From Marvania coccoides (Eukaryota > Chlorophyta > Trebouxiophyceae > Chlorellales > Chlorellaceae): 64,000 bases of DNA. The DNA is taken from positions 1,302,001 to 1,366,000 of the forward strand of contig OY978102.1 in NCBI GenBank assembly GCA_963854735.1, given 5' to 3'. Numbering within the stretch: position 1 is the stretch's first letter; each line of letters starts with the position of its first letter. The notes under the pieces are model-generated. The model made no database searches. It was not told where the DNA came from and was given only the letters and a program-made list of their open reading frames with translations. The position numbers and the translations under genes were made by a program. Shown here in pieces: positions 1 to 64,000 of the stretch.

Positions 1-242
1 GTCAATAATTAAAAACGCAGCCTTGGGCGAAGGAAATGTCTGCCTGTGCCTTAGTAGAAAGTAGCATTGGGCGCCCATTAACTAACACACACCCATAACT
101 ACTGCTGCTCGCGAATCAATAGCATGCTGGATGCTGCCTCATAACTTTGCCGACCTACACACTCTTCACGCACTCGTGGTTTTATTTTTTTCTTCTTCTC
201 TTTTCTCCTCTTCCTCTGCACGGGTACGCCGTGGCCATCTCT

Positions 243-639
243 AGGGCCTGCGAAGAAGACGTCGCTGAAGCTTGCATCAGGGCAGCAGCTGACGGGGTGT
301 TCTTCAGCTACGGCCTTCCCCGGCTGCTGGCTATTGCAAGAGAAGCTGGATTGGCGGCCCCCGCAGCTCGTCTGAGTGGCAGGGCGCCGGAGTCGGTGAT
401 TTTGTCGACCCGGCGGAGGATGAAGAGGATGAGGAATCCCTTGAGGGCTCAGAAGAAAAAGTCGTGAGGGGCAGGGATTTCCGAATCGCCAAGTCACGAT
501 GCCGTATACTCTGAATTCTTGCATGGATGCGGCGAAGAATGAGCTCATGGTGCATTTGGGGCTTGGATGGGGGTTCAATGCACAGACGCCGTTCTATGTG
601 AAGGAAGAAATGTCCCAGAACGGATGGATCGCGCCATAA
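243..639 (+). pseudogene. Possible decayed or partial coding remnant
   Basis: Not recognised. Three short codon-like stretches lie in different frames: one beginning after a CTCTAG acceptor-like site near 242, an acid-rich one at about 383-514 (DPAEDEEDEESLEGSEE), and one of 46 codons at 499-639 (MPYTLNSC...GWIAP, then TAA). No single frame joins them and no good introns separate them, which fits a frameshifted gene relic or the 3' end of a gene that begins outside the window. The opposite-strand open frame here looks non-coding. Low certainty. Confidence 0.2.
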
Positions 640-659
640 TAAGACGGAAATTGAACCCA

Positions 660-1739
660 TGACTGGGTGAATGGCATTTATTTATTTAGTTGGACGCGGT
701 CCCAATACAAAACAACACAGGGCCATTGAGGTGACGAAATTGAAGCTCAGCAAATACTTACTGTTAAGATGCCAGATGCTAGGATAAGCATCCCTTCGAA
801 GAATAATAATCAGGTCGCTGGCGGTCACCATGGCGAGGAAGCAAAGCTTGCAAAATTAATTTATTTTTCAAGAGGTAAATAGGAGCAGCACTACTCGAAA
901 TCATTTTCAGCACTGAGCAGGGCTGCTTGCACCCTTCATTCCTCAGCTGATTTTATCGTCTTTCCGGCAGTTCAACCAATCCACGTGTTGGAGATATATT
1001 TCTTGGAAACTAATGAAGGACGCGCCCTCCGCCGGCTGAGAGCAAACTCTTTAATTTCATTTTCACGCGGGTTGCGACCGAATCTACTCCCTCGTGCTAT
1101 GTTCCGTCCAGTGCTCTACTTCACTGAAGCAAGCTTGAGTTTGCAATCGCGGCAGCGATTTTTTCGAGAAGATTTTTTTTGTGAAATTCCCCCCCACCAA
1201 AAGAATGAAAGAAGGGCCCTCTATGGTTAATGTCGACTACATTTATACTTTTAATGCCATTAACTAGCTATTTACGATTGAAAAGCCGCAATGCAGGCAG
1301 GGAATTTTGAATTTGTTAATTTCACTGAAGAACTGAACTGAGTCAGTTGCACAAACTTGCATCCGTCGACAGAAGCTGGTTAACTTTTTGGCAAACCATA
1401 GAAATTATAGCACGACTAAACATAAAACCTGCGATTTCTGTAGCTGATAAAAAGCCCTGATAGATATTCTTTCTATACATAATATATATATGGAATAATA
1501 GCACTAAAATTTCAAAAAAAAAAAAGTGTATTCGCTGTGATTTTGAATTTAAAGAGGTTCAGTGGCTTGCACCATCAATTTTTGTTTTGAGTTCATCGCA
1601 GTCTTGTTTGTTAGCCCAAACTTTTTTTATTATTTTCGCAATCGTGTGGGGCCTTTCCCCTGCAGACACCTGTTTGTTTCTCTTTCTCCATCATCCATGT
1701 TTTATTTCTAGATGCCATCCAGGCATGCGCCCTTGCTAG
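660..1739. other. AT-rich intergenic region
   Basis: No supportable gene. Short A/T runs and scattered stops in all frames. It presumably holds the 5' flank of the glycosyltransferase gene that starts at 1740, but no convincing promoter motif was seen. Confidence 0.6.
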
Positions 1740-3194
1740 ATGAAACGAAAGCAAACTATCAATCCTAAAATTCTTTTGTTTTTGGTCTGCATCGCTCTCT
1801 ACTTCGTCTTCAGCGGCTCTTTCTTCAATTTGTTTGGGGCGATCAGCCGCAGGGGGCGCGCCTACTTTCGCCAGGGCAACTACATGATTTATTATACCGT
1901 GGGGGGCTCCGACTTGAACTATCTCGAGCTCCTACGTTTCCAGCTCAGCACGCTCCGTTCTTTCCCTGAAAATGACAACATAGATGTGTACGTCCTGGCT
2001 GACACCCGTTTCGCAGAGGTGGCAGACCAGAAGGCAATGTTTCCATTCAACGTCAGCGTTATCGCCTACGACATGAATCCTGAGAACTGCACCAAGCCGC
2101 CAGAAGAGTGTGCCGTGATCCTGTCGAGCATGCGCAAAACTCTCGTGTTCGAATTGGTGCCAAATATGAGCCAGTACGATGCGGTACTGTTTTTGGACTC
2201 TGATGTAGTGATTACAGGCTCGCTGCAGCCGGTGTTTGACAAAATAATGGAGGACAAAGGGTTGCTGCACGTGAAGAACGATTTTGCGACCGGGTATGGC
2301 ACGTATGACATGCGTTCTCACCGCCACTACTACTGGTCTAATAAAGATTACTCGCCGCTAGAGACGCATATCATCGAGACCCGTGGTGTGCCTGTTTTCA
2401 ACGCGGGGCAGTTTGGATTTTGTCCTACTAAAGAAATGGAGCTTCACTTTGGCGAGCTGAACCTGCAAATCCGGCGGCACGGCAAGCGGGGCCATTTTTA
2501 CGAGCAGTCGCACATGAATCGGTACTTCAACCCCCGGCTGCTCACCAAGGTCAGCTTGCGTGGGCTGGTGGGGGCGCGCAACATGTCTGCCATCGACTTT
2601 CCCATCATTCACCACAAGAATGCGAAGATGACGTTTCGAGAAAAACTGGGCCACATGCAGCTGTCTTGGATCGAAATTATGCCGTACTACCGCCCCAAGC
2701 GGCATTCTTCGCGTTACAGTTTGCACCGGGTCGTGTCTCCTTCGAAAATAGTGGTTATTGGCGTTCCTGACGTTACGTTTGCTTCCTACCTGTTGGAAAA
2801 GTTTTCTCCCACTTCGCTGTGGGTGGTGGACGCCAAGGAGAAGCGCCCGCTGTTCAACAAGATTACAAAAGCAGTGGAAAAGGCTTCTAGTCTTCATTTT
2901 GTCAACTCGGAGTCGCTGTATGCGCTGAAAAGCGGTGCAATCAACGGAGAGCTGGTGGACTTGGTGTACCTAAATTTTGAAGAAACCGTGGCGCTGAAGG
3001 ACGTTTACAAGGCCTTGAGAGCGGCTTCCGGCCTGATGCAGCTTGGAGGGTGGCTGGCTGGGTCTGGGTACGGCTGCGGCAGGAGCGGAGCTGCGGTGGT
3101 GAAAACTGTGAATAAATTTTGCGAGCGGCACGGGGTGCGCATCTGGCACACCTTCCAAGACAAGTGCCCTGGATTTGCGATCCGGCTGAAATGA
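1740..3194 (+). CDS. GT8-like glycosyltransferase with C-terminal methyltransferase-like domain
   Basis: Intronless, 484 codons. Residues 9-32 form a hydrophobic signal anchor, so this is probably a type II Golgi or ER protein. Residues 48-300 read as a GT-A, GT8-like glycosyltransferase: FLDSDVVITGS carries the metal-binding DxD (D153, D155), FNAGQFGF follows at 220-227, and the HHK at 291-293 sits where the family has its C-terminal metal-ligand His. Residues 335-484 resemble a Methyltransf_24-type Rossmann domain (VVIGVP, DLVYLNFEE, QLGGWLAGSGYG, AVVKTVNKFCE). The usual IDG acidic motif is LNF here, so methyl transfer is doubtful. No neighbour shares its role. The absence of introns contrasts with most genes here and could reflect retroposition or transfer. 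The glycosyltransferase call is good; sugar donor and acceptor are unknown. Confidence 0.8.
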   Translation: MKRKQTINPKILLFLVCIALYFVFSGSFFNLFGAISRRGRAYFRQGNYMIYYTVGGSDLNYLELLRFQLSTLRSFPENDNIDVYVLADTRFAEVADQKAMFPFNVSVIAYDMNPENCTKPPEECAVILSSMRKTLVFELVPNMSQYDAVLFLDSDVVITGSLQPVFDKIMEDKGLLHVKNDFATGYGTYDMRSHRHYYWSNKDYSPLETHIIETRGVPVFNAGQFGFCPTKEMELHFGELNLQIRRHGKRGHFYEQSHMNRYFNPRLLTKVSLRGLVGARNMSAIDFPIIHHKNAKMTFREKLGHMQLSWIEIMPYYRPKRHSSRYSLHRVVSPSKIVVIGVPDVTFASYLLEKFSPTSLWVVDAKEKRPLFNKITKAVEKASSLHFVNSESLYALKSGAINGELVDLVYLNFEETVALKDVYKALRAASGLMQLGGWLAGSGYGCGRSGAAVVKTVNKFCERHGVRIWHTFQDKCPGFAIRLK

Positions 3195-4138
3195 CACCCC
3201 CCCCCTCCTTTTCTTCATTGCTCTGCCCTCGGCATAACCCAACTACGACTGTATATATTTCTTAAATATTTTTTGTTCTCAGTTTTATTTTCATAGCACA
3301 GTAGCATTCACGTTTTACCGCCATAACTCAATTATCACCATTCCATTCTGCCTCACGCCAACAAAGGTTTTCTGCTCTCATCTTGCAATAAAGCGTCTAT
3401 ATGAAATTATAATTTTTATAATTTGTTTATTCTTATTACATTTTCCCCTCCATGGATTGGATTCCAAACCGTCTCTCAGTTTCTTTACTGCTCTTCTACA
3501 AATAAATGTTCTTCTAGCCATTTTTGCCTTTTTCTTTTGTTCTTTAATGATATTTTTCTTTGCCAACTCGTCAAGAGAAATACCTTATCCAGGGGTGAAA
3601 TGCAACTGGCGTTAATTAGGGGCGAACTGCAGCTGCTGATCTGCCCTTGGGGGAGTGCCCTTGGGAGACCGTGCGGTGGAAGTGGCTCTGGGAATTTACA
3701 ACTGCTGTTCATATCTCATAATAAATCAACGTGGTTCTCCAGGATCTTATTTCATTCGCACACAGTATATTTCAGGAGATATGTACCAGAACTTCTGAAA
3801 GATGAGCGGTATTGGTCATTGACGGGGAGGGCAGTAGATTACCATCATCATTTGTTCCCCTCCATTTCGTTGAGTTAAAATAAATAGCATCCCAGTTTTG
3901 CTTCCGTCGTCATTCCTGGGTCTCCTCGGAGGAGCGCAGTTCTTCTGTCCTGCAACTGCAACACCATCCTATTTTTCTTTTAGGTTTTGAAAAAAAAGTG
4001 GGAAACTCTTCTATCATTTTTTAACGCGTCATCAACGGATTTTAGAAGCCCAATTCGTAGATTTAAAAATGCAGCCAGAAATATAACATAAAGCGCAAAC
4101 ACTGATATCATTGATCCTTTGATTTGATTTTAAAAAAA
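3195..4138. other. Intergenic region holding a dispersed-repeat copy
   Basis: AT-rich spacer with no supportable gene. It contains one copy of a short interspersed repeat at about 3657-3702, annotated separately. The open frames across 3423-3878 have no family resemblance and no coding-like composition. Confidence 0.6.
3657..3702 (+). repeat. Short dispersed repeat, copy 1
   Basis: A stretch beginning CCCTTGGGAGACCGTGCGG and ending CTGGGAATTTACAA. It matches copies at about 7314-7357 and 22890-22927. Copies 1 and 2 agree closely over the first 22 bases and the last 16 bases, with a variable middle. No terminal inverted repeats are evident. Confidence 0.7.
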
Positions 4139-6537
4139 ATGGGTCGGCTAATATCCTCCAGACAGCCATCCCGCTTCGCGCACGCATCTGGAAGATTGCT
4201 CGTGTTCGCTGCTTACACATCTGTTGTCTGGCTGACCGCGGCGTCTGTTTCAAAAAGAGGTCTACACATCACTGACGCTCAAAATGCAGCGCTGTCGCCC
4301 CCTGAATCACCCGCAACACCGGCAAGTTGACAACTTTTCGCCATTCTGTCGATAAAATCTTGTTGATCGCAGCCCTGCAAGTAATTATCCCGACGCACTA
4401 AATAAGTAAATGTCCATCGGCACCCTTTCAATAAATGAACCCATTTTGGCTTACTGTCCGCAGGAGATTGCTGACGAGGTCCCACGCACTCCGTATCTAA
4501 CGGATCCTTTGGATTTGCGTCAAGTTTTTGGAGAGCACCATGCGCTGGACGGCGTTATGTACGACCCTCATGGCTGCTTTGGCCCCCTCAACAATACTGT
4601 CCCATCTAAAGTTGGCCCTGACAAGGTTTTGAAAAAGTTCCGAAAGGTGCGCGAGCTCTTGACCATAGCGTCGAGGGTGCCGTTGTTTCTTATTTTCAAT
4701 TTGCATGCGTGCAGGAGATCATCAACGCTGTTGCAGCTGTTGCCGGGGTGGCTCCTGGTACTATTGATATTCACAAGCCGTACTTTGAGCTGTTGAGCAT
4801 CCCTGATTCGGGCCACCCGAAGTTTGTTGAGCTGCGGTCTCGAATGACCGATATCGCTGGGCTGTACGGCCTGCATGCTGACGGCACGCGCTATTTCAAC
4901 TGCGGCCAGAGGCAGGGAACAGGGAAGCCGAGTAAGTTGGCAGTCTCATTTTTTTTTATTTTTTTTTTATCGAGCATTTTGACAAAACTGCCATGACAAT
5001 AGCGCCCCTCTCTTATTATATCTATAAATTGTCATGGCTACAGTTAAAAGCGTTGACGAGGTTGGAGTCACTGGGTGCACTGACGGAAAGAGCCCTGTTG
5101 AGAACAAGGGCCCTTTGGCCGTCGGCGCTTTCCCTGGCGCTCTGCTTACCCACCCTGGGTCGATCCACACCACACTGAAGCACATACAGAACTACGGGTG
5201 GTGCCATGCCCACCCCGAGTTCCTTGAAGGATTCGCCAACTGGTTCATCAGGGCAAGTTTCAGATGTGTCTGTGTTGTTTTCCCCTCCTCCCGCATTTGC
5301 TTATGCCATTACTTCTACTTCTACTTCTACTTCTACTTCTACTTCTACTTCTACTTCTACTTCTACTTCTACTTCTACTTCTACTTCTACTTCTACTTCT
5401 ACTTCTACTTCTACTTCTACTTCTACTTCTACTTCTACTTCTACTTCTACTTCTACTTCTACTTCTACTTCTACTTCTACTTCTACTTCTACTTCTACTT
5501 CTACTTCTACTTCTACTAATACCATTTTGGCCCTATCTGGAATTGTACAGGAACGGTTGCACCCCAAGAAGTGGCAAAATTTTGCGGTTGAGAACAGGGA
5601 TGAGGATTTCCTGCTGGAGCTCATGGACATGTACTACGAGCGCCACCACATCTTCCTGGAGCAGCGCTGGCTCGGTACGTTGAAGCACGCCATCCCAATG
5701 ACACACAACAATAACACATGTATTAACGTATTAAAATATCTTTAAAATTGGTTATTGTAGGCGTTGCTGTGATGCAAGATCCCTTCGACCTGCTGAGCCT
5801 CCAAAACATCGTGTACACCATTAAACCAGACTTGATCATTGAGACAGGCACAGGTACTCTATCATTTCCCCCCATCTGCATCGCTGCGTTTATCATTATT
5901 TCCCCCCCTTACACATAATAATAAAATTCTTGTTTGCAGCAAACGGAGGCAGCGCGCTGTTGTGGGCGTCAATTTTGGAGATCTCCGAACTGTACAGCAG
6001 CAAAATCGTCACCATTGACGTCAACCACCCCGCCACTGGGTTTGGGTCCACAGCGGAGACGAAAAACCCTACTGAGCACAAACTGTGGGAGAAATACGTC
6101 ACCTTCATCCAGGTAAATTAATTATTAAATATTTTTCTATGAAACGATGTCAACATTTGATATTTTTTATTGTATCTTACATGTTTTTCTCCTTTATTTC
6201 ATGAACTGGTATTCAGGGATTCTCCACGGACACCAACGTGCTTACTAAGGTCAAGGAGATTGCTTCCACCGCCCAGACAGTCCTCGTGTTCCTCGACTCG
6301 GACCACAGCCAGGGCGTCGTGCAGCAGGAGCTTGACGCGTACTGCCATCAGTTTGTCACAGTGGGGTCGTACTGCGTCGTTGAGGACACCAAGCTGTCGC
6401 GAATGGGCATCCACGGAGGGCCGCTGGCAGCGCTGGATAAATTTATTGAGAAGACGACAAAGTTCCAGTCAGACCGGTCGCCTGAGCTTAAGTACTCCCA
6501 GCACGTCAAGGGCTACCTTAAGAGGATTGCTAGCTAA
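4139..6537 (+). CDS. Cephalosporin hydroxylase (CmcI)-family SAM methyltransferase
   Basis: Eight exons by phase and family fit: 4139-4321, 4464-4646, 4715-4931, 5044-5252, 5551-5674, 5761-5853, 5940-6112, 6217-6537, giving 500 aa. Residues 19-38 are hydrophobic (signal anchor). The C-terminal half is the CmcI/RhmT-type Rossmann domain: IIETGTANGGSALLWAS is the SAM-binding glycine motif and VLVFLDSDHS carries the acidic metal/SAM residues, followed by YCVVEDTK. Family members methylate sugars or related small molecules; the substrate here is unknown. Introns 1 and 4 need GC donors (CCG/GCAAGT and AGG/GCAAGT), and both restore phase exactly. Intron 4 contains a long TTCTAC repeat. The first exon is the least certain part because it lacks family similarity. 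Confidence 0.82.
5308..5518 (+). repeat. (TTCTAC)n hexanucleotide microsatellite in an intron
   Basis: About 35 nearly perfect copies of TTCTAC lie inside intron 4 of the CmcI-family gene. Because the unit is 6 bases and stop-free, several frames stay open through it (Phe-Tyr, Ser-Thr and poly-Leu on the plus strand, Val-Glu on the minus). These open frames are repeat artefacts, not proteins. Confidence 0.95.
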
Positions 6538-6814
6538 GAGGGCGGGTATTCTGGAGTGGCAGCAAGAAGAGAGGCGATGGGAAATTCGCAAGCCGCTCAT
6601 GCCAAGGACACGAACGAAATAAACGCCATTTTCTATTTTTCTGATTAAATACCAGTTGTTTCTTTTCTTTCTTGTTGGCTCTACTTGATTGTCGTTGCTG
6701 CTTCATAATTTATTGCCCGTTTATTTATTTTCCGGCTTAAACTTACACAATACAATGCTCTGCAAAATCATTCCCGCCAAAAAAACGATTTCGCCTCAGG
6801 CATGTACGACGCGG

Positions 6815-7307
6815 CCTCCTCGAAGTAGCAGCTACTTTGAATCCCATAGTACATTCATAAGGGTACATTCAAATCCCCTGTACTCGAGTCAGTGCGACAC
6901 CCCTTCAAAAAAGCCTCGTCAAAAATTTCCCACACCACCTCTCAATTCAAACCTTCATTTTTTTTTAATTTCTTGGCGGTGCACACAATTTTGATGCCAG
7001 CCGCATACGTATAAACATATAAATCATATTGAAAGTCTAAACCCAGCAATTGCCACGCTTTCGGTTTAAACCATCAAGTTCTATTTTTCCTGTGCTGCCC
7101 CGGGGCGCATTCTGTTCCGCAATCATGTACGCCACCCCCTGTCAGCGCCGACATACTTTTCTAAGGCCCTTTCGATACGCCGTGGCATCTCCCCTTCGCC
7201 TGGGTCACCGCCCTGCACGCTGCCTCGCTGCTGTCCATACAACGAGCGGCAGCGATGGCGCCGACAGCAGCGTGTACAGCAGCCTGGCCGACGGCGCCGC
7301 CAGCTAA
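6815..7307 (+). pseudogene. Truncated duplicate of the promoter and first exon of the AAA/polyferredoxin gene
   Basis: About 490 bp match 32057-32505, the upstream region and first-exon start of the AAA/polyferredoxin gene. Shared landmarks in order are TTTGAATCCCAT, AATCCCCTGTACTCGA, GGTGCACACAATTTT, GCTTTCGGTTTAAACCATC, and the start MYATPCQ followed by LRPFR and ASPLRL. The copy has ATG at 7125 and stops at 7305-7307 after 60 codons, so it keeps only the putative targeting peptide. Substitutions are scattered and indels frequent in the 5' part, so it is an old duplication. It ends directly at a dispersed-repeat copy. It may still be transcribed, because the upstream region was copied too. 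Confidence 0.85.
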
Positions 7308-7313
7308 CCCTTG

Positions 7314-7357
7314 CCCTTGGGAGACCGTGCGGTGGGATGGGTCTGGGAATTTACAAG
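7314..7357 (+). repeat. Short dispersed repeat, copy 2
   Basis: Shares CCCTTGGGAGACCGTGCGG and CTGGGAATTTACAA with copy 1 at 3657. It starts within ten bases of the end of the truncated gene duplicate, so it may mark the duplication breakpoint. Confidence 0.7.
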
Positions 7358-7415
7358 TGTAAGCATGTAAATCTGTAAACCACTCTGGGCAACAATATGC
7401 TGCAGAGCTACATAG

Positions 7416-9027
7416 TTACAACGCTTTCAAAATGTCCTCCGCCAGGGCCTCTACCGGCATCGACAACGACATTAGCGCACAGCGCAGCCTGGGCCCCCCA
7501 CCGCTATCGCCACGGCCACTGCCCCCACCGCCTCTCCCCGCTGCTTGGGCCGCCTGCACCACTCCTCTCATCAGCCTCAGCACCGTTTTACCAGGCGACA
7601 AACTTCCAGGCTGCTCCCCAGCACCGCCATTTACTCTGCTGCCTTCTCTTTCTTTTTCGGGCGGCCATTGAAGCCGAGTCACCGCAACGTCTGCCCTCCC
7701 TGTGCCGCCGGGGCCGCGCATGGCCACGCGTGTGGGGCGACTGGAGCGCTGCAGCCCCAGGAGCGGGCTGTCCAGCTGGTCCCGCAGCGATTCTGTGAGC
7801 TGCGTGTGGCTGACGTAGCCGCTGAAGAGGAGTGTTGGCAGCTGGGAGGGCGGCGGCGGCGAAGGCAAATTGTTCATGGGCGATTCGTCTGCCCTTGGTG
7901 CTTCCGCTGTACCGAGGCTCAACCCCGCCAACCCCTGCACCACACTGTTTTCTTCACCAATCTCCCCAGCGGTTGAATATTTCCTTTCCATCGATACGAT
8001 TTCTTCACCCTGCTGCTGCTCTTGCTGGCCTGCCTTGACCCCCTCTATTCGTCCCATCGCAGCTGCACGCCCCCAGGAGCCTGCCACATCACCGTGCAGA
8101 GCCACGCAATAGCAGTCGTCACTCTCTTCAACTGTCAGCTCCCCAAAAGCCTCTGCAAAATCGTCAACCGCGAAGCAAATCTCGGGGTAAGACGCCTCAG
8201 GTTCCGCGTGGTGGGCCCGGCTTTGATCCAGGTTGAGGGGGGCACGGGAGGGCGACGCGTGGACAATTTTGGTGACGTGGATGCTGCGCGTGCTACGCGC
8301 GCTGTGCCGTTCCAGCGCAGCAGGCCCGTCGGCGATGCGCTCCAGCTCCGAGGGGGGGCACCGCGCCACGGTGAGCACGTACTGAGTTTGCAGCACTACG
8401 TTTAGCAGCAAGCTGGAATGCCAGTCCACTTGGGCCGCTAAAGGCAACTCCCAGTGCAGCTCTGAGGGCAGGGAGGCCCCTCGTCGCCTGGCAAACACCC
8501 GAGACCCCTTTTCCACGGCCACATTCGACCAATACACGAACATTAGTAAGTCGTCATGCCCCGGAAGGACCGATCGAACTGCTGGCGGCGCCTGGCACAG
8601 CTGCATTACGTAAGCAATGGAAATCGATTATAAATAAAAAAACAAGAATACATTTCAAGTTTTTTGGGGGATTTAGCTGTCGCTAGAAAGAGGAGAGACT
8701 AAACTACATAAACAAAAAAACTTGCCAGAATTTCAAAGGCGATGTGCCACTGCTGGGGCGGCCACAAGTCGGACCAGTCGGCGGCAGCGGTGGCAGCCTC
8801 TCCCACCACGTTGAGCCAGTCGCCTGACTCGGTGTCGAAAAGGGTGCTGCTGAAGGTGCGGAGGGACTGCCGCCTAGCAGCGGCAGTAAAGAGTTAAATA
8901 ATAGCGAGTAGGAGAGGGGGAGGAATCCAGTGTGCAGGTGCATATTGAATGCGTCGTATGCGTACTTGAACTCTGCAAACGTCGCCCTCCACAGCGTGAT
9001 TGTTCGTTCTTCTTCTGGAGATGCCAT
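7416..9027 (-). CDS. DUF2045 (KIAA0930-like) family protein
   Basis: Three exons on the minus strand: 9027-8966, 8873-8726 and 8600-7416, giving 464 aa. The second intron uses a GC donor (CTG/GCAAGT). Family landmarks run in the expected order: GHDDLLMFVYW, VDWHSSLLLNVVLQTQY, the KIVHASPS motif, YPEICFAVDDFAEAF, LFSGYVSHTQL, RVAMRGPGGTGRADVAVTR, and the C-terminal strand LRCALMSLSMPVEAL. Human KIAA0930 has the same series. The biochemical role of the family is unknown. A low-complexity insert with Gln- and Pro-rich stretches lies between the third and fourth conserved blocks. Divergent from the valyl-tRNA synthetase gene, with 396 bp between the two starts. Confidence 0.85.
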
Positions 9028-9423
9028 TTAATTCAAAAATGTGGGTGTTGAGCGGCTACGCACGCAGCCTGCCGTCATCTTATGGCTGCATATCGTTGCT
9101 TGGCGACCATGTCACATAAAAATATCCGAAGCTTAGCTGTCACGAAAAATAAAATAAATTGTGATCTGGAAATAATATTACTTTGCAGCTGTCGGCACTA
9201 GTGCAGCTTCTTCTAAAGAGCGGTATCAGCAGGATACAAAAAAAAACGCGATTTCGAAAACAGCTTTATGTTTTGGTCCCCACCACCTCATCTCGGTCTC
9301 CAGCACGAAATGAATCGCATTGCAAAAATTCAAAGCACATTTCGATTGATAATTTCAATCTGACCATGTTCCCCTGACGCTAGTGGCAGCGCTGGGGTCA
9401 TCCATATTGTTTTTTGTTCATTA
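9028..9423. other. Divergent intergenic region
   Basis: 396 bp between the start codons of the DUF2045 gene (minus) and the valyl-tRNA synthetase gene (plus). AT-rich. It presumably carries both promoters, but no defined motif was recognised. Confidence 0.5.
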
Positions 9424-12400
9424 ATGCTGAAGGCACTTTTATTCCAACCAAGGTTCCCCAAACAGTGCTTTTCTTTCGCAATGTACGCTAAAGCCTCGAC
9501 AGCATCCTTGCGCACGGCCCCTGGAGGTCTTAGCTGCCGACCCACATCTTTCAATGTTTTTGGTGGTGGTGAGGCCTCCACAGCCACTCTCCTTCGCACT
9601 CCAGCGCTGCTGAGAACCCAGTACACTCGCCATGGTGGGCACCTCTCGATGTGCCGATCGGCTAGCGCAGCAGCCCCAGGTGCGAAACATCTCCACCCTT
9701 TATTTCTTTCCGCCGCCACCCCAAATGTTGCTCATGTGTGTATCTCCCTCCAGCAGCCGCTTCTGCTCCCGCCACTGCCGGCATGGAGCTCCCAAAGAAC
9801 TTCGACCCGGCAGAGGCAGAGGCCCGCCTGTACGCTCACTGGGAGTCTTCCGGCCATTTCAAGCCCAACGAGGCTGCCCAGGGGACGCCTTTCACGCTCT
9901 CCATGCCCCCACCCAACGTCACCGGCAAGCTTCACATGGGGCACGCCATGTTCGCCACCCTGCAGGACATTATGGTGAGATTTCAGCGGATGAGGGGGCG
10001 TCCAACGCTGTGGCTTCCGGGGACCGACCACGCCGGCATCGCCACCCAAATGGTGGTGGAAAAGATGCTGGCGGCGGAGGGAAAGGACCGCCGCACCATG
10101 GGGCGCGAGGCGTTCTTGAAAGAGGTGTGGGCGTGGAAGGCTGAGTACGGCGGTGCTATCACGCAGCAGCTGCGCCGCCTGGGGGCGTCCTGCGACTGGA
10201 GCAGGGAGCGGTTCACGCTGGATGCGGGCCTCAGCGGTGAGCGCATTTTTTTAAACTTTTCCTCCCTTTTACTACTGAATATAGGATTTTGCTTTCTATT
10301 TTTTGGTACCTTTTCGTGTTCTTTGACATATCTGCTGTGCCTCTCAGAATTCGGCTCATTTTTTCCCCCATTTTCTACCTCAAAGAAGACGAAAACCAGA
10401 TGCCCTAAACCCTTAATGATCCCTACTGTTTATTTATTGCGCGCAGATGCTGTGGCCGAGGCCTTTGTCCAGCTTCACGACAAGGGCTTGGTCTATCGCG
10501 GCTCCTACATGGTCAACTGGGCGCCAGGCCTGCAGACTGCGGTGTCTGACCTGGAGGTGGAGTACTCAGAGGAGCCTGGCACGCTGTACTACTTCAAGTA
10601 CCCCGTGGCAGGCAGCGCAGATGGAGCGCACCTGCCCGTGGCAACTACCCGCCCCGAGACCATCCTGGGTGACACAGCAGTGGCGGTGCGTTTATTATTG
10701 CTTGTGAAAATCTTATATTTGCAAAACAATGTCAAGCAAGTGGTTGATTTTTTCCGGTGGCAATGCTGGAATTTATCGGTTCACTATCCTTTAAATTATA
10801 ACTATAACTGGAAATGCCTGTTTTTCCTCCGCTAACCCCTCATTCAATGTATATCCACACCTTACGCATGCAGATCCACCCCGAGGACGATCGCTACAAG
10901 CACTTGATCGGGCTGCATGCCGAAGTCCCCTTTTCTGGTGGCCGCACCATCCCCATCATCGCAGACGAGTACGTTGACCGAGAATTTGGCACTGGGGCGC
11001 TTAAAATCACCCCTGGGCACGATGTGAACGATTACGAGATCGGCAAACGCCATGGCCTGGAGATCATCAACATAATGAACAACGACGGAAGCCTGAACGC
11101 TGCTGCAGGGGAGTTTGAGGGCATGGACCGGTTTGTAGCGCGCGCCAAGCTGTGGGAGGGGATGCAGGGGGCGGGTTTGGTGCTGAAGGAAGAGCCCTAC
11201 ACGCTGCGCGTGCCTCGCAGCCAGCGGGGCGGCGAAATTGTGGAGCCCCTGGTGCGGGAGCAGTGGTTTGTTAAAATGGAGTCGCTGGCCAAGCCAGCGC
11301 TGGAGGCGGTGTCCTCGGGGGAGACTACCATCGTTCCCGAGCGGTTTGAACGGGTGTACCGCGGTTGGCTGGAGAATATTCGCGACTGGTGCGTGTCCCG
11401 ACAGTTATGGTGGGGGCACCGCATCCCGGTGTGGTACATCTACGCCAGCGAAGGGGAAGCTGTGTCGGCCGAAGGCGCTCCCACCGACCGCTATGTGGTG
11501 GCCCGCAACGACGCGGAAGCCGCGGAAAAAGCGAAAGCGCAGTTTGGCACCGACGTGGCTCTCCGGCAGGAACAAGACGTCCTGGACACCTGGTTTTCGT
11601 CCGCGCTGTGGCCGTTCTCCACCCTGGGGTGGCCAGATGCGTCTGCCGCTGACTTGGACAAGTTTTACCCCACTTCTGTGATGGAGACAGGGCACGACAT
11701 TTTGTTCTTTTGGGTGGCGCGCATGATGATGATGGGCATCGAGTTCACGGGCAAAGCGCCCTTCTCCACCATTTATCTCCACGGCCTGGTGAGTTGCTGC
11801 AGTTTTGGTAAATTCATAAAGGGGGCTAACGTGCAACACGGCAAACATTTTCACATCTTTTGAGCGGGGGCAAAATTAGAATTACACGACGCCAAATCTC
11901 GTGATTTTTTAACTTGGATTCGCTCGTTTCCTCTTTTTCTTCCTGCGCTAGGTGCGCGATGACAAGGGGCGTAAGATGAGCAAGTCCCTGGGCAACGTTG
12001 TTGACCCCGTGGACACAATTAATCAGTACGGCGCTGATGCCCTGCGGTACACCCTCGCCACCGGCACCTCCCCAGGCCAAGACCTCAACCTGTCCCTGGA
12101 CCGCGTCAACGGCGCCCGCAACTTCACCAACAAGCTGTGGAACGCCGGCAAGTTTGTGCTGTTTGCGCTGACCCAAGCAGAGGTCACGCCAGGCACGCCA
12201 GAGTGGGAGGAGCTGGCCCGCGTGTCCGCCGCAGACATGCTGGCCTCCTCCAGCTCCAGCCTGGCGCTCCCCGAGCGCTGGATCGTGTCGCAGCTTCACG
12301 CCGCTGTCGCCGCCTCCACCGCCGCTCAAGAAAGTCTGGACTTTGGAGAAGCTGGGCGGATACTGTACGACATTGTGTGGTCTGATTTTGCGGACTGGTA

Positions 12401-13124
12401 CATCGAGGCGGCCAAGTCGAGGCTGTATGGCAACGACCCTGTAGCTGCCGCCTCCACTCGTCGTGTATTGGTTTACGTGTACGACGCTCTGCTGAAGCTA
12501 GCCCACCCGTTCATGCCGTTTATCACGGAGGAGCTGTGGCAGGCGCTGCCGCACGCAGGGGAGGCGCTGATCGCCGCGCCCTGGCCCGCAGACGCGGCGG
12601 CTGTGGACGCTGAAGCCACGGCGCATTTTGAGGCCCTGCAGGTGGCTGTGCGCGCCGTGCGCAATGCCAGGGCGGAGTACGGCGTGGAGCCGGGGCGCCG
12701 CATCGGGGTAACCGTTGTTGCGGCCGATCCTGCGCTGAGAGTAGCGCTGAAGGGCGAAGCGCCGGTGCTGGCGCTGCTGGCTCGGCTTGACCTAGAGGCG
12801 CTGCATTTTGTGGGCGAGGTGGAAGGCGCCACAGAAGGGGAGAAATCCGCGGGCCAGATTGAGCTGGTGGTGCGCGAGGGTTTGGAAGTATTGGTGCCGT
12901 TGGCGGGGCTGTTTGATGCCGCAAAAGAGACCGAGCGGCTGCGGAAACAGGCGGCCAAGGTGGAAAAGGAGCTGGAGGGGCTGCGCGCGCGGTTGAGCAA
13001 CTCTAAGTTTGTGGATAAGGCGCCTGAGAAGGTTGTGGCGGAGGTGAAAGCGGCGGAAACTGAAGCTGCAGACCAGCTGCAGGCGCTGAACGAAAAGCTT
13101 GCCAAGTTTGAGGCGTTGGCCTGA
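9424..13124 (+). CDS. Valyl-tRNA synthetase, bacterial/organellar type
   Basis: Charges tRNA-Val with valine. Five exons: 9424-9679, 9754-10236, 10447-10685, 10874-11788 and 11952-13124, about 1021 aa from the first ATG; an in-frame ATG at 9481 is an alternative start. The first ~95 residues are Ser/Thr/Ala/Arg-rich, typical of a plastid or mitochondrial targeting peptide. Class I signatures are HMGH at about 146-149 (in [13 protein letters not shown]) and KMSKS at about 639-643. The editing domain includes [15 protein letters not shown] and HDVNDYEIG. The C-terminus ends in the charged coiled coil typical of bacterial ValRS. All introns are GT-AG in this model. Whether the two possible starts serve different compartments cannot be told from sequence. 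Confidence 0.95.
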
Positions 13125-13611
13125 TGATTATACTTATTTTTTTAATGAAGCAGTGAACACCAAAACAGCAAGGGAAACGAAGCAACAGAGCGGCAAAAGA
13201 GACTGAAAGGAAGTACGACACTGCGGGAAAAACGAAAGCATCACGAGCGAACTTTTTTCTGGAATGGCTGGTTAAAAAACAAAAAAAAGGTTCCACATTG
13301 TGGCAGCTTTATTGAGAAAAAAAGTATCCATAATTTTATGTCAGTGGCAGTCAATAAATTTTTTAGTTGAAAAAAAATAACTGATGCATGCAGCACCAAA
13401 GCGACGTAGGAAGGAGGAAAACAATGCTTTCTCACAGAAATTATTGTTTATTGTTATCATCAATGTACTTGGCCAAAAATTGAGGAGAAGTACTCGCACT
13501 GCATGCTCGTTATGATAAAAAGGCAATTTATTATAATTATCAGTATTGAAAAAAAAAATGGAGGTAAAAACTACGGCAAATTCCCATTATTTCGACCTAA
13601 ACGTCACACTC
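13125..13611. other. Convergent intergenic region
   Basis: 487 bp between the 3' ends of the ValRS gene and the membrane-protein gene. Strongly AT-rich, with A/T runs that probably include both 3' UTRs. No gene seen. Confidence 0.6.
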
Positions 13612-14559
13612 CTAGGTGAAATATGAAATTGGGTGTCTGGCTGCCGCTTGAGCAGCGAAATACAGCATGCAGGCCACCCCAGGCACGGCAAACCGGGAGA
13701 AAAAATCGATCACGCCGACTCTCCTCATGCCACACGCAACCTCACCTTCCTCGTCGCCATCTGTCCAGTCATCGAGCATTATCCCTCTCCTTCGCCGCCA
13801 GACAGCCATCCTGTGCTCCCTGCTCCGCTTCCAGGCACGCCGTTGCCGCCGCTCTTGCATGAAGCAGAAGTACAAAGGCCACGCGAATCCTAAGAATATG
13901 ATGAGAAGGCTCTGCTGGATGACGCAGAACGTGTGCATGGGTGTGCTTGGCGATGACCCCGGTTTAATTATTAATTGAGGGGGTGGTGTTAGAAGGCTGC
14001 CGAGGCCCCGGAGCTGTAGCTGGGTGAACCACTGCAGCAAGGGGTTTCCGACGCACATGGCCGGCATCTGCGTCATGGCTAGCAGCGACCCAAGCATGAG
14101 GCGCAAGTACTCAACCCAGAACGGCAGTCGCATTATTCGCCCGGTCTGCAGAATGAACAGTGGGGAGCCCAGCACCAACAGGGACAGGCGCTGTAGTGCG
14201 CTCATGGAATCATTATATGTGAATATCGCCATGTGGTTGTACGCGACAAGAGCGATGTTGGCGACGTTGGAAAAAGTGGAAAAGGCGGCTCGGAACCGCC
14301 ACGACCCTCGGCATGTGAGCGCCAGATAGGCGTCGGCGAGGGCCACTGACGCGATGGGGTAGATGGAAAGGACGTGCATGGGAATGTCGGCCAGGCGCAG
14401 GGTGGTGCGCAGCATGGAGGAGAGGGCAATCAAAGCGCGAAGGACCTCCCAATGAGGGAACTGCCGCCGCCGCCGCATCAGGTGGCCGCTGAACTCATCC
14501 TCAAGCTCCCGGTTGGTGAAGGTCAGGTCAAAATTGTAGAACACCCTGCTGCGGCTCAT
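13612..14559 (-). CDS. Unknown multipass membrane protein
   Basis: Uninterrupted 315-codon frame with coding-like composition; no family recognised. An Arg-rich segment near residues 28-34 (LMRRRRQF) is followed by about six hydrophobic segments, for example around 40-52, 62-80, 95-110, 122-138, 150-168 and 213-232. A basic loop (MQERRQRRAWKRSREH, then VWRRRRG) and an acidic patch (DDWTDGDEEGE) lie before a final hydrophobic stretch near the C-terminus. The charge pattern suggests an organised polytopic protein, possibly a lineage-specific transporter or receptor. No catalytic motif is visible. It lies 487 bp from the 3' end of ValRS in convergent orientation. Confidence 0.55.
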   Translation of the reverse strand: MSRSRVFYNFDLTFTNRELEDEFSGHLMRRRRQFPHWEVLRALIALSSMLRTTLRLADIPMHVLSIYPIASVALADAYLALTCRGSWRFRAAFSTFSNVANIALVAYNHMAIFTYNDSMSALQRLSLLVLGSPLFILQTGRIMRLPFWVEYLRLMLGSLLAMTQMPAMCVGNPLLQWFTQLQLRGLGSLLTPPPQLIIKPGSSPSTPMHTFCVIQQSLLIIFLGFAWPLYFCFMQERRQRRAWKRSREHRMAVWRRRRGIMLDDWTDGDEEGEVACGMRRVGVIDFFSRFAVPGVACMLYFAAQAAARHPISYFT

Positions 14560-15640
14560 TCGACTTTATTTCTGGGGGAGGGGGGCTTTGCCGCCCTCCC
14601 TGCTGCAAAAAGTACAGTGTTGCGGAATCACAGAGATTAATAATATTAAATTGAGACTGCCCAGAGCTATTGCGCCCCAAACAAATGCGGTTAGTGCCAC
14701 TTACCGCTGCGGCACGGAGCTGTTGTCTTTTAGAGGGTGAAGCACACCCACCGCCCCGAGAGCGATGTCAATTGTGCGCTCTGTGCGGGACAGCTGCCGT
14801 GTTGGATTCGTGCCGTGTTGAATCCAAACGATCTCTTATTATCCGCTAGGTGCAGGGCAATTGGCTCGGTATTGTTTGAATTGTTGTTGCGAATTTATAA
14901 TTTTCGGGGCGAAATCAAGAGAACTGACAGCGCCGTGTCGAATCGTGTCTAGACGGTCTCATATTATCCGCCAACAACTAAACAGGGCAAAGGGCTCGCT
15001 GTGTTTTAATTTGTTGCGAATTTTGAATTTTGTTCGGGGGGCGATTTCAAAGAACTCAGCACAGCGCAGCCATCCTCTATTCTATTTATTGACAAGTTAT
15101 TTTATTTTGTCAGTACGCAATTTCGACAAGTCTGCTAAACATTACTTTTGAACACAATCGGGGTTGTACAGGCGAATGCTCTGCGTTGACTCTTCAATTC
15201 ACAAGTACGAGAGCTAGACATACTCGTTTCACAACGCAACAGGACCTGGAGGCCTGGTCAGACATCATGTACATTGCACCTGGCAAGATTCGGCAGGCAT
15301 TCACCACTTTTGCCGACGCCCCTTCAAACAGCCCCTGGACTGTCCGTTGCTGTCCACTCTCTAATTACTAATGTATCATTACTTGTTCGATTATTGCTTA
15401 ACTGGTACGGTTGGTTATACAATTGGCGGTTAGAAATAGAAAACGAATTGTTTCGGTTGACGCGTTCAAAAGGGAAAAGGGCAGCAGGCACCTGTCATTG
15501 CCTTCCATAACTATAAAACGAATGATAGGCGCGTCTTTTTCTCAAAGAAATTTTAATAGAGAACGAGAAAATGAATGAATCAATGAAAATAAAAAGAATC
15601 ACAGGGCAGGGTTTGCACGGCAGGCAGCACCTGGGCTCGT
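14560..15640. other. Intergenic region with a diverged tandem repeat
   Basis: No supportable gene. It holds a two-copy diverged direct repeat at about 14811-15065 (annotated separately). The open frame across 15186-15371 (AWSDIMYIAPGKIRQAF) has no family resemblance and no clear splice partners. Confidence 0.5.
14811..15065 (+). repeat. Two-copy diverged direct repeat (~125 bp unit)
   Basis: Unit 1 is at about 14811-14930 and unit 2 at about 14933-15065. Shared blocks in the same order are CCGTGTTGAATC/CCGTGTCGAATC, GGTCTCATATTATCCGC (versus GATCTCTTATTATCCGC), AGGGCAA, GGCTCG, TTGTTGCGAATTT, and a GGGGCGA..TCAA block. Indels separate the blocks, so the duplication is old. Function unknown. 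Confidence 0.65.
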
Positions 15641-17451
15641 TTACTCCCCCTTCAGGTGCGGCAGATAGTTGGCCGCGCTCTGCACGTCCTTATCCCCCCT
15701 TCCACTGAAGTTCAGCACCAACCGCGTGCCGTCAGGCAGCGTAGGGCACAGCGTGTCGAGGTAGGCCAGGGCGTGGCTAGTCTCCAGCGCAGGGATGATG
15801 CCCTCTAGCTGCGACACGCGGACAAACGCGTCCAACGCCTCCTGGTCCGTCACCGCGTGGTACTCCGCCCGCCCCAGGTCCTTTAAGAAAGAGTGCTCAG
15901 GACCAACACCGGGGTAATCCAAACCTGCCGAAATCGAGTGGGGGTCGATCACCTGCCCCTCGTCGTCTTGAATGAGGTACGAGTACGAGCCGTGCAGCAC
16001 CCCAGGCCTGCCCTTGGTGAGCGTGGCGGCGTGCTTGGGCGTGTCAACGCCTTCACCGCCTGCCTCCACACCCACCAGCCGCACCTCCTCGTCGTCGACG
16101 AACTCGTGGAACAGCCCAATGGAGTTGGATCCGCCGCCGATGCACGCCACTAGCACATCGGGCTGGCCACCGAAGGCTGCCTCCGCCTGCCAGCGCACCT
16201 CCCTTCCGATCACCGACTGGAAGTCTCGAACCATCATGGGGAAGGGGTGGGGGCCCGCGGCAGAGCCCAGGATGTAGTGCGTGGTCTCCACATTGGTGAC
16301 CCAGTCGCGGATGGCCTCCGAAGTGGCGTCTTTGAGGGTGGCAGTGCCGGAGAGGACGGGGCGAACCTCAGCGCCCAGCAGGCGCATGCGGAACACGTTG
16401 AGGGCCTGCGTGTGAGGGGAATGGTTAGTTGAAGGGGAGAGAGCGGTGCGTTTTTAAAGAAAGATGAAAGAATAAAGAGCTTTGAAAGGCGGCTCGGAGA
16501 GAACGCCAAAAATAGGGTAGGGAGGCATAATGAAGAGCGAGGAAACCCTTTCGTATGCTAGGTTCCATGTAAATAACGCAGGCGAGATTGGGGGAGATAA
16601 ACCGCAATAAAACCTCCGCCATGAAAAAAATAGTCTCTTTTCAACTTGCCTGCCTTTCCATGTCCTTGGCGCCCATGTAGACGATGCACTGCAGCCCCTC
16701 GCGCGCGCACACCGTGGCGGTGGCCACGCCGTGCTGCCCCGCGCCCGTCTCTGCGATGATGCGCTTCTTTCCCATCCGCTTGCACAGCAGCGCCTGGCCC
16801 AGCGAGTTGTTGATCTTGTGAGCGCCAGTGTGGTTGAGGTCCTCGCGCTTGAAGTAAATCTCGGGCCCGGTGCCGTCGGGGCTGTTGGCAACGGAGCGAA
16901 AATGTGAGAAAATGAGGCAGAAAAAGTGGAGCGGGTGGTGACAATGGAAAATGAGTGTTTTGTGGGTCTCACCGCTTGTAATACTCAGAAAGGCGGACGG
17001 CATGGTACAGGGGGGAGGGACGGCCGACGTAGTCCTTGAGGATGGCCTCGAATTCGGCCTGGAAGCGAGGGCAAAAACAAAAGGTGAGAGGATTGTGGGC
17101 AGACGCAACCAGCCACACGAAATTTTGTGGAGATGGATGGCGTACCACGAAGGCGGGGTCGTTCATTGCCTCGGCGTAGGCCGCCTCCAGCTCGGCGAGC
17201 GCCGTAATGAGCGTCTCCGGCACATATTTTCCGCCAAACTTGCCGTAGCGACCTGTGTCATCCGGTCGCTGCAGCTTCTGTTCCGGCTCGGCGGGCATTG
17301 CCACCGCCTGCACGGTGGACGCCATGTTCCTTAGGGGTCGCCGGGCCACAGCGGGCGCCAGAACAGGGTTACCCCTCACTCCGATTGAAGATGCCAAAGA
17401 GTTTGCGGGCTGCGCCTGGATGCGGCCACACAGACCGGTCACGGCCGCCAT
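15641..17451 (-). CDS. TSB: Tryptophan synthase beta subunit (plastid-targeted)
   Basis: PLP enzyme that condenses indole with serine to give tryptophan in the plastid. Four exons on the minus strand: 17451-17146, 17058-16973, 16881-16650 and 16405-15641, giving 462 aa. The first ~55 residues resemble a plastid transit peptide. Family motifs include [42 protein letters not shown] (the Lys in HTGAHK forms the PLP Schiff base), [31 protein letters not shown] and [10 protein letters not shown]. Intron 3 begins CAG/GCAAGT, a GC donor, and joins MERQ to [11 protein letters not shown] exactly as in the family. The SP1-like gene lies upstream on the same strand, its stop 117 bp from this start. Confidence 0.97.
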
Positions 17452-17568
17452 TTTTTAGCAAAAAACAATATTTATTTAATTCAAAATTTCCGACGCGCAC
17501 TAATTTTCGCGTTTCGTGATTATCTAGTGCAGCCATCTCCAGACCCTTTTTCTCCTCTCTGCATGCTT

Positions 17569-18796
17569 CTACGTTACATACACCTTGATGGGGCGCCCCC
17601 TGGATCGGCAAATGGGGCACCGGTCCATACCTGGGCCCCCCTCCCCGCAAATCGAACACACGCAGAGGTGACCGCAGCCTGGGAACACCATGCCGCTCTG
17701 CCGCTCATAGCACACTACGCAGATCCCTCGCCCCTCATCACCCCCAGCACCCTCCCCTTCGTCGTTAACACCATCCCCTGCTACGCCTGCTGCGCCTTCC
17801 CTGCCTGCTTCGGCAGCGTGCTGTCGCCGCCTGGCTTCTTCCGACCGCCGCCTCGCCGCCTGCACCCTTTTCTTCACCCAGTGGCGGTGGTAGGCCGCCG
17901 CCAGCAGCATGCCCGCCCCCACAATGACGAACCCCGCCGCCAGCTGGTTGCACAGCACCCCTGCACCCTCGGTGGATGCGATCAACTCCGGCAGCCGACG
18001 GCGGCTCAGCATGAAGGGCCCTCCCTTAGCTGGACGCGCCAACACCAGCAGTTTACCACCCCGGGTCTTCACCACGCCTTTGAACGGGTTCCCGGGGAAG
18101 TCAGACACCGCTCGCAGCTCACCAATGGCCGTGATTTCAGCACCGATGGGCAGAAATTGCTCAACGCGCCTTAACCCGACGCTGCGGTGCCCCGCCAGGG
18201 TCTGCACGATGGTTTCAACGAGGCCGGAGTCTGCGGGGTAAAACTGGTCGGCGGAGAGCTGCATGACGTCACTCTTGGCGCGGCTGCCATCCAGAACAGG
18301 CAGCTGCCACGTGAATGGCCCCCGCCCCTCAGAAAGGCCCCACTCCGCCACCCGCACGGTGTCCCTGATGGGCTGCAGCTCCGGCATCCATACGGTGCTG
18401 TCTGCCCCCCGGGTCTGGGAGTGGGATTCGTCGTGCAGGGCCACGATGGCCCCCTCGTTGTTGGAGAGATCGCACTTGATGGGTTTGTTGGCAAACACCC
18501 GCCCCGTGACCGCCACCAGCAGCGGCACCACGGCCAAGATTGCCTTCAGCTCTGGTATGGATATAAAAGGGAGGGTGAGGTCGTGAGAGGGACAAAAACT
18601 TGATCTGAGATTGAATTTCGAGAAACGGGCCAGGAAGAGTTCTTGGAGGCCGGTCCTTACCTGTCAAGCTCTCCAGAGTGGTCACCCCTCGCAGCTGCTT
18701 CGCTTGCCGGCCTTTGGCATAGCCTAAGAGGGCGAGTAAAGCACCCAGACTGCATGAAATCGCCCCGCCCACGTTTAGAAATCGCACGAGCCTCAT
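17569..18796 (-). CDS. SP1/MUL1-type organelle membrane E3 ubiquitin ligase
   Basis: Two exons (18796-18661 and 18551-17569), 372 aa; Arabidopsis SP1 is about 343 aa. Architecture matches the family: an N-terminal membrane span (about residues 8-28, ISCSLGALLALLGYA), a GIDE/BAM region between the membranes, a second span near 240-260 (NQLAAGFVIVGAGMLLAAA), an Arg-rich segment, and a C-terminal RING (CVVCYERQSGMVFPGCGH, then CVCSICGEG and RCPICRSRG). In plants SP1 ubiquitinates plastid import components; animal MUL1 acts on mitochondria. Which organelle applies here cannot be read from sequence. It is larger than SP1 mainly through an Ala/Gly/Glu-rich insert just before the RING. Confidence 0.88.
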
Positions 18797-19654
18797 GGTG
18801 GAGGTGTCAGGGCATGGTGTACATACATATATTTGCAAAAGGTTTGAAACAAATATAACGGAAACGAGGAAAATAATTCAGTTTTTTTCCGACAAGTTTC
18901 AAATTTCCTACAAACTGCTAAAATCTAAATGTTTTTCAATAAAAAAAGCAAATCAGCGTCTTTGGCGGTTTTATTGAATTGTTGGTAGCTCCTGGTAAGG
19001 GGGAAGGGTTTGTGGGTTAATGTTGATTGTTGTTGGCATTATTTTGCAACGGTCGTTGCAGCGATCATAGCTGCGCTGCGGCATTTTTTTTTAAATATTC
19101 TGAAGCATGTCACAGCCTGCCCAAAGCCAATGTTGTCTATTACAACTGCACATGTGATTTTCAAACATATGTTTCGCTCTAGGTGCATAAAACTGCTGCC
19201 AGGTATCAGAATGCATCCATATTAAGCGTAGAATACTTGCGTATGCGGTGCATCTTTTGAGATAGAGCTTGTTGTCAACTGTCAACCCAGCATTATGAGG
19301 CAAACAACACTCAAAATCTTTTTCATCAAGTCTCAGAATCAGTAATTGATGGGATAGACACAATTCTCCATTGGCTTTACCAACGTTTGCAGCGATTACG
19401 ATTAGCCCCGCGGCCTGCCCATGTAAGGTGCTGATGTGGCAAGAAAAAGCAAGTCCACGTCGCCTTCAAAGGGTTTTATGGCGTTCATCGGGTGCAGCAG
19501 AAACGAGATCTCCCTTAATAGATTATGCCTGGAAATATCTAATGCATGAACGATTTGCCCCTTGCGAATCGAAAATTGCAACACACTAGTTGATCGCATC
19601 TCAATCTCTCTCTTGCGAATAAACCCAGCCTGAGTGCGCGGTGCATGCCCGGAT
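18797..19654. other. Divergent intergenic region
   Basis: About 860 bp between the SP1-like gene (minus) and the receptor-kinase gene (plus). AT-rich and without a supportable gene. The start of the receptor gene is placed at 19655 because a signal-peptide exon there splices in phase into the ectodomain. Confidence 0.5.
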
Positions 19655-22600
19655 ATGAAGATATTTGCATGCATACTGCTCATCACGCTGTCCTGCAGCC
19701 AAGCAGCCCCCAAGCCCGGCGTCGAGCGTCTTGAGCTAGTGCTGTAAGTATTTCACTCTCGCTGCACAAAAAAACTCGTATTTCACTCTCGCTGCAAAAA
19801 AAAAATCTCAAATACTATCATTCCCAATTATGATGCAGAGACTGGAACCCCAGCAACTGCTGGCCCTTCCTCAAATCTACCTGTCTTGTGGCCCCGTTAG
19901 AAGCGTTTACAATCTCAGAGCTGCGGCCCCGCCCCAATTCGGAAAAGATTTGCGGGGTGAAGCCTTCCAGCGCAATTGACGTTACCACGCAGATTGACGC
20001 CGATGTCAAGCGGAGCTTGGACTGCGCGTGGATGGATAGTGAGGCACCAGACCGCAACAACGCTCCGCTGTGGAACGGCGTGTGGACCAGCGAAGGCTTC
20101 TGTGCAGGTTTCACTGCCCCGGAGTACTTCCGGTATGTTTTTTTCTATTTTTAAGAGTAATTTCGCTTGGCATTACCCCCCCGCCCCCCTTTTTGTTTAG
20201 GTTCATTACCGAAACGTACCCCAAATACAACCCAAATGTACGTCCTTGAATTGCCATTAGCACACGTGCACCGGTGAAATATTATTTATTTCTCATAATA
20301 CATGGATTCGCAGACGGTTATGACGCAGTTCGGCGTGAAACCCCCCTCCGTCGATGGCCCTACCTTCAAGAGCCAGCTTTCCGAGGCGTTTAAGGCGCAG
20401 GTTAGGCTGGAGTGCTTAGCAGGCACATCTACCCTTATCAACGTGGTTGTGTGCTTCAATGCCACCGGCAGCCCCGCCGTGAATTGCCCCGCTGCCGAAG
20501 AAGCGACTTTGAACTGCCCTGCTGCAGGGGCACTGGACTTGCCAACCACAGACACCAAGCCGCCCACCGTGCGTGTGGGGGATGGTTGCATGGGTTTTGT
20601 GAGGCCGTATTATGAGTCCATTGCGCCCCCCCAGCCTCCGCTCCCCCCAACCAACACGACGCCGCCAGAGCCGCCGGTTGTTCAGCCAAACGACACACAA
20701 ATAAACCCGCCGCCGCCGCCGCCTCTGGCTCAGGCCACCGATATCGACCACCTCGAAATGATTTTTGACTGGAACGCGCAATGGTGCGTCTTCTTTCTCG
20801 GTTTTATTTTTTTTCTCTTTGCTCAGATTTCAAGATTTTCTCCATTGCTATTTGCAGGTGCGCACCGGAATATGTGGGATCCAGCTCGTGCACTGTGAAC
20901 CCTTTCGAAGGATTTTCATCCTCTGAGCTTGTGGCTAGCCCCCACAACAACTCAAAATGCTTGAGCCCCCCACCGGACTCGGCAGTAGATGTCACCACCC
21001 AGATCCCCGCCGACGTACAGAAGAAATTGAAGTGCAGCTGGGAAGACCTGGAATCGACCACCGGGGACAGCAATGTGCTGTGGAACTCCGTTTGGAGCAC
21101 TGAAGGTTCGTGTTTTGAACCGGCACAACTGATTAGTTTTCTTCCTGGTCACATTCCAGTCATATTTGTTCATGTCTTGTTTTTCAGGTTATTGCACTGG
21201 CTTCAGCGTGCCCGATTATTACAGCAAAATGGCTGAGGTCAGTTCAGAAACACGATTTGTTTTCCAAGGTGTTGATTTACGCCCCCCCCCCCCCCCCCCC
21301 CCCGCCCCCTCTTTTTGTTCATATGCCAACCATTTGAAAACCTGTATTACTGTATACTAGTTGCCCGTAATTATTCTTTTTCCTACTCACTGCGCAGTTG
21401 TACCAAAAATATAACCCCAACAAGGTTATGGCTACTTTCGGTGTGAAGCCACCCACCGTGGACGCAGCAACGTTCTTCGGCCAGCTGTCGCAAGCTTTTG
21501 GAGCTCACGTCAAAATCGACTGCGACCCCGCCACCAGGCTGTTCGAGAACATCATTCTCTGCCTGGATCCTGCTGGAAACACTCCTGTAGACTGCCCAGA
21601 AGCTGCCCAAGAGGCTGCGTGCCTCACCGGCCAGCTCAACTTGCCCACCAACACCTTGCCGGCCCTAGAGCGTATTTCTGAGCAGTGCATGGCGTTTGTT
21701 CAGCCCTACTACAAAGACGACAACATGGCGAATCGACCGCAGACCTACACTGTCCAGAAGCTCACTGTGGAGGGTGTGGACCAGGTGGAGTTCACAGCGC
21801 AGCAAGAATCCTACAAGCAGGCCCTCAGCGGCATCGCAGGGGTGCCGACCACCTGGATTGAGGTGAAAACCAGCGCTGCAACGAGGCGCAGGGCGCTGCT
21901 GGCGACGACCAGCATGCAGGTGGAGAATAGTGTGTACACTGCGGATCCGGCGGACACTCAGACCAGGCTTGACACCAGCGTGAAAAGCGGCGCGCTGCAA
22001 ATGGAGCTGACCGAGCTGGGAATGACAGTGGCAGGACAGGTACGGTTCACGTACATTTCCGCATAAGTGATATATATAGCATTGTGTCTTGGTTCGAAGA
22101 AACACAATACATTGTATTTCACTTTGCTACAGGAGCCTGAAGGCGGCGGATCTTCAAACGTTGCCGTCATTGTGGGTGGCGTCGTGGGTGGAATCGTTGC
22201 CGTCGGTAAGATGGTATTTAACAATTAATTCATAGCATTATTTGGCTAAAAAAACACAATTTCTTTTCTTTGCAGTTGCTGTTTTGGCCATCATCCTGGT
22301 CGTACGCAAGAAAAATGACAAGAATAACAACAACAGCAACAACGGCGCTTTGCTTCTGGAGCAGCAGCGCCCCACCTCCGGCATCCCCTCACCAAGCTAC
22401 TCCCCAGCGTCGACTCCAGCGTACCAGTCCGCCGACCCCATGTTCGCCACCTCTCCCCCTGTGGCCGTCTATGGCCCAGTCGGGAACATCAGCGCCCGCC
22501 AAGTGCAACCCCCCCCATCGCTGCCTTCCCAGCCAGAAGAATTCCCCACAATGTTTGTTGACGGAGGTAGCCCCAACTCTACCCCCATCACCAACTGGAA

Positions 22601-24284
22601 CTACAACTCTGCCACCACGCAGAGCGGAGGCTCAGTGCCCTCTGCCCCGCCTTCTCCTTTCTCCCAGTCCCATTCCCAGTCCCAGTCCTCCGCCCGCCGG
22701 GGATCGACCGCGCTGGCTGCCGACCCGCTGATGCAGTACATTCGTTCCACTGCTTCCATGCGCTCGACATCCTCTGGCGGTGCCTCTCGCGGGGCGCTGG
22801 AAGAGTGGCAACTGCGCTTCGAGGACATTGTCATTGAGAGGCCCATCGGGGAGGGCAGCTGGGGGCGGGTTTACAGGGGTAAGATTGAAAGACCGTGCAA
22901 AGGCGGCGGGATGGTCCTGGGAATTTACAAGATTGAAATTTTATTCTCAAAGAATCGATTTCACCCTCGATTTTTCACTGTGTTTTTTGGGCGTTGTGTA
23001 GGGAGCTGGAACCAGACTCAAGTCGCAGTAAAGATCCTGCTGGAGTCCAGCGGTGACGCCCAAACCAACGGCACCCAGTCTGCGCTGATGAACCTTGAAA
23101 GCCCCATCATGCAGGCAAGTATTGGCGGCGGATTACGTCATCTTGCCGGAGTACACTGGGCATATGAAAAATCATCTTAAATCTTTAGATTGAGAAAAAT
23201 TCACAGAAAACATCGTTACAATATATACAATGCTTTCTAGTATCCACGTTTTTTTTTTCGCTGCTTGCAGAGGCTGGGCCAAGAGGCATCTTTGATGACC
23301 ACTTTGCACCACCCAAACATCGTCCAATTCCTGGGAGTGACCATCGCTCCTGCCGCCGTCGTGACTGAGTTTTGCAGCCGCGGCTCCCTCACCAGCGTGC
23401 TGCAGAGCGGCAAAGCCAGCCTCGAGCGTGCTGCAGAGCTGCCTTGGTCGCGCCGCGTTCGCTTCGCTGCGGACTGCGTCCGTGGCATGCTCTACCTGCA
23501 CTCGCGCACCCCGCCCATCCTTCACAGAGATCTGAAGTCTGCAAATTTGCTGGTAACCGGCAGCTGGAAGCTCAAAGGTAGGCTTATACAGCGTCCATGG
23601 AGCCACCTGCACTTCAATTGTAGAGCACCCCCTTTTTCTTCTGCTCGACCGTACGGGGCCTTTTAATTTTTTTCCTACCATGTTTTGCTTTAAAGTGAGC
23701 GACTTCAATCTCAGCAAGGTCCTTCAAGAGACTACGCGCTCCACGAGCCTCCAAGCCATGAACCCCAGGTATATTTCGAATTATATTCTGTTTCTGCGAC
23801 GCGAATGCCGCCCCGATTATTCACCCATGCGATGTTTCTTACTCTTCTGAAGATGGCTGGCTCCTGAGGTGCTCAATGGGGGTCCCGCCTCCCTCTCCAG
23901 CGATGTTTTTGCCTTCGGCGTGATCATGTGAGTACTACATTGCTTATTAATCGTAATTGTTTTCAATAATGCCGACATTGCTGAAATTCTAATGAAATTT
24001 ATATCGCATTCGAACGCTGCAGGTGGGAACTTTTGACTTGGGAGCTGCCTTGGGGCAGTGCAAATCCTTGGGCCATTGTTGGCCAGAGCACCAGCGGTGC
24101 GCGCCTGCCAATCCCGTCCCCGAACGACCTTCCCGGCCCTGACAGCGGCAGCTGGCCGCAGCTGGGTCGCTACATTGCGTTGCTGGAGCGCTGCTGGGCC
24201 CAGGATCCGGGGGCTCGTCCGACTTTTGACGAAGTCATGAATGAGCTGCTGCAAATTGACTCTACAGCGGCAGAGAACGATTAA
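19655..24284 (+). CDS. Receptor-like protein kinase with two catalytically dead RNase T2-like ectodomains
   Basis: Fourteen exons: 19655-19743, 19839-20132, 20201-20237, 20314-20783, 20858-21105, 21188-21237, 21398-22039, 22133-22205, 22276-22878, 23002-23114, 23271-23577, 23696-23768, 23853-23927, 24023-24284; 1111 aa, all phases consistent. Signal peptide about 1-18; RNase T2-like domain A about 25-240; Pro-rich linker 245-278; domain B about 286-503; a domain at 511-610 with the RRRALLAT motif; membrane span about 620-645; Ser/Pro/Gln/Asn-rich linker; TKL-type kinase about 816-1103 (GEGSWGRVY, VAVK, HRDLKSANLL, SDFN in place of DFG, APE). In both T2 domains the active-site blocks FTIHGLWP and WEHEWxKHGTC are replaced (FTISEL/FSSSEL; WNGVWTSEGFC/WNSVWSTEGYC), while the Cys and fold motifs remain. 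Intron 10 has a GC donor. Probably a surface receptor; ligand unknown. Confidence 0.82.
19746..19800 (+). repeat. Two-copy direct repeat in intron 1 of the receptor gene
   Basis: GTATTTCACTCTCGCTGC occurs twice, each copy followed by an A-run. The first copy overlaps the GTAAGT splice donor region. Confidence 0.8.
21283..21303 (+). repeat. Poly-C tract in intron
   Basis: Run of about 20 C residues inside intron 6 of the receptor-kinase gene. Its length is likely to be unreliable in sequencing. Confidence 0.85.
22890..22927 (+). repeat. Short dispersed repeat, copy 3, with apparent target-site duplication
   Basis: Lies in intron 9 of the receptor-kinase gene. It runs from GACCGTGC to GGGAATTTAC and is flanked on both sides by AAGATTGAAA, which looks like a 9-10 bp target-site duplication. 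It begins only about 10 bases after the splice donor. Confidence 0.65.
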
Positions 24285-24884
24285 TTAATAATTTAAATAC
24301 GTCGATGATGAAGGAACAATACTTCTCATCATTTCCTTAATTTCTTTTTCATTTTGCAAAGCGCCCGTTCCCCGGCGTTGAAAAATCTCCACTTTTAGCA
24401 CCTCTACTTTTGAGGTTTTATGTTAATGTTTATATTGCGGGCATTTGAAGGGGTCTTTAGGCCCACTGGGACCATCTCCCGTTGACTCTTAACTATTAGC
24501 GTGCGTAATATAACGAAAGTTGCATAACGAAACCCTGTTTTTCATCCAGTTTTTTTTTATTAAAGTCGAATCTAAAACGGGGCCCTGTCTGCCCCACTGA
24601 GAACTCCATCAGCATCAATATGCACGAGAAGGAAAACGGCGTGCTGCTAAACAGCTGCGCCACACATGCCACCAATTGCGCGTCAAGCTGACGTGGCTCC
24701 ACAACAACGCAAAAGAAATGGTTTCCGTAAAATTATGAAACCGGATATGAATTTCATATTTATCGCCAATAAATAGCAAGTTGCCATATTACCTCCAGCC
24801 CCGCACGCGGAAGTACGAAAAAACATCAAATCCATTCAAATATTTATTCCTCTCCCATCCATCGGCTTGCCTGCTCCTGCTGAA
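24285..24884. other. Intergenic region between the two pseudo-RNase receptor genes
   Basis: 600 bp of AT-rich spacer between the kinase gene and its kinase-less paralogue in the same orientation. No gene or clear promoter motif was seen. Confidence 0.6.
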
Positions 24885-26673
24885 ATGAAAAGCTTTAGCA
24901 TTTCAATTCTGTTATTTCTGCTGTGGAATCAGTGTTCATGGGCAGCTGAAATCGAACGACTTGAATTTTACATGAAAGTGATCAATCGACCGAAATTAAA
25001 CTTAGACGGTAGCTTTATTTCACTGTTACAAGCTTGAAGTGCTCATTTTAGTAATGTGATATCGTCAAGTAACCCTCGTACACTCCTTCCAAGAATGTCA
25101 ATTTTCAATTCCCCTGCCCGTCTGCCGTCACGCTATTACAACTCTGCTATTGCTATTTTCCTCCCCAATGCGCAGGGATTGGAACCCCTACTGGCGAGTT
25201 GCCGAATAAAAATAGCTTGCGAAGAAAATTATTGAGAATATTCTTGCTCATTGGAAGCAAACCGGACAGGAGTCCGACTCAAAAGCCGGTTGAAGAATGA
25301 GCTAATTAGCTTATACGTCGCTCTCTGTTAAATTGAATTACAAATTCCATCTGGTCTGACACGTTTCGCGTGTTCTTCTTCAGGTGCACGTCTGTGGACG
25401 GCGGGTGCAACAAATCTCCGGTAGAAGCATTCACTATTTCGGGGCTACGGGCTTTGCCTTCGAACAATTCAAAATGCATCTCACCGGCACCTACATCTGA
25501 CTACAATGTCGTCCCTGAGATTGCCGTTGATGTCCAAAGAAAATTGAACTGCAGCTGGATTGACTCTGGCGTGCCTGTTGGAGGCTCAAATGGCGGGCTG
25601 TGGAGCAGCACCTGGACAACCCAGGGCTACTGCACGGGGCGTACCGTCCCTGCCTATTTTCAAACGACAGCAGAGGTAATATTCCCATAACAGCAATATA
25701 TTCAGCAAAAACAATATATTTTAATTCTATTTATTTCGTTTTCTCGTGCAGCTGTACTCGAGGTATAATCCCAACCGGGTGATGGATTTCTACAGCGTAA
25801 AACCCCCCTCATTGAACGTCGCTTTGTTCCGAAGCCAGCTTTCTCAAATCACAAACGGCAAGCAAGTCAACGTCGAGTGCGATGCAGGGGTGCTGAAACA
25901 TGTCGTAATGTGCTTCACCCCCGACGGCAAAAACCCAGTTGACTGTCCTTCCAACACGACGTATAAATCTTGTACTGCCGGCACGCTGAGCTTGCCCACC
26001 TCCGAAACCACTCCCTCAGCGGTAAAGATTCCCGAGACGTGCCTGGCGTTTGTGAGGCCCTACTACGAGCCTGCTACACCGCTTCCAGGGCTTCCCTACC
26101 CGGACACTATTTCTGACAGTGGCGGGTCTTCTCCGAATATGGCCATTATAGTAGGGGCAGCAGTCGGTGCTGTTGCTGTTATTGGCGAGTTAATGCGTTC
26201 GTCTCATGCCAATTCAAGCCTGCTGTTGAATCCAAAACTGCATTCTGTTTTTCGCAGTGTCAATTGTGGCCGTCATTTTCGTGGTGCGCCGCAAAAAGAA
26301 GCGGAAGGCCGGGGGCGCTGAAGATGCCAAATTCTCTAGCGCTCCAAGTGCGTATGTGCCCGATTCGCTGGGCTACTCTTCAGCTGCAGCCCTCACGAAT
26401 CATTCAATTAACTACAGCCCCGGTTCAACGCCAGGATCCCAGTACTACGTGGACCCCATGTTTGCCACCTCCCCGCCCATCAACTCATACATTTCAATGG
26501 GCAACAGCGGCGGGCCCCCAGGAGCGCCCACGCTGCCTGCAAATCAAGCGCTGTCAGGCGGCCCTGTGTCTGCGCCCATCACCAGCTGGAACTCTGGCAG
26601 CACGTCTTCTACCCCGCTATCCACCGCTCCCTCTCCGTTTGCTGCATCGCACGCAAGCTTCGGACAAAATTAG
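24885..26673 (+). CDS. Membrane-anchored pseudo-RNase T2 paralogue lacking the kinase
   Basis: Paralogue of the preceding receptor, same strand. Exon 1 from 24885 encodes a signal peptide (MKSFSISILLFLLWNQCSWA) then ERLEF; its 3' end is unclear. Later exons are 25176-25193 (an 18-nt microexon, DWNPYW), 25384-25675, 25752-26184 and 26258-26673. The single T2-like domain has the same substitutions (FTISGL for FTIHGL; WSSTWTTQGYC for WEHEWxKHGTC) and the same Cys. A membrane span (AIIVGAAVGAVAVI...VAVIFVV) and basic stop-transfer follow. The cytoplasmic tail repeats motifs of the large receptor's linker (DPMFATSPP, PITxWN, SPF) and ends at TAG before any kinase. Introns after 25193 and 26184 need GC donors (GCGAGT). 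The expected donor after exon 1 reads GAAAGT, so this may be a decaying gene, or a decoy or co-receptor form. Confidence 0.68.
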
Positions 26674-26787
26674 ACGGGAAACGACCCGATTTTTTGCAGT
26701 TCAATGCCATCATATAGTTGACAAGCCCACCAGGGAGGGCATGCATGCGCAGCTGGGGTGTATTTTTTAAAGGCGGTGTATTTTTGG

Positions 26788-26832
26788 GGTGGGGGGGTGG
26801 GGGGGGGGGGGGGGGGGTCCGGGGGGGGGGGT
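26788..26832 (+). repeat. G-rich low-complexity tract
   Basis: Long G homopolymer blocks interrupted by TGG and TCC, just past the stop of the kinase-less paralogue and before the vestigial kinase exon. It sits where the rest of the kinase exons would be expected. Confidence 0.9.
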
Positions 26833-26965
26833 TATGGTGAGAATACGAAGCCATGCAACGTTTTAAATAGATTTCCAGCGTTGTTTTGCGATCGCTGATG
26901 CTGATTCTGCTCATGTAAACTAATTTTTTGGTTTCAAAGCCCTTTTTGGTTTCTGTTTTCTGCAG

Positions 26966-27240
26966 GGAGCTACTTACCTGGGGGCTGCCCTCGGCCCCAA
27001 CATGTTTGACGTATTTTTAATGCTCTGAACCGCGGCGAATGCATGCCGGTTCCGCCACCTAGCGAGTTCCCAGGCCAGAGCAGCGGAAAGTGACCTAACT
27101 GAAGCGGAAAGTGGCCTCACTTGGGCCGCTACATTGCGCTTTTTGAGCGCTGCAGGGCTCAGTATCCGATGGGATGTTCGCCATTTGACATGATAAAGCG
27201 CGACCCGGTGCAGATGGACCCTTTCATAGGTGACGACAAC
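26966..27240 (+). pseudogene. Vestigial last kinase exon of the paralogue
   Basis: Aligns with exon 14 of the large receptor gene (24023-24284). Shared landmarks are a CTGCAG acceptor, GGAGCT..TTACCTGGGGGCTGCC, CGCTACATTGCGCTTTTTGAG, GAGCGCTGCAGGGCTCAGTA, and CCATTTGACATGATAAAG (matching TTTGACGAAGTCATGAA). It has indels, an internal duplication of AGCGGAAAGTG, and in-frame stops in its first half, and no intact exons link it to the gene upstream. It shows that the paralogue once carried the kinase and lost it. Confidence 0.82.
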
Positions 27241-27532
27241 AGTGGTGTTTTGGGGGTGGCAACGGCAGAAATATTAATTTTGGTGTTAATTGCTAAAAAA
27301 GAGGCATGTCAACTTCCAGGCAATTTAAAACCTCCAAGGTCCTAGCCCCGCCTCAAACTTGCCTCCCGCACGCCCTCCGCCTTATTCAACTTTGCCACCA
27401 CCGCACCACTTTTCTTTCATGTTTCAATATTTTTAATCAAATTAGAATTAACAGTCGCACATGCGCACATACACGCTCATTTCAGCCACCTTTATTATCG
27501 CTAAACTACTAGTATACTGTGTAGAGTAGAAT

Positions 27533-28545
27533 CTATTCGTCCTCCATTTCGTCCTCATCAATCTTTGGCGCCAAGTAATACCGCACGTGCCCGATATCAC
27601 TGCAATGAAATAAGAAGAAAAAACCCACTTTTAGTAAATAGCGATCCCTTGGCTACTTCATTCAAATTTAGCGTTCAACGGCAAGAACCACTTCATTCAT
27701 TTTCTCCTCCTTCACACCACAGTCACACCCACCTGATCTTGTACTCTACCACCACCGGCAGCTCCTTCGACAGCTTCACCATCACCGAGGACGACAGCGA
27801 CGTGGCCTTGGTGAAGCTGTTGAGGTAGCGCAGCGCAAACGTCAGAGTCACCGGCTCCTGCATGTCGATCACGGTCTGGTCCTCTGTGGCATCGGCAGTG
27901 GCGTTCTGGCGGCATATGACGTTGGCAGCGCCGATGTCTCCCGAGGTGGAGAACTTCACGCCCTCTTTCGTGACCGAGATCTCCACTGTGTCGCCAATGG
28001 AAGAAAGGTCCTTGCAGATGCGCTGAAACTCCGGGGATGACATACGCAACGTGGCGGAGTACTCTGTGTCGGGGATGCCCAGGTTCTCGGCGGTGATGTC
28101 CATCTGTTTGAGCTCAAATTCTGAGATTCGGTCTCCGTGTGGATTTTCGAACAAAAAAGTGACAACGTCGGAGCCGTCCTCCACCCGCATGGTGATGGTG
28201 TCGTCGTTGTTGGCGCATTTGAGCATCTTATTCATGTTGTTGAGGTTCATCCCCATAGAGAAGGAGCGGTCGCAGCGGAACTCCTCAAAGCCGTCTGACC
28301 TTATGTTCAACGACACCAGGGAGACGTGGGAAGAGTCCATGGCCTGCAGCGACAGCCCGGTGGTGCTGACCTCGAAGTTGGCTTCCTGAATCAACTCTTT
28401 GGTGGCCTCCAGCAACTGAAATTTGGGAGGAAAAGTGATCTGATCAGAAATTGATGAGGGACGCAGCAACCTAGCGTGGCGCGCTGTGGGCAACGGGGCG
28501 CACCTTTTTCAGTAGACCGCCCTGCGCGAGCTTCGCCTCAAACAT
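27533..28545 (-). CDS. PCNA: Proliferating cell nuclear antigen (DNA sliding clamp)
   Basis: Homotrimeric clamp that holds DNA polymerases and repair factors on DNA. Three exons on the minus strand: 28545-28504 ([14 protein letters not shown]), 28415-27733 and 27599-27533, giving 263 aa, the normal length. Family motifs include [50 protein letters not shown] (a somewhat unusual interdomain loop), [17 protein letters not shown], and the C-terminal [11 protein letters not shown]. It is divergent from the BPG2-like GTPase with only 217 bp between start codons, so the two probably share a promoter region. Confidence 0.97.
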
Positions 28546-28762
28546 CGCCGCAACCAAAATTCAAATTTGCAATTATAACAATATTTTGCCAAAACCAACA
28601 AGCGGTGCAGCGCTCTGGCGCCGCAGGGAGGCTGCTTTTTTAAGTAAAAAAATTAGTTTAAAACGAGCTGAGGCAAGCTTGAAATTATGAGAGACTCCGA
28701 AACTGTTTACATCTTTTAATTCTTCGCCAAAGCGGCAGCATTGATTTAAATTATTTATAAAT

Positions 28763-30857
28763 ATGATGAAAACACTAGTATCGATGCATCGGGCCGCAGC
28801 CCTGAGGCTCCGGAGCTCCCAGCTCTGGAGAACACAATCGACTTGGGCGGCGCATTCATCCGTGCTTCCGACAAATTTTCAGGCTCCCACGCCCCTCCCT
28901 GGTCAGCACCGAAGTTTCTCGACCGTCCGATCAGCCTCCTCCCAGGAGCCTCTAGTCGACGCCGAGTATGAGGAGGTTGAGTTTGAGCTGCCGACAAACT
29001 GCCCTGGGTGTGGAGTGAGGCTGCAGGACGAGGACGCACACCGCCCTGGGTGAGTGCCAATTGCCGGTCTTAGTTTTAGATTGAATTTTACACACAGAGA
29101 AATAGAATATATAGTAAGCAAACATGTGTTTTGCAAACATCTCGCCACCCCTTTTCCTATTTTCATTGCTGCTGCACCATGCCTGTAGGTTCTTCCAGGT
29201 GCCCAGGCGGGTCATCGACATGCTGTCCAACCCTGTAGTTGCGGAGGATGAGGAGGAAGAAGAAGAACTAGAAGACGTAGCAGCAGCAGCAGCAGGAGCG
29301 GCAGCGGCAGCGGAGGCCGAAGAAGGAGACGACAAAGATGGCAGCGAAAACGAGGGGGAGAACTGGGGACGGCTGGAAGATCTGGTGGAGAGCTGGCTGG
29401 ATACTGCAGAGACCAAGAGTAGGCGCTCTGGCGACGCACCACCCCGCCCAAAAAGCTTCCAGGGGGAGGAGCGGGGGGAGGAGGACCTGCTGAACTCCAT
29501 TCTCTGCGCGCGGTGCTACTCACTGCGGCACTACGGCCGGGTAAAGAGCGACGAGGCGGAGGGGTTGCTGCCTGGGTTCGATTTCGAGCGAGCCATCGGC
29601 CGCAAAATCGCACTGCAGAAGTTTCGCCGCTCGGTGGTGCTTGCAGTTGTAGACATGGGAGACTTCGACGGTTCCCTGCCCAGGGCAGCCATAAGGTCGT
29701 TGATGCCGTCTGAAACCCGCGCTGCAGGCTCCAGCATGGCCGGCAAGCTGCCCCCCACCTTCCGGCTGGTGGTCGTTGCCAATAAATCCGATCTGCTGCC
29801 GTCTGCCGCCTCTAAGATGCGGCTGGAGGCGTGGGTGCGGCGGCGCATGGCGCAGGGGGGTCTGCCCCGCCCCAGCGCGGTGCACATCGTGAGCAGCTTG
29901 CACGGCCGCGGCGTGCGGTCGCTGTTGGCGGACCTGCAGGCTGCCGTGGGGTCCAGGGGCGACGTGTGGGTGGTGGGAGCGCAGAACGCGGGGAAGAGCA
30001 GCTTGCTCAACTCCATGCGCACCGCGGTGGGGCTGTCTGACAGCAGAACGGTGACGGTGGCGCCACTCCCCGGCACAACGCTGGGCCTGACGGAGGTGCC
30101 GTCGCTGCTGCCCAAGGGATGCAAAATGATGGACACCCCGGGCGTACCGCACGAGTACCAGCTGGCGGCCTATATGACCGCCGAGGAGGTGCGCATTTAC
30201 CAGATATCTCTCTTTCCCATAGGAACCCCATCCCGATGCTAAAACCTCTCTTTTTCCTATCTGCGATCTGCTAACCCGCAGATGAAGACGCTGCTGCCCA
30301 GGCGGCCGCTGAAGCCCCGCACCTACCGTATCGCGGCGGGGCAGAGCGTCACCTTGGGCGGCGTCGCCCGCGTCGACGTTGAGGCTTGCCCAGGCGCCAC
30401 AATGTACCTCACAGTGTGGGTCAGCGACGAGGTGGCGTGTCACATGGGCAAGACTGACGGCGCAGAGGAGCGGTACGCCAAGCATGCCGGGACTCGGCTT
30501 GTACCGCCGGTGGGAGGGGAGGAAAGGATGGAGACGTTCCCGCAGCTGCAGCGCACGCTGGTGGAGGTGGAAGGCGGCAGTTGGCGGGAGAGCAGCGTGG
30601 ACGTGGCAATAGCGGGGCTGGGGTGGGTTGCGGTGGGCTTGGATGGCCAGGCCAAGCTGCAGGTGTGGGCACCGCCAGGTGTGGCGGTGACCACTAGAGA
30701 CGCCATGCTGCCTGACTTTGCAAAGGACCTGGAGCGACCTGGGTTTGGCGCGGTGGTGGCTCCGTCAGCGGAGCGCGCAGGAAAGAGCGGTGGCAGTGGA
30801 GGGAAGAAAGGAAAGGCGGGGAAGAAAGGAGGGCGGGGGCAGGGCGGCGGAACGTGA
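28763..30857 (+). CDS. Circularly permuted GTPase, YqeH/BPG2 type, organellar
   Basis: Ribosome-assembly GTPase family; plant BPG2 acts in plastid rRNA maturation. Three exons: 28763-29049, 29189-30188 and 30282-30857, giving 620 aa. The N-terminus (MMKTLVSMHRAAALRLRSSQ) is a typical organelle targeting peptide. A zinc-finger pair (CPGCG near 83, CARCYSLRHYG later) brackets an acidic low-complexity insert. GTPase motifs come in permuted order G4-G1-G3: NKSD, GAQNAGKSS, then MDTPGVP. The continuation to YMTAEEMKTLLPRRPLKPRTYRI matches YqeH. The C-terminal tail is Gly/Lys-rich and may bind RNA. The acidic insert between the zinc-finger halves is larger than I expect in bacterial YqeH. Confidence 0.92.
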
Positions 30858-31466
30858 CGGTTTTCTTGGCTCGAGGGATTTATAAATAATGCTGCTGTGT
30901 AGATCTGTTTACACGGATTTTAGTAATAATAATTTAGTGCATTTAAATTAATACTGGAAACGAATTCAAATCACAAGAAAGCAAGAGAGACGTGGCTGCC
31001 AAGAACAACAAATGAAAACTCTGGGAAAAGCAGTGCACTCAGCGATTCATTGAATAAAACAGACGGCTTGAAAAGAAAGACGGTTTCTAGCTTGCTGTAT
31101 GGTGTGTGTGTGAAAAGCAAAACAAAACAGGATATTTTATTGGTTGTCGAATCAGAGTACTCTAAGAGTAGAATAAAAATAAGAAATTGAAATAAGAAGA
31201 AGGCGAAAAATAAGAAAAAGAAAAAGAAGAAGCTGATTCAGGGCTTGCACCCTCTTGGAAGCGTGCAAGCGAAAAACAACGATGCAGAAGGAGTGAACAC
31301 GAATTAAGGGATCAGAGAAAAAAGCCGATTGAACATGTAGGGCCACAAGGGGCCGGTTCAGAGAGTTTAGAAATTAATTTTGTTGACGGAGCGTTGCCCG
31401 AGCTCCCTATAATAACTTATTATTAATTGAATTCATAAGGTGGGTGATGCTTAAATACAAGCAGAT
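30858..31466. other. Convergent intergenic region
   Basis: About 610 bp between the GTPase gene and the small secreted-protein gene. Purine-rich, AT-rich sequence including AAGAAAAAGAAAAAG runs. No gene seen. Confidence 0.6.
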
Positions 31467-31882
31467 TTACTTGCCGGCAGGGGCCTTGAGCTTGGCAGGG
31501 AGGGCGCACAGCTGCAGGAGGAGGGGACGAGAGTGAGCAGGGCGTTGTGTGCCGTGGCAATATAAAATCTGAAAGGGGACAGCCTCACCTTGCTAGTCTT
31601 CGTGCGGACGGCATTGGGGGTGACCGACTGGGCGGCAAGGTAGCATTTGCGGTTGGGGATGGAGCGCAGGAGGCGCTTGCAGGGCATCGGGCATCCCTTG
31701 GTAGATGCCTTGATCATAGCGTTGTAACAATTGGTGGCGGGGCCCACCAGGGACATCGCGACGGGAATGCCACACGCCTGGGCAACCGTGAGCTGCTGGG
31801 CGGGGGTGAGTTTGTAGGCGGAGACGCTGTGAGACACCGAAAGAATCAAGCACAGCGCAACGAGGTAATTGAAAGCCGCCAT
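31467..31882 (-). CDS. Small secreted cysteine-containing protein
   Basis: Two exons on the minus strand, 31882-31589 and 31511-31467, giving 112 aa. A clear signal peptide (MAAFNYLVALCLILSVSHSVSA) precedes a mature part of about 90 residues with six cysteines (ACGIP, NCYN, GCPMPC, KCY, and LCALPA across the splice). The even count suggests disulfide pairing. The C-terminus is basic (PAKLKAPAGK). No family recognised. Reading through the intron would add an unrelated tail, so the spliced form is preferred. Divergent from the AAA/polyferredoxin gene with 449 bp between starts. Confidence 0.65.
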
Positions 31883-32331
31883 TTTGTGTATGAATTAAAA
31901 AATTGTGATGAATACAGCAAGTGGAAGTGAACAATCAAACGCCGCAGCGGCGGAAAGTCGCCCCACTTCTGTTCTTGCTTCAAGCAATGCTTGTCCCGCC
32001 AAAAACGTTATCGATCGCCGCATGCAGCGCGTAACGACGTCACCGCGGCACCTTAATGTAGCAGCTGCTTTGAATCCCATGCCTACTATATAAAAATCCC
32101 CTGTACTCGACTCAGTGGGACACACCTGCCAAGCCACATCATATTTCCTTCACACCAAATCAAACCTTCCAAACAAAAAAAACTTGTGGTGCACACAATT
32201 TTAATGCCAGCCATAGAAGTATAAAAGTACAAACCCTACTGAACGCCCCCAATTCCGGCAATTGCATGCTTTCGGTTTAAACCATCAAGTTCCATTTTTC
32301 CTGTGCCGCCCAGGGCGCATTCTTTTCCAAC
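31883..32331. promoter_or_regulatory. Divergent promoter region, partly duplicated at 6815-7124
   Basis: 449 bp between the small secreted protein (minus) and the AAA/polyferredoxin gene (plus). The part from 32057 onward is copied, with divergence, upstream of the truncated duplicate at 7125. Conserved blocks include GCTTTCGGTTTAAACCATC. A TATAAAAG lies at 32220-32227. Confidence 0.55.
32220..32227 (+). promoter_or_regulatory. Candidate TATA box of the AAA/polyferredoxin gene
   Basis: TATAAAAG 105 bp before the ATG at 32332. The duplicated copy has a related TATAAA at the matching place near 7010. Position and sequence fit, but there is no transcript evidence. Confidence 0.4.
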
Positions 32332-35300
32332 ATGTACGCCACCCCCTGCCAGCATCGACATCCTTTTCTGAGGCCCTTTCGACACGCAGTGGCATCGCCT
32401 CTTCGCCTGCGTCACCGCCCTGCACGCTGCCTGGCTGCTGCCCAAGATGGCAGCAGAAGCGTTGACAGCAGCTTGAATGGCAGCCTGGCCAACGGCGTCG
32501 CCAGTTCGTCCGACTCCGAAGACGTCTCCGCGCAGATGAAGCGGCTGGCAGACCGGCTGGCCAAGAGCAGGAGAGCTCTGCAGCAGTCTGAGGAGCGGCA
32601 GAAGGCGTTGGCCCCCTATCGCGTGGCGCCGCCCAAACGCGGCATCGTGGGGACCTCCAAGTACGCAGCGGCGCTGCGAAAGGCCGTGGAAGCGGCAGCT
32701 GCCGACCGCAACCGCTCTCCTGTGTTGATTTTTGGCGAGCCGGGGCTGTACAAGACCGACATTGCCGCCATCATCCACTTTAACTCCACCCACGACGGCG
32801 CCCCGGTGGTTGCCATAGATTGCGACAGGCACGACACCAGTTTGAACCAAAACACACGCATCGGCATCTTTATTTCTTTATCTGCACGGCGAAAAAAAAA
32901 CACTTCTGCCGGTTTCTCTCTTTCTCGTTGCTGAAATGATTATATCTTTCTCTCCCGTCAGGCTGGAAGACGGCGCGTCAGAGCTCGTGGGCCGCGGCCC
33001 TAAGCGCGGGATCTTGAGCTGGCTTCCCAACAATGCCACGCTCATACTGAACAACGTCCACAAGGCCCCGCCGGCGGTGCTCCCTCTGCTGCAGCAAGAG
33101 GTGGCAGTGGCCAGCCTGGCTGCCAGCATGTCCAGTATGGACAGCGTCGACTTTGATGACGAAGACAACGAGTCTTTGCAGTCCATCGCAGCAGCAGCAG
33201 GGGCATCGTGCGCGCTGCCCAGCAGCACAGCACAGTCGGATGTTACAGCAGAGTACCGCCCGCCCGCCCCCTGCCGCTTCCCCCGCATCATCATGACCGC
33301 GGAGACCCGCGTTCCTGAGCTTGAGAAATACGCCACGCTGATAAAAGTGCCCCCTTTGCGACTACGCCCCGAAGACATCGAGGAGACGGCGCAGCACTAC
33401 CTGTGGGTGCTGGGCAAGCAGCGCGGGCTGGGGGTGGTGCAGCTGTCTAGAGGCGCGCTGCGGCGGCTCGAAGCTGCGCCCTACCCCAACAACATTCGCG
33501 AGCTAAAGGGCGTTTTGGAGCGGGCCGTGGCGCAGAGCGTGAGGCCAAGCAGCACGGAAGCTGCTATCAAGCAGGAAGTGGGAACCGAGGCGCGCCCGCT
33601 GCTGCTCTCTGAAGACACGTTTTGGTTCGCCAATCCAGCGAAAGAGCGGCTGCGGCTGGACCTGCTGGCGAGCATGCCGCCGCTGCGCTCGTTCCTGCGG
33701 TCAGACGTGTGGCCAAAGGGCATCAACTACAACTTCACCGCCTACGCGTTCGCAGCCGTCGTGGCACTGCTGTTTCTCGGCCCCCAAGACCGGGAACACA
33801 ACGTGGCGCTCAACGTCTTCTGGTGCGTGTGGTGGCCCGGAATCTTCGTGGTGTACCCTTTTCTGGGGCGCATATGGTGCTCGGTTTGCCCCTTTATGAT
33901 CTACGGAGAGCTAGCGCAGAAATTGCGGGTCGCCACCGGTGCAAAGCTGCGGAAGTGGCCCAAGGAGACGCTGGAACGTGTGGGTCCGTGGTTCTTATTT
34001 GGCCTTTTTGCTGCGATCCTGGTGTGGGAGGAGGTGTGGGATCTGCCGAACACGGCGGCGCTGTCGTCCTGGCTGCTGCTGCTCATCACCGCCGGCGCTG
34101 TGTTGGGTTCTGTGTTTTACGAGCGTCGCGTCTGGTGCCGCTACCTGTGCCCGGTAAGTATTTACACCCCCCCCCCCCCACCCCCACCCCCCGCCTGATT
34201 TCATTTGTACTATAAACTTAATCCGTCTTTCTACCTTTCTTCATAATGTACTGCAGATCGGCGGCATGAACGGCATGTTCGCCAAACTATCGCTCACCGA
34301 GCTACGAGCGCGTCAAGGCGTGTGCTCGGCCGAATGCTCAACCTACGCCTGCTACAAAGGCGGGCCCCAGCAGCCACCAGAGGGCCTGGAAACCGGTGGC
34401 TGCCCTTTGTACTCTCACCCTGCGCAGCTCACCGACAACCGCAACTGCGTGCTCTGCATGGAGTGCCTCAAGGCGTGCCCGAATCAGTCCATCCAGCTCA
34501 GTTTTCGCGTGCCGGGATCGGTGAGAGGGAATTCGTGCATTCGTCCAACTCAAATATATATGTGTGTGTAAATAGTATATATAAATGACAATTACTCCAA
34601 AAATAATGCAGGATCTATGGGACGGCACCCACACCCCCCTGGCTGGCGAGGTTGCTCTCATGTTCATGCTGCTGGGTGCCGTGTACCTCCACGACCTGCC
34701 CACAGTGCTCAACGCCTACGGCGTGGCCCCTTCTGACGTCATGTCTTCCAAGCTGCCGCACATCGCCGCCTCTCTGGCGGTTCTCGCTGCCCCTGGGGCG
34801 CTGGCATGGGGCGTAGACGCGGCGTGGAGGCAACTTTCCACCGCATTCCGCCCAGAAGGCGCCCCTGCGCCGCTGCTGTCTACCTCCTCCAGCTCTGGAG
34901 ATTTTGGCGACTCTGGAGCGGCTCGTGCTGTGTCGGTGCTAAAAAATGCTGCGTCTACCTACTCGGCCGAGCAAGCAGGAGGCGCTGCCACCGTTGCCCC
35001 GGTGAAACCTTTCGTGGAGCTGGCGTACGGGTTCCTACCGCTGGTTTGGGCTGCTACTTTAGCCTACTACCTTGATAATTTTCTGCTCGAGGCTGGCCAC
35101 ATTCTTCCGGTCGCTGCCGCCACTTTTGGCGCCAACCCGCCCCCCGCCTTCCTCCCATCCTTTGAGGTGCACCCTGCGGTGTCTGACGCCATGCAAGCCA
35201 CGCTGCTGGCTGGAGGCGCAGCGCTGTCGCTGGGCATGATGCGGAGAGTTTCCCGGCAAAACTGGTTCTCGGTTGCCCCTCACTGTGGCCTAGTGCTGCT

Positions 35301-35337
35301 GTTCACTACGCTGCTGTGGCATGATATGATCCATTAA
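32332..35337 (+). CDS. Degenerate sigma-54-activator-type AAA domain fused to NapH-like membrane polyferredoxin
   Basis: Four exons: 32332-32828, 32962-34153, 34257-34520 and 34612-35337, giving 892 aa; intron 1 uses a GC donor (ACAG/GCACGA). A basic N-terminus (~35 aa) may be a targeting peptide. Residues ~100-400 align with the central AAA domain of bacterial sigma-54 activators, ending in APYPNNIRELKGVLERAV. Nucleotide sites are lost: Walker A is GEPGLYKT (135-142, Tyr for Gly), Walker B is LILNNVH (193-199, Asn for Asp-Glu), and GAFTGA is absent. From ~420 onward there are membrane spans with WCSVCPFMIYGE (471-482) and WCRYLCP (557-563), then further cysteines and a 4Fe-4S motif CVLCMECLKACP (627-638), as in NapH/NosR/CcoG-type electron carriers. 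Four or more hydrophobic segments follow. Likely a membrane redox protein with a non-ATPase sensory or scaffold domain. Confidence 0.85.
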
Positions 35338-36052
35338 TCAAAATAATTGAACCCAATCTTGTAAAAGCATAGCTATCGGTATAAATTTTTGTCTCTTTTA
35401 AGAATTTTTTTTTCTGTTGTTTTACTGTCCATTATCATGTTCTTTAGCCCGTCGTTAGATTTGATGACACGGTGTTTATGTTTTTATTTTTTCTTTCAGC
35501 ACTTCCAGATCCCCCCTCTTTTTTCTGCAATGAGTTGATGGACCATATGTAAAACCTTGAAAGCCTTGATTGATTGTTGCTGTATTTTAACGCCCTGTGC
35601 ACACTTGCTTTCCTTTCCCGTTTCCCTTGAAACCATATGCGATCACGCTGCCTTAATTATTAAAATTTAAAATTAGTTTTCTGCCGAGTGAGAGTACATT
35701 GAGTCCGATGTTTTTATTTGTAAATTTGCTTTACCGTCGATGTGTCTACTTGCCCAGCTTTCTAAATACCGGTAGAAAAATGGTAGAAACTGGTAGAAAA
35801 CTGAGCTTCCATGTGGGAGTCGAGATTGTCGAGATTGTCTTCTGTCAAAAGGCAACGCTGCGGTCCACTCTTTCATTTCTTCCGTTAAAAATCTATTTAC
35901 ACCGCAGCATGCATTCAAAAAAAAAAATATTAAATACGTTTCACAAACTCTACGAACTAAATTACTCTGAAAACTGGCCTCTGAGATCCAATTCTAGCCT
36001 AAAACTCAGCACTGCTCCGCTTCCACCTCTCCTCCTTCCTCCCGTCTCCTCT
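35338..36052. other. Convergent intergenic region
   Basis: About 715 bp between the polyferredoxin gene and MRE11, AT-rich, no gene. The long plus-strand frame that starts here and runs into 36898 is the shadow of the MRE11 last exon. Confidence 0.65.
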
Positions 36053-39000
36053 TCACTTAATAGACCCCCAGCGGCGGCCTCCTCCCGTGCCCCTCCCCCC
36101 TGCCAGTCGGTCAAAGCTCATCTGCGACCGCACGGTGCCCCTGCGCTGCGTCTGCGTCGTTATTGGCGCCTCTTCCTCGTCGTCATCAGAATCCACCAAA
36201 CTGATGGGCTCAGCCTGCGTGCCTGCTCCCGGGTTCGCAGCGCCCCGGCGCCCCCTTCCTCCACCGCCCACCCTAGGCGGCGCTCTTTCTTCCGGCTCCA
36301 GCTCCTCCATCTCCTCATCCTCGTCATCAGATTTGGAAATTTCGTCCCGCTGGCGGCGCCTGCCACCGACGCCACCGCCGCCCACCAGCATCGAGTCGTC
36401 ATCGTCCTCATCAAATTCTTCGTCCCCGCTGCGGTCATCCTTCACCGCGTTCTTCATCTGAGCGCTCGCCAGGCGCTGCCGGGCAGTGGCAGCGGCGGGG
36501 CGGGTGCTGGCGCGCGGCTTGGCTGCCGCCGCCCCTCGGCCCCTAGGAGCAGCGGGGAGCTCGTCGTCTTCTTCAGAAGAAAGGTCGCCGACGCGGGGGG
36601 AGGGGGCGCGCATGCGAGCTCGGGCCTTCGGCTGCGCCGCTGCTGGAGAGGCCGTTTTGCCGCGGCCCCTGCCACGCCCGCGACCGGCGACGGGCGCGGG
36701 AGGAGGCATGCGCAGCGCGTCGAGTGCGGAGCGCTGCCGGGAGGGGCCTGCGGCGTTGTCGCCGTCCTCTGCCTCCGCCGCCAGCTCTGCTCAACAGATG
36801 AGAAAATTTATTGGGGAGACACGTCAAAAAATGAACGCAAGCTATTTAATAATATCATCAAAATGTCGGCGTCACTATTAAATGCTATTAAAAAATGAAT
36901 AAAGTTGCTGTTGTTGTAACTCACCGGCTGCACGCCGCCATGTAACCCCCAGATCGACCTCAGTCTTGCGCTTCTTCGCCACAGCCTCAATCATCACAGT
37001 CAGCTTCTTGCCCCTCTTCGTTCCATCCCCCTCCCCCACGTCTCCCATCCCTTCATCCAACCCATCCGGCGCCGCCGCTGTCGCCGTCGCCTCCTGCGTC
37101 TCCTGCAGCGCCGCCGCCACCGCATCCGCCAGCGCGTCTTTCAGCCCCTTGTCCACAAAGTCGTGCAGCGCCTCCGACAGCTCCGCCTCCTGCAGGATCT
37201 CCAGATTCGCATCCAGGTGCCTCGCTATCAGCTCTTCTATCCTAACCTCGTCCAGCGTCCCCGCCTGGCGCACCGTCTCGTTGCGCTCCCCCGCTGCCGC
37301 CGCTGCTGCCTCCCGCTCCGCTTTCGTCTTCCGCACCGCTGCTTTGTGCCACATTACGATGTCTTGCGGGTTTGCCACTTTGCCGACAAAGCGCTGGCCA
37401 AAGCGCTGGGTGTTGATGGTGGAGAACCCGGTGTAGTCGACGCGCAGGCGGACGAGGGGGAGATCGGGCGTGCGCAGCTGGCGGCCGCGCACCGCCTTGG
37501 CGAGCATGGCGTCCACCTTGCGGGTGAGAAACTCGGACACCGTCTTAATAGGGGGGGGGGGGGGGGAGAAGAAGGGAGTTTAGAATACATGTCAAAAATG
37601 GAGGGAGTGGTCATACACATCCCAATGATGAAAACATGCTGCAGTGAAAGATCTGTTCAAAATTGTAAGGAAAAAATGCCCACCAAAACTAGTGTCAACC
37701 AAAACAATTTAGAACTAAAAAAAATTTACATAAATCAACTACTCACCTTGGGATCTTCCGGGTCCAGATCCTCGTTGCCTTCCAGCGTCAGCGAGTCGAA
37801 CGCAAACGGCCGCACCGTCTCCAGCGGAAATTTAATCGTGCGCCACTCCCGCTCCGCCACCTCCAGCAGCACCACGTGCTTCTTCTTTGCCTCCCCCTCA
37901 CTCAGCGCCGTCGCCACGCTGGACCCCGGCTGCATCACGTGAAACTGCCCCTCGCTCCCAGCGGTGGGCCAGGGATCCGCCAGGCACTCATGCTCGTGCC
38001 CCCACACCACCAAATCCAGAAAATTGCCCAGGTGGCCCTCGCGCACGTAGTTTTTGGTGGACTGGGAGTGCGCCACGCGGTTCTGGTGCAGCACAAAAAC
38101 GTTGAACCACTCATCCTGCGGGAATGCCGGCACCTCCGCCGGGCGAACCCATTCCACCGCATTGGGGGTGTTGAACAGCCGACTCAGGCGCTCGTCGCGG
38201 ACGTTTCCGAGACCGTACAACGCCAACTTGGTGGCGCCCTTTTGGAGGAGCACCGGGGCGATGCGGATCTTGCCTGCGCCGCCGGCGGGGCTCTCAGTGA
38301 TGTTGGCTTTGCCAAAGTAGTTAACCAGGGAGGCTGTGGAGAGGATATCAACTGCTGAGAGGTTGTCTGAGCCGGCGGGGTCGTCGTGGTTGCCGTGGAT
38401 GGTGAACACAGGCAGACCGATGTTGACGTTGGGATTGTGGAAATTGGCAAGGCTGCATGGGGGGAAGAAAGACACAATAGCCAGTAAGAAGATATAACGA
38501 TTAATGGGAAGGCGATACGAAATACTAAGCTGGGTATGTGGAATGTATTGGAAGGGAAGGAGGGGATATTGGAGAGTCGGTTGATGCAGAATTCGTATTA
38601 TTATTATAAATTTATTATTATAAATTTATTATTATAAATTTATTATTATTATATTATATTATATTATATTAGAGTATAGTGAAAAAATATTATTATTATT
38701 ATTATCATTTATCTTTGCAAGCTGCTCTCTCCCTCTCACCCAGTGGTGAAATTTTCTGTCTCGTCTGAGATGACCTGGAAGGCGATGGGCCGGTCGTTGA
38801 GGCAGTGCCTGCTGAGGATGTCCATGGCCTTGACCACTGTCTGTCGAGACGGCTTGTTGTCATGGAAAAGGTCCCCACCCAGGAGCACCAGGTCAGCGTT
38901 CTGTTGCGCTGCGATCTCGAAAACCTCCTCAAACGAGGTGAACGAGTCATCCTTGCGGGCCTCGTCGTTCTCCCACACGCCCTGCAGCTCGAGAGGCAAG

Positions 39001-39131
39001 GAATATGTGACAACGTTGCGCTGCAAGTGTAAGGTGAAATCGGGAGGTGGGCTGACGAGAAGGGTATTCAGACGCACCAGGTGATTGTCCGTGGCGATTA
39101 TGATGCGCAGAACGTCCGCCTCCTGCGTCAT
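36053..39131 (-). CDS. MRE11: MRE11 double-strand break repair nuclease
   Basis: Catalytic subunit of the MRE11-RAD50-NBS1 complex. Five exons on the minus strand: 39131-39078, 38981-38740, 38452-37747, 37543-36925 and 36786-36053, giving 784 aa. Phosphoesterase motifs are ATDNHL near 13-18 (D-x-H), GGDLFH (53-58), GNHDD (119-123), the LHQNRVAH segment and WGHEHE. A capping/DNA-binding region follows (DLPLVRLRVDYTGF, NPQDIVMW). The C-terminus is low-complexity with a GRGRGRGRGK motif typical of arginine-methylated MRE11 tails, then acidic patches. All introns are GT-AG; intron 2 holds ATT microsatellites and intron 3 ends after a C-run. Divergent from RCE1 with 242 bp between starts. Confidence 0.96.
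38594..38704 (+). repeat. ATT/TATTATA-rich microsatellite in MRE11 intron
   Basis: Short tandem runs of ATT and ATATT, including three TTATTATAAATT-like units, within intron 2 of MRE11. Confidence 0.85.
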
Positions 39132-39373
39132 CTCGTCTGATCACTTTTCAAAAGTCGAAAATCGAAAAGCGCCACGCTGCCTGCGGCTGGGCGTCGGGCT
39201 TGCTGCGTGAGATAATGCCGAGCAAATATTTTTATTTATTGTTGCACAAAGCGAAGGATCAAGCCGCTTTGGGGCCACCGTCCAAATTAAAATACTTGTT
39301 TGCAAAATATAAATTTACTCTCTGATGTCCTTCAAAAATAATTAAAAAAATAAGGACCTAATATCGTGCACCA

Positions 39374-40058
39374 ATGTTGTATCTGGGCGGCCTCCCACTG
39401 GCGTCCCTGGCCTTCCCGGTCTTGTACGTTCTCCCATTTTACTTGTGGCAAACCAAGCTGCCTCGAAACCACCCCACAACGGTGAAACGACGCATGCTGA
39501 TCAGCAGCGTGTTCTGCATTTCGTTTGCCTGGCTGCCGACATACAGAGCGCTGCACGCAGCTTCTCCGCCGGCCGAGGTGAGGCTCGGACAAGACATTAT
39601 AAATAACCATCTGTGAACCTTTCAAACCTCTCTAAACATTACTGCTGCAGGGCGTCCAGATGGGCGATATATTGGCGGCCCTGGGCTTTCGTTGGGCCGG
39701 CCTCACCGCCGCCTTCATTCTGCCGCTCCTCCTCACCGCAGTCCTCTTTACCGGCCCCCTCCTCATGGCGCACCACTCTTCCACCCTCTTCCGCCCCGAA
39801 TATCTGTCGATAATAGGCTTTAGAAACCTCGTGGTAGCCCCACTGACTGAAGAGCTCTGTTTTCGGGCGGGCCTAATATCATTTCTTTTGGCGTCAGGAG
39901 TGTCTCCTGCGCGCTGCGTGTGGCTGTCGCCGCTGCTGTTTGCCGTGGCCCACGTGCACCACGTGATAGACCTCACCGTCTACCAGGAGTATAGTCTAAT
40001 GAACGCAGTGGCCTCTTGTTTGCTTCAGGTGAGTAAAAATTACCTAAAATAATGGGAC

Positions 40059-40118
<60 letters not shown>

Positions 40119-40464
40119 AATCTGTAGATATCCTCTCATTATTAACGCATTACTGCTCCCCCTCAAATAGGTCGGGTACACGACCCTCTTTGGCTGGTAT
40201 GCCTCCTTTCTGATGCTGCGGACGGGGCACTTTGCGGCGCTGACGCTGACCCACTCCTTCTGCAACTACATGGGGCTCCCGCAGTTTGGCGCGATTTCCT
40301 CTTCCTCTAAACGAACGCAGGTAAAAATGGCGTTTGTTGGGGGCATCGCTGGATTTGCAGCATTGCTGTTCCCGCTGACTGAAACTCAGCTCTACGGCTA
40401 CCCAGGAGGGCAGAGCTACCTTGACCACTTTAGTAAACATAATTTGACAGACACAATACCTTGA
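39374..40464 (+). CDS. RCE1: CAAX prenyl endopeptidase RCE1
   Basis: ER membrane protease that removes the AAX tripeptide from prenylated proteins. Three exons: 39374-39577, 39651-40028 and 40171-40464, giving 291 aa (typical is about 280-330). Hydrophobic segments occur throughout. The catalytic motifs of the CPBP/RCE1 family are present: EExxxR as TEELCFR (E135, E136, R140), FxxxH as FAVAH (F165, H169) in a HVHH context, and HSFCNYMGLP in the last exon (His and Asn). Intron 2 contains a TG dinucleotide repeat. Divergent from MRE11. Confidence 0.95.
40062..40114 (+). repeat. (TG)n microsatellite in RCE1 intron
   Basis: About 26 TG units in intron 2 of RCE1. Confidence 0.95.
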
Positions 40465-40753
40465 TTACGTTGTTTAAAATGACATTCACAATTAAGCAAT
40501 ACCGAAGATACTTTTTTTCTTCTTTTTTTCCTCCTTTCCTTTTCTGGACATTTCGTGTTCTTCTTTTGTTACCCTGTGCATAGAATTGCCATTTATGACT
40601 GAACGCATACTATACTGTGCAGCGAAAGGTGTTTAAATTACTGAGAGCGACGCTGTCTTGATAATGACAAAACTGTTACTTTCTGAACACAGTTAAATAT
40701 AATTCAAACGAATAAAATACGCATCCAATCAAATATTAACAAATTATGCATGT

Positions 40754-42919
40754 TTATTCATCATCGTCGCTTTCTTCCAGCCCTACAGACGGTGGCTCAA
40801 ACGACCCCATAGCAGACTGCAGGTGCAGCGGCCACTGATCCCCCCACCGAGCTCTTCTCGCGAGCTTCACTGGGCCCAGCCCCCCACTCGCCTGCAGTGC
40901 CTTCCCCCGCGACACAATCTGCCGCAGGAGCACCCCTCGGTCGCCCCCCAGGTGCTGCCCCTCAGCGTCGACAGCGCTGCACAGATCAAGGACGACGTGA
41001 CCGCTGCGCTTGCGTGGCTGGCGCAGCAGGCGGGACCAGGACGCCGCCGCCTCTCTCGCCGCTGTCTCTGCCGCTGCGCCCTCCTCTCCATAGACCACTG
41101 CAACCTTCGGAGGCCGCTTTGCTTTTGCGGCCAACCGCTCTCCTTCCTCGCCCTCCATTTCTTCTCGCTCGCTGTCCATCTCTGCCATGAACGCTGTAAA
41201 CGATCTCTCAAGCTCCTCCTCCACCTCTGCTGGCAGCTGCGGCCCTCTCTTTCCGCCTCTTTCTTCCTCATCCTCGCTGTCATCTTCCTGACCTATCGAA
41301 TGCAGCATCAGCCGCCGCAGCTCCTCCTTCAACTCCTGCGGGGAAGTTCTCGAAGGAGAATCCTCCCCTGGCTTCCTCCGACCGCCCCTGACTTGCGCCC
41401 CAGCCAGCTCCTGCACCTGGCTCCTCTTAGGCTTCAGATTTGAAGGGACGAAAAGGTACTCCGCCTGCGCGGCCTCCTGGTCCTCAGCCGGTAGCGCGCC
41501 CGCCACGTAGACCTGCGCCGGCGCTGGCGCCCTGGCCCCCCTCGCCATCACCACGTAAGAAAATCTCTCATCTTGGTGAGCACGAGGTGGCAGCCGCCCC
41601 GCCTGCAGCTTGGCGCTTCTCGCAAAGTCGGCGCGCTCGAATTTTTGGGCGAAATGGCACCAGGAGGCGCGCTCTGCCAGCGGGCAAGGGCCGTCGTGAG
41701 GGCAGGGCGCTGCCACGTGGGCTCCCTCCATTGCTGCTGATTTTGCCGTCTCCTGCAGGACCTGGGCGCGTGCCGCCAGGATGTTGGCGGCGCCCGACGG
41801 CGTGCCAGGCTCTACCAGCACTAAGAATCGCCCAGCGCGGGCCCACAAGTCTGCCACCGCGCGTCTCCTCTCGCCTGCACTTTGCAGCTCCGATAGCAGG
41901 TAGCCAGCCACCACAATGTCATACTTGCGTGACGCACTGCTACTGCTGCGTCGCGGGGGCAGTTTCGACATGTATCGGACTCTAGGAGGCAGCACGGTAT
42001 TGCTCTTGCTGCTATAATCCGTATCGCCATCGCCGGCATCCATACAATAGGAGCTTTCTTCATCTCTCCCGCCCGTTTTCGCTGCTTCGGCATGGTTAGC
42101 GTGGTACCGCTCCAGTATGGCATGTCCCAGCCACGTCATCGCCCCAGAAGGCTCTACTGCGGTCACCTGAACGGGGGGCACTGCGGCATCGCTTGTACTG
42201 CCGGTCCTGCCGCTGCTGCCCGGCCAAATCGCATTAGCCGCCCATGAAGCCGTCCCAGGCCCCGCCCCAAAGTCCAGCATCGACTCTGGCCGCCACCCTG
42301 GCCCGGAAGCTCTCTCAACCTCCAACAATACCCGGTGCAATGCAGCGTAGCACGCCGGCATGCGCGATACAGCGTAAGCCAGCGTGGCAGTCTGGTTGTA
42401 CAGCGCTCCCCCAGCCATCCCTCGCGCTGCCACTTCGTTCCGCACCTCCTGCGTCAGTGCATCGATCACAGCCGTGGCTTCACGCTCTTCCCCGCCCCAA
42501 TAGCTGGCAGGCAGCGCTTCGTGGTTTGGCACGGTGATGGGGGGCCGCTGCGCGAGCTCCGCCAGCGCGCGGTGCTCCCGCTGGCGGCGTTTGCCGCGCA
42601 GGGCGCGAAATGCCACGCTAGGAGGAGCTTCATCGAGAAAGTTTGGATGGGCGCCTCCCCTGTGCTTGGAGCGCGACATGTGCTTGAGTTTGTCGGTGAG
42701 GTGGAGGGAGTTAGCACGCACGGACTTGCGGTTGGACTCTGCCATCTCAGCGGAGATCGTGGCCTCGACTTCAGGAGGCAGGCGGGTGAGGCGGCCGGGG
42801 CGGAGGCTAATGGCCTGTGCCACGCGCGGAGAGATGGTCAGGGGCTCTGCGGCGGTGCTGTATGCGCCGAATTGGTGGCCCGCATCGCGTAGGTGGCCCA
42901 CAGCACGGCGCAACACCAT
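40754..42919 (-). CDS. METTL17/RSM22-type mitochondrial ribosome assembly factor
   Basis: Intronless 721-codon gene. The RSM22/METTL17 family is methyltransferase-like and helps assemble the mitochondrial small ribosomal subunit. Visible motifs are the SAM-type LDFGAGPGTASWA at 215-227, VEPSGAM near 255, the VVAGYLLSEL segment, LVEPGTPSG near 369-375, and the cysteine cluster CPHDGPCPL then WCHF (C406, C412, C421), which in the family binds an iron-sulfur cluster. The N-terminus is basic and could target mitochondria. After about residue 480 comes a long low-complexity extension with acidic runs (GQEDDSEDEEERGG), then a segment resembling the family's C-terminal region. Divergent from the CCDC97 gene with 406 bp between starts. 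Confidence 0.9.
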   Translation of the reverse strand: MVLRRAVGHLRDAGHQFGAYSTAAEPLTISPRVAQAISLRPGRLTRLPPEVEATISAEMAESNRKSVRANSLHLTDKLKHMSRSKHRGGAHPNFLDEAPPSVAFRALRGKRRQREHRALAELAQRPPITVPNHEALPASYWGGEEREATAVIDALTQEVRNEVAARGMAGGALYNQTATLAYAVSRMPACYAALHRVLLEVERASGPGWRPESMLDFGAGPGTASWAANAIWPGSSGRTGSTSDAAVPPVQVTAVEPSGAMTWLGHAILERYHANHAEAAKTGGRDEESSYCMDAGDGDTDYSSKSNTVLPPRVRYMSKLPPRRSSSSASRKYDIVVAGYLLSELQSAGERRRAVADLWARAGRFLVLVEPGTPSGAANILAARAQVLQETAKSAAMEGAHVAAPCPHDGPCPLAERASWCHFAQKFERADFARSAKLQAGRLPPRAHQDERFSYVVMARGARAPAPAQVYVAGALPAEDQEAAQAEYLFVPSNLKPKRSQVQELAGAQVRGGRRKPGEDSPSRTSPQELKEELRRLMLHSIGQEDDSEDEEERGGKRGPQLPAEVEEELERSFTAFMAEMDSEREEMEGEEGERLAAKAKRPPKVAVVYGEEGAAAETAAREAAASWSRLLRQPRKRSGHVVLDLCSAVDAEGQHLGGDRGVLLRQIVSRGKALQASGGLGPVKLARRARWGDQWPLHLQSAMGSFEPPSVGLEESDDDE

Positions 42920-43325
42920 TTATTGAGCGAAATCAAATGCTGTGTGTATTCAAAAATTTAGCTGTGCGTTTGTTCGGTACTCTCCAAGGGCTAATATATG
43001 TTAAATGAATTGTTTTATAATTTCATTGATATAATGTGGCATTAAACAGGAGAAAAGAGGCGGCAACTGATACCTCTTCTGCTTTTCCACGAAATGTGAG
43101 CTCCTACGCGCATTTCAATATTAAAAAAAATCAAATACTCTTTGTTTTTTTACGAGGCATCTACACTGCATAGCCTGGTTGACCTCTCGAGCTCAATTTT
43201 AAATCAATTTTTAAATCAGGATGGCCAGAGGCCGAAGTTGTTTTACCTCGTTTTCTCCATTTGAAAAAAATGTTTAAATATTCAAAGTCTGCCCACAGCC
43301 CCCCACTATCTATTTAGCTCAAATT
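42920..43325. other. Divergent intergenic region
   Basis: 406 bp between METTL17-like (minus) and CCDC97-like (plus) start codons, AT-rich. Presumed bidirectional promoter; no specific motif recognised. Confidence 0.5.
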
Positions 43326-44465
43326 ATGGGCCCCCCTTCGGCCATGAAGATGTTAGAGCGCCTGTCGCAGCTCGAAACCCTGCGTCTCCCTGGCCAGATG
43401 ACTCGCGGGGATGCCCCGGCAACCGCTTCCGCCCGCCTGGCCTACCTAGAAGGCCTGCTGGCATCGAATCCAGGCGTTTTCTTAGAGCGTCATGGCGACA
43501 ATCTCCTTCCCTCGGAGCTCGCTGCACACTTTGGGCCGGTGCGCTGCACCAACTTCGAGGTAGATTATTACCTCGAGCACCAGGAGCGCCAGCGCCAGAG
43601 CAGCGGCGCTGCGCCTCGCAGGCTGAGCACCGTTGCAAAAAATCGACGGTTGGCAAAAATGCTGCTGCTGATTGAAGAGGGGTCGTACTTTAGCGATGAG
43701 GCGATGCGGGAGCGGGAGCCTTACTTGTACCATGCATACGTTGGGCAGTACCGTGCCAGCGAGGAGGAAGGACCTGAAGGTAAAAACTCACGCACCATTA
43801 ATCAAATATATTTACTGGGTTTCTCAAATTTTGTGCAAGCGAATTGCATTTTAAGCTCAGAAACATATACACTAGCTAAACAAAGTGTGTTTTTGTCAAC
43901 TTGGATGAAGGGAGCGCAGCGGAGGCGGGTGCTGGAGGCGATCCAGAGATGCCGCTCATGGCTCGCTCAATTTTGCGCCAGCAGGACGAGCTGGCGCTGC
44001 TGCTGCGCAGAGAAGCCGAGCGACAGCAGTATGCTGCAATGGCGTTGGAGCAAGAGAGCGAATCTGAGAGGGAGGAGGAGGCGGAGGAGGAGGAGGGGAA
44101 GGAGAGCGTAGATACGCAGGATAAGAAAATAATAAACGGCGGTTCGGCCTCTGAAAAGCAAGATGCAATGATCCCTGGGGAGTGGCCCGCGCCTGAACCA
44201 ATCACGGAAGAAGAAAGGCGAGCGAGAGATAACATTTAATCAAGCGAGCGAACAATTGTTCTCATATCTAGAAATCAACGTTTTGTTCTGCAGGGTGGAG
44301 AACGCCAGGGCGTTTCTGGACAACATGAAGCTGAAGTTTCTGGCTGGGGAGGATAAGGGTATTGACTACGCTCGCATTGATGCGGACACTGAGCTGGATG
44401 AACATTTTGCTGCAGAAGAGCGGCAGGACGCGGAAGACGAGTATTTTGATGACGTTGCGCCTTGA
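43326..44465 (+). CDS. CCDC97 (DUF2052) family protein
   Basis: Three exons: 43326-43779, 43911-44217 and 44294-44465, giving 310 aa. The N-terminal RLAYLEGLLASNPGVFLERHG and later FEVDYYLEHQ and NRRLAKMLLL match the CCDC97 family. The middle has the expected acidic coiled-coil (REAERQQYAAMALEQE then Glu-rich), and the C-terminus has FLDNMKLKFLAGEDKGIDY, also a family block. The animal family member is reported with U2/SF3b splicing components. The second intron begins AAAG/GCGAGC, a GC donor; this keeps EEER joined in frame to VENARAFLDNM. The exon 2 acceptor (GATGAAG) is weakly defined. Confidence 0.85.
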
Positions 44466-44600
44466 TAATACAAGCAGCGGGGTTCATGATGATAGCATAA
44501 TTGTATAAAACAATTACAGATTGATATGTGTACAAATGATAGCTGAAACAAAATGCAGAATATATTGCTTCATGCTTCTAAACCTCAAACCTGTGTAATT

Positions 44601-45110
44601 TCATCTCTCTGTACTCTTCGTCCAGCGGCCATCCCGCCCACCATTGTTCATCCCCCCAGCTTGCATGCTTCGAATCATCTCCACCATCGCCCCTCCCGAC
44701 CGCTTCCCAAACCTAGCGCACGCTGAACTGGCGGTGCTGCGCAGCGAAGACGTCGGCACCGCCCTCGTCAGGTTCAGCGGCACCCGATGCATGCCGCTGG
44801 TCATGCCCAGTGCCTTCAGCACCGCTGCAGCCTTACTTTCATCCAAGTCTTCCAGGAGTCCCTCTGCGAGGTCCCCGTTGGGGGCCAATAATCGCCCCCG
44901 CCGCCACCAAAGCAGCCACTGCCTCGGCGCTTCCGGTCATCACTTCCCAATGAATGGGCAGCCTGAACGACGTATCAGCAGCATTCGGGTAAGCTCCTGC
45001 TCGGAGCACCACCGCCAGCATCTCGTCGTCTCGAGTTATGCAGTGTCGGAGCGTGTCACAGCGCTTGGAGTAACCTCCAGGGGCGTCATAACCCTTGCCG
45101 TCTGCAGCCA
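44601..45110 (-). pseudogene. Frameshifted ankyrin-repeat gene fragment
   Basis: From ATG at about 45110 the frame reads as one or two ankyrin-like repeats (LRHCITRDDEMLAVVLRAGA, LPIHWEVMTGSAEAVAALV). At a run of five C residues near 44881-44889 the coding sense moves by one base into a second open frame (GDLAEGLLEDLDES to about 44601). One base fewer in that run would join them into a protein of roughly 165 aa. This is either a recent frameshift or a sequencing error. No splice pair explains the change. A further upstream exon cannot be excluded. Confidence 0.5.
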
Positions 45111-45141
45111 TTGCCTGCACTGAAGCTATGTGTGCGAACAA

Positions 45142-45574
45142 AACACGAACATACTACGCATTGTGGTGCAGTATGGGCTTGTCTGATGCGATTGAAATAT
45201 TTGAGTGGGGATGGTGGCAGGATCGGGATTTGCGTATTACCGTTTCAGTACAAGCAGAAATACGACCCTGGTTAAAATTCATGTGAATGTGGTTCATGTG
45301 GCAAAATATGTATTACCACTTTTTTCCCATCACCAACTTCTTCCTAAATTTAACTATACACTATACAAAAAGAAAGCGTGATTGTAGGTCAAGCCAAATA
45401 AACACCGGCCAAGTACACCAAATACACTGCACTCTCTCATTGATTCTCGCCCGCTTCCTGTTGCACTGCCGCCGCCGCCCTGCAAAGAAGCGCGGAAAGA
45501 TAAAAAGAGAGACAGTCAAAACCATTTGAATGATGGTTAGTATCATGCATTCATTAGGTATCAACTCTAAAAAA
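45142..45574. other. Intergenic region
   Basis: 433 bp between the ankyrin fragment and the PNPOx-like gene, AT-rich. No gene seen. Confidence 0.55.
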
Positions 45575-46782
45575 TCACCGCGTCATCTCCACAATCAGCT
45601 CCTTGATGGCTTTCCGGTCCTCCGCCGGCCTGGGGTACGGCAGCCGCACCTTAAACGTCTCCACCTGCGCGTCAGGGCCCCCCTCCCCCCTCCGCTCGCA
45701 CGCCACATTCACGCCCAACCTGTCCAACGACAGCATGCTGGCTTTTTCTACTGTGATTCCAGCATAATGTTTGACCATGGCGCGCGTGGAGTCGGCGTGG
45801 TCGGCGTTCATGTGCCTACACACAGGCCCTGAGAACTGCGCCACTGGGTCCACTGCCGCTGCCAGGTACTCTTCGCCGCTCACCCGCCCAGCCCTGGCAA
45901 AGCCGCCAACCAGCCGCGCCGACAGCACCTGCTCCATTTTGAACCACGCAAAGTCGCCAAACTCCACCCAGAAAGACTGGGGGTTTTGGGCGAGGTAGAT
46001 TCGCTTGGCTGCTGCTATTTCTGCGGCGTCCGACAGCAGCGTCATTTTCCCGATGACGTTGGCGCGAGCGTCGCCGAGGCCGCGGAATCCGTCGGCCATG
46101 ACGGTCAAGCTGCAGCGACTGTCGCTGCGGACGTCGCCGGTGTGGGGGCTGAGGGAGCTGAAGGAGAAGATTGGGAGGCCCTGAGCGTCTACGGCGTATT
46201 CCTGTGGGAAAATACGAAGGAAAAGGGGAAGAAGCCGGTGTTAAACGGGCCAATGCTGCTTGAATTAAAAATAAATGTAATAACGAAAGAATTCAGCACT
46301 AAATAAAATGCCCCCTAGCCCCCCTGCTTACCACCACTGACCCAGCTGGGAATATTTCATTTTCTACCGTCCCAAAAGTTGACAGCACCCCAAATTTGGC
46401 GTTGGCCACCAGCGTCTTGGCATCTTCAGCCAATGAGGGCCGTGGGGCAGCGGCCTGGTGCTCCTGGAAAGCCTTAATTTCTGCGTCCAGCGGCTCTGCT
46501 GCAACCACGCTGGGCGATGGGACGCTGTGCCCCGCTTGCTGAGCCATGGTGCGGCGCTGCTGCCGGTGTGAGGGTGCGGGGAACGATGATGCAATGAAAC
46601 CTCTGGTCTGCGGGCAGAAAGGAAGCAAAAAATAAATATATGAATTTGGTGGGTGATTTTGATCAAAAGGAGCGTAACAGCGTTGTGCGTTTTTTTATAT
46701 TGTACCCAGCGCTCACAGCAATATCTTGGGATCCCAAACGCCTGAAAACGGCTCTGGAGTGCGGCAAGCGAATGCTGAACAT
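45575..46782 (-). CDS. PNPOx-like FMN-binding split-barrel protein with DUF2470 domain
   Basis: Three exons on the minus strand: 46782-46717 (MFSIRLPHSRAVFRRLGSQ, a likely organelle targeting start), 46607-46332 and 46201-45575, giving 322 aa. The split barrel covers AKTLVANAKFGVLSTFG, then EYAVDAQGLPIFSFSSLSPHT and DSRCSLTV, IGKMTLL and FWVEFGDFAWFKME. The C-terminal DUF2470 domain has CRHMNADHADSTRAMVKHYAG. The same pairing occurs in plant plastid proteins and in HugZ-like haem-degrading enzymes of bacteria, so a haem or tetrapyrrole link is plausible but unproven. The first exon is the least secure part; an in-frame ATG near 46547 (MAQQAG) is an alternative start. Confidence 0.82.
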
Positions 46783-47596
46783 TTGATCTAAAATAAACAA
46801 ACTGGAAGAGGAGCGATCACAATGCTCTGGACCTTTTAAAATACGCAATGGGGGCAAACAATGCAATTTTGAAATTAACGAGAGCCAGAGAGCAAGAATT
46901 GTTTTTCCTAACCTGTAGAGTACCCCCTCCCCCCCCCCAAAAAACGATGTAAATGGACGAAGGAAAGAACGCACCGGTCGCCTTTAATACGCTGCAATAT
47001 TGCGCCTGCATACCGTGGCTGGAAGACGATTTGTGCACGAGGATTGTGACAGGCAGCTGTGGCAACTTCGTGGAGGGTGGCCTTGAATTTATTAAGATTG
47101 GCCAGACCACACCTCTGAGGATATTGACGATTGGCGGATGAGATATTTGCTTATATATGATCAGAGAAGGAGAGGCTGCTGTGTGTGGTCCAGGCCATCC
47201 ATCCCGCCACTAATGTGGGTCGAGGGGCGTTTTTGACGTAATAATGCACTTCTCGGGCCGTGTAACTCGATGGGCAACGTTGCAAAAGTTGAGTTTTTAT
47301 GCTGTCGTACATCGTGCTGGCCACTATTCTAAAAACTATCCTTTAAACGAATGAAATCAAATTGAACGGAAGATTGGTTATGCGTTGGCAATGATCCAGA
47401 CGTTGCTTCTGATATTGCATAATAAACAAATATAACGAGTTTTAGTAAACTGATTTCGAAGATATCAAGCAAAATCCGCCTGGTCCTGCCGCGTCCTCGA
47501 AGAACGAAACCCGAACATTTCGTTTCGGTTTCCATCCAAACCCCAACTTAATCCTCTGCAATTTTAATAATTCAAAACATAAAACAATCCATAGAC
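46783..47596. other. Divergent intergenic region
   Basis: About 810 bp between the PNPOx-like gene (minus) and the small secreted-protein gene (plus). No supportable gene; short frames here lack coding features. Confidence 0.55.
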
Positions 47597-47978
47597 ATGA
47601 AAACAGCCTTTTCGTTGGCCTTCTTGGCCATATTTGCATCATTTTTTGCCGTGGCGTTTTCACAAGATATAACTGCGCAGGAGGCCTGCACCCGGCTCTT
47701 GAACGAGTGCGTGTTAAAGTGCGCGACCCGTGGTGGTATTGACCAGGGGAAATCGACGTGCAGCATTTCGGGCAGCTCCGCCACTCTGGAGAATTGCATC
47801 TGCGCCGACGGCACAAACGTCTCTTCTAGCTCCGCCGCTGCTATGACGCAGGCAAGGGCCTAATAGTTTGATGACTAAGTTTCACGTATAATTCTAACCG
47901 AGCTGCCCAATTGAACTCCTGTTGCAGGGTTTTGCGGGCGCTATTATTGCTGCCGCCTTCGCTGCCTTCTTTGGATGA
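47597..47978 (+). CDS. Small secreted Cys-rich protein with hydrophobic C-terminus
   Basis: Two exons, 47597-47851 and 47928-47978, giving 101 aa. An N-terminal signal peptide (MKTAFSLAFLAIFASFFAVA) is followed by a Cys-rich segment with six cysteines (ACTRLLNECVLKC, STCSIS, ENCICADG), a Ser/Ala-rich spacer, and, after splicing, a hydrophobic tail ending the protein (GAIIAAAFAAFFG). The tail could be a GPI-attachment signal or a short membrane anchor. The intron needs a GC donor (GCAG/GCAAGG); without splicing the frame stops three codons later and loses the tail. No family recognised. Confidence 0.6.
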
Positions 47979-48384
47979 TGCGCGCCTTACGAGTTGCGGC
48001 AATGGTTCAAGTTCAACATTTTTTTGTTTCGTGGCCATACGTATGCTTCATTCTATTCTACCCGTGTTTTTTAACCCTGCGGTCGGAGCAAGATTTCTGA
48101 GAGACTTCAATTATGTTCCTATTGTATTTATTTCATTGGCTGCAAACCCTTCCAAACTAGTATGTAATGTGCATAGCGTATAATATTTACCATTGTAATG
48201 GTTGGCTGCCAGCAATGCTGCCCAGTGCATGTGTCCGCCGCTGTGCTTCATCGAGTTTAGCACTTCAAAAAAGCCTTTTACGGCATAAATAGACGAAGAA
48301 AAAATGCATTCGGCACCTTTAATACAATGATGTATTACATAATTCCAGAATCTATCTAAAAGAAATATTTTCCTTCATTTTGCA
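47979..48384. other. Convergent intergenic region
   Basis: 406 bp between the secreted-protein gene and the rhodanese gene; AT-rich, no gene seen. Confidence 0.6.
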
Positions 48385-49710
48385 TCACTTTTCTGTTTCC
48401 GCTGCCGCCGTTTCTGCCGTCGCCACTGGCACCCCCTCCAGCGCGCCCCACTCGCTCCAGCTCCCATCGTACACCGCTGCCATCAACCCCGGGGCAACCT
48501 GTGCCGCAGCCAGCACCAAAATGCACGCCGTCGTCCCGCTGCCGCAGCTCATCACCAAACCATGTTTACCGCAACTCAAATCCACCCCAGCCTCGCTGAA
48601 AACCTTCTGCAGCTCCGCAGCTGGCTTCAGGGTGCGCTGCGCCGTCAGCACCGAGTCCCACGGCACGTTCCTGCTGCCAGGAATGTGGCCAAGCTTCAAC
48701 CCAGGGCGAGGCTCCGGGGCTTCCCCCCTGAATCTAGCTGCTGGCCGGGCATCCACTACCACTTCGTGCTGGGAGTCCACGTTGGCCAGCATCTCCTGGG
48801 GCCCCCGCACCTCTGCTGCGTCAAGAGCTGCTTTGTAGGCGGGCGGTTGGGCGGCGTTTAAGGTCTGGGCGGCGAGGGACGGTCGGAGGGCGGTTTGGGT
48901 GTCAACGGGCGTGGAATCGACCGGGCCGTCAGCTGCTACCCAGGCAGGCCAGCCCCCGTCCAGCACTGCCACCTTGCGGTGGCCAAAAACTCGCCAAGTC
49001 CACCACGCTCGTGGAGCGGAAAAAATTCCTGAATGGTCGCTGAATAAGCGAGGGAGAAAAAGGAATGAAATGAAATGCTTGTTTATAGAGCTGTTTTGGC
49101 AGTGGTTTTTTGGTGTTAAATGCTTGAACATATCGCATAAATAGTACAAAAGGCTATTTAGAAAGAAACGAAGCAGAAAGAGAAGGTGAGTTTTCTAATG
49201 AGAAAATTCAACAGCTTACTAGATGACCACGGCGTCATCGTTGGTGATGCCCAGGGCGTCTGCGGCTGCGGCAAACGCCGCAGACGAGGGCAGCATGTGT
49301 GGCAGCCCTGTGGACGCGTCTGCCACTTTATCAAGGTCAAAGAATTGAGCGCCAGGGACGCGCTGGGCGCAGTACTCGGCCAGGGCGTCCTTGTCTGCGA
49401 CGTTGGGCATGTACCAGTTGGCGTCTAGGACCCGCACTTCAGCCAGGTGTTCCTTCAGCCAAGCAGCAGAGACGATGGACGGGAAGTCTCCAGCAGCAGC
49501 GTCTGGAGAGGAGGAAGCAGCCATGGCGGTGGACATGGGATGTCGTTGAAACGTCGGGATGGGTTGGAGGTGTTGTGGGAGTCGCAAGAGGCGGGGGGCA
49601 GCTCTGTTGTGTTGCAATTTGGTGTGGGGTGATCTGGGGAGGTGTGGCGTGATACGTGCAGCGCAGTGCGTTGCCGCAGGTTGGCGAGCTTGAAATACAA
49701 ATTTCAACAT
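48385..49710 (-). CDS. Tandem-rhodanese mercaptopyruvate/thiosulfate sulfurtransferase
   Basis: Transfers sulfur from 3-mercaptopyruvate or thiosulfate to an acceptor. Two exons on the minus strand, 49710-49220 and 49039-48385, giving 381 aa from the first ATG. About 58 N-terminal residues (Arg/His/Pro-rich) look like an organelle targeting peptide; an ATG at about 49534 (MSTAMAASS) would give a shorter form. The first rhodanese domain carries VLDANWYMP, RVPGAQFFDLD and, across the splice, YDHSGIFSAPRAWWTWRVFGH. The second has VVDARPAARFRGEAPEPRPG, GHIPGSRNVPW, and the active-site loop MSCGSGTTACIL with the catalytic Cys. CGSGxT is closer to mercaptopyruvate sulfurtransferase than to the CRKGVT rhodanese loop. 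Divergent from the FKBP gene, only 131 bp between starts. Confidence 0.93.
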
Positions 49711-49841
49711 GTTTTGGGTTTGAAAGTTGTTGGATTGGAGAGAGAAATGGTTTGGTTTCGCGTTGCCGAGACAATACTTAAATTTGCGTATATCGTCCGC
49801 AAATTGATTGTACTTTTAACCATTAATTTAACAGCGCAAAT

Positions 49842-50744
49842 ATGCAAGCGTTGGCGGCGATGTCGTGCATTAACAAGACACATAATCTCCGATCAATCAA
49901 TCAAAGCGGAACTGCAGTCCAGTTCCCTGCTTTTGGCGCACAAAAGACCAGCATCAGGGCCGCCCGCGTCTCCCCTGCCTGTGCTATATTTAATGCTGAC
50001 AGCCTGAAGGTTGCCGCTGTCGCGGCCGCTGCCGCTCTCCTCACTGCTGCTTCGCCGGCCATGGCTGCCTGCCCTGCCCTCATCTCAGCACCCTCTGGGC
50101 TTCAGTACTGCGACGTAAGCTTCCATATTTAACTCTTTCCTTATCAAAAGGACAGTGCCCCCCCACACCCCACCGTTCTCAACCAAAATTTCAACGCCAT
50201 ATTTCGCGCCGCAGGTCAAAGTTGGCGACGGTGACCCTCCCGTGAAGGGCGCCTTCATCAAGGTGCACTACAACGGCCGTCTGGACAGCGACATTGCGTC
50301 CGGCACCTTTGATTCCAGCTACGAGCGGGGACGGCCGCTGGCATTCGCCATCGGGACTGGCCAAGTCATCCGCGGCTGGGTGAGTAGTCAGTCAACATGA
50401 TAAACAGAACCGTGTGTCCATATTTTTGTTAACTTTTATTTTCAAACCACCGGCGCGGAATTGACGCAATGCGCTATTAATGTTTATGTAGGACCAAGGC
50501 ATATTGGGCACCGACGGGGTGGAACCGATGAAGCCTGGAGGCAAGAGGCAGCTGGTGATTCCCCCAGAGCTGGTAAACACTTCATAATTCTTTGCAGAGT
50601 AATTCATGAATTCCTGTGTTGTTTTACTACTTACTGAACAATGAACTGTAGGGCTACGGAGACCGGGGCGCGGGCGGCGTTATTCCTCCCAAGGCCACTC
50701 TCTACTTTGACGTGGAGCTGGTCGGCAGGCTGGGGCAGAAGTGA
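49842..50744 (+). CDS. FKBP-type peptidyl-prolyl isomerase, probably thylakoid lumen
   Basis: Four exons: 49842-50114, 50215-50379, 50492-50572 and 50652-50744, giving 203 aa. The N-terminus is bipartite: a Ser/Thr/Arg-rich stretch, then a hydrophobic segment ending in ASPAMA, as for lumenal import. The FKBP domain shows IKVHYNGRL, FDSSYERGRPLAF, GQVIRGWDQGI, KPGGKRQLVIPPEL, GYGDRGAGGVIPP and FDVELVG. It is closest in layout to plant FKBP13. The N-terminal cysteine pair (ACPAL...QYCD) is present, but the second Cys pair of FKBP13 in the loop after DRGAG is absent, so only one of the two redox disulfides could form. Confidence 0.92.
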
Positions 50745-50993
50745 TTACCGTGGGGTTAAACATCTTCTACCGCAAGTTTTAGATATATTCTTAGAATGGA
50801 GAAGAATTGGAGATGATCACAGTGGTGGCAGCTTTATTTACGCTTGAACTATTTGCTACTCGAATATTTTACAAAAGATAAGAAACAAATCACAAGATAA
50901 TCTATACAAAAAAATAAATTAGAATCAGAAGTGAACCCGGGAAGAAGTACAGCAAATCAAAAAGGCACTACAAAAATTCACGAGGTTACTACG

Positions 50994-52775
50994 TCAGTCT
51001 TGTCTCTCCTTGGGCGGCTTTGGAGTCACCTGCGCCTGTGGCGTCGTCGTTTCCACCCCAAAATCCTCCCCAGCTTCAAACAGCGGAACTGCCGTCACCA
51101 CTGGCCGCCGTTCAGGCGCCAGTGGCCTCAACGGCACCGCTTCGCTGCTGCCACCATCCTCCGCCTCCATCAGCGACCTCCCCTCCCCGCTCTCAGCGTC
51201 ATCCTCCTCCCCTTGTACCGTCTCAACTGTCCGGAAATCCACTGCTGTGGCTGCGAAAACAATGGCCCCCACCGCGTAGCTTGCCACCCCCAGCACCAGC
51301 GATGCCGCCAGCACACTCATCGTGACCCTCCAGTTCAGCACCTTGCCCTGCAGCAGGCCCAGCAGGGGCGGAGCAGGCACGTCGCCCAGCACATGCATAG
51401 CCACTACATTCATAGACACACCCAGGGGGCGGAGACCCGGGGGCACGCACCACATGGACACCGCGTTTGCGGGGGCCTGCGTGGCGAACATGGCCGCCTC
51501 TCCCATCGCCACCAGCACGCAAAAGGGAACAAACGAGCCGGCAAACACAAATGCTGTCAAAAACAGCGCGCACCCTACAGCGAGACCGCCTGCACACAGC
51601 AGCAGACCGTTGCGCATGGTGCTCCCCACCCTGTCCAGCACTAACCCCCCACACAGCGTGCCCAGAATGCCGGTAGTAACAGTCATGCCACCAAAGGTCA
51701 AATCCACAACTTTTGGGTCAATAGCAAAAATATCCACCGCGGCCTGGGGACCGAAGAATGCAAGAGAACCAAGCACAGCGGTGAATGGCACCATTCCCGC
51801 TACTGTAGCGAGGTACACTGGCCGCTCGGTGAGCTGCTTCACGTCTTGGCCTGCTTCTTTGAGTTTATTGAGGAAAGTGGATTGGTGGGGGCCAGGGGAG
51901 GACGCCTCTACGCGTGCATCGTGCGCTGCTGCCTCGTGCGTGCCCCTCAGGTCCACGTTGGGCGCCCTGAAGCACAGCGCAATGAAGGGCAACATCGCCA
52001 ACGCTTGAAGCAAGAAGGCAGCACGCCAGCCCAAGGAGGAGGCCACCAGGCCGCCGTAGACAAACCCCAGGGCGTACCTGTTTCAAGCATATCGCAGAAA
52101 AATCAGTAATGCAACAAATTATGAACATCTCAGCAACCACAAGAAGTGCAAGGTCAAAATCTTTCACTCAGTGGATGCCCCGAAAATTAACCGAGCAAAT
52201 GGTCGTACCCCACTGGAATGCACAGATAAAAGGTGGCCAGCCACCCTGTCTTGCTCTCTGGAGGGGCGTTGTCGTCGATGAAGGGAGCGGCCAAAGAAAC
52301 AAAGGAAGCCTCGCCCACGCCCACAGCCATGCGGCAAAACAGCAGGGAAATGAAGCCCAGGGACAGCCCGCACCCCGCCACCGCGACAGACCACACCGAA
52401 AGGCCCACGCCGATGAGTCTAAAGGCGCCTGCGTGCTTTGAAGCTTCGGCGAAAATGGGCGAAGACACCAAAAGGCCCACCATGAAGGCTGCCGGCAGCA
52501 GGCCGTCCTGGAACATGGTCAGCGAGAAATCGGGCTTCACGCCGTCGGCATTGATGCCGTTGGAGGAGAAGGCGCCTGCAGAAGGGGATAGTTTTTTTGG
52601 TTGTTGGAGTAAGCGGTGGACGTTTTTGGAGAGGGAAGGAACAATTCGCCCCCAAGCATTTCGGAAGGGTTTTTCTCTCACCTCGGTCGGCATATATAAG
52701 GAGGTTGAGGGCGCAGAACACTGTGAGAATGGCCTTGGGTGGCAACCAATTTGAAATTTGCTTGCTAGTACTCAT
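50994..52775 (-). CDS. MFS transporter, spinster-like
   Basis: Three exons on the minus strand: 52775-52682, 52575-52209 and 52077-50994, giving 514 aa. The first segment LTVFCALNLLIYADRG matches the opening helix of the spinster/SPNS group. Other family features are GVGEASFVSLAAPFIDD (the GEA motif) and further helices such as RPVYLATVAGMVPFTAVLGS and FGGMTVTTGILGTLCGGLVLDR. About 10-12 hydrophobic segments are present; the C-terminal ~90 residues are cytosolic and Glu/Pro-rich. Substrate unknown (SPNS members carry sphingolipids or other organic compounds). All introns GT-AG. Confidence 0.85.
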
Positions 52776-53108
52776 GCTTGCGCAAATTTTCTCAGAGCCG
52801 TGGTTCTAATTATCATAAATAGATAGCATTTCTTGCAATACTATAGGTACAGCGTTTTTTTTGTTTTTTTTTCAAATTAAATTGTTGAGATGAAAAAATT
52901 GTACATCCCTGGGCTTATCAGCCGAAGCCCTGCAACAGGCAAAGTGGGTTATTATTTTTTTAATTCGCAAAATTGTGTATGTTTGTCTTGCGAGCGAGCT
53001 GCACATTCAAAAATTGGCGGGGCTCCAGTTTTTTTCCAGAGAGGATATCTGCTGATCAACACCAAAGGCGCAGACTTTTGTATCAAAATAACGGTTGTCT
53101 AGGTCAGG
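52776..53108. other. Divergent intergenic region
   Basis: 333 bp between the MFS gene (minus) and the GHMP kinase gene (plus); AT-rich, with a T-run near 52856-52871. No gene seen. Confidence 0.5.
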
Positions 53109-54712
53109 ATGACGGGCACAAATGGCGTACAAGAGGATGAAGCTTCTTCCTCCAGCTTTGAGCTCTTCGTGCCTGGAAGATTGTGCCTGTTTGGAGAGCA
53201 CAGCGATTGGGCAGGCGGCATGAAGAAGTGAGACGACGCGCATTTCATTGTTTCCCCCTAATCTGCCTCCCACTGCGCTGCAGTGTCCCTTCCATTCTTT
53301 GGCAGCGGCTTTCAAAATATCGACACTCTGTGTGATTCAGAGTCCCACTTTTTTTTAATCAATTGTAAACTTTAAAACACTGCAGGCTCAACCCTGAGAT
53401 CGAGCAGGGCTGCACCATCGTTGCTGGCATCAACTACGGTCTTTACGCTAGCGTGCGCCCGCTCACTGCTCGCGTGCTGCGCATGCGATGCACCACCGAC
53501 GACGGCACAGTCCTCACCAGCGAGCTGCCGCTGGACGAAGACACCCTGGCGGCGGAAGCCCAACGCGGCGGGTTTTTCGCCTACTGCGCTGGCGTTGCCT
53601 ACATTTTTACCACTGAGTTTCACATTGGGGGCCTGGAGATTGACAACCACACCACCACGCTGCCGTTGAAAAAAGGGCTGTCCAGCTCGGCTGCGCTGTG
53701 TGTGTTGGTGGCTCGCGCCTTCAACCGAGCTTACTTTTTGGGGCTCACGCAGCGAGGCGAAATGCAGGCCGCTTTTGAGGGTAAACAAAACAAGGGCGCA
53801 CTTTTCTCTTCTTCATCCTTTCAAACATGGTTTCAATAGAGAAAGGAAAAAACCATCCCTTTTCATCATCATTGCGGAATATATTACCGACAACAAACTT
53901 TATATTTATTGTTCTACTTTTTTCCCACAGGCGAGCGAATCACGCCCAGCCAATGCGGCCGCATGGACCAAGCCGTTGCCTTTGGCGCCGTGCCCGTCAC
54001 CATGACCTACTCTGGGGACGTGCTGCGCGTGCGGCCCACCCAGTTGGCGGCCACTCTGCATCTTGTTCTCGTGGATCTTCGAGCCAGCAAAGACACTGTC
54101 AAAATACTGGCGGCATTGCAACAGGCCTACCCTCACCCCCAAACCCCCGAAGAACTGGCGCTCGTCGAGCTGCTGGGGCGCATCAACCTGGACATTACTG
54201 CACGAGCAGAGGTGGCATTGGAAGTGGGCGACGTGGCGGCAATAGGGGCGTTGATGGTGGAGGCGCAGGCAGCGTTTGATGCGCGCGCTGGGGCGGTATG
54301 CCCCGGCCAGCTGGGGTGCGAAGGCAGCCCCAAGCTGCACCAGGTGTTGAGTCACCCCGGCATTCAGGAGATGATTTTTGGGGGAAAAGGCGTGGGCTCG
54401 CAGGGAGATGGAACAGCACAGCTGCTGTGCAAGAGCGTGGAGGCGCAGGAGGAGGTGTGCAGGGTGCTGGAGGCGGAGTTTGGGGTGCACTGCTTGAAGG
54501 TTGACCTGGCAGCAACTCAAAACAGCGGAGGACAACAGAATGGAAGGGGCTGCGGACAGAACGGAGATGCGGGTGTGAAAAGAAAGCAGGGAGGCGGCGA
54601 GGAGGGAGTTGAAGATCTGCATGGAGTGGTGAGACTGCTAGAGCGGCAGTTGAGCAGGGCGCGGCTGGAGTTGGCCAGCAGCACTGACAGGAGTACTGGG
54701 CATTTAATATAG
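53109..54712 (+). CDS. GHMP-family sugar kinase (galactokinase-like)
   Basis: Three exons: 53109-53227, 53386-53780 and 53931-54712, giving 431 aa. GHMP motifs are in order: motif I VPGRLCLFGEHSDWAGG near 21-37 (the substrate-binding GEHSDW as in galactokinases), motif II LKKGLSSSAALC near 134-145 (ATP-binding), CGRMDQAV near 180-187 (catalytic Asp region), and motif III GGKGVGSQGDGTAQ near 322-334. Phosphorylates a sugar or related alcohol; which one cannot be told. The last ~85 residues are a low-complexity Gly/Gln/Asn stretch and a charged C-terminal helix not typical of the family. Confidence 0.88.
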
Positions 54713-55298
54713 ACGTATGAAAGTATTACGCGTTGCTGTGGAGACTGAAGCTGGAATAATCGGGTTTGTTTAAATGTTGCTTCGTTGTTTTCGAATAGTA
54801 ACTGACAGCAAAATTTTGCGATAAAGATACACTTCGTGCTATCACCACGGGATGCCTCGCAAGGCACAGCATGCTGTATTTTGTTTCTAGGTGAAATGCG
54901 CCCCGCCATCGTTTCGTGTTAGATAAGTCCAGCAGGCAACGTGCGCAGCGCAGGCAGAAGAAGGCGCTGAGCTGATTAAACAGTAGCTGCATTCAGGCTG
55001 GGGTCGAGCTCGTCAGACATGGTGTCGTCCCCATTTCTCTCAGAAGGCGGGGCAGGGAGACCCCCTCGATATTTTGAGTGGAAAATGAATTTTGAAATCA
55101 GCTCATGCAAAGCAGGCAGCACCCGAAAATATGAAATAAATGATAAACGTGGGGATTTTTCGACATATCGCAAAGTTTGTTGGAACTTTGCTTGTTTATT
55201 ATATTATTTATTAATACCCATAAGAACCCACCTGATTGTGGCCATTGTTTGGCGTGGGCAACCGCAGATCTGGTTATCGTTAAACATCCCCCAAACAA
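54713..55298. other. Intergenic region
   Basis: 586 bp between the GHMP kinase and the next gene. No supportable gene; open frames on both strands lack coding features. Confidence 0.5.
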
Positions 55299-56949
55299 AT
55301 GTCGCCATATCCCACAGTTCGGCTCAAGTTCAAGAGCAACGATAGTTGCGATGATAGAGGAAGCTCGCCAGGGCTTATCCGAGCCTACACTGGGGCCACT
55401 CCGGACATTCGGCCTCAAGCTCACAAGACCCACGACCGAGAGAGGCCCCCGCTGCTGTACGCGCTCGCTCTCCTACTCATGGTGCGATGAATTATTTATT
55501 GAAATTTTCAGCGGCCAATTTTGTTGCCACCTCCCCAAAAAATAAAATTCGCATTCTCTCATCTCAACGCAGCTCAACTGCACGGCGTTGTTGACGCGCG
55601 GAACACCCCCAGAGGGCATGTTCAAGCTAAAAGACCGGTTCACCTCCGTGCTACCCCGCCCTCAGTCCCCCACGCCCGCTTCTGTCATCACCGCCCTGCA
55701 GCTGGCCACGGCCAACGAAGCTCGGCTGCTGATCGATAACACCAACGACCCCCTCCCGCAGGAGCTCCTTCGCAGCTCCCTGGCCACCTGGCGCTGCTCC
55801 CAGGAAGCTGAGCAGTGGTCGAAACGCGTGAGGGCTTCTCACAGTGCAACGAGCGGCATGGTGAAGAAACTGCTTGCCGGCGAGGCTGCTGCTCGCGGCT
55901 GCACCGCCGACCGGAGTGCGTCTCTACCAGAGCTGCGCAGCGTGCTAACTATCGGCGCTGGAGCCCTGTCATCCTCAAGAAAGGGCAAAGTAACGTTTGC
56001 AACGCAGGTGCCGCTAGCGAGGCTGCACGTGCTGGAGGACCAGTGTAAGCTATGGTCAGGCCTGCCTATGGTCGCGGTCGTCTACATTCAGCTTCTCAAC
56101 GGCCGCCCAGAGGGCTATCCGGGACTTGATGCAGCGCTGGCAGCAGTGCTGAAACTCTCCACAGCCGCCGCCTGTAAATTGGCGGTTGAGGCGGTGGTGG
56201 AGGACGTTTGCAGCGACAGCAGTGGCGGCGTTGCTGAGCCCACAAACGCGCTGAGAAATCGCGCGTTGCAGCTGGTGGCCACCGAGGCGGTCTTTTTGGG
56301 CGACAGCCAGCATCTGGTGAGCGTGGAGCTCGCGAAATCAATGACCATCGCCTCCAGGCGCACACCAATCTTGGAGGCGGCAAGGACGCACGCAGGGGTG
56401 CTGGTGCCTGCTTTTGCGCCCACCAATCCTTGGTACGGCAGAGTGGCGCGCCAGTTGTCAATAGAGTGGGCAAAATCGAGGCATCTGCAAGGGGTCATGC
56501 GGCAAGTGCAAGAAAACCAGCTGGAAGGGCCTGCAGGGTGGGGGCTGGCCAACGAGGGCGCTGTAAAAGCCAGTTTTGAGCGGTGGGCTTCTACTGAAAA
56601 GGGAGAGCTCAACACCACAAAGCTGGGAGACGGAGCTGCGCCGCTGGCACTGATGCTGACGGTGCGGGTGCCGTGGTTTGACGAGCGGCTGCGCGGGGAG
56701 GAGTGGGCGACAGCGCTGCATGTGCGACATGTGGAGGCGGTGGCAGAAACTTCGCAGTGGGCGGTTATGGGGGGCGCCTGGGCCATCCGAGTGGCGCCCA
56801 AAGGGCAGGTGGTAGGGAAGAAACCCGAAGCGGCGCATGGCCGCGCCAACAAAGTGATGTTCGGCCGCCACAGGGCGGCGGTGGCGGAGCGGCTGTATCT
56901 GCCGGTGGTGGCCCAGCAGGAACTGTGCTCGGCTTCGTCTTCTTTATGA
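55299..56949 (+). CDS. Unknown type II membrane protein
   Basis: Two exons, 55299-55481 and 55573-56949, giving 519 aa. Exon 1 encodes a basic cytosolic N-terminus; splicing joins LLYALALLLM to LNCTALL, making a single signal-anchor helix at about residues 52-68. The remaining ~450 residues are lumenal or extracellular, with no recognised domain. Visible blocks include LKDRFTSVLPRP, ASVITALQLATANEARLLI, VVYIQLLNGRPEGYPGLD, LVPAFAPTNPWYGRVARQLS and LALMLTVRVPWFDERLRG. The topology and blocks such as VVYIQLLNG would suit a Golgi glycosyltransferase, but I see no DxD-type motif in context. Gene status is well supported by length and composition. Confidence 0.6.
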
Positions 56950-57452
56950 AGTATCGGGATTTTTTAATGGGACAAGTGCTATAACAGAAATGCATGTATT
57001 TATAGAAAGTTTAATACATATTTTTCCTTCTCTTCTTAGAAACTCAATTTTGACGACTTGCCGACAATAATGCATGCCCCTGAAAAATAAGGGATCAGCT
57101 CACTTTTTTTATTCATCAATGCTCCTCTTGTACCCCTGTATTAATCAATAATAATAATAATTTAAAGAGGCTACTGGTGGACTATAGTGCGACTTTTGAG
57201 TCGGACACCTGAAGAATTTTTTCTTTCAAAGCGGCTCCATAAAGCGGTACATTACGCATCACACTCAACATGTCGCGATACTGCATCGGATACGGAATCA
57301 GACTCTCAGCGCGCTTGGTAGCGTCAGCGCCGCAGCTCTCTTATGACTGTCTGCTTACAGAGCAGTACAAAGCTTTTCTTTCATGGTTTCAAAAACTTTT
57401 GACCATATCATAAATAAGAAGATGCAATCCATATAAAAGACAGTCATTAGGC
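56950..57452. other. Convergent intergenic region
   Basis: About 500 bp between the unknown membrane protein and the ankyrin gene; AT-rich, with an AAT run near 57150. No gene seen. Confidence 0.6.
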
Positions 57453-58865
57453 TCAATAAGAGGTACACTTGCTGCTAGGGTTGACCCGAGCCGATAAAAA
57501 ATTGGGTGCTTCGAAAACATCAGAAGAAGACAGGCTCTCTTGAAGAATTTCCATTCGCAGATTCTCCACCAAGCCCGGCAGCTTTCGATGCAGCAGCAGC
57601 AGCACCGTCTGCAGCGTTTTTTGCACTGAAGCCTCCATCTTGGCCACGATTTTTGAGAGGTCTTTAGGATTATGCTGCCACACGCCAAGAAGGGCATATT
57701 TAAGCGCAAAACATGGGGTAGGAAACATCCGATCCCAGTTGCGGTAGCCAGCACACGCCAAGACGTTGGCTGCTTGGGGCAACAATTCATCGTCAGCGTC
57801 AGCGTCAGCGGCTATGGATTCAGGCAGCTCTCCTCCAGCACCCAGAATACGGTTAGTCATCGGCACTTCATGATTGACCGCGGCGAAGTAAAGCGGCGTG
57901 CGACCATAGATATCTGCGGCGTTGGCATTGGCGCCAGCGTCCAGAAGCGCGGCAACAATGCCAAATTTGTTGCCAGCAACAACACAATCGCTAACAGTCG
58001 CCATCAAGGGTGTCGCCCCGAAATTTTCTCGTGGATCGATTGCAACCCCTGCCGCCAGGAGGTGCTCCACCATTTTCCTATCGCCTGCAATGCACGCGCA
58101 ATGCAATGCCGTGTACCCGTTGTACGAAATAGCTTCCTTGGCCGCCCCCGCGGCAATGAGCCGGTCAAACACATCTATTAAGCCGTTGCTCGCAGCGATA
58201 TGGGTGGCTCCCATCGGTTGCTCCCCCCGGTTGTGAGTGTCAGCCCCCGCGTCTAGCAGCATCGTCACGATGTCTACGCTGCGACTCCCAACAGCAAGAG
58301 TGAGAGGAGACTCGCAGTCCATGCTTAATGCATTGACGTCCGCTCCCGCATTGATCAGGACTGCTGCGACACCTGTGCGTCCACCAGCAGCTGCGCAGTG
58401 CAGAGCGGTGTATTCATCGTCGATGTCGATGTCGTTCGCATCGAAGTCGACGCCTGCTGCCACCAGTAGCTTCGCCACGGCTTCTCTCGCTCCAGGTTTG
58501 CGCGAAGCGTACTTGATCGCCGGTTTCTGGCGCAGCATCTCGATGTCATCCGAGGTGCCGCAGGACTGCTGTGATAAAAAGTGGTTTAACAGTGCTTCGT
58601 CTCGATGCACCCTCGCCACGTAGTGCAGCGCGGTGCGCCCTGCTGAACACGTCGCGTCCTTGTTCGCGCCAGCTTCTAAAAGACAGCGCACAGATGCTTC
58701 GTGCGCATTTTCCGCTGCAAACAGCAGCGCAGTCCGCTTGCGGCGTCCTTCCTCCTTAGCGTCAATTTTAATGTTGCCACCAGCCAGCAGGCGCTCAATC
58801 GCCTCCTCATCGCCCGCACGGGCAGCGATGTGGAGGGGGTTTAAGCCTTCGTCGTCTTCCGCCAT
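57453..58865 (-). CDS. Ankyrin-repeat protein
   Basis: Intronless 470-codon gene. About ten ankyrin repeats fill residues 8-345, for example GLNPLHIAARAGDEEAIERL, TALLFAAENAHEASVRCLLE, TALHYVARVHRDEALLNHFL, TALHCAAAGGRTGVAAVLIN, SPLTLAVGSRSVDIVTMLLD, ATHIAASNGLIDVFDRLIAA, TALHCACIAGDRKMVEHLLA and TPLYFAAVNHEVPMTNRILG. A ~125-residue C-terminal region without repeats (CFALKYALLGVWQHNPKDLS and a helical stretch) follows. Ankyrin proteins bind other proteins; no catalytic domain is present. The gene is distinct from the frameshifted ankyrin fragment at 44601. Confidence 0.92.
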   Translation of the reverse strand: MAEDDEGLNPLHIAARAGDEEAIERLLAGGNIKIDAKEEGRRKRTALLFAAENAHEASVRCLLEAGANKDATCSAGRTALHYVARVHRDEALLNHFLSQQSCGTSDDIEMLRQKPAIKYASRKPGAREAVAKLLVAAGVDFDANDIDIDDEYTALHCAAAGGRTGVAAVLINAGADVNALSMDCESPLTLAVGSRSVDIVTMLLDAGADTHNRGEQPMGATHIAASNGLIDVFDRLIAAGAAKEAISYNGYTALHCACIAGDRKMVEHLLAAGVAIDPRENFGATPLMATVSDCVVAGNKFGIVAALLDAGANANAADIYGRTPLYFAAVNHEVPMTNRILGAGGELPESIAADADADDELLPQAANVLACAGYRNWDRMFPTPCFALKYALLGVWQHNPKDLSKIVAKMEASVQKTLQTVLLLLHRKLPGLVENLRMEILQESLSSSDVFEAPNFLSARVNPSSKCTSY

Positions 58866-59795
58866 TGAATTGAAAATATTTCTTTTTCAGGGTTGCCAGG
58901 GGCCTGAGTGGGAAGGATAAAAAAAATTGTAAACTAATCAATACAGAATTATCATCAGGGCGCGTGCACTGGGCATGCGGAAATAAGAAGCATCTCAAAT
59001 TGTCGAGGGAAAAAGAAGGGCAAAGCTGTGCCTTACCGTAAAAAAACGATCTTTGCGTTAATTTTCGAAGCAAAACAGCAGATATCAATTCTTGCACTTT
59101 GCTTCCGCTTATTTCAAGATGCAAAATATATTGCACCCAACAAAATGGCGGCTGTTTGCAGCGCGAAGTGGTAAGGTTTAGTCTGCGCAAAGAAATACGA
59201 CTGCGTATAATAAGGAAAATAAACAGGCAATAAGTTGGCATATGCATGCCATTCTATTGCAGGGTGACTGAAAATGTTCATCCCTCAAGCATGCAGTATT
59301 ATACTGAGTATATATATATATATTAAAAGAAATATATATTGAAAGAAAACCCCACTGGTGTCCGACACAAAAGTCGAGTTATTCAATCTGTCTTTTCTAC
59401 ATGTTCTTTGGAATATCCTAAACCCAATAAGGAATGTTACCTATAGGATAAGAATATGAACTTCTATTTTGTCGAGAGTGCGACATTCGTTGGAATTATT
59501 AAATAGAAGAAGACGGGAGATGAAGTGGGAGGGAGGGGTGGGGTGGGGTGGGGGCTGAGGACTGCATGCAGTCTTTTCATATTCCCAGTGTACAGAGAAT
59601 AATTACGCTCGCCTTGTTTTTTTGCATGGAGAACTGCTGGCCTTCTATCTTTATCAGTATCGCAATGTCGAAAATTTCGATGTTTTTTTGGGGGGGGGCG
59701 GGAATAATTAAATTATTTTAAGCTCGTTTATCCAATGCATTACTTATTTTTCATATGCCCCAAATATAATTTTCACTGTTGACAAATATATTCCC
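58866..59795. other. Intergenic region with a G-rich motif
   Basis: 930 bp upstream of the ankyrin gene and downstream of the Methyltransf_22 gene. AT-rich, with a TA run near 59310 and a G-rich block at 59527-59556. No supportable gene. Confidence 0.55.
59527..59556 (+). other. Candidate G-quadruplex motif
   Basis: Reads GGGAGGGAGGGGTGGGGT and continues with further GGGGT units: at least five runs of three or more G with one-base loops, which meets the usual G4 pattern. A second G-run (ten Gs) lies near 59689-59698. Confidence 0.5.
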
Positions 59796-60833
59796 TCACT
59801 TCACCATTTTTTTGGTGGCACACGGTCTCCAACCATTCCTGGGGTCCCACCGAACATTCAAGAATCCCAGCTCAAACTGCCCAACGCAAGATTTGCACAC
59901 CGGCTCCATCGAGTACAGCCGAAACCCAGCCTTCTCCAGCCGCTCAAACAGCTTCACAAGTCTAGGGAGGCGTATGGTGCCGCTAAAATCGTGGACCTCC
60001 ATCAAAATTTGGCCAATGCACATTCCTTGCCACTGCGTCTTCTCCAAAATGTCCCATTCAGAGCCCTCGATATCGACCTTCAAAATGTCCACCCAGCCGT
60101 GCTTGAGCTCCCGAATGATGGTGTCCAGCCGTTTCACTGGGTACTCTTTGCCTTTAATCAACAGTGTGCCACCGTCGGCGCTGAGCCCGTACGAGTGATA
60201 GCTCCACTGCGGCAAAGGCGGCGAAGTTGGATCGAAAATGTGAATGTCGCAGTTGTTGACCACCGCGGCAATGCTGCGTTCGAACAAATCGTTGCTGTTG
60301 GAGCCAAAGGAATAAACAACGCAGCTCCCTCGTTTACGCCTACTAGCGATCTCTGCCAGACCGCACACCCATTTTCCTCCATCGTACTGATCCTCAACAC
60401 TGGGATTCTTTACCAAAGAGTACGGGCATGGGTACGCTGGAGCCAGCAAAGCCAGCGCCCTTGCATCGTGCAGCGTCGTATTTTTGAAGAAATCGGCTTC
60501 TCTCTCAATCTTTGCATTTAGAAATGCGGCGCGTTCGTGCACCTTGCGTTGAAAATTATCTTCGAGTGTTCTCATTAATTCCAGTTCGATGAGTCTTTCT
60601 GGCTCTTTGCTGTTTTGTGCTATAACGAGAGCAGCGCTCAAGAAAACAATCAGAAGGAAGACACAGCGCTTTCGGACATACGCCGCAAAGTCATTCGTGA
60701 CGATCGGTTTCTGAACAGCACCCATGTAGATTAAAAAATGCGTAATAATCTTGAATGCGCAGCCGACGTGGAATGCAAACCGCCGCCAGATAAAAAAAGA
60801 ATCGATATGAGGGATACCGTCAGCGACTACCAA
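59796..60833 (-). CDS. Membrane-anchored Methyltransf_22 (METTL24-like) protein
   Basis: Intronless. 345 codons from the furthest ATG; a later in-frame ATG (MGAVQKPIV, near 60724) gives a more typical type II layout with the anchor KRCVFLLIVFLSAALVIA close behind. The luminal part carries the Methyltransf_22 series: ACPCPYSL-like start (AYPCPYSLVKNP), DGGKWVCGL, CVVYSFGSNSNDLFER, IHIFDPTSPP, LKVDIEGSEWDIL and a final GFRLYSMEPVC. The DIEGSEW block is the SAM/substrate region shared with FkbM-type methyltransferases. Substrate unknown; related animal proteins are METTL24-like. Same orientation as the ankyrin and DDX10 genes. Confidence 0.85.
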   Translation of the reverse strand: MVVADGIPHIDSFFIWRRFAFHVGCAFKIITHFLIYMGAVQKPIVTNDFAAYVRKRCVFLLIVFLSAALVIAQNSKEPERLIELELMRTLEDNFQRKVHERAAFLNAKIEREADFFKNTTLHDARALALLAPAYPCPYSLVKNPSVEDQYDGGKWVCGLAEIASRRKRGSCVVYSFGSNSNDLFERSIAAVVNNCDIHIFDPTSPPLPQWSYHSYGLSADGGTLLIKGKEYPVKRLDTIIRELKHGWVDILKVDIEGSEWDILEKTQWQGMCIGQILMEVHDFSGTIRLPRLVKLFERLEKAGFRLYSMEPVCKSCVGQFELGFLNVRWDPRNGWRPCATKKMVK

Positions 60834-61368
60834 TTCTTGAAAACGATGACGAGGTGTGAAGCGGCTAATTAGGAAGCTGATTTAAGCGCTTAATTCTAGG
60901 TTCGGAGAAGAATACAACCGTCGTCATCATTTTTTTATTTTTTCATTCCAGCTTTCGAGCGTCCAACGAACTTTAAATACCCTGGGAATAAGCATTACAA
61001 AAAAAACCCAGATAAAATCACAAGCATCGCCACCCAGAAGTTGAATAAAAAGCCGAGCAAATTTTTGCATGCACAAATTGCCAGTACAAATTGCTAGTTC
61101 TTATTGTCACAGGAATACTGCCCGAACGAATTTAAGTACAACCCAAACCATTTTTCTCGCACATTATCACACTCTAAGAGATTTTCTAAGAGGAATCGAT
61201 GTGACTGGGTGCTGTGATTCACCGGGGGTTCCTTTCCTTGCGTTATTTCCACAAATGAAGGAAAGGTAACACGTAACACAATATTCACAATATAGAGCTC
61301 TCTCTCTAAAATGAAATCAATATACACAAACCAAACATATTATTTATTTTCCATTCTCCCCCTGCTAC
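60834..61368. other. Intergenic region
   Basis: About 535 bp between the DDX10-like gene and the Methyltransf_22 gene; AT-rich. No supportable gene. Confidence 0.6.
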
Positions 61369-64000
61369 CTATCGCCCTTGCCGCAGCATATGCAGCGCAA
61401 GCGCCTCCTGCTCTGCCAGCGACATCGCACCCCCTCCTTTGGCCCTGCGCTTGCTGCCCTTTCGCCTCTCCACTCCTTCCGCTTCCTTCTTCTCTCCTTC
61501 GTCGCTCTCTTCAGCAGCATCTCGCCGCCGCGACATGCCCAGATGAGCGATCTCTCCTGCTGCCGCCGCACCACCCTTTCTCCGCTTCTTCTTCGTGCCG
61601 CCCTCTTCCTCGCTGTCAGAGTCCATCAGAATGTTCTTGCCGCCGTCCTCTTCCAAGTCAGGATCCGCACCTGCAGCATTCTCTTCTTCCTCTTCCTCCT
61701 CTTCGCTGCCTCCGCTCTCATACCCGCCACCCAGCATGGCCACCGCGCCGCCGCCGCCGTCACTGCGCTCCCTCTCCAGCCGCTTCGCGCGCTTCTCGTC
61801 GCGCTTCTCCTTGCGCAGCTCCCGCAGCGCCGCCTTGTCCGCGTGGTCTCTGCTGGCCATGGAAGCACGCAGCGCCGCAGCACGCTCAGCAGCGGAAGCA
61901 TGCGCCCCGGTGTGCAGCGCCCCCTCCTCTTCGCGCCCCCCACCCCGTGCCAGCGCCTCCAGCGGCTCTATTGCGTTGCCCTGCTCGTCAAACATCACGC
62001 GAGTGCCGTTGGTGCGACGAGAGTCAATCTTCATCCGCTTCTTCTTCTTAGATGGCGGCTGCATCATGTCCACTTCCCGATCCCCATTCTCCGAATCAGC
62101 ATGCTGCTCTGTGTCCTCGTACACGTGCCGCCGTTTCACCACCAACAGATCATCGGCGTCGCTTTCCTCCTCTCCCTCGCTTTCTTCTGCAATTTCGTCC
62201 TCTTCGCTGCCGCCCTCTTCGTCTTCTTCCTCCTCCAATCCTTCCTGCTGCAGGAGCTGTTGCTGCTTGGCCACGGCGTCGCCCCGAGAGGGCAGCGCCC
62301 CGCCTGCTCCGCCACTGCCTGATTTTCTGAGGAACCGCAGTTTGGGCACCGTGGGGAGGCCCATGCTGAGCGCATACTCCGCGATGGGGAGCTTGGTCAC
62401 GTCAAACACCGCGCGGTTGGGTTGCAGGAAGGTGGAACGGAGGTACGACGTCAGCGCCCGCTGGGCCGTCTCCTTCAGCTCCGCGTCCTTGGACAGCAGC
62501 GCCTGCAGCGCAGGAGTGACCGCCTGCAGCTTGGCGGGGTTGTGCCGCAGCGACTTGATGGGAATCTTCGCCTCAGTCAGCGCCGCCACCATGGCATCTT
62601 TTTCAGACGGCACCAGCAGCAGCAGGCTGTGTCCCGCGGAGGTGTACCGCGCGGTGCGTCCCACGCGGTGGATGTAGGCTGCCACGTCTTCAGGGCAGTC
62701 CGCCTGTACTACCCAGTCCACCGACGGGAAATCCAACCCCCGGGCGGCAATGTCCGTAGCGAACAGCACCCCCGCTTTGGAGTCGCAAAACTGCTGGTAC
62801 ACTGCCATGCGCTTGTACTGCGACATGCGGCCGTGCAGCGCGCGCAGCGGCACGCCAGGCCGCAGCCTGCGGAACGCCTCGTGCACAAACCGGACCTGCT
62901 TGCAGGTGGAAAGAAATACGATGACGCGGTGCCGCAGGTGGGTGCGGATGAAGGACCACAGGATGTCCAGCTTGTCGGGCAGCGGACATTCCATGTAAGC
63001 CTGCTCCAGCCGCACCGGGGTTGGCGCTTCTGCCTCTTTGTGCACTTCCACGTACTCGGGGTCGTGCAGGCTGAGCCGCGCGAGTGCGCCCACGCTTTTG
63101 GTCTGCGTGGCGGAAAATAGCATGGTTTGTCGCGTGTGCGGCAGGTTTTCTACGATGGCGTTGAGCGATGCTGAGAACCCCATGTCTAGGATCCTGTCTG
63201 CCTCGTCCAGCACCAGGATCTGAAAATGAATTGAAAAAGAAAAGAAGCGAAGGGTTGAGTACTGAGAATCAAGGAAAACACGTAGATACCACCAACTCAC
63301 AGAACATAGGGGATGTTTGAAGGGGTCGGTAAGAAAGCAGAAAAAGTAGGCAATAAACAGCATGCACAGCAATGTGTCGTTTTATTGTATTTCCCTAGAG
63401 AGAGAAAATGATTCTTTTTCCGTGTTCTAAATAAGTTATTTCTTCTTTTTTCGCCTACCTGCAGCGATGAGGCATCAAAGCCCGGGGTCTCATCCATGTG
63501 CTGCAGCAGCCGCCCGGGGGTGGCCACCAGGATATTGATGCCCGCCACCCGCACCGCCTCCTCCTGCACGTTCTTTCCTCCTATCAGCAGCCCAGCGCTC
63601 ATTTCGTGGCGACCGCCAACCTTGCGCAGCTCCTCGAAGATCTGCAGCGCCAGCTCGCGGGTGGGTGAGATGATCAGCGCGCCCAAGCCATCCAGAGCGC
63701 CCCACTTCAGCCGGTACAAACGCTCCAGCACCTGCAAAATCACAATAATTCTGGGATAAAAAAAAAATACGACGAGCAAATCGGTTGAAAAATTCAAGTT
63801 AAAAAATCTGGGTTATAGCAAAAAAAAATCGGTAACTTGTGTCCACATAAAAAAACAAAAAAAAAAGCTCACAGGGATGAGGAAGGCCAAGGTTTTGCCA
63901 GAGCCGGTCTTGGCGGCGCCCAGGACGTCACGGTCACACAGCGCGTGGGGCAGGGCAGCGCGCTGGATGGCGGTCAGGGTAACAAACTTGTGGTCCTTGA
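61369..64000 (-). CDS. DDX10: DEAD-box RNA helicase DDX10/DBP4, 5' end beyond the window
   Basis: Ribosome-biogenesis helicase of the nucleolus. Minus-strand exons seen: 64000-63873 (partial), 63731-63459 and 63219-61369; the N-terminus lies outside the window. Motifs in order: Q-motif context [12 protein letters not shown], Walker [19 protein letters not shown], a GG motif in [28 protein letters not shown] (DEAD), FSATQTKSV (SAT), [29 protein letters not shown] and [11 protein letters not shown]. The DUF4217 extension ([36 protein letters not shown]) identifies the DDX10/DBP4 subgroup. The long C-terminus is low-complexity, with acidic runs and basic KKKKRMKI and RAKRLERER patches, as usual in this group. 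Both introns are GT-AG. Confidence 0.95.

Follow-up and report, generated by a model that had tools for sequence, protein, structure and literature searches.

A small family of candidate receptor kinases with inactive RNase T2-like ectodomains in an alga

Gene organization at the locus and in the genome

The window analysed here is a stretch of 64,000 nucleotides, and all features described in it lie on the forward strand (+). Its source is probably a small green alga: next to a fused chain of three copies, the closest matches to the PCNA are 2zvw and 2zvv, which are plant PCNAs. At 19655..24284 a hand-spliced model of 14 exons gives one uninterrupted frame of 1111 residues, RK1, a predicted receptor kinase with two RNase T2-like domains. 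Its introns are GT-AG in 12 of 13 cases and GC-AG in the other, with the GC-AG donor after position 23114. Exon 1 (19655..19743) encodes a signal-like N-terminus and then the first strand as far as the DWN motif. The hydrophobic core, IFACILLIT, was equalled by none of the 45 ectodomain stretches used as controls; the signal peptide that the first-pass annotation had called is retained as a signal-like core, as judged by hydropathy. T2-like domain 1 (19733..20487; residues 27-198 by Pfam) has FTISEL at CAS I and WNGVWTSEGFC at CAS II. In domain 2 (20749..21595; residues 286-462), which includes a T2 match in one reading frame at 21377-21595, these blocks read FSSSEL and WNSVWSTEGYC. A stem domain (21731..22036; residues ~504-605) that has no Pfam match and no assigned function precedes the membrane span (22166..22320), which is interrupted by a phase-1 intron and gives a hydropathy peak of 3.1 at residue 626, all other peaks being at most 1.72. 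The TKL kinase domain (22830..24248; residues 820-1100 by Pfam), nearest among solved relatives to the CTR1/MAP3K type, has DFN for DFG. The spliced model, Pfam and hydropathy agree with the annotation: two T2 heads, a span and a kinase share a single reading frame.

In the tandem neighbour RK2 (24885..26673) the model, hydropathy and Pfam give a single T2-like domain between a signal-like N-terminus and a membrane span, followed by a truncated tail and no kinase; the protein is 415 residues long provided that exon 1, whose donor reads GAAAGT, is spliced. Downstream of RK2, at 26932..27195, lies what is left of the C-terminus of an RK-type kinase (39% identity, E = 1.8e-6), decayed and with three TGA stop codons.

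Four complete paralogues of RK1 (RK3, RK4, RK5 and RK6), each with a single head, are present at three other loci, so that the T2-headed layout occurs in six genes at four loci and includes the kinase in all of them except RK2. Members of the family share short motifs in the cytoplasmic tail. The N-terminal hydrophobic core is weakest in RK6, where 5 of 45 control stretches were equally high, and at the 19-residue cut-off an N-terminal peak is seen in RK1 and RK3 only. With a signal-like N-terminus, an ectodomain, one span and a kinase in each chain, RK1 and RK3-RK6 are predicted to be transmembrane receptor kinases.

RK1 was spliced by hand from genomic sequence, and its ectodomain and kinase could in principle belong to adjacent genes that the model has wrongly fused. 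We rejected this artefact: the T2-span-kinase join is repeated at the three other loci, where every splice site is GT-AG or GC-AG, and in RK3 one exon of 735 nt runs from within the stem through the membrane span into the beginning of the kinase. The repetition of the join makes two separate genes very unlikely, and we give that reading next to no weight.

Proline-rich stems are found in RK3-RK6, a proline-rich linker joins the two heads of RK1, and the RK1 stem domain recurs elsewhere in the genome, with two firm and two weak matches. These features, together with the different ectodomains borne by related kinases, would suit a protein that serves mainly as an anchor in the wall or matrix and as a strain sensor, the T2-like head fastening the proline-rich stem to the wall. 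Such a role does not account for the retention of a T2 domain that has its full set of cysteines, and we regard it as unlikely. It overlaps the preferred explanation given below where the ligand is a wall glycan.

Relation of the ectodomain to RNase T2

The search against the Ribonuclease_T2 profile (PF00445) that the annotation had proposed gave a clear result. With the curated cut-off of 26 bits as the threshold for membership of the superfamily, whole RK1 scored 109.5 bits (E = 2.9e-31) over two stretches. Taken alone, domain 1 matched at E = 2.7e-15 (residues 27-198; profile positions 5-188 of 188) and domain 2 at E = 6.4e-16 (positions 3-188 of 188). All six receptor genes passed the cut-off, the others scoring 59.4 bits (RK2), 35.1 (RK3), 31.8 (RK4, profile positions 68-181 only), 51.3 (RK5) and 40.9 (RK6). 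For comparison, a T2 gene on C2 of the same genome scored 45.1 bits against 5.6 for the best of its 200 shuffles, a T2 gene fragment on C11 scored 29.2 bits and a T2-like gene on C1 scored 53.8 bits. A further weak match at C2:906k (E = 0.34, then 0.002 in another search) was taken as chance; its frame reads by eye as a flavodoxin-type enzyme.

In the reverse direction, a profile built from the seven T2-like domains of the family retrieved solved T2 enzymes, with RNase MC1 as the best match (E = 1.4e-12), and aligned their FTIHGL and WSHEWTKHGTC blocks onto the altered blocks of the receptors. Each of the seven domains has ten cysteines. By profile the heads are thus placed in the RNase T2 superfamily, which includes RNase MC1 and the S-RNases and with which they share most cysteines and the FT and WxxxWxxxGxC blocks; they differ from it in being fused to a membrane span, with a kinase added in five of the six genes.

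Loss of catalytic residues and constraint on the head

The catalytic replacements described in the annotation for RK1 are read exactly as quoted in the spliced translation, and neither RK1 domain keeps a catalytic His, Glu or Lys. The loss extends to the whole family: all three active-site His and the Lys are absent from 7/7 domains, unlike the situation in RNase T2 enzymes, and the Glu is kept in RK5 alone. Within the CAS blocks, F, W, W, G and C are invariant across all seven. With the CAS I His and the CAS II His, Glu, Lys and His replaced to this extent, the heads are not predicted to be active RNase T2 enzymes.

One function that might be expected of such a head is to sense RNA, whole or in fragments, or nucleotides outside the cell, which would be bound without being cut and reported by the kinase. 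T2 enzymes hold RNA in a cleft, the RK1 domains match the T2 profile over nearly its full length, and a cutter might become a binder by loss of catalytic residues alone. However, the residues that replace the active-site His and Lys are often small, acidic or bulky (S, D, E, W), which disfavours a polyanion, although RK6 has R at one such site. The substitutions also vary from paralogue to paralogue, and therefore no common nucleotide site is evident among them. We consider RNA sensing doubtful and, having found no specific support for it, set it aside as a default function. Of the ligands that the annotation had listed (RNA, nucleotides, a glycan or a partner protein), none in particular is supported, and nothing favours RNA or nucleotides over protein or glycan. 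The signal that the five active-site columns vary more than others is weak, since 985 of 20000 random sets of columns were equally low.

For the RK5/RK6 pair, dN/dS is 0.15 in the head (214 codons) and 0.164 in the kinase (310 codons), values from a single pair of paralogues with dS above 1 and close to saturation. The low value in the head indicates that the dead domain is constrained, and in this one pair it suggests that selection on the head is roughly as strict as that on the kinase.

Two T2 genes of the genome, seen as gene fragments rather than full models, retain FTIHGLWP and EWSKHGTC, with blocks that are largely intact; the enzymatic role of T2 may therefore be filled by other genes. 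Their presence also lends something to the idea of a decoy or guard function, in which the head would mimic secreted T2 enzymes of the alga and report a microbial inhibitor or effector directed against them; dead copies carried on signalling proteins are akin to the concept of integrated decoys. The head tree speaks against this. Its sole firm split separates the two canonical T2 genes from eight dead domains, with a branch of 4.25 changes per column and support of 100/99, so that the heads would be poor mimics. The data also contain no sign of a pathogen, and we judge a decoy function quite improbable.

Within the dead domains the tree is poorly resolved. By identity the closest pairs are among RK1's two heads and RK2 (44-47%), which form one group in 5% of bootstrap trees. 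The receptor heads as a whole form one group in just 25%, because the dead T2-like gene on C1, which has a long branch, is placed among them. The tree gives no confirmation that the receptor heads arose once.

Kinase domain

The RK1 kinase matches PF07714 at E = 2.6e-49 (residues 820-1100) with GEGSWGRVY, VAVK, HRDLK and RWLAPE, which bears out the TKL kinase with VAVK and HRDLKSAN reported from the first reading. All five kinases of the family have VAVK, HRD, the Asp of DF[N/G] and RWLAPE. The Gly of DFG is replaced by Asn in four of them, including RK1, and the glycine loop fits the search pattern in four, that of RK6 (GEGAWGRVY) lying outside it. The kinases are predicted to be competent from their ATP-binding and catalytic residues.

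The nearest solved relative of the RK1 kinase is CTR1 (E = 2.1e-53), followed by MLT/MLK-type MAP3Ks, of which MLT is the next different molecule (E = 1.4e-35); no plant RLK or IRAK appears by name among the best 60 of 457 solved-kinase matches. With the nearest solved neighbour as a proxy for a kinome tree, the domain is assigned to the CTR1/Raf-like TKL kinases of MAP3K type and not to the RLK/Pelle (IRAK-like) type. CTR1 itself is not known to have a T2 head or a membrane span; the likeness to it and to other Raf/MAP3K-like TKL kinases lies in the kinase domain. In a tree of 19 sampled kinases the five T2-receptor kinases form one group (support 90/93).

Proposed function

The reading of RK1 as a receptor is well supported at the level of sequence. 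The annotation's proposal that a pseudo-nuclease fold serves in a surface receptor gains from the recurrence of the layout in six genes at four loci, from the constraint on the head in one pair and from the loss of His and Lys in all seven domains. We think it probable that RK1 belongs to a small family of single-pass receptor kinases, in which a dead T2 head acts as a scaffold for binding outside the cell and signals through a MAP3K-type kinase. The T2 fold would serve as a binding scaffold with no enzymatic role. The head would bind a partner outside the cell, most likely either a protein or a glycan of the wall or matrix, with what was once the substrate cleft or with a different face. Such binding may cluster or re-orient the receptors, the clustered kinases could phosphorylate each other, and the receptor would then act like a membrane-bound MAP3K upstream of a MAPK-type cascade. 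The T2 and kinase halves may have been joined once and the gene duplicated afterwards, with the doubling of the RK1 head and the loss of the RK2 kinase as later steps. That the predicted fold is kept intact while the cutting residues are lost suggests that an old RNA-cutting enzyme was converted into a sensor.

A more speculative extension, which we offer as improbable, is that the lineage recruited RNase T2 once as the head of a membrane MAP3K and spread it to several loci, the former active site diversifying so that each receptor reads a separate signal from outside, be it RNA fragments, partner T2 enzymes or self/non-self surface proteins. The family would then be an algal counterpart, with a kinase, of S-RNase-type recognition.

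Comparison with known proteins

No T2-headed kinase is described among the matches listed in the open-access literature. A protein database, in which the search finds only relatives sharing exact 5-residue words and which may hold few algae, gave no match for full-length RK1 scored on residues 1-540 (1e-3, 8000 best candidates, a search that poly-proline words may have swamped), for RK3 residues 20-245 (E = 10, 416 candidates) or for the seven-domain alignment (E = 1, 3633 candidates). These empty results limit the room for such receptors elsewhere without proving their absence, and they agree with the annotation, which knew of no described receptor kinase of this type.

Receptor kinases headed by worn-out enzymes seem to be rare. 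The one precedent checked is the tobacco chitinase-related receptor-like kinase CHRK1, whose enzyme-fold head is inactive for want of a Glu (PMC10573068). Its head is a class V chitinase, whereas that of the RK family is an RNase T2. CHRK1 carries the kinase typical of plant RLKs, in contrast to the CTR1/MAP3K-like kinases of the RK family. A dead RNase T2 head on a MAP3K-type rather than an RLK/Pelle kinase would be an independent route to plant-like surface receptors in a small-genome alga. The family also offers a clean test case for pseudoenzyme receptors: a single genome of 22 Mb brings together the receptors, the residues they have lost and the kind of enzyme that was ancestral to them.

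Dead T2 proteins are known from other settings: 91 of a set of 715 T2 sequences are reported to be inactive or to lack a conserved His (PMC5598434). CalsepRRP and other inactive plant T2 proteins have a dead T2 fold, as do the RK heads, and the structure of CalsepRRP is matched by the seven-domain family profile (E = 2e-7). CalsepRRP is reported as apparently a storage protein (PMC5598434), and the account of it there mentions no kinase fusion, in contrast to the RK family; a dead T2 can therefore also mean a storage protein, which counts against the sensor reading. The PR5K thaumatin-like receptor kinases have a defence-protein fold as the ectodomain (PMC10868138) and are comparable with the RK family in this respect, differing in that the fold is that of thaumatin and the proteins are from land plants.

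Receptor genes with RNase T2-like ectodomains

The gene RK1 (window 19655-24284) comprises 14 exons, with splice sites read by eye, that join into an uninterrupted reading frame of 1111 aa; of its 13 introns, 12 have GT-AG borders and the remaining one GC-AG. Against Pfam, the whole protein matched Ribonuclease_T2 twice (E = 2.9e-31) and its kinase domain matched PF07714 (E = 2.6e-49), and hydropathy shows a signal-like N-terminal segment and a single strong membrane span at aa 626. The motifs quoted for RK1 in the first-pass annotation are exact, and its assignment of both ectodomains ("heads") to RNase T2 was borne out when they were scored singly, with E values of 2.7e-15 and 6.4e-16 for domains 1 and 2 and almost complete coverage of the profile in both.

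The window spans C6:1302001-1366000 in a genome of 22.46 Mb and 15 contigs. Searching this genome with one head, with two more heads and with PF00445 yielded five further receptor-type genes: RK2, the tandem neighbor of RK1 (window 24885-26673); RK3 (C6:687k, 750 aa); RK4 (C7:867k, 758 aa); and the tandem pair RK5 and RK6 (C13:654-659k, 785 and 803 aa). In the spliced models of RK3-RK6, all introns are GT-AG or GC-AG, and each protein consists of one T2-like domain, a proline-rich stem, a membrane span and a kinase. The T2 cut-off is exceeded by each of the six receptor genes, although RK4 matches only the last two thirds of the profile, and five of the six have a kinase. None of 45 control stretches is as hydrophobic as the N-terminal core of RK1, RK3, RK4 or RK5; 3 of 45 controls are as high for RK2 and 5 of 45 for RK6.

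RK2 ends in a truncated tail with no kinase, a decayed kinase remnant with stops lies downstream (window 26932-27195), and the first splice donor, GAAAGT, is non-consensus. Thus, RK2 is a copy without a kinase and perhaps a pseudogene; the alternatives are a kinase-less co-receptor or a pseudogene.

The genome search also returned two canonical T2 genes, at C2:2058.4-2059.4k and C11:220k, and a dead T2-like open frame (WANIWEDERNC) at C1:1837.6-1838.1k. No kinase match lies in the 8.5-kb stretch that includes this frame, the product of which could possibly be a soluble partner or competitor of the receptors.

Loss of the active-site residues and apparent constraint on the head

A family profile built from the alignment of the seven T2-like receptor domains (A1) retrieved T2 enzymes among solved structures, with RNase MC1 at the top (E = 1.4e-12) and the active-site blocks in register. 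The same profile scored 45.1 bits for the C2 T2 gene, 29.2 for a fragment of the second canonical T2 gene and 53.8 for the C1 T2-like gene; the highest score among 200 shuffles of the C2 gene was 5.6 bits.

We name the five active-site positions H34, H83, E84, K87 and H88, which we take to follow RNase MC1 numbering. The three histidines and the lysine are kept in none of the seven receptor domains, and the glutamate is kept only in RK5. By contrast, all seven agree at the adjoining F, W, W, G and C. Each domain has ten cysteines, with eight cysteine columns common to all in the alignment. The C2 canonical gene has both active-site blocks intact (FTIHGLWP and WDHEWSKHGTC), and the C11 gene reads FTIHGLWP and WSYEWSKHGTC, with Tyr in place of the first histidine of the second block. 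A long acidic low-complexity insert separates the two blocks in the C2 gene.

The heads of RK5 and RK6 are 72% identical. Nei-Gojobori counting for this one tandem pair gave a dN/dS of 0.15 over 214 head codons, with dS at 1.37, and of 0.164 over 310 kinase codons, with dS at 1.11; both dS values are near saturation. In this single pair, with that saturation, the dead head appears to be conserved about as strictly as the kinase.

Kinase type and origin of the fusion

Among the best 60 of 457 matches to solved structures, the RK1 kinase is closest to CTR1 (E = 2.1e-53), followed by kinases of the MAP3K type, so by this nearest-relative proxy it is not of the RLK/Pelle type. VAVK, HRD, the Asp of DF[N/G] and RWLAPE are present in all five T2-receptor kinases; DFG reads DFN in RK1 (aa 978-980), RK4, RK5 and RK6, and is DFG in RK3.

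When 19 kinases of the genome were placed in a tree, a branch with 90/93 support, recovered in 88% of bootstrap trees, set the five T2 receptors apart from the rest. The 14 other rows are a sample (15 tried of 30 loci, from 156 genome matches); one locus, L037, was left out because its glycine loop escaped the search pattern, and some of the rows represent one kinase exon only. In the head tree, the split between the two canonical T2 genes and the eight dead domains is firm (support 100/99), but there is little resolution beyond it: only 25% of bootstrap trees unite the seven receptor heads to the exclusion of the C1 gene, and 5% unite the two RK1 heads with RK2. The kinase tree supports a single origin of the T2-kinase fusion, a point that the head tree does not settle. 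The two RK1 heads share 45% identity, compared with 32-38% between RK1 heads and those of RK3-RK6, which suggests that the RK1 head was doubled.

A larger set of related TKL receptor-like kinases bears other ectodomains, as judged from translations read by eye rather than from profile matches: RCC1-like repeats (L035, L036, L037 and L040), leucine-rich repeats (L050) and unassigned regions (L063, L064 and L065). Two more related kinases, L048 and L049, have ankyrin repeats and no visible signal, also by eye. T2 thus appears, on these by-eye labels, to be one among several heads on one kinase type, indicating head swapping.

Proposed function and known analogues

The first-pass annotation had proposed a surface receptor built on a pseudo-nuclease fold, with RNA among its possible ligands. 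The receptor layout holds at the sequence level. A protein or a glycan of the wall seems to us a likelier ligand than RNA: after the replacements no anion site is evident, and the substituted residues vary from one paralogue to another. Judging from the architecture, constraint and kinase type, the head would bind its ligand, binding would activate the kinase, and the kinase may feed a MAPK-type cascade.

Plant T2 proteins that are inactive or lack a conserved histidine are no rarity, numbering 91 in a set of 715 sequences, one of the 91 being a storage protein; the portion of that article consulted names a kinase once, as the Brassicaceae S-locus receptor kinase (PMC5598434). The main text of a receptor survey of 350 plant and algal genomes contains no word starting with ribonuclease or RNase (PMC10834447). 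In line with the first-pass annotation, to which no described receptor kinase of this type was known, the open-access literature, mostly at the level of listings, yielded no T2-headed kinase. The closest working analogue is CHRK1 (PMC10573068), and PR5K is a second (PMC10868138). We would file the T2-headed kinases under receptor kinases with a pseudoenzyme head, a kind already known.

Stem domain, cytoplasmic motifs and neighboring gene

The stem domain of RK1 (window 21731-22036), between the second head and the membrane span, contains an RRRALLA segment and has no match in Pfam. Elsewhere in the genome it matches C8:421109 (E = 1.2e-10) and C11:539511 (3.0e-7) and, weakly, C11:491076 (6.1e-4) and C6:726618 (0.009). 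About 0.5 kb downstream of the C6 site lies another kinase match (C6:727446). Candidate regulatory or docking sites are DP[LM][LM].YI, upstream of the kinase in all five kinase-bearing members, and [FY]ATSPP, in the tails of RK1, RK2, RK3 and RK5. Adjoining the RK1/RK2 pair is a PCNA gene on the minus strand (window 27726-28508), the best solved relatives of which, after a three-copy fused chain, are 2zvw and 2zvv, presumably plant PCNAs.
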